Assembly (NCBI GenBank): GCA_013213785.1
Contig: JABSPZ010000005.1
Location: 248,001 to 312,000 of the forward strand
Reading direction: 5' to 3'
Length of the DNA: 64,000 nucleotides
Source of the DNA: Henriciella sp.
GTDB lineage: Bacteria; Pseudomonadota; Alphaproteobacteria; Caulobacterales; Hyphomonadaceae
Of the stretch, positions 1 to 64,000 are shown piece after piece. The notes below the pieces were generated by a model, which was given only the letters and a program-made list of their open reading frames with translations, had not been told where the DNA came from and ran no database searches. Every line of letters starts with the position of its first letter. Within the stretch, counting starts at the first letter, position 1. Made by a program: the position numbers and the translations under genes.

Positions 1-344
1 TCGAGAAGGCGGGACTCACGGACCCAGAGTTCCAAGCACAAATGGACCGCTCTAAGTGGCCGAGTTTAAAAGAGAAACTGATCGGTGTGATGAAAACGAA
101 AACACGCGATGAGTGGTGCGAAATCATGGAGGGTACCGACATTTGCTTTGCACCAGTGCTCTCCATGGCGGAGGCGCCCACTTACAAGCACAACACCGAT
201 CGCGGAACGTTTGAGACGATAGATGGCGTTGTGCAGCCAGGCCCCGCGCCGCGCTTTTCGAAAACACCTGGAGCCATTCAAGGAAAGCCTGCCGGGATAG
301 GTGAACATCAAGAAGAGGTGCTCAAAGACTGGGGAATCGCTTAA
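1..344 (+). CDS. CaiB/BaiF family CoA-transferase, C-terminal fragment
   Basis: Only the last ~114 residues are inside the window; the reading frame is already open at the left edge (base 3). The segment from the Trp-containing DEWCEI stretch, through APVLSMAEAP and the Arg-Gly pair, to PAPRFSKTPG has the order expected at the C-terminus of family III CoA-transferases (formyl-CoA transferase, alpha-methylacyl-CoA racemase and relatives). These enzymes move or epimerise CoA thioesters in the cytoplasm. The catalytic Asp lies upstream, outside the window, so substrate cannot be judged. A histidine phosphatase gene follows after 25 nt on the same strand, so co-transcription is possible. Confidence 0.8.
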   Translation, partial: EKAGLTDPEFQAQMDRSKWPSLKEKLIGVMKTKTRDEWCEIMEGTDICFAPVLSMAEAPTYKHNTDRGTFETIDGVVQPGPAPRFSKTPGAIQGKPAGIGEHQEEVLKDWGIA

Positions 345-369
345 ACACCGGATCTCAGTTTTGCGGTGA

Positions 370-1116
370 TTGGAGTTCATCATGGGGGCATTGCCCGGGA
401 CCACAGGGCGTCGACGCCTTTACCTGATGCGCCACGGCTTCGTGGACTACACGTCGCCTGAAGTTCGGGCGGCTCAAGATCCGAGTATTGCCTACCTCAC
501 GGAGCAGGGCCGGACCGAGGCAAAGGCTGCCGGCATTGCGCTGTCAGATGTGCATCTCGGCGCGGCTTTTTATACCGGGCTTCGACGTACGCAGGAGACA
601 GCCGAGATTGTTCTTGCGCAACACGAGATGGACACGCCCCCGTTAGAGTCAGAACCGCGATTCCGGGAATTGCGCTCTGGCCAATACATTGATTTTAAGT
701 CTGCTGAGCAACTTGCAGCGACGATGACCTTTCAATTCGAGCAAGCCGGGAAACCAGGAGCGACGTTTCTGGAAGGTGGCGAAAAATTCTCAGAGGCCAT
801 GGACCGGATTGAAGATGGCCTGAAGGGGCTGCTATCGCGTCCGGGATGGGCCTCTGCACTTTTGGTTGCGCATGAGGTTGTGAATCGAATGATCCTCGCG
901 TGGGCCATTGGCGCGCCGCTCGGGGCCAGTGCAGGGTTCGAGCAAGATACAGGCTGTATCAACATTATCGACTTTGACTTGGTCCCGGATGAAGACGGCA
1001 ATACGCGAATCGAAAGGGCTATGATCAAAGCCGTTAATCTGACACCGGCCAATTATCTCAAAAACGGGATGAATCTTCGCTCATTAGAGGCCATTTTCAC
1101 GCGTGCAGCTGAATAG
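370..1116 (+). CDS. Histidine phosphatase family protein (phosphoglycerate mutase-like)
   Basis: The 248-residue protein has the branch-1 histidine phosphatase signature: RHG at residues 21-23 (His22 is the expected phospho-acceptor), an Arg-rich segment near residues 70-77 (GLRRTQETAE), and a second catalytic His at 168 in AHEVVNR, where many members have SHGGV. Such enzymes hydrolyse phosphate esters; the substrate is not predictable. An alternative start is ATG 382, which removes four residues. The gene lies 25 nt after the CoA-transferase gene. A strong hairpin with a T-run at 1269-1296 is the likely terminator, about 150 nt downstream. Confidence 0.8.
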   Translation: MEFIMGALPGTTGRRRLYLMRHGFVDYTSPEVRAAQDPSIAYLTEQGRTEAKAAGIALSDVHLGAAFYTGLRRTQETAEIVLAQHEMDTPPLESEPRFRELRSGQYIDFKSAEQLAATMTFQFEQAGKPGATFLEGGEKFSEAMDRIEDGLKGLLSRPGWASALLVAHEVVNRMILAWAIGAPLGASAGFEQDTGCINIIDFDLVPDEDGNTRIERAMIKAVNLTPANYLKNGMNLRSLEAIFTRAAE

Positions 1117-1268
1117 CCGTTCAGAAACGCCGCAAAAGCCTCCGCGAATATGAACAGAAAATGAGATGGCGCTCCGTCTGCGTTCATCTTGGTTAAGCTA
1201 AAACATATTTGTCGCCAGGGAGACCGCTTCTAACGGCCAACTTGGTGACGTCCTTCTTGCTTGACTTT

Positions 1269-1296
1269 GGCCGTTCTTAGGAGCGGCCTTTTTTTT
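1269..1296 (+). terminator. Intrinsic terminator with T8 tract
   Basis: An 8-bp stem (GGCCGTTC with GAGCGGCC, one G-U pair) closes a TTAG loop and is followed directly by eight T residues on the + strand. It overlaps the last codons of the convergent acyltransferase gene, whose stop codon is at 1277-1279. Its orientation fits termination of transcripts from the histidine phosphatase gene. Confidence 0.7.
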
Positions 1297-1990
1297 GCGC
1301 GAGTTCCTCGGCCCGCTCCATTGCAACACGCAGGTTCTCTTCGAGTTGGAGGCGCAGTGTTTCTCGCTCGTCACCTGGCTTTGGGATTACGGCCTGGCCA
1401 AATACGAGGGCCCCCCGCGTGAACGGATAGGGGATCCGAAATCCATCCCAAGTGCCCAGGCGGTGGCGTGGTGAGGAAACAATTGCATACGGTAAGATGG
1501 GCGCCTCGGATCTTTGCGCCATTATGATCGGGCCGTTTTGGGCGACCTCTGCGGGGCCTCTTGGGCCGTCTGGTGTTATACAGATGCCGCCACCATTTTT
1601 TAAAATGCGCAAGGCTTCAGCCAAGGCTTTCATGCCGCCTTTATCACGTTTCTTTCGTTTATGGGTGGATGAGCCTCTTACAGCTACTAACCCCAAGTGT
1701 TTGATCGCCTTGGCAACAGGCTCTCCGTCTTTTGAGAGCGAGATCAGCATTGCGGATCTGGTTTTTTGCTGCGGCCACTTTTGGATGATGCGGTTCCAAC
1801 CTGACGGCAGAAGCAAAATGGTTGAATGCCAGGCTGCAACAATGATGTTCGGATACCCTAGCCACACTTTGAGGGCTTCGTCGTCCCCCTCGACGGACCA
1901 TCGAATGGTGCGATTGCACAGCGCCATGTAGAGCCAGATGACCCAACCGAGCAGACTGGTCACAAACGCACTTCGCAAGATCGCTTTCAT
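1277..1990 (-). CDS. DUF374-type lysophospholipid acyltransferase family protein
   Basis: The frame is open further upstream, but the start at 1990 is preferred. It gives a 237-residue protein beginning with a hydrophobic anchor (residues ~5-25) and leaves the upstream secreted-protein gene and its hairpin intact. Recognisable pieces are AAWHSTILLLP (catalytic His region), a basic GSSTHKRKKRDKGG segment, and ITPDGPRGP, as in DUF374 proteins of the LPLAT superfamily, which act at the inner membrane on lipid or lipid A precursors. The exact acceptor is unknown. The gene is the last in its direction and converges on the histidine phosphatase gene. Confidence 0.75.
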   Translation of the reverse strand: MKAILRSAFVTSLLGWVIWLYMALCNRTIRWSVEGDDEALKVWLGYPNIIVAAWHSTILLLPSGWNRIIQKWPQQKTRSAMLISLSKDGEPVAKAIKHLGLVAVRGSSTHKRKKRDKGGMKALAEALRILKNGGGICITPDGPRGPAEVAQNGPIIMAQRSEAPILPYAIVSSPRHRLGTWDGFRIPYPFTRGALVFGQAVIPKPGDERETLRLQLEENLRVAMERAEELAQKKGRS

Positions 1991-2044
1991 AGGCGCAAGC
2001 TGTATACAGGATTGGCCTCGACGCAAAGAGCGATGGCACAGAAA

Positions 2045-2070
2045 CGCCCAGTCCATCACTGGACTGGGCG
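2045..2070 (-). terminator. Hairpin terminator after the secreted-protein gene
   Basis: A perfect 11-bp stem (CGCCCAGTCCA with TGGACTGGGCG) closes a 4-nt loop about 35 nt past the stop of the 2106-2927 gene. On the minus strand it is followed by TTTCTGT, a short U-tract. It should insulate this gene from the acyltransferase gene downstream. Confidence 0.65.
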
Positions 2071-2105
2071 TGCTGCAGATCAAAGATCGTGAGGTGTGAT
2101 TTCGT

Positions 2106-2927
2106 TTAAGGTACGTAGACCGTGTAAACGACGTCAGCTTTGACTTCACCAGCGCCTTGAGACAGGTCGTAGGCAGCGCCTGAACCGAGAGTATAGGTTG
2201 CATCAAAGCGAACAGACTGGCTTACGATTGAACCTGGGCTTGCCGCTGTCCGTGCAGTTCCGTTGAAAACCTGCGTTTGAGTTGTCAGCGAGTCGAGGTC
2301 TGCCGGTGCAGAGAAACCAGTTCCTGGGCTCTGCGCGTTCCCACCAAAGGTAAGTGCAGATGGGCCAGTGCCGTCAGTTCCGCTAACGGTGACGTCTAGG
2401 TCGTAAGCGACTTGAGTTGCGTCAAAGTCACCTTCTTCTACAAGGTTAGAAGCCTGAGCATCTATCGCAAACGGTGTGTTCGAAGCGACATAGAAGCTAG
2501 ACTCATACGTAAGGTCGTCGCTGGTCAGCGTTGCATCACTAACATCGAACGCGCTGAAAGCCGTTTGGTTATTTGTATCCGCCGTAGCGATTAGATTATT
2601 GCTGCTGTCTTCGATATTGAGAACTGAGCCGAGACCGAGCGTAGAAGCCGAATCAGCGGTTGCATCGAGGGTGCCAGTAACAACTGTGCGGCCGTCGATA
2701 GCAGCGCCGCCAATCAGGTCGGCGTCGTTATTGCCGCCGTCATCGCTGTCGATAACGAAATCAGTGGCGATTGGGGTGCCCCCGGTAGAATCGTCTGCAG
2801 CCCAGACGATAACGACACCAAGAACTTTAAAGTGCGGACGATCGATGATCGATGCATTTGCTGGGGTCGCGATAGCGGCACTTGCAACAAGGGTTGTGCC
2901 TGCCAAAAGCAGTTTGCGAAAACTCAT
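2106..2927 (-). CDS. Secreted protein of unknown function
   Basis: The start at 2927 follows a clear ribosome binding site (GGAG, 9 nt spacing). It gives a 273-residue protein with a classical Sec signal peptide: a basic N-terminus, a hydrophobic core at residues 6-20 and a cleavage motif ANA near residue 25. The mature part is acidic and rich in Asp, Ala, Thr and Ser, has no Cys, and looks beta-rich, ending in VVYTVYVP. I do not recognise a named domain. Good translation signals and a private terminator suggest an abundant envelope or surface protein, possibly fimbria- or coat-like (inference only). Confidence 0.65.
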   Translation of the reverse strand: MSFRKLLLAGTTLVASAAIATPANASIIDRPHFKVLGVVIVWAADDSTGGTPIATDFVIDSDDGGNNDADLIGGAAIDGRTVVTGTLDATADSASTLGLGSVLNIEDSSNNLIATADTNNQTAFSAFDVSDATLTSDDLTYESSFYVASNTPFAIDAQASNLVEEGDFDATQVAYDLDVTVSGTDGTGPSALTFGGNAQSPGTGFSAPADLDSLTTQTQVFNGTARTAASPGSIVSQSVRFDATYTLGSGAAYDLSQGAGEVKADVVYTVYVP

Positions 2928-3062
2928 AATTTTTAACTCCATGATCGTGCAGCGAGCGAGCTGCGGTACGGGCCTTTTGACCTCGTGATCCAAACGTCTC
3001 ATGGAATGGCTTATATTTCGCTAAAAGGTGCTCAAGTTTTACGAGCGTGCTTTAACCTTTAG

Positions 3063-3560
3063 TTATGCAGTGGGAACGGGCTTATCAGCGAGTTCTGCGT
3101 ACCGTCCCCCGTGATAAACCAAGGGCATTGCTTCAGGGTCTGACTCTAGTCTCTGTACTTCGGCAATGAAGAGAATGTGGTCTCCGGCTTCATGCTTGGC
3201 GAAGGGCACACACTCTAAGCGGGCAGCGCAATCGGGAAGAAGTGGCAGTTCGTTTAATCCACTATCGATAGCGAGGCCCTCAAACTTGTTTGTGCCTGAT
3301 CTCGCAAATCTTTGAGATAGTTCCGCTTGATCATCTCGTAGAATATGCACAGCGAACGCACTGGCGTCTGAAAAGGCTCGAAGGCTTAGGGCGTTTAAAC
3401 CGACTGACCACAAGACGAGTGGTGGATCTAATGACACCGAGTTGAAAGAGTTTGCGGTAATTCCGACAGGGGCGCCGTCCGTATCACGTGTCGTGATGAC
3501 TGTTACACCCGTCACGAATAGGCCGAGTGTATCTCGAAAGGTTCTGATGTCGAAACTCAT
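3063..3560 (-). CDS. Flavin reductase family protein (FMN-binding split barrel)
   Basis: This 165-residue protein matches the flavin reductase-like (DIM6/NTAB) family. It has TGVTVITTRD near residues 17-26, then GITANSFNSVSLDPPLVLWSVG, the hallmark flavin-binding stretch, and a later HILRDDQ and DHILFIAEV. Members reduce FMN/FAD with NAD(P)H, often for a partner monooxygenase; no monooxygenase gene is next to it. The start is supported by AGAGG 4-5 nt upstream. It is transcribed away from the long AT-rich gap at 3561-4145. Confidence 0.85.
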   Translation of the reverse strand: MSFDIRTFRDTLGLFVTGVTVITTRDTDGAPVGITANSFNSVSLDPPLVLWSVGLNALSLRAFSDASAFAVHILRDDQAELSQRFARSGTNKFEGLAIDSGLNELPLLPDCAARLECVPFAKHEAGDHILFIAEVQRLESDPEAMPLVYHGGRYAELADKPVPTA

Positions 3561-4145
3561 ACGCCTCTATGTGATGTGATTTGCAAAATGGTCCAGCGCC
3601 TGATTGCCGCGTTACTGAATAAGACTTGCTGGGTGTCGTGCTTGGCAAAACGTTTCGACAGAATTTTTGTCATTCGATTGTGAACATCGAATTTTCGCTA
3701 ACAATCAATCGCCGTTTCCGTGATTTGGCGCGGAACACGTGTCGAACGCTGTCAGAAACGCGCATTTAATTATATGCATATATGGGAGCCAGTTATGCAA
3801 AATTGCCAAATTAGTTGGGTTTGCAAGGAATCAGGTGGGGCCTGTTAATTTTTTACATTTTGCCAAAAAGGCAATCAGTGTCACGTATTCGTTGGGTTTT
3901 AGACAGTTTTATGAACGCTGTGTGTAAACTATTTATCAAATGAATGTCTGTTCAGTATGAATGGTTGTTCATCTTCGGGGGATGCCACAAAGATGCCCCA
4001 AAAAACCACTTGTATGTCGGTTTCGTAGCAGGCATCTAGGGGTCACTTAGACGGGGCAACAAGCCATCAAGTGCAGTGAAGGACATCTTTTAGCAGTCGC
4101 CTTTTTTAAGCTGTTTTGGCGACCAAGATGTGGAGAGTGAGACTA
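3561..4145. other. AT-rich non-coding gap
   Basis: About 585 nt between divergent genes. The part from about 3760 to 3960 is clearly more AT-rich than its surroundings. A 62-codon open frame at 3739-3927 (+) has no ribosome binding site and no protein-like composition, so I do not call it. An imperfect hairpin (GGGGAT with ATGCCCC, one bulge) lies near 3978-4000. The gap must hold both divergent promoters and could hold a small RNA, but I recognise none. Confidence 0.4.
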
Positions 4146-4370
4146 ATGAAAGACTGGTGCAATAACGACGGCGCACGCCGTCTTAAGGACAAAATTGCCG
4201 AATATTGGGCAGATCGTGGATACGAAGTAGAAGTCGACCTGGTCGATGCTGGCTTTGTTCCTGCCATGCGTAGCGCGCGCACAGACGTTCGCAGCAACAT
4301 GGTCAACGGTATGCCACGCCGCAAACTCGTGAACGTGAACGAAGTTCGCAGCGAGTACCGTCCAGACTAA
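4146..4370 (+). CDS. Small conserved protein of unknown function (74 aa)
   Basis: The frame is open from a TTG at 4116, but the ATG at 4146 is preceded by GGAG with 10-nt spacing and starts the part that looks protein-like. The 74-residue product is charged and soluble, with an NNDGARRL helix near the N-terminus, a beta-like EVEVDLVDAGFV stretch, and a basic SARTDVRSNMVNGMPRRK region. I recall similar small proteins in other alphaproteobacteria, but no function is known to me. It converges on gph and shares 4 nt of stop-codon sequence with it. Confidence 0.6.
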   Translation: MKDWCNNDGARRLKDKIAEYWADRGYEVEVDLVDAGFVPAMRSARTDVRSNMVNGMPRRKLVNVNEVRSEYRPD

Positions 4371-5056
4371 TCCAGGCGAGCAAGTTCGGAGAGGGCTTGC
4401 TGCATGTTTTGCCAGTGATCAATTGATCTAAGGCGGTCATAGGGTTGGTTGGAGAGAGAGCCATATCCGAATGACACGAACACAAAGGGCAGCTCCGCAT
4501 CGCGGGCTGCCCTTTCGTCTGTCCAGGCATCGCCAACCATAATTGCGCGGGCCGGATCACCGCCACCTTTGCGCACCGTTTCGATAATATGCGCCCCGTC
4601 CGGTTTTTTGATTGCGAGCGCATCGCCGCCAACCGTTGCGGAAAAATACTTTTCTAAATCCAGGCCTTTCAGGACTTCTTCAGCCAAGTGCTGGGCTTTG
4701 TTCGTGCATACAGTGAGGTTCGCGCCTTGGGATTTTAAAACCTCGAGCGTCTCTGGGCACATATCGAATGGTTCGCTTAACCGCGTGATGTTCTCAAGAT
4801 AATGGTCGAGAAAGGTCGGCCATAGGTCTTGATCGATCTCGACCTCGTCAATTTCGACTTGGTTTTGCGCCAGGCCTTTGCGGATGAGAGCTTTCGCACC
4901 GTCGCCGATCATCATTCGGATACTGTCCAGCGAAACGGGATCGAGCTGCTTCTTCGCCAGCGTGTGGTTGAGCGCAGCGTGCAGGTCTGGCGCGGTTTCG
5001 ACCAAAGTTCCGTCCAGATCAAAGACTATGGTCCATCCCGTAAAATCGTGTGCCAT
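4367..5056 (-). CDS. gph: Phosphoglycolate phosphatase (HAD superfamily)
   Basis: The 229-residue protein has all four HAD motifs: FDLDGTLVE at residues 12-20 with nucleophile Asp13 and acid/base Asp15, the TNKA motif II, a Lys in IKKPDGAH (motif III), and GDAWTDERAA (motif IV). Length and cap position fit Gph, which removes phosphate from 2-phosphoglycolate, a by-product of oxidative DNA repair. It is divergent from glmU, with 116 nt between the starts, and overlaps the convergent small gene by 4 nt. Other small-substrate HAD activity cannot be excluded. Confidence 0.82.
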   Translation of the reverse strand: MAHDFTGWTIVFDLDGTLVETAPDLHAALNHTLAKKQLDPVSLDSIRMMIGDGAKALIRKGLAQNQVEIDEVEIDQDLWPTFLDHYLENITRLSEPFDMCPETLEVLKSQGANLTVCTNKAQHLAEEVLKGLDLEKYFSATVGGDALAIKKPDGAHIIETVRKGGGDPARAIMVGDAWTDERAARDAELPFVFVSFGYGSLSNQPYDRLRSIDHWQNMQQALSELARLD

Positions 5057-5172
5057 GCATTCATCCTGTTTTGATCGCGACTGCTACTTTGGCGCCCTTA
5101 TTACAATAGGGCTCGCATCGACTCAGAACTTGCTCTAGGGCAGACCCAGAAAATTCGCGAGGGAATTTTGAC

Positions 5173-6531
5173 ATGACGAAAAGAGCGGCTGTGATCCTGG
5201 CGGCAGGGCAGGGAACGCGTATGCGGTCTTCGCTCCCGAAAGTTTTGCATCCCGTTGGAGGGCGCGCGATGGTGGATTGGTCGGTAGACCTGGCCAAAGC
5301 AGCCGGTTGCGAACGCGTCATTGTTGTCTGCTCGCCGGCTGGCGTGTCGGTGCAAGACCATGTTTCTGAAAGTCTTGGCTCGAACGCAATCGCCATTCAG
5401 GATCCACCGCTCGGTACGGGGCATGCCGTCTTATCAGCAAAAGACGCGCTGCAGGATTTTGAGGGAGACCTGGTGGTCCTATACGGCGACACGCCGCTTA
5501 TTCCATTGTCTGCGGTCGAAGCCTTGTTTGATGAGTTGGGGCATGGGGCGTCGGTCGGCGTCCTCGGGTTTGAAGCGAAAGACCCGGGTGCCTATGGGCG
5601 TTTGATCACAAGCCCGGATGGTGACTTGGATGCGATTGTCGAGGCAAAGGAAGCGACATCGGAGCAACTCGCTGTTTCCTTTTGCAATTCTGGCGTCATG
5701 GCCGCGAAATCCGACATGATGTTCGATCTGCTTGATCGGGTCACGAATGATAATGCCAAGGGTGAGTATTACCTCACTGACATCGTCGAGCTCGCCAATT
5801 CGGATGGCGGTCGATGTCGCGCGGTCGCTTGCGATGAGGCGGATGTGCTGGGCGTAAACTCCCGTGTGGAACTCGCGGAAGCGGAAGCATCCTTCCAGGC
5901 AAAAATGCGTCACGAGCTCTTGCTTAAAGGAGTCACGATGACCGCGCCGGAAACAGTGTTCTTCAGCTACGACACTCAGATCGAAAATGACGTTACATTA
6001 GAGCCAAATGTCGTCTTCGGGCCCGGCGTGACCGTTCGCTCAGGGGCTAAGGTTCGAGCGTTTTCTCATCTTGAAGGGGCGGACGTTGCCGGTGATTGTG
6101 AGATTGGACCTTATGTTCGGTTGCGGCCGGGGGCGGTACTTGAAACCGGCGCCAAGGTCGGGAATTTCGTCGAAGTGAAGAACACGCGGATAGGGGCAGG
6201 CGCGAAGGCTAATCATCTCGCCTACCTTGGTGACGGTGACGTCGGCGCCGGTGCAAATATCGGCGCGGGTACGATCTTCTGCAACTATGATGGTTTCCTA
6301 AAGTACAAGACCAAAGTCGGAACGAACGCTTTCGTTGGTTCGAACTCTTCCTTGGTTGCGCCGGTCACGATCGGCGACGGTGCTTTTGTCGGGTCTGGGT
6401 CGGTGATTACCAAGGATGTGGAACCTAATGGTCTCGCGGTTGCGCGAGGTCGGCAGATGCAAAAGGCGGGCTGGGCTACGTCGTTCCGCGATAAAATGGC
6501 GGCTGTAAAAGCCACCAAAAAGAAAGGCTGA
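5173..6531 (+). CDS. glmU: Bifunctional UDP-GlcNAc pyrophosphorylase / glucosamine-1-phosphate acetyltransferase
   Basis: The 452-residue protein has the GlmU architecture. An N-terminal nucleotidyltransferase has LAAGQGTRMRSSLPKVLHP at residues ~9-27 and GTGHAV for uridine contact. A C-terminal left-handed beta-helix of hexapeptide repeats (~residues 250-440) includes GNFVEVKN, NHLAYLGD and GAGTIFCNYDG. It makes UDP-N-acetylglucosamine for peptidoglycan and lipid A. An AGGGA site lies 10 nt before the start. rpiA follows after 12 nt, so the two are probably co-transcribed. Confidence 0.95.
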   Translation: MTKRAAVILAAGQGTRMRSSLPKVLHPVGGRAMVDWSVDLAKAAGCERVIVVCSPAGVSVQDHVSESLGSNAIAIQDPPLGTGHAVLSAKDALQDFEGDLVVLYGDTPLIPLSAVEALFDELGHGASVGVLGFEAKDPGAYGRLITSPDGDLDAIVEAKEATSEQLAVSFCNSGVMAAKSDMMFDLLDRVTNDNAKGEYYLTDIVELANSDGGRCRAVACDEADVLGVNSRVELAEAEASFQAKMRHELLLKGVTMTAPETVFFSYDTQIENDVTLEPNVVFGPGVTVRSGAKVRAFSHLEGADVAGDCEIGPYVRLRPGAVLETGAKVGNFVEVKNTRIGAGAKANHLAYLGDGDVGAGANIGAGTIFCNYDGFLKYKTKVGTNAFVGSNSSLVAPVTIGDGAFVGSGSVITKDVEPNGLAVARGRQMQKAGWATSFRDKMAAVKATKKKG

Positions 6532-6543
6532 TGGAGGCTGAGT

Positions 6544-7242
6544 ATGGCGAATGAGCTGGAAAAAGAGAACGCGGCCCATGCGGCCATGGATTTTGTCGAA
6601 GATGGCATGACCCTCGGTCTTGGAACGGGATCGACCGCGAAATATTTCGTCGAAAATCTGGCTGAAGAGATTGCCGACGGTTTGGTCGTCCGCGGGGTTC
6701 CAACAAGCGAGCAAACGCGCCGGTTGGCAGAGTCCCTCGGCGTACCTTTGGTTGATGTTGAGCAAGTCGACCGTATCCATCTCACAGTTGACGGTGCCGA
6801 TGAGGTCGATGATCACGCACAGCTGATCAAAGGCGGCGGTGCGGCTTTGCTCCGCGAAAAGATCATCGCAAATGCGAGCGATTTAATGATCGTGATCGCG
6901 GATGAGTCCAAAAAGGTGGAAATGCTGGGGCAGTTCCCTTTGCCGGTGGAGGCCACACCGTTCGGGTATACGATCACTGCAAAGAAAGCTTACGACGCGC
7001 TCAAGAAAGCCGGTGTGCTCAAACCCATGATCCAGGTCCGGACTGGACCTGGCAACAAGCCGATCGTCACGGATGGCGGGAACTATATTCTGGATTGTTC
7101 TTGCGGCGCGATTCCTGATGCGCCCTTAGCCGCAGCTTTGCTGTCAAACATTCCGGGCGTCGTCGAACACGGATTGTTTATCAATCTCGCGCGGACCGTG
7201 ATCATTGGTGCGGATGACGGTGCCACTATATTTGAATACTAG
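6544..7242 (+). CDS. rpiA: Ribose-5-phosphate isomerase A
   Basis: The 232-residue protein carries RpiA signatures: GLGTGSTA near residues 24-31, VDGADEVD with the catalytic Asp pair, the KGGGAALLREKI loop, and GGNYILDC near the end. It interconverts ribose-5-phosphate and ribulose-5-phosphate in the non-oxidative pentose phosphate pathway. A GGAGG site precedes the start. It lies 12 nt after glmU and 58 nt before gor. Confidence 0.95.
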   Translation: MANELEKENAAHAAMDFVEDGMTLGLGTGSTAKYFVENLAEEIADGLVVRGVPTSEQTRRLAESLGVPLVDVEQVDRIHLTVDGADEVDDHAQLIKGGGAALLREKIIANASDLMIVIADESKKVEMLGQFPLPVEATPFGYTITAKKAYDALKKAGVLKPMIQVRTGPGNKPIVTDGGNYILDCSCGAIPDAPLAAALLSNIPGVVEHGLFINLARTVIIGADDGATIFEY

Positions 7243-7300
7243 CGCCGCACTCCCACATAGCGCACTTCTGAATTCCTCATCTCCGAACAAGGACTAAGCC

Positions 7301-8680
7301 ATGGCCGACCATTCATATGATTATGATCTATTCGTGATTGGTGGCGGGTCTGGCGGTGTTCGCGCCGCGCGGATCGCGGCAGGCCATGGGGCGAAGGTTG
7401 CGCTTGCCGAAGAGTATCGCATGGGCGGGACCTGCGTGATCCGCGGCTGTGTACCGAAGAAGTTCATGGTCTATGCCAGCGACTACGGCCACAAACTGAA
7501 AGAGGCGCAGAAGTTCGGCTGGGACGTGAAGATTGGTGAGTTCGACTTTCCGGGCTTCATGGCCAACCTCCACGCGGAAGTTGATCGCTTATCAGGTCTG
7601 TACATGAGTGGTCAGGTGAATGCTGGCGTCGACGTTTTCGAAGAACGAGCAGAATTCGTTGATGCTCACACGCTGAAGCTTGTGACCAGCGGCAAAACCA
7701 TCACGGCAGATAAGATTCTCATTGCTGTCGGTGGTTCGCCTTGGCGCCCGTCAAAGGACGAGCTCCCGGGTGTTGAGCATGCGATCACGTCGGACGGCGT
7801 ATTTCAGCTCAAGGCCTTACCCAAGCACATTGTGATTGCAGGCGGTGGCTACATCGCCTGTGAGTTTGCGCACGTGTTTGCGGGCCTCGGTGTTGAAACC
7901 TGTCTCGTCTATCGTGGAGACACGGTCTTAAACGGGTTCGATATGGATGTTCGAACCGAAGTTCATGAAGGCCTGAAAGAAGCAGGCGTTCGCGTCATCA
8001 CGAACACAGTTTTTGAGTCGATCGAGAAAACAGATAATGCTGAACAACCCCTACATATCAAACTTACCAATGACATGGAGCTAGACGCTGACGTCGTCAT
8101 GATGGCCGTTGGGCGCAGCCCGCATATTAATGGATTGGGTTTGGAGGCAGCTGGCGTCACAGTTGGTGACCGCCACGAAATTGTAGTTGATAACTACTCC
8201 AAAACCAATGTCGAGAATATCTGGGCCGTCGGAGACGTTACGCGCCGCGCCGAGTTAACGCCCGTTGCGATCCGTGAGGGTCATGCATTTGCGGATACGG
8301 AGTTTGGCGGGAATTCTCGGACCTTTGATCACGATAAAATTGCCACTGCAGTGTTCACGCAGCCCGAGGTTGGCACTGTGGGATTGGCGGAGCATGAAGC
8401 GCGCAAAAAATACGGTGCGGTCGATATCTATAAGACCAAGTTCCGACCGATGAAGAATATGCTCAACGGGAAATCAGAGCGGGTCTTCATGAAAGTCATC
8501 GTACGCCAAGAAGACCAAGTGGTTGTCGGCGCTCACATCGTTTCGCCAGACGCTGGTGAAATGATCCAAATGCTTGGGATTGCCATTAAAATGGGCGCAA
8601 CCAAGCAGCAATTCGACGAAACGTGCGCGGTACACCCGACGATTGCAGAAGAAATCGTGACGCTCAAAACGAAGTCCTGA
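7301..8680 (+). CDS. gor: Glutathione-disulfide reductase
   Basis: The 459-residue flavoprotein has an N-terminal FAD fold (GGGSGGVRAAR, residues ~14-24), the glutathione-reductase redox motif GGTCVIRGCVPKK with Cys45 and Cys50, an NADPH-binding IAGGGYIACE fold in the middle, VGDVTRR for FAD, and the C-terminal catalytic CAVHPTIAEE. IRGCVPKK separates it from lipoamide dehydrogenases. It keeps glutathione reduced in the cytoplasm. AAGGA precedes the start. The upstream rpiA may help supply NADPH (pathway inference). Confidence 0.93.
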   Translation: MADHSYDYDLFVIGGGSGGVRAARIAAGHGAKVALAEEYRMGGTCVIRGCVPKKFMVYASDYGHKLKEAQKFGWDVKIGEFDFPGFMANLHAEVDRLSGLYMSGQVNAGVDVFEERAEFVDAHTLKLVTSGKTITADKILIAVGGSPWRPSKDELPGVEHAITSDGVFQLKALPKHIVIAGGGYIACEFAHVFAGLGVETCLVYRGDTVLNGFDMDVRTEVHEGLKEAGVRVITNTVFESIEKTDNAEQPLHIKLTNDMELDADVVMMAVGRSPHINGLGLEAAGVTVGDRHEIVVDNYSKTNVENIWAVGDVTRRAELTPVAIREGHAFADTEFGGNSRTFDHDKIATAVFTQPEVGTVGLAEHEARKKYGAVDIYKTKFRPMKNMLNGKSERVFMKVIVRQEDQVVVGAHIVSPDAGEMIQMLGIAIKMGATKQQFDETCAVHPTIAEEIVTLKTKS

Positions 8681-8760
8681 TACCTCAAATTTGGGCTCAG
8701 CGAGCTCTTTGCAAATCTTGTCCACCATGAAATGATAACGCTAACAAAGGGAGCGGTGTC

Positions 8761-10341
8761 ATGCGCATTGGTTGGAGTGTGGTATTCAGTTTGGTTCTGG
8801 CAACAGGCTGCTCTCAAGAACCGCCATTAAGCGAGCCATCCGCTTGCGCGAATGCGCCCATGATCGGCCAGTTCGACCCCTCTAGCGATGTTTTTGTAGT
8901 GCACTTTGATAGCAAGCCGGATGTCGACGACCTGCACGCGATCGCGGCTGTCGGCTCGCTCCTAAAACAAGATAAGTTTGCCTGTGTTGACGCAATTGCT
9001 GTTGCAGGTGCGCATGGAACGCAGGATGGCGATTACATTCACTCTCCGCACCTGTTCGACCTTGCGTTTGCAGATACATGGCTGGATGCGCACAGTAATC
9101 GAGAAGACGTCCTTGTGGCGGAAGCCGAACTCTATATGGATACGCTTTCCAGTGGCGGCGATGTTTGGATCATGGTGGCGGGGCAAGCCGACATCGCGGC
9201 GGATGCCTTAAAGATCGCAGTCGAACGCGCGCCTGACTTGCCGTATAAATCACAGGTACATCTGGTCCAGCATAGTGACTGGAATGAGAGCGCGACCACG
9301 CCGGACAAACTGGCACTTGTTCAAGATTTTGCGGATTATCAGAAGATTTCTGATGGCAATGCGCGTGGAAACGGCACGCCAGGCTATACGACCAGAAATG
9401 GCGAACTGTGGCCCCGTGTTTTGGCGGACCCGAATGTTGGCTCGATGTGGAGAGAAGCGAAACGGCTTGCGGATGAGAAGAATCCTGATGCTGCCTATGT
9501 GAACCCTTTCGTGACCGCAGGCGGTTTTGACTTTTCGGACGCCGCCGAGATGGCGCATATTTTCGGGCTCAACGTGTTGGGCAATGTCCCTCTGTTTTTC
9601 GACTACGTGCTCGAGGATACGCAAACAGTCTGGCCGAATGGCGCCAAGGCAGCTGTGGCTCTGACCTATGATGATGCATTGTTGAGCCAGGTTGAAACCG
9701 CTTTGCCCCAATTAGATGAGGCCGGTTTCAAAGCCACTTTCTATCTCTCATTAGCGAGCCAGGGCTTCAGAGCGCATCAAGATGTTTGGGAGCGCGCGGC
9801 AGCAAATGGACACGAACTTGGCAATCATACGATCTATCATCCGTGTAGAGCGTCTTTGCTTGGTCGAGATTGGGTCACGCCAAACCGGGACTTGGACACC
9901 TATACAAAGGACCAATTGCTACGAGAGCTTGAGGACGTGAGCGCGGCTCTGGGCGAGCTTGATCAGGAGCTCACGCGCACCTTCGCTTACACATGCGGAG
10001 ATGTGAGAGTAGGGGGTGAGGTGTTTGTTGAAGATCTCAAGGAGCTGTTTCCCGGCGCGCGAAGCGTCGAGCGCGATGTTGCGTTTGCGCCTTACTATGT
10101 CCCGTCCTTTGTGGTCGATGAAACGCCCGCCGCAGAGATGATCGAATATGTTGATGAGCTCATCGAGCGCGGCGCGATCGGGACCATCACTTTTCACGGG
10201 GTTGGTGGAGAGCACCTCTGGGTGACACCGGAAGACCACGCAGCGTTACTGGCTTACCTGCAGTCTGTCGGAGACGAAATTTGGGTTGCGCCTTTGAGGG
10301 ATATTCTCGAATGGCGAGAAGCAGGGGTCGCCAAGAACTAG
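8761..10341 (+). CDS. Lipoprotein with nucleoside-hydrolase-like and NodB polysaccharide deacetylase domains
   Basis: The 526-residue protein starts with a lipoprotein signal (lipobox ATGC, Cys17). Residues ~40-285 begin with VVHFDSKPDVDDLHAI, resembling the DxxxxDD start of nucleoside hydrolases, and later have WIMVAGQADIAADAL, like the ribose-pocket strand of that fold. From ~295 a NodB domain follows: TYDDA with Asp304 and Asp305, then HELGNHTIYH with His351, His356 and His360 as metal ligands. The C-terminal domain should remove acyl groups from an envelope glycan; the N-terminal domain's substrate is unknown. An AAAGGGAG site precedes the start. It converges on erpA with a 4-nt stop overlap. 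Confidence 0.75.
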   Translation: MRIGWSVVFSLVLATGCSQEPPLSEPSACANAPMIGQFDPSSDVFVVHFDSKPDVDDLHAIAAVGSLLKQDKFACVDAIAVAGAHGTQDGDYIHSPHLFDLAFADTWLDAHSNREDVLVAEAELYMDTLSSGGDVWIMVAGQADIAADALKIAVERAPDLPYKSQVHLVQHSDWNESATTPDKLALVQDFADYQKISDGNARGNGTPGYTTRNGELWPRVLADPNVGSMWREAKRLADEKNPDAAYVNPFVTAGGFDFSDAAEMAHIFGLNVLGNVPLFFDYVLEDTQTVWPNGAKAAVALTYDDALLSQVETALPQLDEAGFKATFYLSLASQGFRAHQDVWERAAANGHELGNHTIYHPCRASLLGRDWVTPNRDLDTYTKDQLLRELEDVSAALGELDQELTRTFAYTCGDVRVGGEVFVEDLKELFPGARSVERDVAFAPYYVPSFVVDETPAAEMIEYVDELIERGAIGTITFHGVGGEHLWVTPEDHAALLAYLQSVGDEIWVAPLRDILEWREAGVAKN

Positions 10342-10664
10342 ATTGAGAAGCTTGTCCCACACCCGCAGCCTGCTGTCGCGTTTGGATTATTGATCTTAAA
10401 CGCGGCGCCGATCAGTTCGGTCGAGAAATCGATTTCTGATCCTGCCATTAACTCAAGGCTCATCTCATCCACCAAGACGCTAACGCCGTCTCGCGTGACG
10501 ACGAGGTCGTCTTCATTCGCGGAATCGTCCAAATCGAACTTATATGAGAATCCAGAGCAGCCGCCACCTTCGACGGAAACCCTTAAGTAGGACTTATCCG
10601 GTTGTTTCTCCAGAATCGCTTTAATGCGCTTCGCAGCTGACTCAGACAGGGTAACATTGCTCAT
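10338..10664 (-). CDS. erpA: Iron-sulfur cluster insertion protein, HesB/IscA family (ErpA-like)
   Basis: The 108-residue protein has the A-type carrier motif: Cys36 in GGGCSGF and the pair Cys100 and Cys102 in GCGCGTSFS. It accepts Fe-S clusters and hands them to apo-enzymes. The start at 10664 fits family length; an in-frame ATG at 10676 would add four residues. The start codon overlaps the dgt start on the other strand (TCATGA), and no good ribosome binding site is visible. Which A-type carrier it is (ErpA, IscA or SufA) rests on similarity to ErpA and its dgt neighbour. Confidence 0.85.
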
Positions 10665-11865
10665 GAGCAAGAACATAGTAACGCCGGACATTCCTGAAAA
10701 GAGGGCGGTGTATGCAACACGCTGGGAAGATTCACGTGGTCGGTTCATTGATGAGCCCAAATCGGCCACCCGCACGCCGTTTCAGCGCGATCGAGACCGC
10801 ATTATTCATGCCTCAGCTTTTCGGCGATTGAAGCAGAAAACGCAGGTTTTTGTTGCTCACGAAGGCGATCACTATCGAACACGTCTCACCCACTCTCTTG
10901 AAGTGGCGCAGATCGCCCGGTCTGTTGCGCGCACGCTTGGACTGGATGAAGACCTCGCAGAAGCTATGGCACTCGCTCATGATTTGGGGCATCCGCCTTT
11001 CGGCCATGCTGGCGAAGATCAGCTTGATGAGTGCATGACTGAATTTGAAGGGTTCGATCATAATGCTCAAACTCTGCGTGTCGTGACGCGTTTAGAAGAC
11101 CGCTACCCAAGTTTTCACGGCTTAAACCTGACCTGGGAGATGCTCGAAGGTCTGGTGAAGCACAATGGCCCTCTGATTACTGCTGATAATTCAGTTGCCG
11201 ATTTGCCGGCCGCGTTTCGAGACTTTCCATGGCTGGAACAACTCGAGCTAGACCAGTTTGCGGGACCTGAGGCACAAGTCGCAGCGCTAGCGGACGATAT
11301 CGCCTACAACAACCACGATATCGATGACGGTATAGCGGCGGGATTGTTCACAATCGCGGATTTGGAAGAATTGCCCCTCGTGGGTGACATCTTCAGGTCG
11401 GTCAAAGAGGACTTTCCCGCTCTGGAAGACCGCAAGATTGTATTTGAGGCCGTACGCAGGCTGATTGGCCACTGGATCAATGACCTCACGGCGGAAACGC
11501 GACGCCGCGTGGAGAAATACCAACCCAAGAGCGCAGCAGATGTTCGAGCGCTACCGGAGCCTTTGGTCGCGTTCTCAAAGGACCTTGACCGAGACCAACG
11601 CGCTTTGCGGGCATTTCTCTATGAGCGCATGTATAAGCACTACAAGGTCAATCGCATGCGCAGCCAAGCCAAGCGCATCTTGAGTGAGCTGTTCGCACTC
11701 TTCATGGCGGAGCCAGAGACGCTACCGGACCTTTGGCGCAGGGATGCAGAACAAGCCACATCCGTGCGCCGCGCGCGCCTTGTTTGCGACTATCTCGCTG
11801 GGATGACCGACAATTACGCCATCGAGTTGCATCGCCGCCTCTTCAGCATGGAAAGCATGCTTTAA
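10663..11865 (+). CDS. dgt: dGTP triphosphohydrolase-like dNTPase (HD domain)
   Basis: The 400-residue protein has the start-region motif [27 protein letters not shown] typical of type-2 Dgt proteins (shown here split as [10 protein letters not shown] and [11 protein letters not shown]), an HD metal site [10 protein letters not shown] and [11 protein letters not shown], and a downstream second half [15 protein letters not shown]. It cleaves dNTPs to nucleosides and triphosphate and so helps set dNTP pools. The ATG at 10663 is the only in-frame ATG near the conserved N-terminus apart from 10624, which would run into erpA. It diverges from erpA with overlapping start codons. Confidence 0.88.
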
Positions 11866-11921
11866 ACCCGTTTACCAAAATGCTCCGATCGCCGCTGAAT
11901 TGGGTGCTCAGATTCAGGCAT

Positions 11922-11950
11922 CGTTAACAAAACGACCTTAACTGTTAACG
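11922..11950. promoter_or_regulatory. Inverted repeat CGTTAAC-N15-GTTAACG upstream of the SPOR gene
   Basis: Two 7-nt arms (11922-11928 and 11944-11950) form an inverted repeat 25 nt before the SPOR gene start, with a further TTAA between them and a GATTC (GANTC methylation site) at 11911. This is a plausible operator for the SPOR-nagZ-scpAB operon. The spacing does not match the CtrA consensus TTAA-N7-TTAA, so I name no regulator. Confidence 0.3.
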
Positions 11951-11974
11951 AAACGGAAGATGGCGGGGTAGAAG

Positions 11975-12820
11975 ATGAGCCGTGCGAAAAGCGAACCTGA
12001 TTACGATTTCGGACCTTATGAAGATGAGTATCGCGGATTTGAGATTCGTGATGATGAGACCGGTCGTGGACCATTAATTCTTGTTCTGGCGCTTGGCGTC
12101 TTATTGATCTTTGCGGGTGTTGTGTGGAACACTTATCGGCAGGGGGTGCGTCCGACAGAAGGCGGATTGCCAGTGATTGCGTCTGATACAGATCAATTCA
12201 AACGCTCGCCGGACAAACGTGGCGGTGTGGAAGTCGCAGGACAGGATAAGGCCTATTACGGCTCTATGGACGGTCTCGGCGACCCAGCGCTCCAAAAAGC
12301 GGCGGCGCGGAACCCGATCGATATTCGCCGTCGCAGTCCTGAGACCCTTGCTGGGGGACCCGCGGAGCTGCCGCCTATTGAAGGTGCTGACGAAGCTCCG
12401 AAAATCGTTTTTGCCGAGGCTGTTCAGGAAGAGTCGATAGAGACAGAGCCAGAGACGCCTATTCAAATTGCAGTCGCGAAGCCTATCCTTGAGCCGGCAG
12501 CGAGTGCGAGCATCCAAGAAACCCGCCCGAGCGAGCTTTCTATGTCGCGATTTGTTGCGGCTGGTACCTATCAGGTTCAACTGTCGGCCTTGAGATCAGA
12601 AGATGCCGCGAAAAGCGCTTGGGAACGGCTTCAGAACACTGCGCCGGATCTCTTCAACGGAGCCGATCTCGACATCCAACGGGCTGATTTAGGCGCAAAA
12701 GGCGTATTCTACCGCCTGCGCATCGGCTCATTTGCGGATCGTGAGGCCGCGAAAGGCTTCTGCGCAGATGTGAAAGCGACTGGTAAAGACTGCATGGTCG
12801 TCGCTAAGGCTATTGGATGA
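11975..12820 (+). CDS. SPOR domain-containing inner-membrane protein
   Basis: The 281-residue protein has an acidic cytoplasmic N-terminus, one transmembrane segment at residues ~31-50, a long low-complexity periplasmic linker rich in Pro and Glu, and a C-terminal SPOR domain (~residues 195-281) containing YQVQLSALRSEDAAKSAWERL and FYRLRIGSFADREAA. SPOR domains bind denuded peptidoglycan glycan strands, often at the division site. Its stop overlaps the nagZ start (ATGA), so it is translationally linked to peptidoglycan recycling and chromosome segregation genes. Confidence 0.85.
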   Translation: MSRAKSEPDYDFGPYEDEYRGFEIRDDETGRGPLILVLALGVLLIFAGVVWNTYRQGVRPTEGGLPVIASDTDQFKRSPDKRGGVEVAGQDKAYYGSMDGLGDPALQKAAARNPIDIRRRSPETLAGGPAELPPIEGADEAPKIVFAEAVQEESIETEPETPIQIAVAKPILEPAASASIQETRPSELSMSRFVAAGTYQVQLSALRSEDAAKSAWERLQNTAPDLFNGADLDIQRADLGAKGVFYRLRIGSFADREAAKGFCADVKATGKDCMVVAKAIG

Positions 12821-13860
12821 GTATATCCGCCTGCATCACCAGCATATCAGGCCCGGTCCTCTTAGCTGAGGAACGGGCCTTTTTGCGTGAGGCTCAGCCT
12901 TGGGGTGTGATTTTGATGGGGCGATCCTGTGTGGACCGCGAGCAAGTCAAAAACCTCACCTCAGAGATCAAAGACGCGCTGGGGCGAGATGCTCTGATCT
13001 TTATTGATCAAGAAGGTGGCCGCGTCGCGAGGCTCAAAGCTCCAGAGTGGCCGAAATTTCCAGCAGCAGGCGCCTATGGCGCTCTTTTCGAGCATGCTCC
13101 GGACGACGCTGTGGAAGCCTGTAAGCTTGGACATCGTTTGATGGGGCATGAGCTCTACAAACTTGGTATCTTCGCGGATTGTGCGCCCTGCGCAGACCTT
13201 AGGCAGACGAATACGCACGACGCCATTGGTGATCGCGCATTCGGATATTCCGTCGACGCCGTAACCGCGCTGACCGGAGCCGCAATAGCTGGGCTTAAAT
13301 CAGCTGGTGTCGCTGCAGTCATCAAGCACATGCCGGGGCAGGGGCGTTCCGTGCTCGACACCCATTATGACCTGCCGTCTGTGGAGGCTGATGCTACCGA
13401 GCTGATGCAGGATATGTCTATTTTTCGGGCGCTAGCCGACCAAGTGCCCATGGGGATGACATGTCACGTCATCTTCGAAGCGTTTGATGCCGAAAACCCC
13501 ACCACAATCTCGCCGACCGTTATTTCTGAGACCATTCGCGAGCGAATCGGATTTCAAGGATTGTTGATGACTGATGATTTGGGGATGGATGCCTTGGGGG
13601 GAACCCTCACAGATCGCGGCGCCAAAGCTTTGGCGGCTGGCTGTGATCTCCTGCTCCATTGCTCAGGGTTCTTGAAAGAGCCGGGACACATCCTCCGCGA
13701 GATGGAAGAAGTTGCGGCCGTTTCTGGCGCGCTTGATGGTATCGCAAAGCAGCGCGCTGCGGCGGCAGATACTTTTGTGACGCCGCCCCAACCCTTTGAT
13801 GCTGAACAGGCTTGGGCCCGTTTTGGTGATCTCATGGCGCAAACGGAAGCGAGGGCATAA
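12817..13860 (+). CDS. nagZ: Beta-N-acetylhexosaminidase (glycoside hydrolase family 3)
   Basis: The 347-residue protein has the GH3/NagZ core: IDQEGGRVARL, KHMPGQGRSVLDTHYDLP with the flexible-loop Asp and His that act as acid/base, and the nucleophile segment LLMTDDLGMDAL. NagZ removes GlcNAc from anhydromuropeptides during cell-wall recycling in the cytoplasm. Most family members have PGHG where this has PGQG; the DTH motif is intact. It overlaps the SPOR gene by 4 nt and is 3 nt from scpA. Confidence 0.9.
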   Translation: MSISACITSISGPVLLAEERAFLREAQPWGVILMGRSCVDREQVKNLTSEIKDALGRDALIFIDQEGGRVARLKAPEWPKFPAAGAYGALFEHAPDDAVEACKLGHRLMGHELYKLGIFADCAPCADLRQTNTHDAIGDRAFGYSVDAVTALTGAAIAGLKSAGVAAVIKHMPGQGRSVLDTHYDLPSVEADATELMQDMSIFRALADQVPMGMTCHVIFEAFDAENPTTISPTVISETIRERIGFQGLLMTDDLGMDALGGTLTDRGAKALAAGCDLLLHCSGFLKEPGHILREMEEVAAVSGALDGIAKQRAAAADTFVTPPQPFDAEQAWARFGDLMAQTEARA

Positions 13861-13863
13861 GAG

Positions 13864-14679
13864 ATGGAACTCGTTTCAAACGATCTGGTCACGCTGGATG
13901 ACGATGTCGAAGCCGAAGAAGTATTTTCGATTGATGTGTCGGGCTATGAAGGACCGCTGCATCTCTTGCTCGATCTCGCACGTAAACAGAAAGTCGATTT
14001 GCTGCACGTTTCGATATTAGAGCTCGCGACGCAGTATTTAGGGTTCATCCAAGAGGCGCAGGATAAGCGCATCGACCTGGCCGCAGACTATCTATTGATG
14101 GCCGCTTGGCTTGCGTTCCTGAAATCCCGCCTATTGTTGCCGAAGCCTAAAAAAGACAGCGAAGACGAGGCGTCCGCTGAAGACGATGCTCTAAAGCTGG
14201 CTTTCCGATTGAAGCGGCTCGACGCGATGCGCGAGGCCGGTGAGGCGCTTATGGACAGTGATATCCTAGGGCGCGATGTATTTCTGCGTGGGATGCCGGA
14301 ACAGCCCAAAGTGGTCAAAACGACTGAGTACAATACGACCCTCTATCATTTGATGCAGTCCTTTGGATCTATTCGTCAGCGCAAAGCCAAAGAAGCGCCG
14401 CATACGATCGAAAACCAGTTCGTTCTGCCGCTAGAAAATGCGAGAGATAACCTCCGTAGTCTCAGTCCCAAGCTAAAAGAGTGGGCGAGCTTAGACACCA
14501 TTCGCCAGCAAATTGTTGACGTGAATGACGATGTTCCGCCGCGCTCTGTGACGGCCAGCGTTTTCGCAGCCACTTTGGAACTCACGCGTGACGGCGATGT
14601 TGATGTGCGCCAAGACGAGCATTTCGCGCCGCTCTATTTGCGTGCCAAAAACCAACCACAAGAGGGGATTGCTCCATGA
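13864..14679 (+). CDS. scpA: Segregation and condensation protein A (kleisin)
   Basis: The 271-residue protein contains the ScpA signature YEGPLHLLLDLARKQKVDLLHVSI (two parts, residues ~29-52), then LATQYLGFI and LAADYLLMAAWLAFLKSRLLLP, and ends with a winged-helix-like region. ScpA bridges the SMC heads and binds ScpB to form the condensin-like SMC-ScpAB complex. Its stop overlaps the scpB start by 4 nt, which couples their translation. Confidence 0.93.
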   Translation: MELVSNDLVTLDDDVEAEEVFSIDVSGYEGPLHLLLDLARKQKVDLLHVSILELATQYLGFIQEAQDKRIDLAADYLLMAAWLAFLKSRLLLPKPKKDSEDEASAEDDALKLAFRLKRLDAMREAGEALMDSDILGRDVFLRGMPEQPKVVKTTEYNTTLYHLMQSFGSIRQRKAKEAPHTIENQFVLPLENARDNLRSLSPKLKEWASLDTIRQQIVDVNDDVPPRSVTASVFAATLELTRDGDVDVRQDEHFAPLYLRAKNQPQEGIAP

Positions 14680-15452
14680 CCAAGGTCGAAAGCTCAATTC
14701 CGATCGAAGATGCGCCGGAAGATATTCGCCGCGCTGTGCAGCAATTATCGTTTGCGTATAAGCGCTCTGCAGAGACGCTGTATGAAGCCGAAGATGATGC
14801 TATGGCAGAAGCCGCGCGCCGGGCAGAAGCCATCCTCTTCGCCGCAGGGCAGCCGCTTGAAGCGTCCGCAATTGCCGAAGTCATTCCGCAGGGCGTAGAT
14901 GTGCCGGCAGTGCTAATGACCTTGAAGGCCGCGTATGCAGAGCGGGGCGTCAACTTGGTCGAAGTTGGTGGCAAATGGCGGTTCCAAACCGCTGAGGACC
15001 TGAATTATCTCTTCGTTGAAGAGCGCCACGAGCAAAAGTCGCTTTCGCAGGCCGCGCTCGAGACGCTCGCAATTATCGCCTATGGTCAACCCGTAACGCG
15101 CGCCGAAATCGAAGCTGTCCGAGGCGTTGCCGTCTCTAAAGGAACAGTCGATGTTCTGATGGAAGCCGGCTGGGTCAAGATTAAAGGTCGTCGTAAGACA
15201 CCGGGCCGTCCCGTCACGCTCGGGACGACGGATAAATTTCTGGAGCATTTCGGGCTGGAAAGCCTTGATGTCCTGCCTGGACGCGCTGAACTCGAAGCTG
15301 AAGGCTTGCTCTCGGATGTGATTCCAGATGGCTTCTATTCTGATGGCTCAAGCATGCACAATGAGGCAGAGGAGCTTGTTTCTGAGGCAGATCCTGAAGA
15401 AAACTCTGACTTCGTCACGGATTTCATGGGGCCCGAAGAAGAGGTTCATTAG
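14676..15452 (+). CDS. scpB: Segregation and condensation protein B
   Basis: The 258-residue protein has the ScpB tandem winged-helix core (~residues 40-205). AEAILFAAGQPL starts the first domain and AALETLAIIAYGQPVTRAEIEAVRGV is the family signature, followed by GRRKTPGRPVTLGTT. The ~40-residue N-terminal extension and the acidic C-terminal tail (~205-258) are typical of alphaproteobacterial forms. It binds ScpA in the SMC complex. tatA starts 85 nt downstream with its own ribosome binding site. Confidence 0.92.
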   Translation: MTKVESSIPIEDAPEDIRRAVQQLSFAYKRSAETLYEAEDDAMAEAARRAEAILFAAGQPLEASAIAEVIPQGVDVPAVLMTLKAAYAERGVNLVEVGGKWRFQTAEDLNYLFVEERHEQKSLSQAALETLAIIAYGQPVTRAEIEAVRGVAVSKGTVDVLMEAGWVKIKGRRKTPGRPVTLGTTDKFLEHFGLESLDVLPGRAELEAEGLLSDVIPDGFYSDGSSMHNEAEELVSEADPEENSDFVTDFMGPEEEVH

Positions 15453-15537
15453 TTATTTCTGCTTATGAAACCTCGGTCACGCCATTGTAACTCGCGGTGT
15501 GGCGCGTTATCTCAGCACGAGTATTAGGAGATAAATC

Positions 15538-15756
15538 ATGGCTCCAAGTTGGATGCAGCTTTTGCTCGTCGCGGTTGTCGCGCTTTTGATCTTTGGTGGA
15601 CGCGGACGCATCTCCTCGATCATGGGCGATATGGCCAAAGGAATTACCAGCTTCCGCAAAGGATTGCGCGAAGAGGATGAGGACGCGAAAGCCGTCGAAG
15701 GTGATGATATGGTGAATATCACGCCGGAGAAGGAAAAAGCGAAGTCGGCGGATTAA
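15538..15756 (+). CDS. tatA: Twin-arginine translocase subunit TatA
   Basis: The 72-residue protein has a single N-terminal transmembrane helix (residues ~5-20), the FGG hinge, an amphipathic helix ([16 protein letters not shown]) and a charged tail, the standard TatA layout. AGGAG lies 8-9 nt before the start. TatA forms the transport assembly for folded proteins. It starts the tatABC cluster; a Tat-dependent substrate candidate is the aminotransferase at 46564-47730. Confidence 0.93.
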
Positions 15757-15786
15757 TCGTTCGATGAGCGCGGAAGGCGCCTGATC

Positions 15787-16188
15787 ATGCTGCCGCAATT
15801 CGGATTTAGCGAACTCTTGTTCCTCGTGATCATCGCTCTGGTGATTCTCGGGCCTAAAGACCTGTCTCTGACAATGCGGAAGCTTGGACAGTTCGTTGCC
15901 AAAGGCCGGTCCATGGCGAACGAGTTCCGCGCTGCTTTCGACGATATTGCGCGCCAAGCAGAACTCGATGATTTGCGCAAAGAGATTGAAGATCTCAAGC
16001 GCGATAATGCGGTTACGCAAGCGGTCGATGAGCTCAAAGAAGTCGAGAAAGACATCAATCAGACGGTTCTCCGCGAAGAAGCGAAACTCAAAGAAGATAT
16101 GGCTAAGCCGATTGCGTCGGACCCAGAGACAGCGTCACCGACAGAGACCTCTCCGGCGAATGATCCAGAAGACAAGGCTGTCTCATGA
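15787..16188 (+). CDS. tatB: Twin-arginine translocase subunit TatB
   Basis: The 133-residue protein has the TatB N-terminus (FGFSELLFLVIIALVILGPKDL), one transmembrane helix, a longer amphipathic helix than TatA, and a hydrophilic, Pro- and Thr-rich tail. With TatC it forms the twin-arginine signal receptor. It is 30 nt after tatA, and its stop overlaps the tatC start (ATGA). Confidence 0.93.
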   Translation: MLPQFGFSELLFLVIIALVILGPKDLSLTMRKLGQFVAKGRSMANEFRAAFDDIARQAELDDLRKEIEDLKRDNAVTQAVDELKEVEKDINQTVLREEAKLKEDMAKPIASDPETASPTETSPANDPEDKAVS

Positions 16189-17012
16189 GCCAGGATTTAC
16201 CCGTCGATCAACGCCCGGATTTGATTGAGAATGAGATTGAGGCTTCGCGAGCGCCGCTGCTAGATCATCTGAACGAGCTCCGGTCTCGGCTGATGAAAGC
16301 TCTACTGGCTTTCGTTATCTGCTCAATCGGATGTTTTTTCATCGCGGGACCGATTTTCAACCTTCTCGTCGAACCCTTCATCGAGGCCTTCAAGACGCAT
16401 GGCGTCACCGAAGATCCGCGCTTGATTTATACCGCGCCGCTGGAGTTCTTTTTCGTCAAACTGAAGATCGCCCTCTTCGCGGGGCTTTTTGTGTCTTTCC
16501 CAATCATGGCTTGGCAAGTTTATGCCTTTGTCGCGCCGGGTCTCTATAAAGAGGAAAAGGGCGCATTCTTACCGTTCTTGATCGCTGCGCCTGTCTTGTT
16601 CACGATCGGCGTTCTGTTCGTCTTCTACGTGATGATGCCGCTCGTGATGGCTTTTGCATTGGGCCAGCAGCAGGCGGGCGGTTTGGATGCCGTCCAAATC
16701 GAAGCTCAGATCAAAGTCTCTGAGTATCTTTCTTTAGCGCTCGCGTTGATGACCGCATTCGGATTATCCTTCCAATTGCCCGTAATCTTGGCACTGCTCG
16801 GGCGTGCTGGGATTGTTGGTGCAGATACGCTCCGCAATGGACGCAAATATGCGATTGTTGGTATTCTTGCTGTGGCAGCGTTCGCCACGCCGCCAGACTT
16901 TATCTCGCAGATTATGCTAACCGTTCCGGTTTACGGGCTTTACGAAATCAGTATCTGGATTGTGTCGGTAATGGAGCGGAAAGCGGCGGAAGCTGAAGAG
17001 GCGGAAGCCTAG
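16185..17012 (+). CDS. tatC: Twin-arginine translocase subunit TatC
   Basis: The 275-residue protein begins with the TatC signature LLDHLNELRSRL, has six predicted membrane segments, and contains FPIMAWQVYAFVAPGLYKEEK, the cytoplasmic loop that binds the twin-arginine motif, plus AFATPPDFISQ near the end. It is the core receptor subunit. It converges on a pentapeptide-repeat gene with only 5 nt between the stops. Confidence 0.95.
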   Translation: MSQDLPVDQRPDLIENEIEASRAPLLDHLNELRSRLMKALLAFVICSIGCFFIAGPIFNLLVEPFIEAFKTHGVTEDPRLIYTAPLEFFFVKLKIALFAGLFVSFPIMAWQVYAFVAPGLYKEEKGAFLPFLIAAPVLFTIGVLFVFYVMMPLVMAFALGQQQAGGLDAVQIEAQIKVSEYLSLALALMTAFGLSFQLPVILALLGRAGIVGADTLRNGRKYAIVGILAVAAFATPPDFISQIMLTVPVYGLYEISIWIVSVMERKAAEAEEAEA

Positions 17013-17017
17013 GAGCA

Positions 17018-17743
17018 CTATTCCGCGCAAAGCGGAAGAGAGAACCCAGCAGGCATCTTCGTATCTTCAGAGGCGCACGCGCCCTCAAAGTTGGCAGACT
17101 CGACCCCAATCGCTGTTTCTAGATTGGCACCAGCGAACCGGGCATCGCGAAAACTTGCATCCGTGATTGTGGCTGCGGTCAAATCCGCGTTTGCGAGGAT
17201 CGTATTGTCGAAGACAGACCCCGTGAGATCAGCCGCGGTCAGGACTGCCTCAGATAATGTCGCCGCCGAAAAGTCACTATTGTGCACAGTAGCGGACTGC
17301 ATGTGAGCGCCGTTCAAAGTGGCTCCGATAAACTTGCCGTCGCTCAGTGTGGCGCTGTTCAGAACAACGCCGGACATCTTTGAGTTATTGAAGCTTGCAC
17401 CTTGAAGTCTCGCCCCGACGAGAATGGCTTCTTCGAAGGACGCCTCCGTAAAGTCTCCGAGCCTGAGGTCGGCGCCAGCGGCTTGAACGCCGCTGAAGTT
17501 CGCCCCGTGAGCGTGCGCGCGGCGGAGGTTTGCAGCCGTTAGGTCTGCGCCCGGATAGCTGGCTTTGGAGACATTCCAGCCTGACATGTTTCTGCCGACG
17601 AGCGAACAGTCATGGCATGATCCGCTATAGGAAGGAGCCCAAGAAATTCGGCTTGGGGTTTCTTGTGCAGTGCTAAATGGCGCAGCGGCCATGAGCATGG
17701 CGCTAGATAAAAGTAACGAGCGAATGTGAAACCGGTTCGTCAT
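17018..17743 (-). CDS. Secreted pentapeptide-repeat protein
   Basis: I choose ATG 17743 over 17755 because GAGGGGA sits just before it. The 241-residue product has a Sec signal peptide (~residues 1-27, ending near STA|Q), then a CHDC pair, then at least 25 tandem A(D/N)LXX-type pentapeptides that should form a right-handed quadrilateral beta-helix. Two more Cys occur near the C-terminus (EGACASEDTKMP and PLC). It shares this layout with the next gene, so the two are paralogs. Function is unknown; being exported, it is unlikely to be a gyrase-protecting Qnr-type protein. Confidence 0.75.
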   Translation of the reverse strand: MTNRFHIRSLLLSSAMLMAAAPFSTAQETPSRISWAPSYSGSCHDCSLVGRNMSGWNVSKASYPGADLTAANLRRAHAHGANFSGVQAAGADLRLGDFTEASFEEAILVGARLQGASFNNSKMSGVVLNSATLSDGKFIGATLNGAHMQSATVHNSDFSAATLSEAVLTAADLTGSVFDNTILANADLTAATITDASFRDARFAGANLETAIGVESANFEGACASEDTKMPAGFSLPLCAE

Positions 17744-17843
17744 GAGTCCCCTCATACGCGAACGAGCTTTGGTCTAGAACTGAAAAACTAGTAATCCAAG
17801 CGTCGCGCAGATTGCTGTTGCAATCATGTCTCACTCGGTTCGG

Positions 17844-18335
17844 TTAAGAACAGGTTGGGATCGTCTTCCCTTTTGGGAGGCGTGTTGAGGCGTCACCGCA
17901 AGCTAGGTTGAGCTGGGACTGTGTTAAGCCTCGCGCGATCGCCAGGTCGGCGCCAGAGAAGTTCGCGCCGGTCAGTGTTGCTCCGGCGAAATTCGAAGAT
18001 CCAAAGTAAGTCCCGACCGCGATTGCGCGCTTGAGGTTCACGTTTGAGAAGTCTGCTCGGTTGAAACGCGCCCCAAAAAGGTTCGACACGGATAGATCGG
18101 CGCCTTTCAGATTAACGTCGTCATAGGTCGACAGCGCAAAATTAGATTGGCGAAGACGTGATGCTTCCAGGTTCTGTTTCTTCCCTTCAGCGTAAGAGAG
18201 GTCCGCTTGAAAGAGATTGCACTTCGCACAGGATTGCCCGGCTTTCACACGTGCAATTTGAGCAGCGTCCTGCGCAGCGGCGATCGGCGTTAAAAACCCT
18301 ACGAAAAGGGCTGAAATAGCAATGTGTTTCAGCAT
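17844..18335 (-). CDS. Secreted pentapeptide-repeat protein (paralog)
   Basis: The 163-residue protein has a Sec signal peptide ending near AAA|Q (~residue 21), a CAKC pair, about 12 pentapeptide repeats (for example ADLSYAEG and GADLSVSNLFGARFNRADF), and a C-terminal LACGDASTRLPKGKTIPTC that parallels the end of the neighbouring 241-residue protein. The four Cys could form disulfides in the periplasm. It lies 100 nt upstream of its paralog on the same strand, pointing to a tandem duplication followed by divergence. Confidence 0.75.
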   Translation of the reverse strand: MLKHIAISALFVGFLTPIAAAQDAAQIARVKAGQSCAKCNLFQADLSYAEGKKQNLEASRLRQSNFALSTYDDVNLKGADLSVSNLFGARFNRADFSNVNLKRAIAVGTYFGSSNFAGATLTGANFSGADLAIARGLTQSQLNLACGDASTRLPKGKTIPTCS

Positions 18336-18408
18336 GGGACGTCCATCCAGCTTATGGGTTTACACTTGAGTAACCATAGGCAAGGGACGGGCCAGTTTGC
18401 GAAACGGG

Positions 18409-20649
18409 CTATTCTGTTGCTTCAGCTTTCCCGACATACCCGCATGTATCGCAGGCTGTCTCACCATCTGCTTCATCTAGATAGAGTGTGAAGCTGCCAC
18501 AGTTTGAGCAAGCATCTGGCAGATAGGTCGGCGCCTCCGGCTCTTCGGTTGCCCCTTCAAGCGCTTCCTCTTCCTCTCGCTCTGCTTCGCGCTCTTCGAG
18601 TTTGGTGTTGAAGATTACAATATTGTCTGGAATTTGACCGCGGGCAAAGCCGCGGGAAATCAGGTGGGCCGCTTCGTCCGGAAGAGGCTGTGCTTGCGAT
18701 TTTTCAATTCCGTCCTCAAGACCGCGCCCGAGCCCATCATGAGTTGCATTCCCGAGTTCAGCCAGATCTTCGCGTGCGAGATAAGAGACTGCAAGTTCGC
18801 GGAAAATATAGTCGAGGATTGAGGTCGCACGCGCGATCTGGTCGTTTCCTGTAACTTCTCCGGCGGGTTCAAAGCGCGTGAACACAAATGCATCGACATA
18901 CTCCTCCAAGGGTACGCCGTACTGCAGGCCGAGTGATACCGCGATCGCAAAATTGTTCATGAGCGAGCGGAACGCCGCGCCTTCTTTGTGCATATCGATG
19001 AAGATTTCACCCAGCGAGCCGTCGTCAAATTCACCAGTATGGAGGTACACTTTGTGTCCACCGACAGTCGCCTTTTGGATGTAACCTTTGCGTCGATCTG
19101 GCAGTCGCGTTCGAGAAACGCCGCTTGGGGATTCGATAATCGTTTGCGGCGCCGCGTCCTCAGCCATCAAGTCTTCTGCAAGAGCAGTAATATGCTCCAT
19201 GCGGTCGGCGGTCAGACGGTTCACCTGAGTATCTAGGGCGGGGAGCCAAACTGATAGAGAACTGTCCAATAGCGCTTGCAGGTCTGCATCGTTCAGATTT
19301 GTGCCTGATACGATGATCCCGACATCGCCAGTTTTTAGGAGAGCTTCTGCTAAGTTAATCTGATCATCGGTGGAGAGCGATTGGGTTAAGTTCGCTGGTC
19401 CGATTGCCGCTTCCGCTAGTTTTTCTGGACGCCCATCCAGCGCCTCCTCGGCTTCAGCGATTTCTCGTTTGGAGAAGCCGATCGATTTTAGCAACGAGCG
19501 TCCATCCGCATCGAAGGATTCTGGCGCCAATCGCAGGTCTTTAGAGATAATATCGTCACCTAAGACCCATCGGGAGAAAGCTGCGTTCAAAGGCAAGCCC
19601 TCGCCGAGCGCGCTTTTGACCTTATCGATGGCCTGTGTCGAAAATCCTCGCGTACGGAGCGTGTCACCGCCAAAATGGGGCATCAACTCTAGATCCGCAG
19701 CGGAATCGATTTCACTCAAAAGTGTAGGAAGAACCTCTGGAGCTTTTCGGGCGAGCCCAATTCTAGCCATTAGAGAGAGCGTGGGCGTGTCGCCTTCTTC
19801 AAGTTCGATGAACGACGAAACGGGTTGCAGCCCCAATGTTGCTGGCTGGAAATGAGAGAGCGCCTTGGCCGAAAGGGGGATGATCGCGAGTTCAATATCC
19901 CGTTTTGACTTTCGAGCGCTTCGGGGTGCGAGGTCGAGCGCGTCGGCGTGCTTTTTTGTGAACGAACTCCCTTTTCCCACAGATTGGATAAGCTTGACCA
20001 GCGCAATCAAGCTGGCAGAGCTTTCACCATTATAGCTCTGGCCGAGGCCCAGCAGGGCAGCGGACAATCCACATGGTACAAGCGTGAGTGCGTCGCCATT
20101 CTCATCCATCGCGGCACTGATCAAATCATCCAAAACATCGGTTTCGATGCCATCAGGCGTGACAAATCTCGATACGTCCAGCGCCATCGCAGGCCTGCTC
20201 GGATCTAGCGTCTCCGATTTTTGAAGAATCGTCCCAACCCCTGCACGGCGAACATCGTTCAGATCGCTCAGGCTGGACTCCGCGTCGATGGAACAGGCCG
20301 GCGGCGCGCCGGTTTCGATCGCATCATTGCGAAACTCATTTGCCAGTGTCTCGAAACCGCGATCTTGATTGAGCGCTTCTTCAATCAACGCGAGCGGTAC
20401 GCCGCGCGTCGCGGCTTCCGCCAGCTCAGCGTTTTTGGGCGTATCGCCCAATCCTTCGAGTAACTCAGCCATCGCGAGTTTACTGGTGCGATTGAGTCGC
20501 TGCCGTGTCGCGATGCGAACGGCGTCGTCTTTATCTAACAGATTTGTTAGCGGGACAGCGCAGAGTTCGCCCAGGGGTAAAACCGCGCTGATGAGGCCTT
20601 CATCCATTGCGGTTGCCAGTAATTGTGCGTTGCGATCGCTTGCAGACAT
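18409..20649 (-). CDS. TSCPD-domain protein derived from B12-dependent ribonucleotide reductase (NrdJ-like, no evident catalytic barrel)
   Basis: The frame is open to 21492, but the real start is ATG 20649, with GGAGG 9 nt upstream, giving 746 residues. Residues ~520-640 match the alphaproteobacterial NrdJ C-terminal region: [58 protein letters not shown] and [17 protein letters not shown]. The tail has a CxxC-x15-CxxC set (Cys714, 717, 733, 736). Upstream, only short stretches such as [14 protein letters not shown] and [15 protein letters not shown] segments recall NrdJ, and the active-site barrel motifs are not visible. It is therefore probably not a working reductase; a regulatory or scaffold role is possible. 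It diverges from the NDUFA12 gene. Confidence 0.7.
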
Positions 20650-20775
20650 AAACTGCGCCCTCCAGCCGGTGCGGGCTTGACCTAGCCCGCGACATGATGT
20701 GTTGCCTGTCCTAACTAGATTCGGCGAGACACACGCGCCATATTGCGGACAAATATCACTGTCAGGACGTTCAAT

Positions 20776-21165
20776 ATGTTCAAACTGTTTACTTGGTGGA
20801 ATGGCGTAAGCCCTGGTGGTTGGTTCGATATCAAGCGTCGAAGCGACTTGATCGGAACCGACGAGTACGGGAATCGTTATTTTGAGGACCGCAAAGCGTC
20901 TGTGGAAGGTCGTAAGCGGCGGTATGTCATTTATGACGGTCTGGCTGAACCCTCTAAAGTGCCAGCTGAGTGGCATGGATGGTTGCACTACACATTCGAT
21001 GAGCCGCCAACGGATGCCCCGCTTAAGCGGCAGGCATGGGAAACCGACCACACACCGAATATGACTGGAACTGTGTTTGCTTGCCGTCCGAAGGGAAGCT
21101 TGAGAGAAGGCGGGGAACGTCGCGAAGCCGACGCAGACTACAAGGCCTGGGATCCAAATGCGTGA
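20776..21165 (+). CDS. NDUFA12-type NADH:ubiquinone oxidoreductase accessory subunit
   Basis: From ATG 20776 (AGGA 9 nt upstream) the 129-residue protein has the NDUFA12/B17.2 pattern: [45 protein letters not shown] and a tail with [12 protein letters not shown]. In alphaproteobacteria this protein is an accessory subunit of respiratory complex I at the inner membrane. Its last 8 nt overlap the mlaD start, so the genes are translated together, as in related genomes. Confidence 0.88.
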
Positions 21166-21658
21166 GTCAATTTTTGAGACCCTTGTCGGTCTCGGCGTTC
21201 TAATCGTCGCGGGTATGTTTCTTTGGTTCGGGCTCGCCCGAGGTGGAGACGCAGCGTCCTCAGGCGAAACCGTAGAACTGGGCGCGCGTTTTAGTAGCGC
21301 GGCGACGATCGACCGTGGAACCGACGTCCGCATGGCCGGTGTGAAAATCGGAACTGTGCGAGATGTCGCGCTAGACCGGGAGCGGGCAGAAGCCTTGGTC
21401 GTCATGGCTGTAGATTCCACAATTCTGCCTTTGGGCGATGGTACGAGCGCGCGCGTGCAATCCGAAGGTTTGCTGGGCGGCGCGTATATCAATCTCGAGC
21501 CCGCAGAAGGGTTTGGAGAGATCCTGGCGTGCGGTTCAGGTGAAGAGCTGTTCGGCGATAGCGGGTGCGGCGAGATCCTCTACGCGCAGGGATCTGTCGA
21601 TCTGATGACGCTGTTTGCCTCATTCGCATCAGGTGGCGGCGGCGGAGATGCTGAGTGA
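21158..21658 (+). CDS. mlaD: MlaD-type MCE lipid-transport protein
   Basis: The 166-residue protein has one N-terminal transmembrane helix (~residues 8-27) and an MCE domain starting at [29 protein letters not shown] (two blocks), then [14 protein letters not shown]. MlaD forms a hexameric ring that passes phospholipids between the membranes to keep outer-membrane asymmetry. The partner mlaE/mlaF genes are not adjacent. It overlaps its neighbours by 8 nt and 4 nt. Confidence 0.88.
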
Positions 21659-22239
21659 TCCGCGCGGCGACGCTGGGACTTGTTGGGATCGCTGTAGCGG
21701 TCTTTGCTTACGCGCAAAATGCGGAAGAACCAGAACGCACGGTTTCTGACCTTGAGCGCGAGCTTTTCGGCACTGATAGCACTGACCCAGACGCGGAATT
21801 AGAAGAAGAAATCATCGAGTCGCGCCCGCGCACGTATCAGCCGTATGAGACGGTAATGCTCCGTGCGTTGGATAAGATAACTGGGCGCTCCACAGACTTT
21901 GAGATGCTCGTGGGCGAACCGAAAGTTTATGGCTCGCTGCGGATTGATCTCCAAACCTGTTATCAAACACCACCAGAGGAGCCGCCGGAAAGCGCGGCCT
22001 TTCTAAAAATTACGTCTGCGACTTCCAAACAGGTTCAGACGATGGCCGAGCCGCGTGATTTGACGGATGAAGAGATGACTGTCTCTGAAGCCGAAGATGC
22101 GGATGTGCGTTTTTCCGGATGGATGTTTGCGTCTTCTCCTGGGCTGAGCGCGCTTGAACACCCGGTCTATGATATTTGGGTGATTGCCTGCAGTGAAGTC
22201 GATCCAGCCATACTCAACCCTCTCGAGCCCGCCGAGTAG
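21655..22239 (+). CDS. DUF2155 domain-containing exported protein
   Basis: The GTG start at 21655 overlaps the mlaD stop. The 194-residue protein has a signal peptide-like N-terminus ending near AYA|Q, an acidic spacer, and a DUF2155 domain from ~60 on (TVMLRALDKITGRSTDFEMLVGE, SLRIDLQTCYQTPPEEPPE, FSGWMFASSPGLSALEHPVYDIWVIAC). Two Cys may pair in the periplasm. The function of DUF2155 is unknown; it often sits next to aat and NDUFA12. Its last 73 nt overlap the convergent aat gene. Confidence 0.82.
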   Translation: MIRAATLGLVGIAVAVFAYAQNAEEPERTVSDLERELFGTDSTDPDAELEEEIIESRPRTYQPYETVMLRALDKITGRSTDFEMLVGEPKVYGSLRIDLQTCYQTPPEEPPESAAFLKITSATSKQVQTMAEPRDLTDEEMTVSEAEDADVRFSGWMFASSPGLSALEHPVYDIWVIACSEVDPAILNPLEPAE

Positions 22240-22832
22240 AAATCGGCATTTACCCGCAAGGCACGCCATAGTTTCGCTCGGAAATCATCGCGCGAAATTT
22301 CTTCCAAACCGAACTGTTCCAAATGCGGATTATGGAATTGTGCGTCTAGGAGCTCAAAGCCTCCGAGTTTGAGGCGCGCAACCAAGTGAACGAGGGCAAT
22401 CTTTGACGCATCCGTTGCGCGCGAGAACATACTCTCCCCAAAGAATGCCCCGCCGAGCGCCACACCGTAAAGCCCCCCAACCAAATCGCCATCGTCTGTC
22501 CAGCACTCGACGCTATGGGCGTTTCCTTGTCGGTGCAGGGCGCCGTACAGATTTAGAATAGGATCGTTGATCCATGTTGCAGGCCGTGTTGGGTGCGGCT
22601 CTGCACAGGCTTCGATAACCCGGTTAAAAGCGGTATCAACAGTCACACGGAATGGATCTTGTCGAACTGTTTTGCGAAGCCGCTCCGGAATATGGAACCG
22701 ATCTAGAGGCAGAACGCCTCGTAGATCGGGGTCCATCAAAAACAGCCGCATATCTTCGCGTGAGTCCGCCATCGGAAACACGCCGCGCCTGTAACAGTTT
22801 AAAAGATCCGTGGTGTCGAACCGATCTGACAT
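22167..22832 (-). CDS. aat: Leucyl/phenylalanyl-tRNA-protein transferase
   Basis: The 221-residue protein has the Aat core: YRRGVFPMADSRE near residue 14, WINDPILNLYGALHRQGNAHSVECW, LVGGLYGVALGGAFFGESMFSR, and FELLDAQFHNPHLEQFG. It adds Leu or Phe to N-terminal Arg/Lys residues and marks proteins for ClpAP (N-degron pathway). The C-terminal LQAITQ ending looks family-typical, so the 73-nt overlap with DUF2155 is probably genuine. It follows accC by 9 nt. Confidence 0.9.
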   Translation of the reverse strand: MSDRFDTTDLLNCYRRGVFPMADSREDMRLFLMDPDLRGVLPLDRFHIPERLRKTVRQDPFRVTVDTAFNRVIEACAEPHPTRPATWINDPILNLYGALHRQGNAHSVECWTDDGDLVGGLYGVALGGAFFGESMFSRATDASKIALVHLVARLKLGGFELLDAQFHNPHLEQFGLEEISRDDFRAKLWRALRVNADFYSAGSRGLSMAGSTSLQAITQIS

Positions 22833-22841
22833 ACAAACAGT

Positions 22842-24182
22842 CTACTTCAGACCGAGATAACGCTCCAGCCAGTGAATATCATAATTCCCATCCACGACAT
22901 CTTGGGCTTCGACGAGCTTACGGTGCAATGGAAGGGTCGTATCCACACCGCCGACAACCATTTCGTCCAACGCGCGGCGCAGGCGCATTATGCACTCGTT
23001 TCGCGTTCTGCCATGCACAATCAACTTGGCTATCATGCTGTCATAGTGCGGTGGGATCTTATAGCCCGCGTAGACCGCACTATCGAGGCGAACGTCAGGA
23101 CCACCTGGTGCATGGAAGTCGGTGATTTTTCCAGGCGAAGGAACAAAGGTTTCGTGATGTTCGGCGTTAATCCGGCATTCGATCGCGTGACCGACGAGCA
23201 AGACATCTTCTTGCGAGAAGGAGAGTTTTTTCCCATCCGCAACGCGAATCTGTTCGCGGATGAGGTCGATACCAGTGATCATTTCAGTCACTGGGTGCTC
23301 AACCTGAATTCGCGTATTCATCTCGATAAAATAGAAGTTCCCGTCTTCGTATAGGAATTCCATAGTGCCAGCGCCGCGATAGCCCATCTTTTTGACGGCT
23401 TTCGCGACGATGGTCCCGATCTCTTCGCGCTGGGCTTGATTCAACGCCGGGGAAGGGGCTTCTTCAAACACTTTCTGGTGGCGGCGTTGCAGTGAGCAAT
23501 CGCGTTCCCACAGATGACAAACATTGCCATGAGTGTCCGCGATCAGCTGGATTTCAATGTGGCGAGGCTTGCCGAGATACTTTTCGAGATAAACTGCATC
23601 GTCACCGAATGCGGCTTTGGCTTCGGTCTTGGCAGACTTAATCGCGTTCTCGAGGTCTTTCTCGGTTTCAGCGACGCGCATGCCGCGACCACCGCCGCCA
23701 GAGGCAGCCTTAACGAGGACGGGATAGCCGATCTTCTTGGCGACTTTCTTGCCTTCGCTGATCGTGGAAATGCCACCCTCTGAACCAGGTACGACAGGCA
23801 CGCCTGCGTCGATCATGGTCTGCTTGGCCGTGATTTTGTCGCCCATAGTGCGGATATGATCCGCAGTAGGCCCGATAAAGATCAAATCATGGGCTTCGAC
23901 CATTTCGGCGAACTGCGCATTCTCAGACAAGAAGCCATACCCTGGGTGGATCGCATCAGCGCCGGTAATTTCCGCAGCGGCGATAATTTGTGACTTCTTC
24001 AGATAACTGTTTGCGCTTGGGGCGGGGCCGATGCAAACGCTTTCATCCGCCAGACGAACGGCCATGGCATCGCGGTCTGCTTCAGAATGGACTGCCACAG
24101 TCGACAAACCCATTTCCTTACACGCGCGGTGAATGCGCAGCGCAATTTCGCCTCGGTTGGCGATAAGAACTTTTTCAATCAT
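22842..24182 (-). CDS. accC: Acetyl-CoA carboxylase biotin carboxylase subunit
   Basis: The 446-residue ATP-grasp enzyme has [18 protein letters not shown] at the N-terminus, [13 protein letters not shown], the glycine-rich ATP loop [12 protein letters not shown], the catalytic [17 protein letters not shown] and the C-terminal ECRINAE domain. It carboxylates the biotin carried by AccB, the first step of fatty-acid synthesis. It lies 12 nt after accB and 9 nt before aat in one operon. Confidence 0.96.
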
Positions 24183-24194
24183 CGTTTCGTGTCC

Positions 24195-24680
24195 TTATTC
24201 GACCACGATCAATGGCTCACCGAATTCAACCGGTTGGGAATCATCGACGAGGATTTCTTTCACGGTGCCAGCAGCGTCTGCAGTGACAGGATTGAAGGTC
24301 TTCATCGCTTCAATCAGCATGAGTGTGTCGCCCTTTTTGACCTTGTCGCCAACATTCACAAACGCCTTCGCGCCGGGTTCTGGTGATAGGTATACGGTTC
24401 CAACCATGGGGCTGGTGGTCGCATTAGAGGGTGCTGCGGCAGGTGCGGCGGCCGCCGTGGGCGCTGCTGGTGCAGCTGCTGGAGCGGCAGCAACCGGCGC
24501 AGCAGCAACAGGCGCTGCCTGCACAATTGCGGGCGCGGGCGGTGTCATGCTTGTTGCTTTGCTCACACGGATGCGGAGACCTTCATGCTCCACTTCAACC
24601 TCTCCGAGGTCGGCTTCACGCAGGATCGCGGCGAGTTCGCGGACCAAGCCTGCGTCGAGTTTTGTCTTGCTAGTGGACAT
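24195..24680 (-). CDS. accB: Acetyl-CoA carboxylase biotin carboxyl carrier protein
   Basis: The start at 24680 (GAGGAG upstream) gives 161 residues. The C-terminal biotinyl domain has [11 protein letters not shown], with the biotin-accepting Lys between Met and Thr. The middle is a flexible Ala/Pro linker (~residues 55-85), and the N-terminus has the [19 protein letters not shown] segment usual for AccB. It carries CO2 from AccC to the carboxyltransferase. It lies between aroQ and accC. Confidence 0.95.
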
Positions 24681-24706
24681 CGGTGGGGGCTCCTCAGTCT
24701 TTTTTC

Positions 24707-25129
24707 TTATTGGAGAGCGGCGTCTAACGCCATCAAATAGCCGCGTACGCCAAAACCTGCAATGCAGGCGTCGGCGCAAGGAGCGACATAGTTAGTTGTT
24801 CGGAACGCTTCTCGCGCAGCCGGGTTCGAAATATGGACCTCGTATGTGCGCGCTTCGCAAGCACGCAGGGCATCATGAAGAGCAACAGATGTGTGCGTGT
24901 AGGCCCCTGCGTTGAGAATCAGGATCTCTGCAGACTTAGAAGCCTCCTGAACCCAGTCGATGAGTTCGCCTTCAGAATTTGTCTGACGGAATGTTATCTC
25001 TGAATTGGGCGCGGCTGCTTTCATTTGCTGGTGGATATCGTCCAGCGTCGTCGTTCCGTAAATCTCAGGCTCGCGTGTGCCGAGCAGGTTGAGATTTGGG
25101 CCGTTGAGAACATATATCTGTTGCGTCAT
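24707..25129 (-). CDS. aroQ: Type II 3-dehydroquinate dehydratase
   Basis: The 140-residue protein starts with [20 protein letters not shown], the type II signature with the catalytic Tyr, and later has [16 protein letters not shown] and [13 protein letters not shown] with the catalytic His. It makes 3-dehydroshikimate in the shikimate pathway. The frame is open to 25174, but the family N-terminus points to 25129. It starts the aroQ-accB-accC-aat operon and diverges from thiS with 67 nt between the starts. Confidence 0.93.
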
Positions 25130-25196
25130 TGCCACACGCTCTTGCGGCGGATCGCTAAGCTTGGCAAGTCCCATTTAAGCAATTGGAGGCCAGCAA

Positions 25197-25397
25197 ATGC
25201 AGATAGTCCTGAATGGCGAAAGCCTAGACATTGCAGAAGGTATGAGCGTTAAAGCGCTCGTCCTAACTTTGGCTGATGATCCGCGCGGTGTCGCGATCGA
25301 GCGCAATTTGGAAATCGTCCCGAAAGCAGAGCATGCGACCACACTGCTCGAGGAGGGGGATCGCTTGGAGATTGTGCAGTTTGTTGGTGGCGGTTGA
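25197..25397 (+). CDS. thiS: Sulfur carrier protein ThiS
   Basis: The 66-residue protein has the ubiquitin-like ThiS pattern: a short QIVLNGE start, [11 protein letters not shown] in the middle, and [16 protein letters not shown] with the C-terminal Gly-Gly that is thiocarboxylated by ThiF. TTGGAGG lies before the start. It gives sulfur to ThiG for the thiazole of thiamine. No TPP riboswitch is visible in the 67-nt upstream gap. Confidence 0.9.
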
Positions 25398-25499
25398 CGC
25401 TTGGGCAATTGACTGGATAACCAAGCTCCGACACTGCTAAGTTTAGAAACAAGGAGCTGTATATGCGCGGATTAGCGATCGTACTCACGGTCAACACTC

Positions 25500-25853
25500 A
25501 TGGCCGGCGCTGCAATGGCGGACGAGGCGACTGAGCCATTGCTCACGCACGCGGTCTATTTTGACCTGAAGCAAGACGACGCGGCTTCTGTGCAAGCGTT
25601 GATCGATGGGTGTTACGAGTATTTGGCGCCGCATGACGGGATTGTCTACTTCTCCGCTGGCGCGCGGCATACGGACTATCAAAGAGACGTCAATGATCTC
25701 GGTTTCGATGTCGCGCTGACCATCGTATTTGAGAATACGGCAGCTCAGGACGCTTATCAGGTTACTGAGCCGCATCTTCAGTTTATCGAAGAGTTCAACG
25801 AAAACTGGGCCAGCGTTCGCGTGTTCGATAGTCTGGCGCCAGCGGTTGAATGA
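25500..25853 (+). CDS. Dabb (stress-responsive A/B barrel) family protein with a displaced signal peptide
   Basis: The 117-residue frame has the Dabb pattern: THAVYFDLK near the N-terminus, then a ferredoxin-like alpha/beta core with GARHTDYQRDV, DVALTIVFEN, AAQDAYQVTEPHLQF. The upstream AAGGAG site and ATG at 25463 start a signal-peptide-like sequence (MRGLAIVLTV) in another frame; removing one base from 25488-25499 would join it to LMAGAAMADE and make a full Sec signal peptide. So the protein is probably secreted and either has a +1 frameshift or an error in this sequence. It lies between thiS and thiG with no known link to thiamine. Confidence 0.6.
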   Translation: MAGAAMADEATEPLLTHAVYFDLKQDDAASVQALIDGCYEYLAPHDGIVYFSAGARHTDYQRDVNDLGFDVALTIVFENTAAQDAYQVTEPHLQFIEEFNENWASVRVFDSLAPAVE

Positions 25854-25913
25854 TCTGTCGCGCGGCACAATCGTCACCTTGCTCTTGCGAGTGGGGGCGG
25901 TTAAGCGAGCCAC

Positions 25914-26687
25914 ATGACTGATACGCCATTGACCGTCGCTGGACGGACCTTCAATTCTCGCCTGATAATTGGCACCGGAAAATACGCGTCATACGCCCAA
26001 AACGCCGATGCGGCGCGGGCCGCGGGCGCGGAGATGGTGACGGTCGCGCTGCGGAGAATAAATCTCTCCAACCCCGACGAAGACAGATTGCAAGATCATG
26101 TCTCGCCAAGCGAGTTTACCTATTTGCCGAATACGGCGGGGTGTTTCACTGCAGATGAGGCAGTGCGTACGCTACGGCTCGCTCGCGAAGCAGGCGGCTG
26201 GGATCTCGTGAAGCTGGAAGTTTTGTCAGACCAGAAAACGCTTTATCCAGATATGGAAGAGACGCTCCGCGCAGCGAAGGACCTTATCTCGGATGGCTTT
26301 GAAGTCATGGTTTATTGCTCCGATGACCCGGTTTATGCGCGTAAGCTAGAGGATGTTGGATGCGCTGCAATCATGCCTCTGGGAAGTCTGATCGGTTCAG
26401 GGCTTGGAATTCAAAATCCGCTCAATATCCGGCTTATAGTTGAGCAATCTCGCGTGCCGGTAATTGTCGATGCGGGGGTTGGAACCGCGTCGGATGCCGC
26501 TCAAGCGATGGAGCTTGGGTGTGATGGCGTTCTGATGAATACCGCAATCGCCGAAGCGAAAGACCCGATCATGATGGCCTCTGCTATGAAGCATGCGGTG
26601 ATCGCAGGTCGTGAAGCTTACCTCGCAGGTAGAATGGGCCGCAAACGCTATGCTGACCCATCCTCGCCGCTAGCTGGCTTAATTTAG
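25914..26687 (+). CDS. thiG: Thiazole synthase
   Basis: The 257-residue TIM-barrel protein has [12 protein letters not shown] near residue 16, [47 protein letters not shown] with the Schiff-base Lys, and [29 protein letters not shown]. It joins deoxyxylulose phosphate, dehydroglycine and ThiS thiocarboxylate into the thiazole phosphate. Glycine oxidase ThiO at 33154 can supply dehydroglycine. It converges on a DsbA-family gene with a 4-nt stop overlap. Confidence 0.94.
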
Positions 26688-27427
26688 CCGTCTGCGAGAG
26701 CGCTTTCGATCAACGCTTCAACGCGTGGGATATCCGCGCCAGAGACTTGTTCAGTGCCGATGATAAACACGGGTGTGCCGGTAATCCCGATCGACCGAGC
26801 GAGGCTTTTTGAGTCAGCTACGGCCTTCTGAACATCGATTGACTTCATATCGGCGCGCATAGTTGTGACGTCGACGCCTACAGATTCGGCAGCCGCATCA
26901 ATCTGATCAGCGCCGAACCCAGATCCGTTGTCGAGTTCCATGAGCGCCATGTGCATCTCAATATACTTGCCTTGTTTCCCCGCAGCGAGGGCGGCGAGCG
27001 CAGCCTTTTCGCTTTCAGCGGATAGAATTGGGAACTCTTTGAATACGACGCGCACGTTGTTGTCATACTTTTCGGGAATTTCCGTTGCCCACTCAGCTGA
27101 GCGTTTACAGAAGCCGCAACGATAATCGAAGAACTCGACAACCGTGACAGCGGCATCGGCTGGCCCGATGGAATAATCGGCAGCGTTGTTGATCAAAGCA
27201 TCTTGATTATCGGCGATTGCGGCTTGTGCTTGTTGAGCCTCTTCAGCCGCTCTCTGCTCGCTTAGCGCAATCAAGGCGTCTTCAATGATTTGCGGATTTT
27301 CCATGATATAGTCCGCAACGATTTTCTCGATCGCGTCTTTGTCTGCCGCTCCGACTTGCTCCTGTGCGCAGGCAGGGGTGAGGGCGATGGCAGTTGCAGC
27401 AACAGCGAGGCTAAAAGTACGGGCCAT
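26684..27427 (-). CDS. DsbA-family thiol-disulfide protein, exported
   Basis: The start at 27427 gives 247 residues with a signal peptide (~1-21; ALTPACAQ could be an ACA|Q cleavage site or a weak lipobox). Next is a helical segment with [16 protein letters not shown], the N-terminal stalk seen in DsbA/ScsC-like proteins, and then the thioredoxin fold with active site CGFC (Cys104, Cys107) and cis-Pro in [11 protein letters not shown]. It should oxidise or isomerise disulfides in the periplasm. The gene lies 99 nt after the M48 gene on the same strand. Confidence 0.85.
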
Positions 27428-27526
27428 ATTATGGGGTCCTGATGTTTGTTTGATGCATTCTCTCACGCAGATGCTTGCCTGAGTATGAAAAGCAAGATGT
27501 CAAAACTGACATTTTCGTGAATTTGT

Positions 27527-28885
27527 CTAGAAGCGCCGGCGCCAAAATACTTCATTTTCCGGCAAAGCAGGGTCAGTCGCGTTGCGGATATCGCTGGCTT
27601 GGCGGAAGGCTGGTGTGTTTGGCTGCAGCTCTAATATCGCCCGCTGAGCGAAGGAGTGCGCGCGAGGATAATTGCCAATGTTGTAAGCAGCTTCAGCAGT
27701 CGCAACTTGGGCTAATGGGCGATTCTCTTGTGCTTCAAAGACAATTGCCAATTGCGTCCAAGCGAACGCATTGTTCGGCTCCGATATGAGCGCATCCCGC
27801 AGCGCTTCTTCTGCGAGGATGATATCCTCTGGCTCGTTGCGCTCTAGGAGAGAGCGCGCCAGCGAAATCTTCAGAAGAGCATTATCCGGGAGCAAGCGAT
27901 TCGCCTCGATCAGCGGCTCAATAGAATCAACGGGGCGTCCGGTTTCAAATAGGATTTGACCCTTTAATTCGTGAAAGTACGGGTTATCCGGCTCTTCCTC
28001 GATCAACGAGTCGATTTCCTTCAACGCAGTGCCTAAGTCAGCCACTTTCATTGCGGAAATTGAGCGCGCATAGCGTGCGGGCGCTGAGAGATCCGTCGGA
28101 GGGTAGTCTCGGAACACGCGCGCTGGTGGTTCCAGGAATCCAACCAGCTTGGCTTTCATCATATCGAACTGTTTCACGACGCGCGGATCTTCTGGCTTGT
28201 CGGCCAAACCAGATTCCTCGGCGAGCGTTCGAGTGGTTCGAACACGATTTGAAGAGAGCGGATGCGAGCGGAAATAAGGGTAGCGACGTGCCTCGGAGAG
28301 GACCTCTTGATATCGGAACTTCTCAAAGAATTCGACGATTCCCATTGGAGATTGCTCGAGCTCTGTGAGGTATTGCACCGCCATCGTATCGGCCATAGCC
28401 TCTTCGGCGCGTGTGTGAATGAAAAAATTTAGTGCCGCAAACTGCTGAGAACTGGCCAGCAGAGCTGCACCAGCGTCCGGAGCGCCAGCGGCGATCGCCA
28501 ACACCCCTAACCCAATCGACACCAAAGCAGGTCGTGAAGCGACACTTGCCGCCCGCGACCGTGTCACGGTGTGTCCACAAGCGATATGGCAAGTTTCGTG
28601 GGCAATGACGCCTTTCACTTGGCGCGCATTATCGGAGGCCATGATCAACCCCGTGTGGAGGTGAATGCGTTGCCCGCCAGCGACAAATGCGTTCAGACTC
28701 GGATCGTTGATGATGTAGAGATTGACGTCGGCGGGCACGAGGCCTGCGACCTCCAGAATTGGATCAGTCCATTCACGCAAGGTCTGTTCGATTTCTGCGT
28801 CCCGAATGAGACTCTGGCTCAAGGCGGGGACTGCCGCGCCTAACAACAAGACCATCCCAAGTGCGATCGCTCGAAGCATTTTCAT
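27527..28885 (-). CDS. M48 family metalloprotease with TPR region (BepA-like)
   Basis: An open TTG start precedes the preferred ATG at 28885 (AGGA 10 nt upstream). The 452-residue protein has a Sec signal peptide ending near ALS|Q, an M48 protease domain with HETCH (His96, Glu97, His100) and the downstream EAMADT glutamate, and a C-terminal half of TPR-like helices (~260-440). BepA-type enzymes degrade or help assemble outer-membrane proteins in the periplasm. Family gene order usually places it before dsbA, as here. Confidence 0.85.
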   Translation of the reverse strand: MKMLRAIALGMVLLLGAAVPALSQSLIRDAEIEQTLREWTDPILEVAGLVPADVNLYIINDPSLNAFVAGGQRIHLHTGLIMASDNARQVKGVIAHETCHIACGHTVTRSRAASVASRPALVSIGLGVLAIAAGAPDAGAALLASSQQFAALNFFIHTRAEEAMADTMAVQYLTELEQSPMGIVEFFEKFRYQEVLSEARRYPYFRSHPLSSNRVRTTRTLAEESGLADKPEDPRVVKQFDMMKAKLVGFLEPPARVFRDYPPTDLSAPARYARSISAMKVADLGTALKEIDSLIEEEPDNPYFHELKGQILFETGRPVDSIEPLIEANRLLPDNALLKISLARSLLERNEPEDIILAEEALRDALISEPNNAFAWTQLAIVFEAQENRPLAQVATAEAAYNIGNYPRAHSFAQRAILELQPNTPAFRQASDIRNATDPALPENEVFWRRRF

Positions 28886-28978
28886 GATCAATCTGATCCT
28901 CTACTTGCGAACAAGGTAAGCAATCGAATGTGGCTTGGCGAGGGCAGATGCTGCATCATGACGAAATTGTCAGAGACT

Positions 28979-29983
28979 TTATTCCTTGAAATCAAAGAAC
29001 AATGCTGGATTTATACCAACGCTTACGTCGTCCCCTGATTGGATTTTGGACCCAAGTTGGCAGACCGCAAAAAGGCTTTCACCGCCAATTCCTTCGATTT
29101 CAATCTCTGAAACAGCTCCAGCAAGCCGTTGTCGAATAACGCGGAATCCCGAACCAGGCGAGACTTGCAAGGCTTCAGGTCGATAGGCCACCGCGTCAGC
29201 TGAGCCCGATACTTGGCTTAGCCATTCTGCCGGAAGGTTTGAGCGCTTGATTTGATGTACGGGGCCAAGTGCTCGAGCAGCGAGTTCAGACACCGGGGCG
29301 TTGTACAGGGTTTCCGGCGTGCCAGTTTGCAGAATTTTACCCCGGTCGATAATCGCGACTTTATCGGAGTGGACCATCGCCTCTTTAGCATCATGCGTAA
29401 CGAGGAGAGACGGTATGCCCGCGTTCCGAACCGCTTCGAGTGCAGCGTCGCGCACCTGATCGCGCATCGCTGGATCCAAGCCCGAGAAGGGTTCATCGAG
29501 TAGAATAGCGACCGGTTCTGGCGCTAACGCCCGGGCAATCGCGGTCCGCTGTTGCTCGCCTCCGGACAGTTGGTGCGGATAAGCGTCTATCCGGTGTGAG
29601 AGTCCAAGTTTCTCAATCCACCGCTCCGCACAGGCGTTTCGTTCATCGCTCTGCAGGCGTTTTAAACCAAACCCCACATTCTCTCTGACAGAGAGATGCG
29701 GAAATAGGGCGAAGTCTTGAAATACGAGGCCGATTCTTCGCCGTTCGATTGGCACATGAGACTTTGGCCCGGATAGTTCTATAGATCCCGAAAGAATACG
29801 CCCGGAGTCAGGGCGTTCCATACCCGCAAACAAGCGCAAGAGTGTCGTCTTACCCGACCCTGAATGCCCGATGAGAGACGTGATTTTTCCAGGTTCAAGG
29901 GTGAGGCTAACCGCGTCGACCGCGTTGTTCCCTGAGAAAGACCGGCTGACCGTTTCAGCAATGAGAGGGGCGCGGCTCGACAT
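28979..29983 (-). CDS. fbpC: Ferric-iron ABC transporter ATP-binding protein (FbpC-like)
   Basis: The 334-residue ATPase has Walker A GHSGSGKT (residues 39-46), a Q-loop in LVFQDFALFPHLSVRENV, signature LSGGEQQRTAIARAL, Walker B ILLDEPFSGLD and the H-loop VTHDAKEA, followed by a C-terminal regulatory TOBE-like domain. It drives iron import with the permease 3 nt upstream and the binding protein at 31602. A general anion or metal importer is the main alternative; the substrate follows from the binding protein. Confidence 0.85.
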   Translation of the reverse strand: MSSRAPLIAETVSRSFSGNNAVDAVSLTLEPGKITSLIGHSGSGKTTLLRLFAGMERPDSGRILSGSIELSGPKSHVPIERRRIGLVFQDFALFPHLSVRENVGFGLKRLQSDERNACAERWIEKLGLSHRIDAYPHQLSGGEQQRTAIARALAPEPVAILLDEPFSGLDPAMRDQVRDAALEAVRNAGIPSLLVTHDAKEAMVHSDKVAIIDRGKILQTGTPETLYNAPVSELAARALGPVHQIKRSNLPAEWLSQVSGSADAVAYRPEALQVSPGSGFRVIRQRLAGAVSEIEIEGIGGESLFAVCQLGSKIQSGDDVSVGINPALFFDFKE

Positions 29984-29986
29984 GAT

Positions 29987-31573
29987 TTACGTTCGTTCTG
30001 TTTGTCCAAGACGCCACGATAACAGCAGTACCGGTGCCAGTCCGGCAAGCACGATCAGCAGTGACGGCAAGGTTGCCTGCGCTAATCTCTCATCCGTCGC
30101 ATAAGCGTGCGCGCGCACCGCGAGCGTGTCCCATCCGAACGGGCGGAGCATCAGCGTGGCGGGCAATTCCTTCAGGATCTCCACGAAGAGAATGAGCGCA
30201 GCCGCAAATGCCCCTGGCGCGATGAGGGGCAGATCGACCCGCAGGAATTGTCTTAACCCTGTGCTCCCAAGGCTCTGTGCTGCCAGATCCAGGTTCTTGG
30301 GCAGCCGGGCGAGTGACGCTTGAATGGGCTCAACGCCAGCTGACGTGAAACGGCTCACATAGATCCAAACGAGAAACCCAATTGCGACGCTTCCTGAAAG
30401 CGCCTGGCCCGTTTCTCGAAGTATGTAGAGCGCTCCCAAACCAAGCACGGCGCCTGGTGCGGCATAGCCAGCTGCCGCTATCAGGCGGGTAGCAACTTGT
30501 AATGCTGCACTGCGTTTGGACGATAATGAGAATATGATAGCCGACGCGAATGCCATTGCTGCGCCTAATGCGCCGAGCAAAAGGGTTGAGCGAATGAGTG
30601 GGGCCAGGTCGGCAGCACTTGCGCTGTTCTCAAGCGCTAACCAAACCAACCGGAATACAGGCGCTGCAAAGCAAACGAGCAGAATACTCGAGCACGCGGC
30701 TGAAGCGCAGAAACCGAAAAGAGGCGAGAGCTTTGCCCGCTCTTGCGATTGCCAGCGCGAACTTGTCTGCTGAGTTCCACGTCGACCTTGGAATATCCGT
30801 GCCGCGATCAGAAATGCCCCAGCAATTAGGATCAGCATCAACGCAAGTCTGGCGGCGGTGTTCGGCTCGCCAAATGATTGCCAGGAGCGAATAATGCCAA
30901 CGCCGAGCGTCTGAATTCCAAGAAAGTCTGCTGCACCGTAATCAGCGGCAGCTTCCATCAAAGCAAGGCACAACCCGCCTAGAATTGCGGGGAGCGCAAC
31001 CGGAAGCGAAACACGCCAGAACAGGTCAAAGGGACGCGCACCTAGACTGCGCGCTGCCTCGATGCTGGCGCGAGACTGCATGGAGAAGGCGGCCCGCGCT
31101 ATAATGTAAACGTATGGGAAAAGTGTGGTGGCCAGGACGAAGGCCAATCCCGAAGCGCTGAACAAGTTTGGGAACCAATAATCACGCGCGGACAAACCGG
31201 TGCTTTCGCGGATCCAAGACTGCAGGGGCCCAGCCACGCCCATCAAATCTGCCCAAGCATAAGCCATGACATAACCTGGCATCGCTAAAGGGAGGATCAT
31301 CGCCCAGCTGAAGACAGCCCGCCCTGGAAAGTCATACTGGGTGATCAGCCACGCAACCGGAACCGCCAGTCCAAGCATTACGATGGCCGTTATGAACAAA
31401 ACAGAGAGCGTCGTGAGTGTGTAAGGAATCAGCCTGTTTTGTAATATGTGATCCCAGGTTGCGCCGTCACCAGCGGTAAGGCCGGTGAGGACAGCAGCAA
31501 AAACAGGCAATCCCACCAGTGCTACGATCAGCGAAGGTGGGATTATCCGAGGAGATAAAGAAAAACGCGGCAT
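29987..31573 (-). CDS. fbpB: Ferric-iron ABC transporter permease (FbpB-like, two fused domains)
   Basis: The start at 31573 gives 528 residues; the longer open frame would overlap fbpA. There are about 12 membrane segments in two homologous halves, each with an EAA-type loop (EAARSLGARPFDLFWRVSLPVALPAI and LAAQSLGSTGLRQFLRVDLPLIAPG), as in FbpB permeases. It forms the inner-membrane channel. It lies 28 nt after fbpA and 3 nt before fbpC. Confidence 0.87.
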   Translation of the reverse strand: MPRFSLSPRIIPPSLIVALVGLPVFAAVLTGLTAGDGATWDHILQNRLIPYTLTTLSVLFITAIVMLGLAVPVAWLITQYDFPGRAVFSWAMILPLAMPGYVMAYAWADLMGVAGPLQSWIRESTGLSARDYWFPNLFSASGLAFVLATTLFPYVYIIARAAFSMQSRASIEAARSLGARPFDLFWRVSLPVALPAILGGLCLALMEAAADYGAADFLGIQTLGVGIIRSWQSFGEPNTAARLALMLILIAGAFLIAARIFQGRRGTQQTSSRWQSQERAKLSPLFGFCASAACSSILLVCFAAPVFRLVWLALENSASAADLAPLIRSTLLLGALGAAMAFASAIIFSLSSKRSAALQVATRLIAAAGYAAPGAVLGLGALYILRETGQALSGSVAIGFLVWIYVSRFTSAGVEPIQASLARLPKNLDLAAQSLGSTGLRQFLRVDLPLIAPGAFAAALILFVEILKELPATLMLRPFGWDTLAVRAHAYATDERLAQATLPSLLIVLAGLAPVLLLSWRLGQTERT

Positions 31574-31601
31574 TTGAAAACGTGTTTGGCCGCGTTTGGC
31601 G

Positions 31602-32666
31602 CTAATTCCAACCAGCAAGGTCAAACAGTCTCTGTGCGTCTGCTTGGTTCTCGCCATACACATCGAGATGAGTGTCCGATGGGGTAAAGGTTGGAACGCG
31701 GTCAACGCCATCTGGCAGCGGTGTCGATGCTAGAAGTGGCAGCTCTTTTGTGTCGCGCGTAATATAGGATTGCCCATTCTCGGTGAGTAGAAATGCCGCG
31801 AACTCTTCAGCAAGCTGCAAATTGTCAGCGGTCTTAGCGACGGCGAGGCCAGTGATATTGACGTGTGATCCTGAACCTTCGACGAATTCTGGGATCAGGA
31901 ATGACGTGCTCGCAGCAACCTGTTGATCTGCTTCGCTATCGCTCGCGCCGAGACGGATCCAGTAATAGTGGTTCACGATGGCAATAGAGCACTCGCCGGC
32001 AGCAATCGCCCGAATTTGGTCTGTGTCGCCGCCTTGTGGATTGCGCGCCATGTTCGATACGATCGCCGTCGCCCAGTCCTGTGCGCTTTCTTCGCCGTAG
32101 CGATGGATGATTTCTCCCATCAGAGAGAGGTTGTAGATATTTGAGGATGAGCGAACACAGATTTCGCCAGCCTTATCTTCTTGGGTCAGAGTGTCCCAAG
32201 TCGACAATTCTGAGGCATCCCAGCGGCTCGGATCATAAGCAATGCCGCGAATTCTGCGAGCGATGCCGTACCATTGATTGTCGCTGGCTCGGTAGGTTGC
32301 TGGGACAGCAGTCGCAAGCGCTGCGCTTTCAAGCGCCTGCGTGAGGCCTGCATCCTTAAAACGCCATAGGCTGCCGGCATCCGCCGCGATGATAATATCT
32401 GCGGGGCTTTGGTCGCCCTCAGCTTTCATCGTTTCGAGAAGTTGGCTCGCACCGGCCTCACGGACGTCGAGACGTGCACCCGTTTCTGCCTCGAACATGG
32501 CATAAAGAGCTTTGTCTGAATCATAATGCCGCGAGCTATAAATTGTTAGAACCTTTTGAGGTTCGGCAGTGGCTTCATCCGTGGTCGTTTCAGCTGGATT
32601 CGAACAAGCCGCGACTGCTCCAATGAGCAGGCTAAGGCCAGTCAGCGTTTTGAGTGTTTTGATCAT
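31602..32666 (-). CDS. fbpA: Ferric-iron ABC transporter substrate-binding lipoprotein (FbpA/FutA-like)
   Basis: The 354-residue protein has a lipoprotein signal (lipobox VAAC, Cys21) and a type II periplasmic-binding fold. LTIYSSRHYDSD at ~42 and the tandem YY in VNHYYWIRLG are iron-ligand features of the FutA/FbpA group. It binds Fe3+ and passes it to FbpBC. AAGGAG precedes the start, and a palindrome matching the alphaproteobacterial Fur box lies 20 nt upstream, so iron-controlled expression is likely. Confidence 0.87.
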   Translation of the reverse strand: MIKTLKTLTGLSLLIGAVAACSNPAETTTDEATAEPQKVLTIYSSRHYDSDKALYAMFEAETGARLDVREAGASQLLETMKAEGDQSPADIIIAADAGSLWRFKDAGLTQALESAALATAVPATYRASDNQWYGIARRIRGIAYDPSRWDASELSTWDTLTQEDKAGEICVRSSSNIYNLSLMGEIIHRYGEESAQDWATAIVSNMARNPQGGDTDQIRAIAAGECSIAIVNHYYWIRLGASDSEADQQVAASTSFLIPEFVEGSGSHVNITGLAVAKTADNLQLAEEFAAFLLTENGQSYITRDTKELPLLASTPLPDGVDRVPTFTPSDTHLDVYGENQADAQRLFDLAGWN

Positions 32667-32685
32667 GAAAGCTCCTTCTCACACG

Positions 32686-32700
32686 TGCGAAACGTTCGCA
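32686..32700. promoter_or_regulatory. Probable Fur box upstream of fbpA
   Basis: TGCGAA-ACG-TTCGCA is a perfect 6-nt inverted repeat with a 3-nt centre. It matches the arms of the alphaproteobacterial Fur consensus (TGCGAAT-N-ATTCGCA type). It lies 20-34 nt before the fbpA start codon, just upstream of the AAGGAG site, where bound Fur would block transcription of the iron importer. Confidence 0.6.
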
Positions 32701-32800
32701 ACTGGAACTTTTGTCCAAAACTGCGGCGTTTGGTGCGGAGTTTGCATTAATCTTACCGCGATCGGTAGACTGAAACATGTTCTCCGATGCAGTCTGAGTT

Positions 32801-32819
32801 TCTCGCAAGAAGTGCGAGA
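32801..32819. promoter_or_regulatory. Inverted repeat TCTCGCA-N5-TGCGAGA
   Basis: A perfect 7-nt inverted repeat with a 5-nt centre ends 20 nt before the 84-residue gene at 32840, mirroring the position of the fbpA Fur box on the other side. It shares the TGCGA/TCGCA core but not the Fur spacing. It could be an operator or a 5'-UTR hairpin. Confidence 0.4.
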
Positions 32820-32839
32820 TGAAATTGTGTGGGGACGTT

Positions 32840-33094
32840 ATGACAGAAATCATACTCGACTTGGGGCCCGTGAGTTCCGTTGATGAAGCCGCATTCGCAC
32901 AGGCTGTTGATCGCCTCGCCCGTTGGCAGGAAACGCGTTCCTCTTTGTCATATAAAGATCGCGACGCACCTGGTCTTATGATTAAGACCGTATGCGACGT
33001 GCGAGGGACACTGAGGAAGTCAGTTATTTTCCAACGCCAAGAATGGGCGTCAGCATTTATGGGCTTCTGGGAAGCTGAACGCGCGGCGAGCTAG
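32840..33094 (+). CDS. Hypothetical protein, 84 aa
   Basis: From ATG 32840 (GGGGA 5 nt upstream) the product is a small soluble protein without Cys, signal peptide or membrane segment. It has an amphipathic helix (EAAFAQAVDRLARWQE) and a short beta-like stretch (GLMIKTVCDVRG). I do not recognise it. It diverges from the iron-import operon across 173 nt that hold two inverted repeats, so shared control by iron is possible but unproven. Confidence 0.5.
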   Translation: MTEIILDLGPVSSVDEAAFAQAVDRLARWQETRSSLSYKDRDAPGLMIKTVCDVRGTLRKSVIFQRQEWASAFMGFWEAERAAS

Positions 33095-33153
33095 TCGTAT
33101 CTGCTATGCGTCCCGGGAGTAGCTCGATTCGTTTGGGCTGATAAACAGGCGTG

Positions 33154-34302
33154 ATGAGCGCAAACAATTCCTCCAACCAATCGATTGCTATCGTCGGCGC
33201 AGGCATTGTCGGCTTGGCATGCGCGCTCGAAATGGCGGATCGCGGCGCTCGGGTAACGCTCTTCGAAAAGCAATGGCCTCCGCGTGGCGCAAGCTGGGCC
33301 GCTGCCGGGATGCTTGCTCCAGCCTTTGAGGCGGTAGGTGTGGCGGATAATCATCCAGACCTGTTCGAGCTTTGTGATGCCAGCGCGCGTCTTTGGCCAG
33401 AATGGGCGCGCGCCCTCGAAGCTCGATCTGGCAAACTGGCCGGATATCACCCCGGACCATCTCTCGCGGTCGCAACGAATGAAGATGACGCGCGAAAGTT
33501 TAGCGCTTTGCAAGCGGCTCTGGCTCAACATGATCAGGCCCCAACCGATTGCTTTGCCCGCCTGCACGAGATCGAACCGAGTGTTACTGGTGACACGATC
33601 GCCGCGCTTCTCCTGCCAAGTGATGGCCAAGTGGACAATCGACAGACACTCGAGGCGCTCGTGGCATGTGTGACCGCACACGAGCGAATCGATGTTCGCC
33701 TCGACGATATCGAGTTGAGCGCAGAGAAGCGTGTGATTCATCATTCGGGACATGATGCGACCTTGCTGACGGCGGGATGGCAAACGGGGGCTGTTAGGAT
33801 CAAGCAAGACGGTGAATCGCGAGACATTCGCGATATTGAACCGATGTTGAGAGACATACGGCCCATCGGGGGGCAAATGCTCTCGGTCGCGCCTATGCCT
33901 GGCGGCCCGCAGATGACTTTGCGAGCCGGACATCTCTACATCGTGCCAAAGGCGGCCCGCATCATTATCGGCGCGACCAGTGAACCAGGCCGCGCATTGT
34001 CGGTGCCGGAGCCAGACCAAATCGCTGATCTGCTCGCGCAAGCTATTCGGATTTGCCCTGTTCTAAAGAACGCGCCGGTCCTTGAAAGCTGGGCGGGGGT
34101 GCGACCAGGCCGGAACAATCACGCTCCGCTTTTGGGACAAACCTGTTTGGATGGTGTTTTTGTGGCATCAGGGCATTTCCGGAACGGGATCTTACTGGCG
34201 CCCATCACGGCACAAATCATCGCGGATATCATTCTGGACGGACGGGCTAGTCCACTCGCGTCGGCGTTCGCGCCTTATGCAGATGTTTCAGCACAGGTGT
34301 GA
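33154..34302 (+). CDS. thiO: Glycine oxidase ThiO (FAD-dependent amine oxidase)
   Basis: The 382-residue flavoprotein starts with the FAD fold IAIVGAGIVGLACALEMADRGARVTLFEK, then WAAAGMLAP, which is typical of ThiO, and ends with ESWAGVRPGRNNHAPLLG and ASGHFRNGILLAP. It oxidises glycine to dehydroglycine for thiazole synthesis by ThiG. It is 6.5 kb from thiG here rather than next to it. The ATG at 33154 is preferred over a GTG one codon earlier. An acyl-CoA dehydrogenase gene follows 63 nt later. Confidence 0.83.
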   Translation: MSANNSSNQSIAIVGAGIVGLACALEMADRGARVTLFEKQWPPRGASWAAAGMLAPAFEAVGVADNHPDLFELCDASARLWPEWARALEARSGKLAGYHPGPSLAVATNEDDARKFSALQAALAQHDQAPTDCFARLHEIEPSVTGDTIAALLLPSDGQVDNRQTLEALVACVTAHERIDVRLDDIELSAEKRVIHHSGHDATLLTAGWQTGAVRIKQDGESRDIRDIEPMLRDIRPIGGQMLSVAPMPGGPQMTLRAGHLYIVPKAARIIIGATSEPGRALSVPEPDQIADLLAQAIRICPVLKNAPVLESWAGVRPGRNNHAPLLGQTCLDGVFVASGHFRNGILLAPITAQIIADIILDGRASPLASAFAPYADVSAQV

Positions 34303-34365
34303 CGCCTCGTCAGAGTGGACGGCTTATAAATAGCAGCATAAATCTCCCTCGATAGGAGATTTCAT

Positions 34366-35538
34366 ATGCACACGATCGGTCCGCTCAGCGAAGATCAACT
34401 CGCTATTCAAGACGGCGTAGCGCGCACGGTAGCGCAGTTTGATGACGAATACTGGGCCAAGACGGATGAGACTGGCGATTGGCCTGAAGCGTTCTGTGAT
34501 GCCATGGCAGAAGGCGGATGGCTTGGGATCGCGTTTCCGGAAGAGTATGGCGGCGCAGGCCTGGGCCTAACCGAAGCAGCCCTGATGATGCAAACTGTGA
34601 CCCGTTCCGGCGCTGGGTATTCCGGCGCTTCTGCAATCCACCTCAACATTTTCGGACCGAAACCGCTCGAAAAGTTTGGCAATGCTGAGCAGAAGCAAGA
34701 GAATCTGCCGAAGATTATCTCTGGTGAAGAGAAGATGTGTTTCGCGGTGACGGAGCCAAATTCAGGCCTCGATACATCTTCACTTGAGACGAAAGCTGAA
34801 CGCACCAATTCCGGCTACACGATCAATGGCCGCAAGATTTGGACGACGGGCGCTCAGCGCGCTGATAAGATCCTGATCATCGCGCGCACGACGCCGAAAG
34901 AGCAATGTGCGAAACCATACCTGGGCCTCTCACTCTTTTATACAGACCTCGATCGCGGAAAAATCGAAGCTAACCCGATCCCCAAGATGGGCCGTAAAGC
35001 GGTCGAGTGTAATACGCTTTTCATCGATGGGCTTGAGGTGCCGAAAGAGCATTTGATTGGAGAAGAGGGCGCGGGATTTAAGTATCTCATCCAAGGGCTG
35101 AACCCGGAACGCGTTCTGTTCGCGGTTGAGAGTATTGGCCTCGGTTTCGCGGCGCTTGAAAAGGCAACCACTTACGCGAATGAGCGTGTGGTCTTCGGGC
35201 GCCCGATTGGTCAAAACCAAGGGATTGCGCATCCGCTCGCGAAAGCCTGGGCCGAACTTAGCGCCGCTGAATTGCTAGCTTACAAAGCTGCGGCTTTGTT
35301 CGATCAGGGCGAAGAGTGCGGCGCCGAAGCGAACGCTGCCAAATATCTCGGTACAGAGGCGGGCTTTAGTGCCTGTGAGACGGCTGTTCTGACGCATGGC
35401 GGTATGGGCTATGCCCGCGAGTATCATGTCGAGCGCTACATGCGTGAAGCGATGCTCGCGCGGATCGCGCCTGTCAGCCGTGAGATGATCTTGAACTTCA
35501 TCTCAGAACGCGTGCTCGGACTTCCAAAGAGCTACTAG
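34366..35538 (+). CDS. Acyl-CoA dehydrogenase family protein
   Basis: The 390-residue protein has the three-domain ACAD layout. The middle domain has CFAVTEPNSGLDTS and KIWTTGAQ for FAD contact, and the C-terminal domain has YANERVVFGRPIGQNQGIAHPLAKAW and LTHGGMGYAREYHVERYMRE, where the substrate base is expected. AGGAG 8 nt upstream supports the start. It oxidises an acyl-CoA to the enoyl-CoA in fatty-acid or branched-chain breakdown; chain specificity is unclear. Its stop is 6 nt from a convergent acyltransferase gene. Confidence 0.9.
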   Translation: MHTIGPLSEDQLAIQDGVARTVAQFDDEYWAKTDETGDWPEAFCDAMAEGGWLGIAFPEEYGGAGLGLTEAALMMQTVTRSGAGYSGASAIHLNIFGPKPLEKFGNAEQKQENLPKIISGEEKMCFAVTEPNSGLDTSSLETKAERTNSGYTINGRKIWTTGAQRADKILIIARTTPKEQCAKPYLGLSLFYTDLDRGKIEANPIPKMGRKAVECNTLFIDGLEVPKEHLIGEEGAGFKYLIQGLNPERVLFAVESIGLGFAALEKATTYANERVVFGRPIGQNQGIAHPLAKAWAELSAAELLAYKAAALFDQGEECGAEANAAKYLGTEAGFSACETAVLTHGGMGYAREYHVERYMREAMLARIAPVSREMILNFISERVLGLPKSY

Positions 35539-35544
35539 ATCCGA

Positions 35545-36267
35545 TCAATCGGTCTTGTTGGGCGCGATCACCGACCTCAACCAGTTCCAAGTCGTGTTGC
35601 CGTTCAACTCGTCGCGATAGGCGGTATCGAAGTAACGTTCGACGCCTTTCGCGTCGGCGAACATTTCGATCCGCGTGCGTTTAATGTCCGCCGGATCCAA
35701 GGTTCGTACGACTTTTGCTGGATTGCCGGCGGCAATGGTATTTGCGGGGATATCTGATGTGACCACTGATCGAGCGCCGATCACGGAGTTCTCGCCGATT
35801 GTCACGCCCTTACCAACGAAAGCGCCGTCGCCCAGCCAGACATTATCTTCGAGCGTAACGGGCTTGGTTTTGCCGTGCACATCCGTGCGGTCATAGACGC
35901 CGTGCCAGTCGCAATCGGTAATGGTTGATCCATGACCGAACATGCAGCCAGATCCGATTGTAATTCGCTCGCCCGCCATGAAGCGACAGCCTGGCGCAAT
36001 TAAACAGGCATCGCCAAAGGTCAGGCTGGCTTTACCTCCTGGTGGTGCCCAGCAGGTGAGGCGAACCATAGCGTCCTTTGAAGCAACGACATGCAGGCTC
36101 GCACCTGCTTCGATACCTCCACCGAACAGCTTGATCGCCCATGGCTTTGCCATGCGCCAGTCTGGTCCTAAGCGATCAAAGTGCGGGGTGACGCGCCACG
36201 CGGCATATTGGTGGTGGACCTGCAGGTCTAAGCGGTAGATCCAATAAGGGCGGGCGTCGCGTCTCAT
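35545..36267 (-). CDS. Hexapeptide-repeat O-acetyltransferase family protein
   Basis: The 240-residue protein has left-handed beta-helix repeats from ~75 to ~190: GDACLIAPGCRF, ITIGSGCMFGHGSTITDCDWHG with the catalytic-type His, NVWLGDGAFVGKGVTIGENSVIGARSVVTSDIPANTIAAGNPAKVV. This layout fits the sugar/xenobiotic O-acetyltransferases (WbbJ, NodL, VatD relatives). The N-terminal ~60 residues are distinctive and not recognised. The acceptor may be an envelope polysaccharide (inference). Confidence 0.8.
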   Translation of the reverse strand: MRRDARPYWIYRLDLQVHHQYAAWRVTPHFDRLGPDWRMAKPWAIKLFGGGIEAGASLHVVASKDAMVRLTCWAPPGGKASLTFGDACLIAPGCRFMAGERITIGSGCMFGHGSTITDCDWHGVYDRTDVHGKTKPVTLEDNVWLGDGAFVGKGVTIGENSVIGARSVVTSDIPANTIAAGNPAKVVRTLDPADIKRTRIEMFADAKGVERYFDTAYRDELNGNTTWNWLRSVIAPNKTD

Positions 36268-36399
36268 CTGGTGGGTTCTACGGTTTTTTTTGCTTCGTGA
36301 AAGAGGTGCCCGCTGCTTTCTGGCGCGATGATCTGGTTTAAGTGTTTTGGCGACAAATTGTCGACTTCGTCAGTTCTGGATTGACTTTTCCAAGAAAAA

Positions 36400-36414
36400 G
36401 AACAAAAACAGAAC
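36400..36414 (+). promoter_or_regulatory. LexA (SOS) box GAAC-N7-GAAC
   Basis: GAAC aaaaaca GAAC is an exact match to the alphaproteobacterial LexA operator (the direct repeat GTTC-N7-GTTC read on the other strand). A good -35-like TTGACT lies at 36381-36386, so the box covers the expected -10 and start-site region. It ends 2 nt before ATG 36417 of imuA and should make the whole imuA-imuB-dnaE2 cassette DNA-damage inducible. Confidence 0.85.
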
Positions 36415-36416
36415 AA

Positions 36417-37032
36417 ATGGGACGGACAGACCTTCATCCTTTGTGTGCGGCCGGTACACTCTCACTTAAGCAGAATGCGATTGCTGTCGGCAATCGTGTC
36501 GCGCTGCGCAAAGGTCGCATTCATGAAGTCGCTGGCGCAGGGGCAGATGTGTTTGCTGCCATCGCAGCCGCTGAACAAGATCAAGGTATCCTCTGGATCG
36601 GACTGTATCGCGACATTGTCAGTCTCTGCCCAACTGGCCTGCAAGCTTATCTCGGAATTGAGGAGCTGATTATCGTCGAGGCTGTTTCACGCGGAGAGCT
36701 GCTCTGGGCCGCGGACCAAGCTTTACGGGCTGAGGGCGGGTTTTGCGTGATCCTCGAGATGCCGGACGTGCTCTCTCTAAAAGAAAGCCGCCGTCTGCAA
36801 CTCGCAGCAGAGCAGGGGGGGGGGGCGGGGGCTCATCTTGCTGCGTGGCAGCGTGGGGACTTCGGCGGCGCAAACACGTTGGGACTGCGCTCCAGTTCAC
36901 GCGGATACACCCACTTGGGAATGGACCTGCGTGAAGGGCAAAAGCGGTGAATCCGGAGCCTGGCGCGTGACATGTCAGGGAGGGCAGAATGCCAAGGATA
37001 CTCTCCATATGGCTCCCGCAGCTTCCCCTTGA
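36417..37032 (+). pseudogene. imuA: imuA, SOS mutasome RecA-like protein, frameshifted at a G11 run
   Basis: Frame 1 (from 36417) has ImuA features: RKGRIHEVAGAGADVF, IAAAEQDQGILWI, CPTGLQAYLG, LLWAADQALR and LSLKESRRLQLAAEQ. After an 11-G run at 36815-36825 the ImuA-like C-terminus (LILLRGSV, QTRWDCAPVHA, WEWTCVKGKSG, AWRVTC) continues in another frame to a stop at 37030-37032. Removing one G restores a 204-residue protein that overlaps imuB by 44 nt. As given, the first frame ends at 36950. ImuA binds ImuB and assists translesion synthesis. A homopolymer sequence error or slippage are both possible causes. Confidence 0.75.
36815..36825 (+). repeat. G11 homopolymer inside imuA
   Basis: Eleven consecutive G, then C, then five more G. 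It sits exactly where the ImuA-like reading frame shifts. Tracts of this length are prone both to replication slippage and to sequencing miscalls. Confidence 0.9.
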
Positions 37033-38470
37033 TCGTTTAACCCGGCATGGCGATGCGCGTCTGTCTGGACCTTTTGCAATCATCTCCGAGGAGAAGAATG
37101 CCTGGCGCTTAACGCATGCTAATGATCAGGCCCTGAAGGCTGGCACCGTTGCAGGCCAAGCGCTTGCAGATGCCCGAGCCATTTGTCCAGACCTTCTGAC
37201 GGAGTCGAGCGACCCGGTACGGGAAGACTTGTTGTTGCGCGCGCTCTGGCGTTGGGCCGACGGTTTGTCGCCGCGTGTCTCTCTCGATCCTCCAGATGGG
37301 CTGCTTCTCGATATCAGCGGATGCGCTCATCTGTTTGGCGGGGAAGCGGCAATGGGACAAGAAACTCTGACGCGCCTCAAGGATTTGCAAGTCCAGGCGC
37401 AGATTGGCATCGCGGATACGAAAGGCGGAGCACGGGCGCTCGCGCGGTTTGGGGCGCAGGACGTTTCTATTGCTGCGCCTGGAGAGGTTGCGTACGCTTT
37501 ATCTGAGCTTCCTGTCGCGGCTCTCGGGCTTCCGCATGCCATTGTCAGTGAGCTTGCGCGCGCCGGACTGACCACGATCGGACAGCTGCGCGAGCAAAAG
37601 TCGGCCGAACTTGCTCGCCGTTTCGGATTGCACCTAACGAAAGCTCTACAAACTGCGACAGGCCTAACACCTGACCCAGTAACCCCGAAAGCCGCCGACC
37701 CAACCTATGCTGCGCGTATGACGTTGCCTGAGCCGATCGGCTTTCTTGAAGATCTCGAGAATGTCCTGGGAAGGCTTGCCAACCGGATTTGTCAGAGGCT
37801 TGAAGGTGATCAGCGAGGGGCCCGCCGCTTTCATCTGACCGTACGCTGCGTTGATACCGGGGACCATGGTCTAAGCATTGGCTTTGCGCGGCCTTGTTTA
37901 GATCCGGAAGCGATCCTGAGGCAATTCTCGCATCCATTGTCTAAGCTAGAGATTGAATACGGTACTGATTGGTTTCGGCTGGTCGCAGAGCATATCGAAC
38001 CCATTCGGCTTAAACAGGGAAGTTTTGGTGAGGATGCAAAGCGGGCTGACCAACGTTTGATTCTCATCGAAACCCTCGGCAACCGGCTTGGATTTGATCA
38101 TGTGCGTGTGTTTCGAGCGCGAGATCATCATGTCCCTGAGCATGAGTTCGGTCAGGTTGAAGCGGCGGGCATCACACCTTCTTGGTCCTTTACCCCGCGC
38201 CCTAGGCCCATTCGTCTTTTCACGCCGCCTGAATTTATTCATGTCGAGACGCCCGGACGGCCGCCCCTCAATTTCAAATGGCGACGTCTGTCTTATGCAA
38301 CGGATCGCGCCCATGGCCCTGAGCGGATCACCCCGCGCTGGTATCGCGAAGAGGACCCTCGCACGCGCGACTATTGGCGCGTACAAACAGATCAGGGCCG
38401 CCGGCTTTGGTTGTTGAATTATCCCGGTGATGAGGATGAAGCTTGGTATGTCGCAGGAGAGCTCGCATGA
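36989..38470 (+). CDS. imuB: ImuB, Y-family polymerase-like mutasome hub protein
   Basis: The 493-residue protein begins LSIWLPQLPLDRL where active Y-family polymerases have a DMDAFF motif, and has PPDGLLLDISGCAHLFGG where they have SIDEAYLD, so the catalytic acidic residues are missing, as known for ImuB. A possible clamp-binding sequence RPIRLF lies near residue 410. ImuB links ImuA, DnaE2 and the beta clamp. GGGAGG precedes the start; the stop overlaps dnaE2 (ATGA). Confidence 0.9.
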   Translation: MPRILSIWLPQLPLDRLTRHGDARLSGPFAIISEEKNAWRLTHANDQALKAGTVAGQALADARAICPDLLTESSDPVREDLLLRALWRWADGLSPRVSLDPPDGLLLDISGCAHLFGGEAAMGQETLTRLKDLQVQAQIGIADTKGGARALARFGAQDVSIAAPGEVAYALSELPVAALGLPHAIVSELARAGLTTIGQLREQKSAELARRFGLHLTKALQTATGLTPDPVTPKAADPTYAARMTLPEPIGFLEDLENVLGRLANRICQRLEGDQRGARRFHLTVRCVDTGDHGLSIGFARPCLDPEAILRQFSHPLSKLEIEYGTDWFRLVAEHIEPIRLKQGSFGEDAKRADQRLILIETLGNRLGFDHVRVFRARDHHVPEHEFGQVEAAGITPSWSFTPRPRPIRLFTPPEFIHVETPGRPPLNFKWRRLSYATDRAHGPERITPRWYREEDPRTRDYWRVQTDQGRRLWLLNYPGDEDEAWYVAGELA

Positions 38471-41400
38471 GTTATGTGGAGCTTTTCGCAATCAGCAATT
38501 TCACGTTTCTGACGGGAGCCTCGCATGCCGAAGAGTTAGTGAGCCGCGCGTACAAGTTAGATCTTGGCGGACTTGCGATTGCGGATACGAATACGTTTGC
38601 AGGGATTGTTCGAGGGCACAGCGCAGCGAAAGAGCTTGGTCTACGCTATCTTGTGGCGACCCGCTTGCGGTTTAGGGACGGGACAGAAATCCTAGCCTAT
38701 CCAAGGGACCGCAAAGCCTTTGGCCAGCTTTCGCGCCTTTTGACTTTGGGCAAAAGACGGACCGTGAAGGGGGCGTGTGATCTCACGCTCGAAGATGTGG
38801 TTTCTTATGCGGATAACTGCATCCTGATCGGATTGTCGGGACCAACCTTCTCGGACGCGCTCCACACTCTGAAAACGGCTTTTGATGACCATGTCTTTGT
38901 TGGTCTTGTGCCTGAATATGACGGGCAGGACCCAGCGCGCTTTGCCAGAATGCAAGAACTTGCAGACGAGGTCGGCCTGGAGACGGTGGCGCTTGGGAAC
39001 GTCATTATGCACGCCGCTGGGCGGCTTCGACTAGCAGACGTCCTATCCTGTATCCGAGAGAAGACGACCATTGATAAGCTTGGCCGCCGTGCGCTGCCGA
39101 ATGCGGAGCGCCGGATCAAGTCGGAATTTGAGATCCGCCGTCTGTTCCAGGCCTATCCGCACGCGGTCGCGAATACATCGCGCATTGCGCAGGCCTGTCC
39201 GTTCTCGTTGGATGAGTTGCGCTACGAATATCCTGATGAAGTGAGTGAGGGCCTAGAGCCGAATGACCGCCTGCGGAAGCTGACAGAAGAAGGATTGTTA
39301 CGACGATATCCGGATGCAATCCCGCTCAAAGTTCGCAGCATGGTTGAGAAAGAGCTGCGGCTGATTTCAGAGCTAGACTATGCGCGCTACTTTCTGACGG
39401 TGCACGATGTGGTCACCTTTGCGCGGTCGAAAGGGATCTTGTGTCAGGGCCGCGGTTCGGCCGCGAATTCAGTCGTCTGCTATGCGCTTGGGATCACGGA
39501 AGCTTCGCCCGATATGATCACGATGGTGTTTGAACGCTTCATCTCTGAAGCGCGAAATGAACCTCCCGATATTGATGTCGATTTCGAGCATGAGCGACGC
39601 GAGGAAGTGATCCAGCACATTTATCAAAAATATGGACGCCACCGCGCTGGGCTCTGCTCAACCGTCATCCACTATCGTTCCAGGAGCGCAATCCGTCAGG
39701 TTGGGCAGGCTATGGGGCTCTCTGTCGATGTTGTGTCTGCGCTTTCGAGCCAGGTCTGGGGTGTCTCTTCATCTGATCTGGGGGATGAGCGCGCAAAGTC
39801 AGCAGGCCTTGATTTAGAAGATCAACGCCTGCGCCAAACGCTCGATCTCGCCAAACAGATTACGGGCTTTCCGCGTCATCTCTCACAGCATGTCGGCGGT
39901 TTCGTGATCACGAGAGGGCGGCTGGATGAACTTTGCCCAATTGAGAACGCTGCGATGGCAGATCGTACGGTTCTTGAATGGGATAAAGACGATATCGAAG
40001 CCCTTGGTATGCTCAAGATCGATATTCTCGCGCTTGGTATGCTGACCTGTATTCGAAAGTGTTTCGATCTTTTGGAGATGTGGAAGGGGGAGAGCTATAC
40101 GCTTGCGACCCTGCCGCAAGAAGATCCGGTCGTGTACGACATGCTGTGCGAGGCTGATACGATTGGTGTTTTCCAGGTAGAGTCCCGCGCCCAGATGAAC
40201 TTCCTACCGCGTATGCGTCCGCGAACGTATCAGGACTTGGTTGCTGAAGTTGCGATCATTCGGCCTGGTCCGATCCAAGGCAATATGGTGCACCCTTACT
40301 TGCGGCGCCGACGCGGGGAAGAAGAAATCATCTACCCGTCAGAGGATCTTCGCGAGGTGCTTGAGCGAACATATGGCGTGCCTCTGTTTCAAGAGCAGGC
40401 AATGCAGATCGCGATCGTGGCGGCGGGCTTTAGTCCTACGGAAGCGGATGCCTTGCGGCGTGCCTTGAATGGGTTTCGCCGCCAAGGCGCGGTTGAAGAC
40501 TTTAAAGAGCGCTTTATCGCAGGCTGCCTAGAACGTGGGTATGAACAGGCCTTCGCAGAAAACTGTTTCAAACAGCTTGAGGGGTTCTCGAGTTATGGCT
40601 TTCCCGAAAGCCATGCGGCGAGCTTCGCGCTCTTGGTCTATGCGTCTTCTTGGATCAAATGCCATCACCCTGAAGTGTTTTGCTGCGGCCTCTTAAACGC
40701 GCAGCCCATGGGGTTTTACGCCCCGGCGCAAATTGTCCGTGATGCCAAAGAGCATGGTGTCGTCGTGCTCCCTGTCTGCGCCGAGAATAGTTTCTGGGAC
40801 AATGTCCTTGAGCCACTTCCAAACGGCGGCCTGGCTGTTCGGCTTGGGTTTCGTCAGATCAAAGGATTATCCGAAGAAGATGGTCATTGGATCGCTGCAG
40901 CGCGCGGCAGTGGCTATGGCGCCATCGAAACCCTGTGGCGCCGTGCCGGTATTGGACGCAGCACTTTAACACGGCTGGCTGGAGCGGATGCTTTTGCGAG
41001 TTATGGCTTAGAGCGCCGGGATGCGCTGTGGGCTGTTAAGGGGCTTGGCGCCGATCGACCTCTGCCTTTGTTTGAGCAAGCGGGCGAAGGGCTGCCAGAG
41101 GTCGCGGCAAATCTACCCGGTCTTAGCTTGCAGGAAAGTGTGTTCGAGGACTATGTCGCGACCCGGCTGACCTTGCGGGCACATCCGGTTGGCTTGCTGC
41201 GTGACCGCTTGCCGCGCTTTTCGCCAGCGGAGCAGCAGCGGACGACGGCTGATGGTGTCTGGCTGGCTGTCGCAGGGCTCGTCATTACGCGCCAGCGACC
41301 CGGGACAGCCAGTGGCGTTATCTTCCTGACCTTGGAAGATGAGAGCGCAGTTTCCAATGTCGTGGTCTGGCCAAAAGTGTTCGAAAAATACCGCAAGGAA

Positions 41401-41742
41401 GTCATGGCGGGACGCCTCTTACATGTGCGCGGAAAGCTGCAACGTGAAGGGACGGTCACCCACGTCATCGCGACGCAAATCGTAGACTACTCCTACTTGC
41501 TTGATGGGCTCGGCTATCCTGAGTTCGCGGGCGATAGTATCGATCCGAGCCGGGACAATGCTGATGAGGCGAAACGGCCCGTTCCAGAGATGCGGTCTGG
41601 TCCGAAGAGCGAGAAGCGTCGGCGAGTGGCAGACGCGATCACAGCAGAGCTGCAAGAGGCGCACCGGGCACGGATTGCCTCAGGTGCACGCCATCCACGC
41701 GAACAAGCCAAGAAGCTCTTCTACAGCCGAGATTTTTACTGA
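38467..41742 (+). CDS. dnaE2: Error-prone DNA polymerase DnaE2
   Basis: ATG 38467 overlaps the imuB stop and gives 1091 residues. The N-terminal PHP domain starts AISNFTFLTGASHAEELV. The C-family polymerase core has GRGSAANSVVCYALGIT and the catalytic acidic motif PPDIDVDFEHERRE, then GVFQVESRAQMNFLPRMRP. An OB-fold near 930-1010 starts VWLAVAGLVITRQRPGTASG. The shorter length than DnaE1 and the imuAB context mark it as the translesion polymerase. It converges on an RND pump gene with 5 nt between stops. Confidence 0.95.
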   Translation: MSYVELFAISNFTFLTGASHAEELVSRAYKLDLGGLAIADTNTFAGIVRGHSAAKELGLRYLVATRLRFRDGTEILAYPRDRKAFGQLSRLLTLGKRRTVKGACDLTLEDVVSYADNCILIGLSGPTFSDALHTLKTAFDDHVFVGLVPEYDGQDPARFARMQELADEVGLETVALGNVIMHAAGRLRLADVLSCIREKTTIDKLGRRALPNAERRIKSEFEIRRLFQAYPHAVANTSRIAQACPFSLDELRYEYPDEVSEGLEPNDRLRKLTEEGLLRRYPDAIPLKVRSMVEKELRLISELDYARYFLTVHDVVTFARSKGILCQGRGSAANSVVCYALGITEASPDMITMVFERFISEARNEPPDIDVDFEHERREEVIQHIYQKYGRHRAGLCSTVIHYRSRSAIRQVGQAMGLSVDVVSALSSQVWGVSSSDLGDERAKSAGLDLEDQRLRQTLDLAKQITGFPRHLSQHVGGFVITRGRLDELCPIENAAMADRTVLEWDKDDIEALGMLKIDILALGMLTCIRKCFDLLEMWKGESYTLATLPQEDPVVYDMLCEADTIGVFQVESRAQMNFLPRMRPRTYQDLVAEVAIIRPGPIQGNMVHPYLRRRRGEEEIIYPSEDLREVLERTYGVPLFQEQAMQIAIVAAGFSPTEADALRRALNGFRRQGAVEDFKERFIAGCLERGYEQAFAENCFKQLEGFSSYGFPESHAASFALLVYASSWIKCHHPEVFCCGLLNAQPMGFYAPAQIVRDAKEHGVVVLPVCAENSFWDNVLEPLPNGGLAVRLGFRQIKGLSEEDGHWIAAARGSGYGAIETLWRRAGIGRSTLTRLAGADAFASYGLERRDALWAVKGLGADRPLPLFEQAGEGLPEVAANLPGLSLQESVFEDYVATRLTLRAHPVGLLRDRLPRFSPAEQQRTTADGVWLAVAGLVITRQRPGTASGVIFLTLEDESAVSNVVVWPKVFEKYRKEVMAGRLLHVRGKLQREGTVTHVIATQIVDYSYLLDGLGYPEFAGDSIDPSRDNADEAKRPVPEMRSGPKSEKRRRVADAITAELQEAHRARIASGARHPREQAKKLFYSRDFY

Positions 41743-41747
41743 CGGGT

Positions 41748-44700
41748 TTATTCCGCTGCGGGGCGAATATCACGGTCCGGATCGAATAAGCCGAGGTCTG
41801 GTTGAGCTGGGGCCTCTGGCTCAATTGGCCGACGACGGATGCGTGCGACCATGCGGCGACGCCAGCGCCCCATTTTGGCAGGTGCTGCCAGCCAAACTGG
41901 CGTAACGATTAGGGTCAGCATTGTTGAGAATCCGAGGCCGAAGACAACGGCTGTCGCAAGCGGAACCCACCATTCGGCGGTGATGCCACCGAAGCTGATA
42001 GCGCCTTCGCGGAAGTTCACATTCATCATGAACACCATAGGCAGCAATCCGCAAATCGTCGTCAGCGTCGTGAGAAGGATAGGGCGAATGCGCTGGGCTG
42101 CTGCAGCGATCGCCGCCTCTTCACTTGTTCGTCCATCACGCTGGAGGCGCTGGAACGTGTCGATTAGAACGATATTGTTGTTCACAACAATGCCTGCGAG
42201 CGCGACGACTCCCGTCCCGATCATCAAGATCGAAATGTAAGGCAGCACAAGCTGGATGCCGATCAAAACCCCCGCAGTCGAGAGGACAACCGCTGAGAGC
42301 GTTAGGATGACGTGATAGAAGTTGTTGAACTCCCACAATAGGATGATGCCCATCAGGAAGAGAGCGGACAGCGCTGCGACCTGGAAAAAGGCTTCAGCTT
42401 CGGCGGCATCTTCATCTGCGCCTTCAAACTGAATGTCGACCGCTGGGTTGATATTCGCTTCTTCGATTAGCTTCTTGAGCTCGGCAACTTTGGCGGCGCC
42501 TTCGCCTTGCACGACAGCATTCGCGCGGACGAGCACAATACGCTTGCTGTCTCGGCGCTCAATCTTGGTGACTTTCTGAGCCGGTTTGCGCTCAACAAAC
42601 TGTGCGAGTGGAACCTGACCGTTCGGTGTCGCGATGCGGAGCCGGTCAAGCGCCTGCACGCTGCGCTCGCTCTCAGGCAAACGGACACGAATATCAATCT
42701 CGTCGAGCGCGTCATCCGGCCGATAGCGACCCACGAGAATACCATTTGTGACGAGCTGAACGGCGGCGCCAACTTGGCTAACATCAACTCCAAACTTACC
42801 AGCCTGCGCACGATCGACTTCAAGTTGATACTCGATGCCCGGAAGAGGGCGACTGTCTTCAACCTCACGCAAACCATCCATTGAGTCGACAAGCGCGCGA
42901 ACTTCCGCAGCGGCCTGCATCAAGGCTACGCCATCATTCGATCGAACGGCGACTTGAACATCTTTGCCGACCGGTGGGCCTTGTTCGAGCTTCCGAACCT
43001 CCGTTCGCAAGCCGGGAACACCGACGAGTACGTCACGAATTTCCTGTTCCGTCTCGCGGCCATCATAACCGGCGTCACGATCTTTGAGGTTGATCAAGAC
43101 GCGGCCGATTGTGTCCTGCGGCGGTGAGCTCACGCCGTCAAAATTGAATGATCCTGAACCCTCACTGCCAGATGTTGAGGCCAACGATTCAATACCATCG
43201 ATTGGGAGCAATCGTTCGACCACGCGATCGACAATTTGATACTCTTCATCGGCGGACAGGTTTCCTTGCGCCTGGACGAAGACGTACACTTGCTCTGGCT
43301 CAACATCGAGGAACAGCTCTGACTTGTGCGTTGTCGAGCCAAACCACATGAAGATCGAAATGATTAGAGCGATCGCTGCAAAGGTGACCAAGAAAGGGCG
43401 GGCAATAAGCGCCGACGTTGTACGCGCATAACGGCCAAACCAACCAGATGCTTCGAGGGGGTCGCCCGATACTCCCGATACTTCAACAAGACCGTTATTC
43501 GTCTCGCCGCCGCTTCGTCCGCCAATCACAGAGCCTAGAACGGGAAGGAAGATCAGCGCCATCACCAGCGACGCAACCAACACAAAGATCAGTGTGATCG
43601 GAAGGTAGGACATGAATTTGCCGACCAGGCTGTCCCAGAACAGAAACGGGAAGAACGCTGCGAGCGTGGTTGCAGAGGAGGCAACGATTGGCCAGAACAT
43701 GCGTTTCGCGGCCATACCATAAGCTTGTTTTCGATCGAGCCCTTCGGCCATCTTTCGATCGGCATACTCAACCACAACAATTGCGCCATCGACCAGAATA
43801 CCGACCGCGATGACCATGCCGAACATGACCATCATATTGATCGTGTAGCCAAACATTCCGAGCATCAAGAAGGCCATCACAAATGAACCTGGGATCGCGA
43901 GACCCACCATCCCAGCAGAGCGTAGTCCTAGCGCTGCCACAACGATGATCATCACCAAGACAACAGCAACGGCTATCGAGGCTTGTAGCTGGCCAAGCTG
44001 ATCATCAATCATCTCGGACATGTCTGAGGTCAGCGTCACGTCGATGGTTTCGGGCCAGCGCGCCTTTGATTGTTCAACGATCGCTTCGACCTCGGCCACC
44101 GTGTCGAGAATGTTTGCACCGGTCCGCTTCACGATTTGGATCGAGACGGCGGGTTGCCCGTTAAACTTGGCGTAGCTTTCGCGATCCTTGAAAGTCCGGC
44201 GAACAGTTGAGACGTCCGCGAGCGTGATGGTCGCGTCACCGTCCGTTTTCACGGGCAGGTCAAATGCGTCCTGAGCTGTTTTAATCAGGCCTGGCACTTT
44301 GACCGGGAAGCGTCCCTCACCCATGTCGATCCGACCCGCGGGAACGAGCCGATTATTGTTTGCGATCACCCCAAAAATTTCCTGATAGGAAATGTTATAG
44401 GTTTCGAGTTTCGCCGGATCGACCATTACCTCGAGAACTTCTTCGCGGTCGCCGCTCAATCGGGCTTCAAGCACGCCCTCTAGCCCTTCTAATTCTTCCT
44501 GAAGATCGAGGCCGACTTTGTAGAGTGTGCGTTCCGGCGCATCGCCGTACAGATTGATCGCGACGATCGGGAAGAGTGAGGCGTTAATTTCAGTGATAAT
44601 CGGCTCGCGAGCTTCTTCAGGAAACTCGCGTTGCGCCAGATCAACTTTCTCTTGGACATCCAGTACCGCTTGATCTTGGTCAAACGAGACGTCGAATTCG

Positions 44701-44981
44701 ATGATGATTTGGCCGGCACCTTCCAAGCCGAAAGAGTCGATTTGCTTGACGCCCTCAATGCTTTGAAGCTCGCTTTCAACGGGCCGGACAAGAAGGCGCT
44801 CAGCATCCTCTGGGGATACACCTTCAAGAGGGATTGTTACCCCGACGAACGGGATCGGCACATCCGGGTCGGCCTCTTTGGGCAAGTTGATATAGGTGAG
44901 CGTCCCAGCGATCAGCGCCACCACTAGAATTGCGAGAACCATTCGAGCGCGTCCAATGGCGCCGTCGATGAGGGCGTTCAT
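41748..44981 (-). CDS. Efflux RND transporter permease subunit
   Basis: The 1077-residue protein has the AcrB-type layout: TM1 at residues ~13-30, two large periplasmic loops, TM2-6 around 335-490 and TM8-12 around 870-1040. It has GIVVNNNIVLIDTFQRL and ILVDGAIVVVEYADRKMAEGL, typical of this family, in the membrane halves. It exports hydrophobic or amphipathic compounds with proton antiport. The adaptor gene lies 3 nt upstream; no outer-membrane channel gene is in the operon. Confidence 0.92.
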   Translation of the reverse strand: MNALIDGAIGRARMVLAILVVALIAGTLTYINLPKEADPDVPIPFVGVTIPLEGVSPEDAERLLVRPVESELQSIEGVKQIDSFGLEGAGQIIIEFDVSFDQDQAVLDVQEKVDLAQREFPEEAREPIITEINASLFPIVAINLYGDAPERTLYKVGLDLQEELEGLEGVLEARLSGDREEVLEVMVDPAKLETYNISYQEIFGVIANNNRLVPAGRIDMGEGRFPVKVPGLIKTAQDAFDLPVKTDGDATITLADVSTVRRTFKDRESYAKFNGQPAVSIQIVKRTGANILDTVAEVEAIVEQSKARWPETIDVTLTSDMSEMIDDQLGQLQASIAVAVVLVMIIVVAALGLRSAGMVGLAIPGSFVMAFLMLGMFGYTINMMVMFGMVIAVGILVDGAIVVVEYADRKMAEGLDRKQAYGMAAKRMFWPIVASSATTLAAFFPFLFWDSLVGKFMSYLPITLIFVLVASLVMALIFLPVLGSVIGGRSGGETNNGLVEVSGVSGDPLEASGWFGRYARTTSALIARPFLVTFAAIALIISIFMWFGSTTHKSELFLDVEPEQVYVFVQAQGNLSADEEYQIVDRVVERLLPIDGIESLASTSGSEGSGSFNFDGVSSPPQDTIGRVLINLKDRDAGYDGRETEQEIRDVLVGVPGLRTEVRKLEQGPPVGKDVQVAVRSNDGVALMQAAAEVRALVDSMDGLREVEDSRPLPGIEYQLEVDRAQAGKFGVDVSQVGAAVQLVTNGILVGRYRPDDALDEIDIRVRLPESERSVQALDRLRIATPNGQVPLAQFVERKPAQKVTKIERRDSKRIVLVRANAVVQGEGAAKVAELKKLIEEANINPAVDIQFEGADEDAAEAEAFFQVAALSALFLMGIILLWEFNNFYHVILTLSAVVLSTAGVLIGIQLVLPYISILMIGTGVVALAGIVVNNNIVLIDTFQRLQRDGRTSEEAAIAAAAQRIRPILLTTLTTICGLLPMVFMMNVNFREGAISFGGITAEWWVPLATAVVFGLGFSTMLTLIVTPVWLAAPAKMGRWRRRMVARIRRRPIEPEAPAQPDLGLFDPDRDIRPAAE

Positions 44982-44984
44982 GCG

Positions 44985-46073
44985 CTACAATCCTTCGCCG
45001 AGACGGGTCGAAACTTCGACCCCTTCTTTTAGATAGTCTTGCCCCGCCGCCAAAAGGTTCACGCCTTCTGGAAGCCCGGTAATCCAGATGCCATCTGGTG
45101 CATCATCAATCACACTCACTTCAGCGAACTGCACAAGATCCGACGCATCCACATAGCGAACACCGACGCGGCCATCATCATGTAGGACAAGCGTCGCAGG
45201 CGTGGTCAAAGTTGCGGGAACTTCTCCCAAGTTCAGCTTCACGGTCGCTGTCAGCCCGGCTGCGATCTGAGCATCCGGGTTGGGGATCTCGATTTCGACC
45301 CGGAACGTGCGTGTTTGCTGGCTAGCAGTGCTGGCAACATAGCGAACGTTACCTTCGGTTTGCAGGCCCGTCGCGAATGTCACCTGTACCGGTTCGCTCG
45401 TGTCAATCGCGCTAAGTTGTGCTTCGGTGGCGTCAACGGCAACAACGATCGGGTCAAGGTCGACCAAACGTCCGCAAGGGGCTCCAACAGACAAGAAGTC
45501 GCCGCGCTCAGCCATCCGGGTCTCGAAGACGCCTTTGAACGGGGCTGTAATTCTCGTTTTGCCGATCTCGATTTTTGCCGCCGCTAGGCCAGCCTCGGCG
45601 CCGTCTAAAGCGGCCTTGGTCGCGGCAGCCCGGTTAGAAGTCGTCCAGCCCTTTTCTTCAAGCTGACGTGCGGCGTCATAATCTAGGCGAGCAGATGCCA
45701 CAGCGGCCTCTGCTTCAGCGATCCGAGCGGCTCTGCTTTCGACATCCAGACCACATAGGACAGTTCCTCGGCCGACCAACTGTCCTTCGCGGGCGCTTGC
45801 ATTGATAACAGTTCCCATCGTTTCGGAACGAACTGTGACTTCACGATCCGGCTCAGAACTTCCTTTTAAGGATGCTACAATTTGGTGCGGCCTAAGCGTC
45901 GCTGGATAGACAATGACTTCGGGAATGGCTGCATCTGGCTTCGATGCGCTGCTCGACTGATCCGTTGGTGCGGTTTCCGATGGGGCTCGTGTTACACCCC
46001 GAAAAACGAAATAGGCGAGGAACGCCAAGAGGATGAAACCGGCAGTCCGGACGGAAGATGGAAAGGATGGCAT
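44985..46073 (-). CDS. RND efflux periplasmic adaptor subunit (membrane fusion protein)
   Basis: From the preferred start at 46073 the 362-residue protein has one N-terminal membrane anchor (~residues 9-25), a lipoyl half-domain (VRSETMGTVINASAREGQLVGRGTVL), a helical hairpin (~100-140, RIAEAEAAVASARLDYDAARQLEEKG), then beta-barrel and membrane-proximal domains (ITAPFKGVFETRMAERGDFLSVGAPC). It bridges the permease and an outer-membrane channel. No regulator gene is adjacent; ~230 nt upstream hold its promoter. Confidence 0.9.
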   Translation of the reverse strand: MPSFPSSVRTAGFILLAFLAYFVFRGVTRAPSETAPTDQSSSASKPDAAIPEVIVYPATLRPHQIVASLKGSSEPDREVTVRSETMGTVINASAREGQLVGRGTVLCGLDVESRAARIAEAEAAVASARLDYDAARQLEEKGWTTSNRAAATKAALDGAEAGLAAAKIEIGKTRITAPFKGVFETRMAERGDFLSVGAPCGRLVDLDPIVVAVDATEAQLSAIDTSEPVQVTFATGLQTEGNVRYVASTASQQTRTFRVEIEIPNPDAQIAAGLTATVKLNLGEVPATLTTPATLVLHDDGRVGVRYVDASDLVQFAEVSVIDDAPDGIWITGLPEGVNLLAAGQDYLKEGVEVSTRLGEGL

Positions 46074-46300
46074 TGGGAGGCTGCCTTTCTGCGCACTTTG
46101 GCAATTCACCATTATTATTATGGTTAATCGACATACGCTCGAAAGATTTCCAATCGGAAAAAGCCCGTGGCGAGATCGTTAAGCCATACGTCGTTATAGT
46201 TTACTTTTAGACTTAAACGGAGATCACGAACAGTCGCAGGCGCTTTTGACGCGACGAATGCGCAATTGAGTTTTGAGTTTTATTAAGAAAAAACGGAGGG

Positions 46301-46468
46301 TTAGCGGTCGTTTTTGCGCGCGCGTCGCTGTTCTTCTTCTTTGAAAATCCACTCGACATCGAGCTCTTTTAGCCAATCAGGCAGCGCTTCTGCGCGTGCT
46401 TTCGGTGACGCTTGGAGCGAGCTTGTGGGGCGCTCACGAACCGGGAATTGGATAATCTTTGAAGCCAT
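46301..46468 (-). CDS. Small protein, 55 aa, unknown function
   Basis: This frame encodes a 55-residue product beginning MASKIIQFPV. It has an N-terminal basic/hydrophobic stretch, a helix rich in Ala and Leu with DWLKELDVEWIFKEEE, and a very basic tail (RRARKNDR). The composition and third-position GC look like a real gene, but no strong ribosome binding site is visible. It follows the aminotransferase gene on the same strand but lies beyond its terminator, so it needs its own promoter. No function is recognised. Confidence 0.5.
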   Translation of the reverse strand: MASKIIQFPVRERPTSSLQASPKARAEALPDWLKELDVEWIFKEEEQRRARKNDR

Positions 46469-46514
46469 ACAGACTTCAAAGCAATTCTGGTGCCGAATTA
46501 GCGCCGGAACAGAA

Positions 46515-46536
46515 AACGGCGACCGAAGTCGCCGTT
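46515..46536 (-). terminator. Terminator with UUCG tetraloop
   Basis: On the minus strand a perfect 9-bp stem AACGGCGAC / GTCGCCGTT closes a TTCG tetraloop and is followed by TTCTGTT. It lies 28 nt after the aminotransferase stop codon. The stable UUCG loop makes this a convincing intrinsic terminator. Confidence 0.8.
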
Positions 46537-46563
46537 CTCAAGTCAATTTCGAGCTTGGTACGT

Positions 46564-47730
46564 CTATGCCCCGAGAACTTCAGGAAGCGCCTTACAGAAG
46601 CGCTCAACATCAGCGATTTTGCCCATCGAAACCCGCGTCCATTCATTATAGTCCATGTACTGGCCGCGCACCGAAATCTTCTTATCGGCCATGGCCTTCT
46701 GGACGTCGTTCGCCTCTTTTCCTGATTTGAAATAGACGAAATTGGTCTGTGATGGGAGGCGCGTGAGCCCGAGCGTATCAATGGTCATGTTGACCATTTC
46801 ACGAGCTTCTTGGATCTTCGAACGCGACATCGTCAGGAACGCTTCGTCATTATAGCATCCAATCGCCGCGGCGGTTGAAAGGCTGGGTGACCAAGACATA
46901 GCGGTAGCACGAATTTTCTCTGCGGTTTCCGCCGACGAGATCGAATATCCGACCCGAATGCCAGCCATGCCGTAGATCTTAGAGAACGTGCGAGTGACAA
47001 TCACATCGTGCCCGGCATTGATGAGCGGAACGCAAGAATTCCCTGCAGGGTCGTCAGACAGCTCGATATAAGCTTCGTCAACCAGAACCGTGGTCTTCTT
47101 GGCCATGCGTTTGACCGCAGCTTGTAGAGTGGCCGCATCCGAAACCAGGCCGGTTGGATTGTTTGGATTACAGAGTTGCACGAGACCGGTTTGCTCGGTC
47201 ACCTTGGCCTCAATCGCCGGCAGATCGATGCTCATGTCCGCAGCAAGTGGCACGCGCTCGATTTCAGCCATGCCGAGATTAACAGCATAGAGTGCCGTCG
47301 TGTCCCAGAACAAACGCGGTGCTACGATCGGACCTTTGGGGCCATAGATTAAAGCGATCGCGCTGAGCACCTCACCAGATCCTGTCGTAACCACAACCTG
47401 CTCGGGCGAGACGCCATTCTTTTCGGCGATCATTTCAACAAGCATGACCTGTGCGTCGCGAGAGGTGTAGTAGGCGCCCTTCGTGGCAGCATACTCGATC
47501 ATGTCGAGAGCGGATTTTGACGGGCCATAAGGGTTTTCATTGCGTGAAAGAAGCGCCACGCCTTCTTTCGGTCCTAGGAGATAAGGATCGTGATTTGCAC
47601 TTGCCGGGAAAGCCGCTTCGGCAACTGCCGGTTTGACCGCGCCAACGCTGCTGACACATGCGGCAGCGCCTGCGATTGATGACCCCATTGCTCCCGTGAG
47701 CATTAAGCGTCGAGTGAGATTGATAGTCAT
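46564..47730 (-). CDS. Tat-exported PLP-dependent aminotransferase (HisC-like fold type I)
   Basis: The 388-residue protein starts with a twin-arginine signal (Arg7-Arg8 in TRRLMLTGA, then a hydrophobic stretch to ~residue 30). The fold type I core follows: NENPYGPS, TGSGEV, LCNPNNPTG with the PLP-contact Asn, DEAYIELSD and TRTFSKIYGMAGIRVGY with Schiff-base Lys251, ending NEWTRVSMGK. The sequence resembles histidinol-phosphate aminotransferases, but the export signal argues against histidine synthesis. The periplasmic substrate is unknown. GGAGG precedes the start. Confidence 0.85.
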   Translation of the reverse strand: MTINLTRRLMLTGAMGSSIAGAAACVSSVGAVKPAVAEAAFPASANHDPYLLGPKEGVALLSRNENPYGPSKSALDMIEYAATKGAYYTSRDAQVMLVEMIAEKNGVSPEQVVVTTGSGEVLSAIALIYGPKGPIVAPRLFWDTTALYAVNLGMAEIERVPLAADMSIDLPAIEAKVTEQTGLVQLCNPNNPTGLVSDAATLQAAVKRMAKKTTVLVDEAYIELSDDPAGNSCVPLINAGHDVIVTRTFSKIYGMAGIRVGYSISSAETAEKIRATAMSWSPSLSTAAAIGCYNDEAFLTMSRSKIQEAREMVNMTIDTLGLTRLPSQTNFVYFKSGKEANDVQKAMADKKISVRGQYMDYNEWTRVSMGKIADVERFCKALPEVLGA

Positions 47731-47796
47731 AACGTTTGTTCCTCCATTAGAACTTTTGACGGCGCAATTGGCCTAATTGGGTACTGGGACGAATGA

Positions 47797-48633
47797 TCAT
47801 GAAAACGAGTTCCATAATACGATGGCCGACGTGACTACGAGGTAGACGCCGAAAACACGTTTGAGAGATGGGGCGTTGAGCGCATGCGCTGCTTTCGCGC
47901 CAAGCGGAGCGGTGATGAAGGTCATCGCTGTGATAGCCGCCACGGCGATTAAATTGACATAGCCAAATGAGCCAGAGGGTAGGGCTTCCTCACCCATCCC
48001 GAGAACCGCGAACCCGATTGCACCGGGCACCGCAATAATGACACCGAACCCAGCCGCGGTCGCAACCGCCTGGTGGATCGGGCGTCCGCACATGGTCATT
48101 GTCAGGATAGCGATTGTGCCACCGCCAATGCCAAGCAGCGCTGAAAAGCCGCCTAAAAAGGATGCAAGTCCCGCTCGAACGATACCGCTCGGCATTTCAT
48201 CAGCGAGTTTTACATCTCTTAGAACTGGCGAGATGAAGTGCAGGCCCATCAAAAACACGCCAATCGAGAAGATCCATTTGAGCGACCGCCCGTCCATGTA
48301 CTGAGCGAGTATAAGGCCACCGGCCACGCCCACCACGAGCCAAGGAGCCCAGTCTTTTATGATATTAAAGTCGACTGCCCCTTTCTTATTGTGCGCATGC
48401 ACCGATCGCGACGATGTCACAATGATCGTGGCGAGCGACGTTCCTATGGCGACGTGCGTGAGCACGTCACTATTGACGTCGAAAACTGTGAAAACGAGCA
48501 ACAAGGCGGGAACAATAACAAAGCCGCCTCCGATGCCAAAAAGCCCGGCTACAAAGCCGGCAACTAAGCCCGCCGCCATTAAGACGCCTATGAGTTGAAA
48601 TAATTGAAGGGAGTCGCCCTCTAAACCCGGCAT
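47797..48633 (-). CDS. TauE/SafE family permease
   Basis: The 278-residue protein has about eight membrane segments and the family N-terminal motif AGFVAGLFGIGGGFVIVPALL, repeated in the second half as ASFLGGFSALLGIGGGTIAI. Such proteins are thought to export sulfite, sulfoacetate or related anions across the inner membrane. It lies 66 nt upstream of the aminotransferase gene on the same strand, which may indicate co-expression. Confidence 0.88.
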   Translation of the reverse strand: MPGLEGDSLQLFQLIGVLMAAGLVAGFVAGLFGIGGGFVIVPALLLVFTVFDVNSDVLTHVAIGTSLATIIVTSSRSVHAHNKKGAVDFNIIKDWAPWLVVGVAGGLILAQYMDGRSLKWIFSIGVFLMGLHFISPVLRDVKLADEMPSGIVRAGLASFLGGFSALLGIGGGTIAILTMTMCGRPIHQAVATAAGFGVIIAVPGAIGFAVLGMGEEALPSGSFGYVNLIAVAAITAMTFITAPLGAKAAHALNAPSLKRVFGVYLVVTSAIVLWNSFS

Positions 48634-48678
48634 AAAAAATCCGCTTAACTTTAATCTGCTAGTTTGTCGTCTGGGAGG

Positions 48679-48707
48679 TCGAAGGGCAGCGCAACGCTGC
48701 CCTTCGA
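48679..48707. terminator. 13-bp hairpin after the TonB receptor gene
   Basis: TCGAAGGGCAGCG and CGCTGCCCTTCGA form a perfect 13-bp stem with a CAA loop, 32 nt past the stop of the receptor gene. The T-rich side is on the + strand, so on the minus strand the hairpin is preceded by an A-tract and lacks a U-tract. It may still end the long receptor transcript or protect its 3' end. Confidence 0.55.
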
Positions 48708-48739
48708 TTTTCTTTTTTTATTTTAGCTATGCTCGATTT

Positions 48740-51430
48740 TTAGAACTTAGCGACTGCGCGCACGTAATAGAAACCGCCTTGCCAATCGACTTCACTGTCA
48801 GAGCGATAGATACGGCCACAACATGTATCGCCGATCGCCGGGTCACCCGCGTCCGGGTACTCATCGAGCAGGTTACGTGCACCGATTGAGAGCGTGATCG
48901 CTTCGTTGAGATCGTAAGATCCTTCAACATCAATCAAAACTTCCTCGCCGAAATCCTGGATTGTGCCGTTTGCACCACCGCTATTGGAATTCTCATACGG
49001 ACCAAAGATGTTTGCCCGAGCAAGGAAGGTGAATTTGCCGACACTATGGGTGGCCGACAGATTAGCGCGCCAAGAGAGTGGTCCGTTCTCAAAGTCGAAC
49101 GTATTCTCAGCGTTGAACAGGTTTGAAACATCGCCATCAAACTCTGTTTCGTTCCAGTTCAGCGCACCAGAGAATGCGGTTGAACCGTTCGCGCCCCAAT
49201 CTTTGTTGTAGGTCAGGACCACATCGACGCCCTTAGTGGTGGTGTCAAACGCGTTCTGGAAGAAGTTCACGCCGCCAATTGTATTCGCATTCGGAACATT
49301 CGCAGCATCGAGCACTGAAGCATACTCAAATCCACTTGGCGCTGGCGATCCATCATTTAGCGCCGGGAAGTCGATGTCGTTAATGATGGTGATCGTGGAG
49401 ACGGCGTTTACGCGGTCTTTCAGATCAATCTGATAGAAATCGACGGTGTAGGTGAAGTCACCCACATTACCCAAGAAGCCGAACGCGATGTTGTCAGACT
49501 TTTCCGGAGCGAGCGGATCTGCCCCGAGGGCTTGCGCCGCTGGGCTGCTGGCTGGGAAAAGGCCTGTCGCGACAGGAACACCATTTGGAAGGCGGGTCGA
49601 CACGTTGGTTGTACCGAGCTGTCCAGGGGTCGGAGCTCTGAAGCCTGTGCCGACGGAACCACGAACCGAGAACATGTCATTGAAGTCATATTGCGCGGCG
49701 AGTTTCCAAACGAGCTCTTCACCGAAGTCAGAATAATCCTCGTAGCGAAGAGCGCCCTGAACAAACAAATCTTCGGTTAGGTCAGTACTGACATCGACAT
49801 AAACGCCATAAGAGTCTCGCGACAGTGTTCCGGCTGAGTCTAGACCAAAGCCAGGGAAGCCGTTCGATCCTACGCCGACGGTTCGATAAACGGGATCACC
49901 ACCGTCAGTACAATCGAGCGTGGATCCGTTCGCAATGACCGCGGCGCCAGCCGCAGTGGCGGTCCGTGTCGCGATATCCTCTTCATCGGTACAGAATCCG
50001 AAAGGATCTTGAGAAGAGAACGGTCCATTGGCGAATGACAATGGATCACCGCCGACGATTTCGTAGGTTTCATCCAAATAGCTCGCCCCGAACGCAACGA
50101 CGATTGGTGAGGCAGTGCCACCTTCGAACTCATAGGAGAAGTCAGCTTGGAGCTGGGTTTCTTCGTTGATCAAGTCACCCGGACGGAAACTGGTTGGTGT
50201 ATCAGGTCCGAGAGATGGGTTGATCGTATTGGCGAGCGTGTACTGGATCTCGTTTGAGCCATAGCGACCAGACAGATCCCAAGTGAAGCCGTTGTCCATT
50301 TCGCCTTTAATGCCGGCGAGGAAAGAGAGGTCTTCAATCTCACCAAAGAATCGAGGGGTGAAACCACCCGGGAAGAGGAAGAGGGGTGAATAGACTGAAC
50401 CATCTTCCAGTCGAAGATTTTCGATCGTTCCGTTGCCGGGGAAACGATAGAAGAAGCTGCCATCACTTTCTGAGCTGGTATAGTTACCGAAGCTGTAGAG
50501 TGAGACGTTTTCGGTCAGGTCTATGCCGGCATTATAGAACAATGCCAAGCGCTCGACATTTGGAGCTCCCCAAGGCTGCACGACATCACCGTCACCGATG
50601 TTCGCATCGGGCAGTCCTGCGATGTAAGACTCTTCTGTGTAGCCTGCGATAGAGGTATCGAAGCTTCCACCGAGGGCGCCAGCAAAACGTGGATCGTTCA
50701 CGTCAGCACAGGCAAATCCTTCACAATATTGGCGTGCGCGAACTGTCGCTTCAGCATCATAGTACTCGCCAGAAATACTCAAGAAGCCGCTGTCGCCCAG
50801 GGGAAGACCGATGTTCCCCGCGAGCAGGTACTCGGTTCCATCGCCTTCATAATATTGACCGGTTTGAGCCGTGAGCGTGATGCCCTCGGCGTTTTCTTTA
50901 AGGATGAAGTTGATAACGCCAGCGATCGCGTCTGATCCGTACTGAGCCGCAGCACCATCGCGCAGCACCTCGACCGAACCTATTGCGGTCGATGGAATGG
51001 TTGCGATGTCTGGACCTTGCGTGCCGGAGCCGCCGATTGAGACGAGCGCTGCGCGGTGGCGGCGCTTAGAGTTTACAAGCACGAGCGTCTTATCGGTTGG
51101 GAGACCCCGAAGGGTTGCCGGGCGAATGAAGCTCGCCCCATCTGAGATGGGTTGGCGCGACAAACTGTAGGACGGGACAAGCGTTCTCAAAACGTCGTTT
51201 GTGTCGGTAAATGACACTGCTTCGATATCATCGGCACCGAACACATCGATCGGCACTGGAGAGTCCGTCACAGACCTCGGTGCACCGCGTGCGCCGGTTA
51301 CGATAATGGTTTCTTGAACGGCTGTATCGTCTTCTGCTTCGCTATCCTGTGCCAGTGCAGCGGGCGCAACCAGCATGCTAGTGGATAGGAGCGCGCATGA
51401 CATTAGGTGGGCGCGGAAACTTGATCTCAT
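48740..51430 (-). CDS. TonB-dependent outer-membrane receptor
   Basis: The start at 51430 (GAGGG upstream) gives 896 residues: a signal peptide ending ALA|Q (~residue 28), a TonB-box-like ETIIVTGAR, a plug domain with LRTLVPSYSL, ATLRGLPTDKTLVLVNSKRRH and VEVLRDGAAAQYGSDAIAGVINFIL, and a long beta-barrel ending in Phe (AVAKF). It imports a large ligand using the proton motive force through TonB. The ligand is unclear; no siderophore genes are adjacent. The plug type is common among carbohydrate or peptide receptors of this group (inference). Confidence 0.9.
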   Translation of the reverse strand: MRSSFRAHLMSCALLSTSMLVAPAALAQDSEAEDDTAVQETIIVTGARGAPRSVTDSPVPIDVFGADDIEAVSFTDTNDVLRTLVPSYSLSRQPISDGASFIRPATLRGLPTDKTLVLVNSKRRHRAALVSIGGSGTQGPDIATIPSTAIGSVEVLRDGAAAQYGSDAIAGVINFILKENAEGITLTAQTGQYYEGDGTEYLLAGNIGLPLGDSGFLSISGEYYDAEATVRARQYCEGFACADVNDPRFAGALGGSFDTSIAGYTEESYIAGLPDANIGDGDVVQPWGAPNVERLALFYNAGIDLTENVSLYSFGNYTSSESDGSFFYRFPGNGTIENLRLEDGSVYSPLFLFPGGFTPRFFGEIEDLSFLAGIKGEMDNGFTWDLSGRYGSNEIQYTLANTINPSLGPDTPTSFRPGDLINEETQLQADFSYEFEGGTASPIVVAFGASYLDETYEIVGGDPLSFANGPFSSQDPFGFCTDEEDIATRTATAAGAAVIANGSTLDCTDGGDPVYRTVGVGSNGFPGFGLDSAGTLSRDSYGVYVDVSTDLTEDLFVQGALRYEDYSDFGEELVWKLAAQYDFNDMFSVRGSVGTGFRAPTPGQLGTTNVSTRLPNGVPVATGLFPASSPAAQALGADPLAPEKSDNIAFGFLGNVGDFTYTVDFYQIDLKDRVNAVSTITIINDIDFPALNDGSPAPSGFEYASVLDAANVPNANTIGGVNFFQNAFDTTTKGVDVVLTYNKDWGANGSTAFSGALNWNETEFDGDVSNLFNAENTFDFENGPLSWRANLSATHSVGKFTFLARANIFGPYENSNSGGANGTIQDFGEEVLIDVEGSYDLNEAITLSIGARNLLDEYPDAGDPAIGDTCCGRIYRSDSEVDWQGGFYYVRAVAKF

Positions 51431-51788
51431 AATTTGTATCCCTCTCAGGGCGCCTGGCGAAGCAGGATCCCTCAAATTCATGGCACCGCCTTTTGCGTGC
51501 GAAAAAAAATTCGCAACAACAGGAGCGTGTCGAACACTCAGGCGTTTTTCTATTTCTTGGAAAAGCTCTGCATTGAGCTCGCGAGGCGATGGTTTCGCCG
51601 GGTGGGCGTGTGCTTCGTTGCACGACGCATTAAGAGTTCGTCATTGAACTGACATCACGCTTTCCGAATTAGGCGCTCGAGGACATCGTCGCGGACATGG
51701 CGTACACTTTTTTTATTCGAGTGCACGCTCAACAAGCACTCAAGAAAAACGCACGATTAACAATTGTGCAGGTGCTAACTAGCTGTCC
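51431..51788. other. Non-coding gap upstream of the TonB receptor
   Basis: About 358 nt between the receptor start and the ANTAR gene stop, on the same strand. Open frames here are short and have no ribosome binding sites. It should contain the receptor promoter. I found no clear paired hexaloop hairpins of the kind ANTAR proteins bind, nor a riboswitch. Confidence 0.4.
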
Positions 51789-52385
51789 TCAGGGAAGAAC
51801 ATCAGAGTATAAGAGTAACGTCTCCGCGACGTCTTTGATTGGCTTAGACTGTCTCATCGCCAGCTCGCGAAGCGTCCGATACGCCTCTTGTTCGCTGAGT
51901 TGCTTTTTCTCCATCAACAAGCCTTTCGCGCGCTCGATGACCTTGCGCGCCGCAAGTTCTTCTTGCGACTTAAGAAGCTCATTGCGGAGCGACTCGCTCA
52001 GCTTGAACCGTTCCATTGTAACTTCAATGAGTGTCGGAACGCGCGCTGCAACCAATCCATCGACAACAAAAGAGGTCACGCCGGCGCGAATTGCGGGGCG
52101 AGCAATGTTGTGTGGATCGGTATCGACGAAAACCAGAACAGGAATCGGGACTGCGGCAAGTAATGAGGTAATTTTCTCTAAGTCGTCGGGGTCCAGAAAC
52201 GTCTTCGCGAAAAGCACGATATCGGTCGCGTCCAACGATGCCCCGGCCATTGAAATCATCGCGTCTTCAGGAATGATCTGAAGCCGATAGTTCTCTTGAA
52301 GGCTGGATCTGAGCGATTCAGAAACATCCGTTGCCGACGTAACCAACAGCACACTCACAGATGAGGTTGGAAGTGATTGCTGCAT
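51789..52385 (-). CDS. ANTAR-domain RNA-binding regulator with degenerate receiver
   Basis: ATG 52385 (GGCGGG upstream) gives 198 residues. The N-terminal part (~8-125) has a receiver-like fold, but the strand that normally ends in the phosphorylated Asp reads DIVLFAKTF and lacks it. The C-terminal ANTAR helices (~140-195) have RKVIERAKGLLMEKKQLSEQEAYRTLRELAM. ANTAR proteins bind RNA hairpins and prevent termination, as in NasT/NasR and AmiR. A NasS-like partner sensor is not next to it. Confidence 0.82.
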   Translation of the reverse strand: MQQSLPTSSVSVLLVTSATDVSESLRSSLQENYRLQIIPEDAMISMAGASLDATDIVLFAKTFLDPDDLEKITSLLAAVPIPVLVFVDTDPHNIARPAIRAGVTSFVVDGLVAARVPTLIEVTMERFKLSESLRNELLKSQEELAARKVIERAKGLLMEKKQLSEQEAYRTLRELAMRQSKPIKDVAETLLLYSDVLP

Positions 52386-52593
52386 TTGTGCCCGCCGAAT
52401 CTTATTAACGCATAACGGCATTAGCCGTGACACGGGCGAACAATGGCAAGAAGATTATATCTTATTGTGTGTTGAAGCTCGAACTCTGATTAAGAATGAA
52501 CCAAAACTGCTCGGACGAAAGGCTGATCCTTCGGGCCAAGCAACTGATTGCTAATGACTATACTTGTCTTTGGACGTTCTCACGATACCGATT

Positions 52594-53421
52594 CTAAGCG
52601 TCATCCCCGGCTTCATAGCGTTCCGCGATCTGCGCGCCCATTTGGTTCATCATTTCGAAAAGAGCATCAGGGTCCGACTGACGCTTCTGTGCCGCTTCAA
52701 GCTCCATTCCCTTCGCAAAGATGAGTTCAGGGGTTTTGTCTTGGATCGCTTTCAAAATGTCATTTGCCAAATCTGCCGGATCGTCGCCGCCATCAATGTT
52801 TGCATCAGACTTCCCACGTGACGATCCATCAGCGGTGAGGGCGTTGCGTGAAACGTTTGTCGCGACAGAGCCGGGCAGGACATTAGTTACGTTGATATTG
52901 TGGCGTACCGAAACCTCGGTGCGGAGCGAGTCCATATAGCCGATCAAACCATGCTTTGCGGCCGCGTAAGCGGTGCGGAGTGGCGGCCCGATACGGCCCG
53001 CAACGGAGCTGATCGCAACGATATGAGCGCCGCCGGCCTCAACCATTTTGGGAAGTTGAAGCTGAGTCAGCCAAATCGGTGCGATCAAATCGATATTGAT
53101 CAAATCCGTATAGACTTGTGGGTCAGTCTTAACTGCCAGGCTGCGTTGGCTGACGCCCGCATTGTTCACGAGAATGTCGACACTGCCCGCCCAGGCCCAT
53201 GCTTCATCTACTTTGCTTGCGAGTACATCATAATCGGTGACTTCGAATGGCAAAACCAACGCTTCAGTTGGTAACTGGTCTGCGACCGCTTGCAGCGCCT
53301 CAGTCCGACGTCCAGATAAAACGACTTTAGAGCCCGCGGCTGAGAACGCTTTCGCGAGCGCTTCTCCAATCCCTGAAGAGGCGCCAGTGATCCACGCGGT
53401 TTTTCCTGCAAAGTCCGACAC
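52594..53421 (-). CDS. SDR family NAD(P)-dependent oxidoreductase
   Basis: The 275-residue protein has the classical SDR pattern: TGASSGIGEALAKAF near the N-terminus for cofactor binding, ILVNNAGVSQ, a catalytic Ser in AISSVAGRIG and the YAAAKHG Tyr-Lys pair. Arg in LSGRR after the second strand favours NADP(H). The length and sequence around LPGSVATNVSRNAL resemble the DHRS7-like subgroup. The substrate is unknown. Confidence 0.88.
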   Translation of the reverse strand: MSDFAGKTAWITGASSGIGEALAKAFSAAGSKVVLSGRRTEALQAVADQLPTEALVLPFEVTDYDVLASKVDEAWAWAGSVDILVNNAGVSQRSLAVKTDPQVYTDLINIDLIAPIWLTQLQLPKMVEAGGAHIVAISSVAGRIGPPLRTAYAAAKHGLIGYMDSLRTEVSVRHNINVTNVLPGSVATNVSRNALTADGSSRGKSDANIDGGDDPADLANDILKAIQDKTPELIFAKGMELEAAQKRQSDPDALFEMMNQMGAQIAERYEAGDDA

Positions 53422-53586
53422 GTCATTCTCCCAATAATCTGTTGTCTCTGGTGAGTACTATTCGACAGATGAGTCGATGTGGCTAGAGGCGACGTCGCGA
53501 CCGGATCTCAATTGACTCCGATCGCCGCGCACGCCAGACGTCGCAACAGTCCCGGAGGTAACGGCCTCCGATCCGCGAGGAGCGAA

Positions 53587-54567
53587 ATGAGCCGGTTTTT
53601 GCCAGATCGATATGTCAGCCTCTTGATCTTGGCCGCCGTGCTTGGGTTTTTGCTGCCCGAGTTGGGCGCGAACGATGGCCCTCTGCATCTCGGATTTGTG
53701 ACCAAGCTCGGGATTTCCCTCGTCTTCTTCTTACATGGCGCAAATCTCGCGCCTGAAAGTCTCGCAGCAGGTGTCAAAAACTGGAAAGTGCATGCTTTGG
53801 TGCAAGCAGCGACTTTCGCGCTCTTCCCGATCTTGGGCGGCATTCTATTCATCGCGTTAGACGGGATAATGTCGAAATCTCTGCGGCTCGGCTTTTTCTT
53901 TTTGGCGGCGCTTCCATCTACGATATCATCGTCGGTAGCCATGACCGCGATTGCAAAAGGCAACGTTCCCGTTGCTGTCTTCAATGCAACGCTTTCGGGG
54001 CTTTTAGGGTTGGTGTTGACGCCAGCTATGGTGTCACTGGTAACCGCGACAGGCGTGATGCAATTCTCCCTCTTAGACGCGATGGGAAATATTGCGCTCA
54101 TGTTGCTCGCGCCATTCGCTCTTGGGCAATTGGTGCGCCCACTGATCAAGAAAGCTGTTACGAAGTACAAACCGATCCTCTCGCTCTTGGATCGAAGCGT
54201 CATTCTTTTGATCGTCTTTACGTCGTTCGCGACTTCGACCGCGGGCGGAATCTGGACGCGCTTCTCCGCCGGTGAAATCGTCGCCACGATTGGGTTGGTT
54301 CTGGTCCTGCTAGCAATCGCTTTCTCGCTAACCATATGGTTGTCTCGCCGGCTCAACCTGCCCTTGGAGGATGAAGCTGCGGTGGTGTTCTGCGGATCTA
54401 CAAAAAGCCTCGCGAACGGCGCGCCGATTGCGCAGATCTTGTTTGCTGGTTCCCCGCTGCTGGGTGTCATCCTGCTTCCGCTCATGTTGTATCACCAGTT
54501 GCAACTCGTCGGGTGCGCGATACTCGCGCAACGCTATTCAAAACAAATTGACACCTTGCCTGCTTGA
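53587..54567 (+). CDS. Bile acid:sodium symporter (BASS) family protein, YfeH/SLC10A7-like
   Basis: ATG 53587, with GAGGAG upstream, gives 326 residues; the longer open frame runs back into non-coding sequence. There are about ten membrane segments. Conserved pieces are GISLVFFLHGANL, FFFLAALPSTISSSVAMTAIAKGN and VVFCGSTKSLANGAPIAQILF, where the two crossing helices bind sodium in this fold. It imports an organic anion. It may be followed as a unit by adenosine deaminase 57 nt downstream. Confidence 0.85.
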   Translation: MSRFLPDRYVSLLILAAVLGFLLPELGANDGPLHLGFVTKLGISLVFFLHGANLAPESLAAGVKNWKVHALVQAATFALFPILGGILFIALDGIMSKSLRLGFFFLAALPSTISSSVAMTAIAKGNVPVAVFNATLSGLLGLVLTPAMVSLVTATGVMQFSLLDAMGNIALMLLAPFALGQLVRPLIKKAVTKYKPILSLLDRSVILLIVFTSFATSTAGGIWTRFSAGEIVATIGLVLVLLAIAFSLTIWLSRRLNLPLEDEAAVVFCGSTKSLANGAPIAQILFAGSPLLGVILLPLMLYHQLQLVGCAILAQRYSKQIDTLPA

Positions 54568-54624
54568 TTAAGTCGACGGCTTCGCGTTTTGTCCCCAATC
54601 GCTGATTTCGAAAGGGGACGCCTC

Positions 54625-55641
54625 GTGGATCAGAAAGCTAGACTCATTCAATATGCTGAAGCCCTGCCGAAAGCAGAATTGCACCTACATTTAGAAGGTA
54701 GCCTCGAACCAGAAATGCTGTTCGATCTCGCGCAGCGCAATCGCGTTGATATCCCATTTGCAAACGTCGAAGCTGTGCGCGAGGCATATCAATTTAGCCA
54801 GCTCCAGGACTTCCTCGATATCTATTATCAAGGCATGGGAGTGCTGCAGACCGAGCAGGATTTTTTCGATCTGACCATGGCTTACCTGCGCCGCGTCACC
54901 GCCGATAATGCCGTGCATGTCGAGGTGTTCTTTGATCCGCAGGGCCATACGGAACGCGGCTTGCCATTTGACGTTGCAATCAACGGAATAAGTCAGGCCC
55001 TCAAAGTCGGAGAAAGTGAGCTTGGGGTCACATCAGAACTGATCATGTGTTTCTTGCGGCATCTCGACGAAGACGATGCGATCAAAACGTTCAAAGCCGC
55101 CGAGCCTTGGATGGATCAAATTATCGGGGTCGGCTTGGACTCATCGGAGGTCGGCCATCCGCCCTCAAAGTTCGAACGAGTGTTTAAAATGGCGAAAGAC
55201 GCGGGGCTAAAAAGCGTCGCGCACGCCGGAGAAGAAGGGCCGCCGGAGTATGTTCGTGAGGCGCTCGATTTGCTCAAGATCGATCGATTGGATCATGGCA
55301 ATCGCTCATTAGAAGACGCGGCGCTCGTGGAGCGCTTGGCGGAGAAGGGCATGACGCTAACGGTTTGTCCCTTGTCCAATCTCAAACTCTGTGTGGTTTC
55401 GGATATGCACAATCATCCGATCAAGCACATGCTGAATTCTAATCTCAAAGCGACGGTTAATTCAGACGATCCATCATACTTTGGGGGCTATTTGAACGAC
55501 AATTTCCGGTCGATCATCGAGACGCTAGATTTAACAGACTCCGACATCAAGCAGCTGGCTTTGAACAGCATCGATGGCAGTTTCCTAAACGACGCGGCGA
55601 AACAAAAGCACCGTGCTGCAATCGAGGCTGTCGCTTACTAG
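54625..55641 (+). CDS. add: Adenosine deaminase
   Basis: I choose GTG 54625 because AAGGGGA lies 7 nt upstream; a TTG at 54589 is possible. The 338-residue TIM barrel has the zinc ligands HLHLEG (His17, His19), catalytic HAGEEGPPEYV, LDHGNRS and NSDDPSYFGGYL with the metal Asp. It deaminates adenosine (or adenine in the related ADE group) to inosine or hypoxanthine. It converges on the hydroxyacid oxidase gene, and the stop codons share CTAG. Confidence 0.88.
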   Translation: MDQKARLIQYAEALPKAELHLHLEGSLEPEMLFDLAQRNRVDIPFANVEAVREAYQFSQLQDFLDIYYQGMGVLQTEQDFFDLTMAYLRRVTADNAVHVEVFFDPQGHTERGLPFDVAINGISQALKVGESELGVTSELIMCFLRHLDEDDAIKTFKAAEPWMDQIIGVGLDSSEVGHPPSKFERVFKMAKDAGLKSVAHAGEEGPPEYVREALDLLKIDRLDHGNRSLEDAALVERLAEKGMTLTVCPLSNLKLCVVSDMHNHPIKHMLNSNLKATVNSDDPSYFGGYLNDNFRSIIETLDLTDSDIKQLALNSIDGSFLNDAAKQKHRAAIEAVAY

Positions 55642-56786
55642 CGCCAGCGCAGGTTGCCGCGGTTGAGTTCGCGCACCTTAGATACCCCCATCAGCCGCAT
55701 ATCGCGCTCTAGCTCGGTCCGTAGGTTTCCAAGCGCGCGCTCAACGCCTGCCTGACCGGCCGCTGCCAGTGAGTAGAGGTAGAAGCGCCCGCCAGATACG
55801 GCTTTGGCGCCTACAGAGAGAGCTTTCAAAACATGCGTGCCGCGCTGGACACCGCCCTCGCAGACGACGTCAATTTGGTCGCCAACCGCATCGCAAATCT
55901 CCGCAAGTTGGTCGAATGGTGCGCGAGAGCCATCAAGTTGCCGTCCGCCATGGTTTGAGACCATAATTCCAGTACAGCCAATATCTACGGCGCGTTTGGC
56001 ATCTTCCACGCTCATGATGCCCTTTAGAGCAAATTGCCCGTTCCATTGCGCGCAGAGCTTCTCTGCGTCTTTCCAATTCATCGTTGGATCGAGCATGGTC
56101 GAGAAGTATTCACCCACCGAAACAGCGAGATTTGTGCCCTCACTGACATGGCCAGACAGGTGCGGCATGTCGAACTTGTCTTTCGTCAGAAAGTTCCAAG
56201 CCCAAGATGGATGAGCCGCAAAACTGAAGAGGGATGATGGGGTAAGGCGCGGCGGCGAAGTGAAGCCGGTGCGTAGATCGCGCTCTCGGTTTCCGCCAGT
56301 GATCGTATCAACCGTGAGCGCCATGACATTGAATTTGGCGGCTCGTGCACGCTCTAAAAGAGCATCGTTCAGACCGCGATCTTTGTGGAAGTAAAACTGG
56401 AACATTTTCGGGCCAGGCGCGACTTCGGCGATTTTCTCCACCGTGACCGTTGCTAGTGATGAGACGCCAAACATTGTCCCATATTTACTGGCGGCCTTCG
56501 CGACTGCGCGTTCGCCCTCATGATGAAAAAGGCGCTGCAGCGCCGTCGGTGCGCAGTAGAAAGGCATATCGAGCTTTTGGCCCATTACCTCGACAGACAT
56601 GTCTACGTCTTCAACACCGTTCAGGACATTTGGCACCAGATCCACGTCTTCATAGGCGGCTGTATTGCGCCGATAGGTGACCTCATCATCAGCGGCGCCA
56701 TCAATATAATGAAATATGGGCGATGGCAGCCTTTGTTCGGCTAATCGTCTAAAGTCCGCGAAATTGTGGCAATCTGTGAGGCGCAT
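55638..56786 (-). CDS. FMN-dependent alpha-hydroxy-acid oxidase / L-lactate dehydrogenase family
   Basis: The start at 56786 gives 382 residues. Family motifs are PIFHYIDGAADDEVTYRRN at the N-terminus, PFYCAPTALQRLFHHEGE, the FMN-site Lys in FALKGIMSVEDAKRA and the catalytic GIMVSNHGGRQLDG with His and Arg. It oxidises L-lactate or a similar 2-hydroxyacid using FMN and passes electrons to quinone or oxygen. The exact substrate is not set by the sequence. Confidence 0.88.
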   Translation of the reverse strand: MRLTDCHNFADFRRLAEQRLPSPIFHYIDGAADDEVTYRRNTAAYEDVDLVPNVLNGVEDVDMSVEVMGQKLDMPFYCAPTALQRLFHHEGERAVAKAASKYGTMFGVSSLATVTVEKIAEVAPGPKMFQFYFHKDRGLNDALLERARAAKFNVMALTVDTITGGNRERDLRTGFTSPPRLTPSSLFSFAAHPSWAWNFLTKDKFDMPHLSGHVSEGTNLAVSVGEYFSTMLDPTMNWKDAEKLCAQWNGQFALKGIMSVEDAKRAVDIGCTGIMVSNHGGRQLDGSRAPFDQLAEICDAVGDQIDVVCEGGVQRGTHVLKALSVGAKAVSGGRFYLYSLAAAGQAGVERALGNLRTELERDMRLMGVSKVRELNRGNLRWR

Positions 56787-56918
56787 GTCGGTTCTTCCTA
56801 GAGGTCGCAATGGCTTAAAAGAAACCAAGGCGAAATCAATGGCAGGGCGGCTGCCGCAAAGCTTTGCTTTCTGCGCTCGCGCGAGTAAACCGTCGCCGAA
56901 AGATGTAATGAGGCGACG

Positions 56919-58226
56919 ATGCGCGACGGCGGACGAATAGCGGCAGCGATTGATGTATTGAGTGATGTTTTAGGACGTCACCAGCCCGTAAAAGTTGCGG
57001 CGCGCGATTGGGGAAAGCGTGCTCGGTATGCCGGCTCGAAGGATCGCGCTTGGGTATCGGGTCTCGTGCTTGACGCTCTGCGGAAGCGAAACTCGATTGC
57101 CCACGCTATGGGTGATGACACTCCCCGCGGATTGATCTTGGGCGCTTTGAGTTTTGCTTGGGGTTGGGACATTCGCAGGATCGACGATGCGATGGACGAG
57201 CAACACGCGCCCAGCAAACTAACGCTTCAGGAGCGCGAACGATTGGTCATGGCGCCAGATGTCACGGCTGAGCCTCACATTTCGGGAGATTATCCTGAGT
57301 GGCTGACGCCGAACATGCAGCGCGCCTTCGGTGAACTCGCGGCTGTCGAGGGACAGGCGATGGCCGTGCGCGCGGATGTCGATTTGCGCGTGAACACGCT
57401 TAAAGTAGACACTGAGAAAGCGAGCGCGCCACTGCGCAGTGCGAAGGCCGAGCCGTCTCGCTTGCTGCACCATGCGTTTCACATACCTGCCCGCGACCCG
57501 TCGCAACGTGAAGCGAGCCTCGATAACATCCCCGCTTATTCAAAAGGCTGGGTCGAGGTTCAGGATGCTGGATCTCAGATCGCCGCTGCAGCCGCGAATG
57601 TGCGTGCAGGCGAGCAAGTCCTGGATTATTGCGCTGGCGGCGGAGGCAAAACTTTGGCGCTCGCGGCGGCGATGTCCGGGAAAGGGCAAGTCTTCGCATA
57701 CGATATTGATGGCCGCAGGCTGAGCGCGATCATTCCGCGGCTTAAACGCTCTGGTGCCCACAATGTTCAACTTCTGCACCCAAGCGAACCGGAAGCCCTT
57801 GAAGCGCTCAAAGGTCAGATGGATTGTGTCTTCGTTGACGCGCCTTGCAGTGGAACCGGCACTTGGCGTCGCCGACCTGATACGAAATGGCGCGTGAAGC
57901 CCAAGTCGCTTGAAACGCGAATTTCACAACAGGATGAGGTACTTTCAAAGGCGGCTGATTATGTGAAACCCGGTGGGCGTCTGCTTTATGCAACATGTTC
58001 ATTTTTGGTCGAAGAAGACGAAGACCGAGTCGATTCTTTTCTGGCGGATAATCCAGAATGGACGCAGGAAGACGCCGTTTCCCATGCACGTGAAAGCGGA
58101 TTGCTTACCGATGAAGGGATCGCGGTCATCAAAGCCGGGCAGGGGCCATCAGGGAGCGTTAGACTAACGCCGCGCAGTGCTGGCACCGACGGCTTCTTTT
58201 TCTCTGTCCTTCGCCGACAAAGTTAA
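56919..58226 (+). CDS. RsmB/NOP-family RNA 5-methylcytosine methyltransferase
   Basis: The 435-residue protein has an N-terminal NusB-like helical domain (~1-90), then a Rossmann SAM domain with DYCAGGGGKTLALAAAMSGKG (~residues 236-256), the catalytic DAPCSGTGTWRRRPDTKW and the second Cys in LLYATCSFLVEEDE. It methylates cytosine C5 in rRNA, probably C967 of 16S as RsmB does. GAGGCGA precedes the start. Confidence 0.87.
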   Translation: MRDGGRIAAAIDVLSDVLGRHQPVKVAARDWGKRARYAGSKDRAWVSGLVLDALRKRNSIAHAMGDDTPRGLILGALSFAWGWDIRRIDDAMDEQHAPSKLTLQERERLVMAPDVTAEPHISGDYPEWLTPNMQRAFGELAAVEGQAMAVRADVDLRVNTLKVDTEKASAPLRSAKAEPSRLLHHAFHIPARDPSQREASLDNIPAYSKGWVEVQDAGSQIAAAAANVRAGEQVLDYCAGGGGKTLALAAAMSGKGQVFAYDIDGRRLSAIIPRLKRSGAHNVQLLHPSEPEALEALKGQMDCVFVDAPCSGTGTWRRRPDTKWRVKPKSLETRISQQDEVLSKAADYVKPGGRLLYATCSFLVEEDEDRVDSFLADNPEWTQEDAVSHARESGLLTDEGIAVIKAGQGPSGSVRLTPRSAGTDGFFFSVLRRQS

Positions 58227-58310
58227 TTTGGGCCAAGTAATTTTTGGTCTCAGTTTTGCGCCAAATTTAGCTCGATCTGTCATTCTTCAGTGAAGATTGA
58301 GAGGGCGATC

Positions 58311-58985
58311 ATGACAGTTAAGACAGAGAATGGTGTGACAACGCTCACGCCGACAGCCTGGAAATGGATCCTCGGCGGCGTGGCGATTATCTTTATGTTG
58401 CCAGGCTTTGGCCTGTTGATCGGCGGAACGTTCTTCCTCGTTGCAGCAGGTGTGCTTCAGCGGTTGGAGCTCTCCAAAGGCGGTATCAAGATCCGGAATT
58501 GGTGGTCCGCGAAAACTCATCGCTGGGAAGAAATCACCGACTTTCGGGTCTATAAGGTCAAATCAGGTCTCATCACCGCAGCTAATATGGTCTCGTTCAC
58601 CCATGTGAATAAAGAAGGCACCATGATGGGAAAGGCGGCTAAACTTCTCGCCGGAGGAACGCAATCGATCCCAGCTGTCGGTATGAAAGCTCAAAAACTG
58701 GTTCAGCTGATGCAGGCCTATAAGCTTGGTTATGTGCCTGAAGATAGCCCGGCTTCGGATATGGCGCCGCCGCTGCTCACACCGCAGCCTCAAGGCGCGC
58801 CTTCACAACGACCTCAGCCGCAAGCGCCTCGCCCTCGTGCCGTTCCCGCGACTCCGCGAGCGCAAGCTTTGCCCTCAAAACCTGCGCCGAGTTTCGGCAA
58901 TAAACGCAAGAAATCGAAACCGCTGGTTCAAGATGGCGGCGGCCTCTTTGGACGGCGGCGCCCAGACTCTCCGTTCGGTTCCTGA
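58311..58985 (+). CDS. Membrane protein with PH-like domain, unknown function
   Basis: From ATG 58311 (AGAGGG upstream) the 224-residue protein has two adjacent membrane segments (residues ~20-60), then a short beta-rich domain with GIKIRNWWSAKTHRWEEITDFRVYK, resembling bacterial PH (YdbT-like) domains, and a Pro/Gln-rich tail ending in a basic, Gly-rich stretch (GGGLFGRRRPD). It is probably an inner-membrane protein with its tail in the cytoplasm. It is 44 nt upstream of guaA, but a functional link is not evident. Confidence 0.6.
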   Translation: MTVKTENGVTTLTPTAWKWILGGVAIIFMLPGFGLLIGGTFFLVAAGVLQRLELSKGGIKIRNWWSAKTHRWEEITDFRVYKVKSGLITAANMVSFTHVNKEGTMMGKAAKLLAGGTQSIPAVGMKAQKLVQLMQAYKLGYVPEDSPASDMAPPLLTPQPQGAPSQRPQPQAPRPRAVPATPRAQALPSKPAPSFGNKRKKSKPLVQDGGGLFGRRRPDSPFGS

Positions 58986-59029
58986 TTTGCCCCAGTTGAG
59001 GCCCGCGCGGGACTCAGCTAAAGGGCCAC

Positions 59030-60592
59030 ATGGCTGAACAGAAACACGAACGCGCGCTGATTATCGACTTTGGAAGTCAAGTAACTCAGCTGATCGCCCG
59101 TAGGCTCCGCGAGAGCGGTGTTTATTGCGAAATTCATCCCTTTAACAAGGTCGATGGTGCATTCCTAACGTCTTATGACCCTCAGGCGGTCATCCTCTCC
59201 GGTGGACCGTCTAGCGTCACTTGGGAAGACAGTCCGCGCGCACCGAAAGAAGTGTTTGAACTCGACGTTCCGGTGCTCGGTATTTGTTACGGCCAGCAGG
59301 TAATGATGGAGCAACTTGGCGGGCGCGTCGAAAGTGGTACGAGCCGAGAGTTTGGTCGAGCCTTCATCGAAAAAGTCGAAGACGACAAGCTGCTCGATGG
59401 ACTATTTGACACCGATGCCGAAGAACAGGTCTGGATGAGCCACGGCGACCATGTCGCCGAAATGGCGCCGGGCTTTAAAGTGATTGCGAAATCACCAGGA
59501 GCCCCTGTCGCGGCGATTGTGGATCCAGATCGAGACTTCTACGCCACGCAGTTCCATGTGGAAGTCGTTCACACCCCAAAAGGGGCGCAGATCCTGCGCA
59601 ATTTCACACACGAGATTGCTGGCCTCAAAGGCGATTGGACTATGGCAGCGTATCGCGAAGAAGCGATTGAAAAGATCCGTGCTCAAGTCGGCACAGGCCG
59701 AGTCATTTGCGGGCTTTCAGGCGGTGTCGATAGTTCGGTTGCTGCGGTCCTGATCCATGAGGCGATCGGAAGTCAGCTTACATGCGTTTATGTCGATCAT
59801 GGTCTGATGCGCATGAATGAGAGCGAGCAAGTCGTCACGCTGTTCCGCGAGCATTACAATATTCCGCTGGTCCACGTTGATGCGTCTGACCTTTTCTTTG
59901 GAGAGTTAGACGGCGTCAGCGATCCCGAGCGCAAACGCAAGATCATCGGCAAACTATTCATTGATGTGTTCGAAGAAGAAGCGAAGAAGATTGGCGGTGC
60001 TGACTTCCTGGCGCAGGGCACGCTGTATCCTGATGTCATTGAGAGCGTCAGCGCGATTGGTGGCCCATCTGTCACGATCAAGAGCCACCATAATGTTGGC
60101 GGTTTGCCGGAACGTATGAATATGCAGCTGGTCGAACCGCTGCGGGATTTGTTTAAAGATGAGGTCCGCGCTCTTGGACGGGAACTCGGCTTACCAGATG
60201 CATTTATCGGACGTCATCCTTTCCCGGGACCTGGGCTAGCGATCCGTATCCCTGGCGAGATTACCCGCGAAAAGGCTGATACGCTTCGCAAAGCGGACGC
60301 CATCTATCTCGAAGAGTTACGAAATGGCGGGCTCTACGACCAAATCTGGCAGGCATTTGCAGTTTTGCTACCGGTCAACACGGTTGGCGTGATGGGTGAT
60401 GAACGGACATATGAAAACGTCTTAGCCTTGCGCGCGGTAACTTCTACGGATGGGATGACCGCGGACTATTTCCCGTTTGAGCATGACTTTCTTGGCCGTG
60501 TCGCGACGAGAATCATCAATGAAGTCAAAGGCGTGAATCGGGTCGTTTATGATATCACTTCAAAGCCGCCCGGCACGATTGAGTGGGAATAG
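59030..60592 (+). CDS. guaA: GMP synthase (glutamine-hydrolysing)
   Basis: The 520-residue protein has an N-terminal glutamine amidotransferase ([19 protein letters not shown] with nucleophile Cys, QFHVEVVHT), the ATP pyrophosphatase P-loop [10 protein letters not shown] (~residue 228) and the dimerisation domain ending KPPGTIEWE. It converts XMP to GMP. The region right after it holds no integrase, although guaA ends are known integration sites in some genomes. Confidence 0.97.
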
Positions 60593-60756
60593 TCCCAAGA
60601 AATTTCGTTAACAATTTCAACCCCCAACTCTTAATGACGTAAATTTAAGGCCGACGATGGGCGGCTTTGGGTGTCGTCTTAGGAGGTTGTTAAGGCCCAG
60701 CACCGATTTTCAGTAGGGTTAATATTTGGGCCGACTTTGTTAATGGGATTGGGCAA

Positions 60757-62340
60757 ATGAGTAGAAGATCGGTGCGCTGGGGCGCAGACATTGGCTATCA
60801 ATCAGCCATCAAAACTTTCAAATCTAAAGAGTCGCTTCGCAAGCACGGTCTAAAAGGCAAGCTGTCTGAAGGTGACCTCGGATTTAGCCGCGGGCGAACC
60901 CGTAAAATCGCTCAAGAGGATGCTGAGGATGCGGTCCCAGCGTCTGACGCGATGACCGAAGACCAATGGAGTGAGCGCGAGCAAGAAATTGCGGAGCGCG
61001 CTGGCGGGGTCCGCCGAGGACTTGAGACTTGGATGAGCGGGACCGCGGCGAGCGTCCGTAACTTTATTCAGGATTGCACACCCGCGGATATTCACCCCGA
61101 ACACCTCCGCGAAGTTATCAAAGCGGAAGAGAACGAGTTTCGCCATTATGAGGTGGATGACGCGGAAACAGCGCGTGATCATCATGATGCGACCGTGATC
61201 GAGCTACAGCATTTTAAACAACAGCACGGCGACCGGATTGGGAAGCGTACGCCTGATATCAAAAAGAATGTTGAGCAAACTCTCGCAATTCTTCTTTTGA
61301 TCATGATCGTCGAAGGGTGCTTCAACGCTCTGCTGTTTAAGGACGCACAGTCCTCCGGCCTCATGGGCGGCATGATGGTTGCGTTCGGTATTAGCGCGGT
61401 AAACGTGCTCACTGGAGTGTTGGCGGGCTTTTTCGGGCTTCGCTATCTCAACCATCCAGAGAAGGGGGTCCGGATTGCAGGCGGTGTGATCGCTGGCCTG
61501 CTCATCTTCTTCGGCATCATGCTGAACTTCTTCATCGCGCATTTCCGTGATGCGGTTGAAATCAGTCTACATGCAGCTCAAGATGCTGGTTCACTCGCTG
61601 GCTTCTCGATGTTTGATATCTCTCCGGGAACCGTCATTGCGGGCATGTTCCCCAACATATTCGGCCTGGATTCACTGGTCGCAATCGCGCTCTTGTTGAT
61701 CGGTCTGACTATCTTTGGTGTTGCAATCTACGAAGGCTATGACCGAATTTCAGATCGTTATCCTGGCTACGGCCGCGTATGGCGCAAAGAGCGCTTGGCG
61801 TATGAAAAACGTCAGGAGGTACGGAACGGTGTTCGTGACGACCTGTCCGACTATTTCACGCGCTGCCGTTTTTGGTTTGAAACCCAGCACAAGCGTCACA
61901 CAGCTGCAAAACGCGAGATAGAAAAGTCGCTTAATCAGTTAGATGCACATCGCGACCGCGCGGTCGGGATCGCAGCAAAGGCAGGGGACCAGGAGCGATC
62001 GCTCAAGATCGCTTATCGTCAGGCCCATCGCCGTGCGCGCAACAAGTTTCGTGATAAGCTTGGCGAACAGGCAGATATCCCGGCTTACTTCGACGAGATC
62101 GTGACACCAAGCCTTCCAGCCTTCGATCTTTCGAAAGAGCGGGAACAAGCGAACGCTGCGATTAAAAAAATCGAACAAAACCTAACTGCGTTGAACCTGA
62201 CACGCGAATGGCTCGAAACGCATATCCAGAGCGTCCAGAAAGGGCTCTCTTCAATCCAGAAGCAGGTGAACAAAGAAGTCGCTAAAGCCCGTGATGCCCG
62301 CATGGCGCGCGAGCAGCGCAGCGATATTCGGTACGCCTGA
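60757..62340 (+). CDS. Coiled-coil membrane protein, unknown function
   Basis: The 527-residue protein has a basic N-terminus with an acidic stretch (DAEDAVPASD), helical segments, four membrane segments at ~171-190, ~197-225, ~235-262 and ~303-322, and a long cytoplasmic-side helical region (~330-510) with heptad-like NQLDAHRDRAVGIAAKAGDQERS and a basic end. I do not recognise the family. It is 22 nt from the vWA-like gene that follows, so the two form an operon. The 164-nt gap before it is AT-rich and probably holds its promoter. Confidence 0.6.
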   Translation: MSRRSVRWGADIGYQSAIKTFKSKESLRKHGLKGKLSEGDLGFSRGRTRKIAQEDAEDAVPASDAMTEDQWSEREQEIAERAGGVRRGLETWMSGTAASVRNFIQDCTPADIHPEHLREVIKAEENEFRHYEVDDAETARDHHDATVIELQHFKQQHGDRIGKRTPDIKKNVEQTLAILLLIMIVEGCFNALLFKDAQSSGLMGGMMVAFGISAVNVLTGVLAGFFGLRYLNHPEKGVRIAGGVIAGLLIFFGIMLNFFIAHFRDAVEISLHAAQDAGSLAGFSMFDISPGTVIAGMFPNIFGLDSLVAIALLLIGLTIFGVAIYEGYDRISDRYPGYGRVWRKERLAYEKRQEVRNGVRDDLSDYFTRCRFWFETQHKRHTAAKREIEKSLNQLDAHRDRAVGIAAKAGDQERSLKIAYRQAHRRARNKFRDKLGEQADIPAYFDEIVTPSLPAFDLSKEREQANAAIKKIEQNLTALNLTREWLETHIQSVQKGLSSIQKQVNKEVAKARDARMAREQRSDIRYA

Positions 62341-62362
62341 AAAGAAGATCCGGAGGTAAACG

Positions 62363-63136
62363 ATGCCCCGAGCTAGAGAAAAAGGCCCTTGGTTTTGGCG
62401 CGGCGCGATTGGCGTCATGCTGCTAACGGTCATTGGTCTGTTTTCGGTCGCCGCCTTTAATGCGGCGCCAGCGCTGTACCCTGAAACAGAATGCCGGATG
62501 GATCGCCGCGATCCATCGCATACAATCCTTCTTATCGATCAGTCTGATCCGTTTTCGGAGAACGACTTGGCGTGGGTGGATGAGCTCATTGATGCTGAAG
62601 CGCGGGCCCTCCCTCGCTTTGGGCGACTGACCGTTATTCTACCCAACAGCGCACAGCCCTTCGATCCGAAAACGCTGTATGCGCATTGCTCTCCGGGCAG
62701 CGTTGAAGATGCGAACCCAATTCTGCAGAACCCACGCATGATTGATGACACATGGCGAGAGCACTTCTATCAGCCACTCTCAGCAACTGTGGGCGAAACG
62801 CTAACGACGACGAGCCAGCCAAGCTCTCCTTTGTTTGAAGCGCTTTACTCTGTCGGTGACCGTGCAGACTTCCAGTCAAATCGTGAGAACCGCCGATTGG
62901 TGATCGTCTCAGATCTTATGCAGCATTCGGATGCGTTCTCTTTCTATCGGAGCGGCGCCGACCTCGCGGCTTATTCTGATACGTCTATCGCAAGCCAATT
63001 GCCGGGTTTCGACGGTGTGGAAGTCGTCGCTCGCATTGTGCCGCGCCAGGAATATGATTTGCCGATCAGCGAGCTGAAAGCTTTTTGGCGAAGCTATTTT
63101 GAGAAAACTGGCGCCACGTTCGGCTCTACGAACTAG
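62363..63136 (+). CDS. Membrane-anchored vWA-like protein, unknown function
   Basis: The 257-residue protein has a basic N-terminus and one membrane segment (~14-34). Its soluble part starts HTILLIDQSDPF, close to the DxSxS metal site of vWA domains, and has RRLVIVSDLMQHSD, like the later vWA Asp strand. GGAGG precedes the start. It likely works with the 527-residue membrane protein. It converges on a frameshifted gene; the stops share CTAG. Confidence 0.6.
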   Translation: MPRAREKGPWFWRGAIGVMLLTVIGLFSVAAFNAAPALYPETECRMDRRDPSHTILLIDQSDPFSENDLAWVDELIDAEARALPRFGRLTVILPNSAQPFDPKTLYAHCSPGSVEDANPILQNPRMIDDTWREHFYQPLSATVGETLTTTSQPSSPLFEALYSVGDRADFQSNRENRRLVIVSDLMQHSDAFSFYRSGADLAAYSDTSIASQLPGFDGVEVVARIVPRQEYDLPISELKAFWRSYFEKTGATFGSTN

Positions 63137-63883
63137 AGCCGAGCGATCGCGCTGACAGGCGCATCCAGCAAAAATAGATCTCCGAACCTTTGGACCTGCC
63201 CCGTAATAGATACAGGGTCAGCGACGTAGGGCAGGAGGTCTTTATTGTGTCCAAAACCGCCTGACGTCATTATCATCAAAGCCGATTGGTCTTTTGGATC
63301 TTTGACATAGAAGGCCGGTGGCAATCCACCGCGAATGCAGAGGCTGGCGCAAGATTTATGCACCTTGCCTGAAGAAGGGCGCATCGCACCGAACCAGCAT
63401 TTCGTATCAAGAATCTCGCCATTCAGAGACACTTGCATAACCGGTTCTGGTGTTGGGAAGGCGAGATTTCCGATATCTCCACCTTCGTCTTCACGGATCC
63501 AATCTAATCCATCGATAACGGCAATCATGCTGTGCGTGCCGCGCTGGATAAGTGACCCTTTCACGACAACCGGTTTGCCCGCCAGCGCACCAATTTTTGC
63601 ACTGACGCCGCATTTGCCCTGGCAGCCTAGAAGTGCGGTGCGGGGGGGGGCCGTCTAAATCCAATGTGCGCAGCATCGCGTAGGGTTCCGTGGTTGCAAT
63701 GCCACGCCACTCACGGATCTCACCCATGTTCCAAGTCCCTTTGCCGACCGGGTTTTGCAGGGCTGCGACGCCTCCTGCGGTCGCGGCCGTCCCGGCAAGG
63801 AGCCCTAAGCCCGCCCCGAAGAAAAACCGTTGGTCGACTTTCGGCGTCTCGGCCCAGCCGATGAAAAAGTCATCTTTGCTCAT
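63133..63883 (-). pseudogene. Unidentified membrane-anchored protein, frameshifted at a C9 run
   Basis: Frame 1 starts at 63883 (its ATG overlaps the upstream stop) and encodes a soluble N-terminus, a membrane segment (~residues 20-42) and a core up to LRTLDLDG. At the 9-nt run 63642-63650 (C on the coding strand) the sense continues in another frame: TALLGCQGKCG, KIGALAGKPVVV, then VKGSLIQRGTH and GEILDTKCWFGAMRP, KSCASLCIRGG with several Cys. Removing one base joins both parts into 249 residues. The Cys pattern suggests a metal or disulfide site. The function is unknown. Confidence 0.6.
63642..63650. repeat. G9 homopolymer inside the broken minus-strand gene
   Basis: Nine consecutive G on the + strand, directly at the point where the coding sense changes frame. 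Eight would restore the frame. Confidence 0.9.
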
Positions 63884-64000
63884 GCGGTCGCTCCGATTTG
63901 GCTTGGGGTTTGAGGTGTCCCCGGTGCGTTTGGTTCTGGGTTCACATAGACTACGCCGTCAATGATTTGGGTCGCATAGGTTGCGATCTTTTCGGTGAAG
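63880..64000 (-). CDS. C-terminal end of an unidentified protein, partial
   Basis: The minus strand is open from the right edge for 39 codons to a TGA at 63880-63882 that overlaps the next start codon (ATGA). The tail reads QIIDGVVYVNPEPNAP followed by Pro/Thr-rich residues. It is too short to identify. The overlap suggests one operon with the frameshifted gene. Confidence 0.5.
   Translation of the reverse strand, partial: FTEKIATYATQIIDGVVYVNPEPNAPGTPQTPSQIGATA

Follow-up and report, generated by a model that had tools for sequence, protein, structure and literature searches.

The gene located at positions 18409..20649 (minus strand) of the window, i.e. the whole 64,000-nt stretch of Henriciella sp. 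DNA that was analysed, encodes a 746-aa protein (P0001), which we consider likely to be a positional ortholog of NrdJ, the B12-dependent ribonucleotide reductase (RNR), that has turned into a pseudoenzyme and been kept by selection as a non-catalytic scaffold or regulator. Translation from the ATG at position 20649 gave an uninterrupted frame with zero internal stops, and the start codon is preceded, at a distance of 8 nt, by the sequence GGAGGG (20658..20663, minus strand), a likely ribosome binding site. An earlier note on this DNA had described the frame as intact and the ribosome binding site as good; both descriptions hold, with the addition of the strand, which was unstated there.

Divergently oriented genes encoding NDUFA12, MlaD and DUF2155 proteins (20743..22239, plus strand; identified with Pfam) constitute a syntenic anchor common to full NrdJ loci. 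A further anchor, detected by tblastn synteny, is formed by genes of the minus strand (22167..25174) that we take, from their sequences, to be aat, accC, accB and aroQ. In the relatives, one flank has the order NDUFA12, (MlaD), DUF2155, aat, accC, accB, aroQ, the opposite flank often has a pair of pentapeptide-repeat genes, and full-length NrdJ occupies the equivalent position in L117, L066, L077, L052 and other loci. Judged from gene order and sequence similarity, this comparison demonstrated that P0001 is the positional ortholog of alphaproteobacterial NrdJ, by descent at a fixed locus. The two pentapeptide-repeat genes of the window (17018-17755 and 17844-18335, minus strand; PF00805) encode proteins whose N-termini read as signal-like. 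Such genes also adjoin full NrdJ in L066, L095, L115, L117, L118 and L120, and at many loci in Caulobacterales the pair has remained adjacent to NrdJ, whether full or dead; it is possibly tied functionally to the NrdJ locus.

Dead forms of NrdJ were found in families f1, f2, f3 and f4 of the order, and full NrdJ in f5 and in genus g13 of f4. A tree of the neighbour genes of 43 loci (L138, from which these genes are missing, was left out) required three changes of state. Under LG+G4 without mixture, and with the tested groups chosen after viewing a first tree, one origin of all dead forms was rejected (AU p 0.0004) and a single clade of the Caulobacterales dead forms was not (AU p 0.198). The gene tree unites the latter (SH-aLRT 94, quick tree); in the neighbour-gene tree, the full NrdJ locus of Robiginitomaculum (L066) is nested among them.

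The Pfam search of P0001 revealed (i) a TSCPD domain (PF12637) at residues 525-620, over the gathering cut-off (41.2 vs 22.8 bits), in agreement with the TSCPD-like region placed earlier at residues ~520-640, (ii) a TFIIB-type zinc ribbon at residues 714-739, under the cut-off, and (iii) no RNR domain. The NCBIfam model of NrdJ (NF005736) scored the protein at 300.4 bits, with the best stretch at residues 510-698; the cut-off of this model is 1737, so that P0001 lies far below the whole-protein cut-off and does not reach the curated NrdJ score. More of the protein could be aligned by other approaches. A phmmer search against solved structures matched residues 324-404 to the B12-dependent RNR 7b9p/7b9q (E 0.0035), and a profile-profile comparison of 7 coreless proteins of Hyphomonadaceae with 18 full NrdJ aligned residues 193-740 with columns 567-1244 of the NrdJ profile (E 9e-106). 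The predicted model of residues 1-477 superposed on the NrdJ barrel of 7b9p (130-919) over 452 residues, at 4.8 Å and 11% identity; the profile alignment starts at residue 193, and for residues 1-192 the barrel assignment is backed by structure prediction alone.

Residues 1-475 (19225..20649, minus strand) are thus predicted still to fold as a reduced RNR alpha/beta barrel, catalytically dead, and the barrel of P0001 would have degenerated without having been lost. The NrdJ descent proposed in the earlier note is upheld by these results. Its view of a catalytic core lost as a domain, with the first ~500 residues keeping only weak echoes of NrdJ, finds no support in the profile alignment from residue 193 or in the predicted fold. 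The 14-residue echo that it named corresponds to residues 331-344 and lies inside a second slow block, comprised of residues 321-412 (19414..19689, minus strand; NrdJ positions ~741-824; hmmsearch iE about 1e-14), which is slow within the coreless genus.

The TSCPD domain as a whole (residues 509-630; 18760..19125, minus strand) resembles that of active NrdJ. It is predicted with low confidence in the full-length model, and a structural search of the isolated domain gave no convincing relative in the PDB; its fold may be IscU/SufU-like. It is followed by an ISRGFxRGxxPDNI linker (residues 664-677; 18619..18660, minus strand), the columns of which are mostly invariant in 18 coreless sequences, and by the zinc ribbon (residues 714-736; 18442..18510, minus strand).

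Inspection of the active-site motifs revealed that NPCSE (NxCxE), ACF, TACN and APTGT are absent from the entire non-redundant set of 58 coreless proteins from the order, P0001 included, as the earlier note had reported for this protein. Among 63 full NrdJ, ACF was present in 62, and NPCSE, TACN and APTGT in 63/63 each. The APTGTIGLVMDCDTTGIEP segment of NrdJ is consequently not retained (APTGT in 0/58 coreless vs 63/63 full proteins). We take the NPCSE loop (NrdJ positions 474-478) to supply the radical Cys and Glu, and C199 (ACFIQ) and C487 (TACNLAS) to be redox cysteines. In the coreless proteins, the catalytic residues mostly align with gaps or with other amino acids, and so do C199 and C487 in P0001; a cysteine occurs, outside the full motif, at the radical-Cys column in one Maricaulaceae row and at position 487 in one f176 row.

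The set of 58 was assembled with P0001 in place of L005 and without identical rows, the contig-cut L061, L068 and L053, the partial L001, and frames under 690 aa (L040, L082, L086 and L087). Full NrdJ were collected in sets of 61 (1180-1300 aa), 63 (up to 1400 aa; used for the motif and cysteine counts) and 31 (thinned; used for the gene tree and for rates). Set A2, thinned of near-identical rows, kept 47/74, and six more failed the pattern.

The C-terminal CxxC-x15-CxxC set noticed earlier is present in P0001 as C714-x2-C717-x15-C733-x2-C736. These four tail cysteines are kept, and two others absent, in 58/58 coreless proteins (the tail of one, L033, has a fifth cysteine at a different place), as opposed to six cysteines in 63/63 full NrdJ tails. 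For the NrdJd of S. nassauensis, prediction assigns the terminal redox pair to Cys933 and Cys945 and zinc binding to the remaining four cysteines; metal content upheld three of these four zinc assignments (PMC5704485). The equivalents of Cys933 and Cys945 are missing from P0001. The redox/zinc tail of the earlier note is accordingly a zinc ribbon from which both predicted redox cysteines have gone.

That P0001 still reduces ribonucleotides via an altered active site is barely credible. The predicted persistence of the barrel fold speaks for this reading; all four active-site motifs and the tail redox pair are nevertheless lost throughout the coreless set, and the genome has a class I RNR.

Substitution rates were used to examine the selective regime. 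The least saturated pair (L010-L011, dS 0.69) gave omega values of 0.078 for the whole gene, 0.012 for TSCPD and 0.008 for residues 321-412. Whole-gene values of three further pairs were 0.04-0.07, two pairs being saturated, and the four pairs that could be scored for the block 321-412 lay at 0.005-0.037. Saturation of dS affects most pairs. These comparisons demonstrated strong purifying selection on P0001, as read from its coding sequence. The dN/dS check across orthologs thus gave values far below 1, not near it, in scorable pairs, and together with the frames intact in relatives this bears out the suggestion that the gene is probably not decaying. Loss of the motifs from an intact gene under purifying selection indicates a likely non-catalytic role, and P0001 probably performs such another job; the roles proposed in the earlier note, to regulate or scaffold RNR or to bind nucleotides or B12, may be regarded as candidates.

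Relative to the neighbour genes (median ratio), TSCPD evolves at 0.46 in dead forms (450 pairs) vs 0.42 in full NrdJ (66 pairs), and retains 68/74 full-invariant residues in dead forms, in which positions 1062 (Lys) and 1087 (His) are mostly substituted. The corresponding rates of the barrel are 3.22 vs 0.69; of the 212 barrel positions that are >95% invariant among 31 full NrdJ, none is kept in >90% of 38 dead forms, this divergence being inflated by the uncertain alignment of dead to full barrels. Across families, the block 741-824 evolves about twofold faster in dead forms (2.38 vs 1.23) and retains 4/14 full-invariant residues in them.

P0001 was matched in 114/120 genomes (its own included), with no internal stop in any match row. 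A frame error or pseudogene was rejected, since neither P0001 nor the match rows from relatives have a broken frame. The six genomes of the order without a match (G073, G087, G091, G095, G097 and G113) are all at least 99% complete and represent natural deletions suited to comparison. In the genus of G085, 59/61 genomes were matched and 2/61 were not, with no frame >977 aa among the matches listed. A P0001-type protein is therefore not indispensable, as evidenced by the 6/120 and 2/61 genomes without one. Two reduced variants were also noted: G574 has a 129-aa fragment interrupted by an internal stop, and G500 has an ORF that stops after TSCPD, the match crossing two stops. These cases, the range of dead-form lengths (689-1085 aa) and the redundancy of NrdJ in a genome with class I RNR are what would be expected of a functionless, slowly decaying NrdJ relic, kept by chance or at a locus that is hard to delete. 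We nonetheless regard such a relic as improbable, given the low omega values of the whole protein and particularly of TSCPD, the intact match rows of 114 genomes, and a TSCPD rate equal to that in active NrdJ.

A class-wide search matched 257/385 genomes, with lengths known only among the matches listed. Dead forms were found beyond the order in L137 and L140 (one other order) and in L138 (a third), and each of the three genomes also encodes a further RNR large subunit (623-659 aa). The L140 protein (1085 aa) has long colinear stretches with the active-site loop replaced, and from its sequence looks like an intermediate form. The 33 genomes in the order of G424 include 24 of f119, and 19 of these 24 match outside TSCPD only. 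The five f119 proteins read (L147-L151, 689-747 aa) consist of a dead barrel beside NDUFA12, without TSCPD or zinc ribbon, and so does L146 (G501, 874 aa), which is oriented the opposite way and separated from NDUFA12 by ~3 kb. L146-L151 thus present the reverse of the P0001 case, the barrel being kept and TSCPD and the zinc tail gone. The f164 proteins read (L137 and L154) have kept TSCPD and are devoid of the zinc ribbon. The idea that TSCPD is kept in all dead forms is false, in view of the f119 proteins and L146; as far as the sequences read indicate, the Caulobacterales lines keep TSCPD fully constrained, yet it is not universally required. TSCPD was also detected in 5 phage and 16 plasmid records, the annotated ones among the matches listed being labelled ribonucleotide reductases. 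One of these records, Bradyrhizobium phage BDU-MI-1 (KY940711.1:31258-31614), encodes a class II RNR that shares 70% identity with P0001 in the TSCPD domain.

A genome-wide profile search identified one TSCPD protein over the cut-off; a weak match at C2:250084, which at 21.7 bits falls short of the cut-off and lies opposite a longer frame, was taken as chance and not as a second TSCPD gene. PF02867 matches one protein only, a 622-aa NrdA ending CLACQ, on the same contig as a class I RNR small subunit. The full NrdJ elsewhere in the genome that the earlier note proposed to look for was not found by profile search, nor was a second NrdJ or NrdJa, and this NrdA is the sole RNR large subunit. Among the relatives, the RNR large-subunit family PF02867 was matched in 117/120 genomes (own included). 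Thirteen match rows (e.g. G093, G077 and G067) have a short frame (582-828 aa) matched over 2-523, which in these scattered relatives may be a further RNR, possibly of class II, additional to the class I NrdA. Such frames could provide the partner if P0001 were a trans subunit of another class II RNR, like NrdJb in NrdJa+b. With NrdA as the only PF02867 protein, no NrdJa found and the redox cysteines gone, this is very improbable, being contradicted for the own genome unless NrdJa sits in an assembly gap, and the NrdJb-type partner was rejected.

P0001 might instead regulate or assemble class I NrdA/NrdB, for example by forming a hetero-oligomer that inhibits or stabilises the enzyme, or by substituting for the missing ATP-cone. 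The only ATP-cone match in 7/7 genomes tested was a 154-169-aa frame, NrdR by its size, and NrdA and NrdB appear to lack an ATP-cone. Moreover, the C-terminal domain of S. nassauensis NrdJd drives dATP/dGTP-induced oligomers (PMC5704485). The ATP-cone pattern is, however, uninformative as a functional clue, since G108, with full NrdJ, has an identical one and the two cases are not discriminated, and the lack of any conserved residue among the 212 of the barrel also speaks against this role. It remains rather unlikely in this specific form, although a link between P0001 and class I RNR is plausible.

The retained, non-catalytic NrdJ ortholog could have arisen as follows: (i) NrdAB would supply deoxynucleotides, after which NrdJ catalysis would be lost, (ii) the catalytically dead protein would be retained in a non-catalytic role, as a scaffold or regulator that is probably oligomeric, and (iii) the surface of TSCPD would contact the same partner as in active NrdJ, either its own copy or another protein. 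A first guess for the role, offered as a doubtful one, is that it regulates or assembles class I RNR. The persistence of a dead RNR throughout whole families amounts to a natural separation-of-function experiment, and constraint surviving the loss of catalysis points to an own role of the C-terminal IscU-like domain, whose role is stated as unreported in PMC9669993. In Caulobacter, CCNA_01966 has been tabulated as a vitamin B12-dependent ribonucleotide reductase (PMC5869019) and placed as NrdJ in nucleotide reduction in a figure legend (PMC6538847). The search of the G085 genus, which appears to be Caulobacter, suggests that CCNA_01966 is probably a dead form too, and that the genes labelled B12-dependent RNR in Caulobacter and its relatives probably reduce nothing. 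Tentatively, alphaproteobacterial NrdJ may be bifunctional, with a strongly constrained, RNR-independent cellular role of TSCPD; at least two lineages with class I RNR would then have stripped NrdJ of catalysis and kept it as a pseudoenzyme with TSCPD, CCNA_01966 being one case. No description of a dead NrdJ was found among the open-access papers listed by the literature searches.

The system closest to P0001 is alphaproteobacterial NrdJ itself (NF005736/PRK07562; 7b9p of Rhodobacter sphaeroides), with which it shares the locus, colinear homology, the predicted barrel, a close TSCPD and the zinc ribbon; it differs in being ~480 residues shorter and in the loss of the catalytic motifs and the redox cysteine pair. 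A stand-alone protein of 190 aa in G502 (L153:4268-4840), located beside bamD-, recN- and ligA-like genes, likewise combines an alphaproteobacterial-type TSCPD with the lack of a catalytic barrel, but at another locus and without a zinc ribbon or any barrel. The NrdJb chain of split class II RNR (CRD chain, P. aeruginosa type) also has an IscU-like domain, equated with TSCPD by our own reading, and a zinc finger (PMC9669993, PMC5704485). It operates with a catalytic NrdJa, whereas P0001 has a fused dead barrel, no NrdJa found beside it and no redox pair. The inactive R1 proteins of cytomegaloviruses contain, to our knowledge, neither TSCPD nor a zinc ribbon. They are class I and viral, and they act on host signalling; the likeness is drawn as an analogy only. 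As such, HCMV UL45 and MCMV M45, described as RNR large subunits devoid of catalysis that have acquired another role (PMC5469499), may be considered the nearest precedent for a dead RNR.
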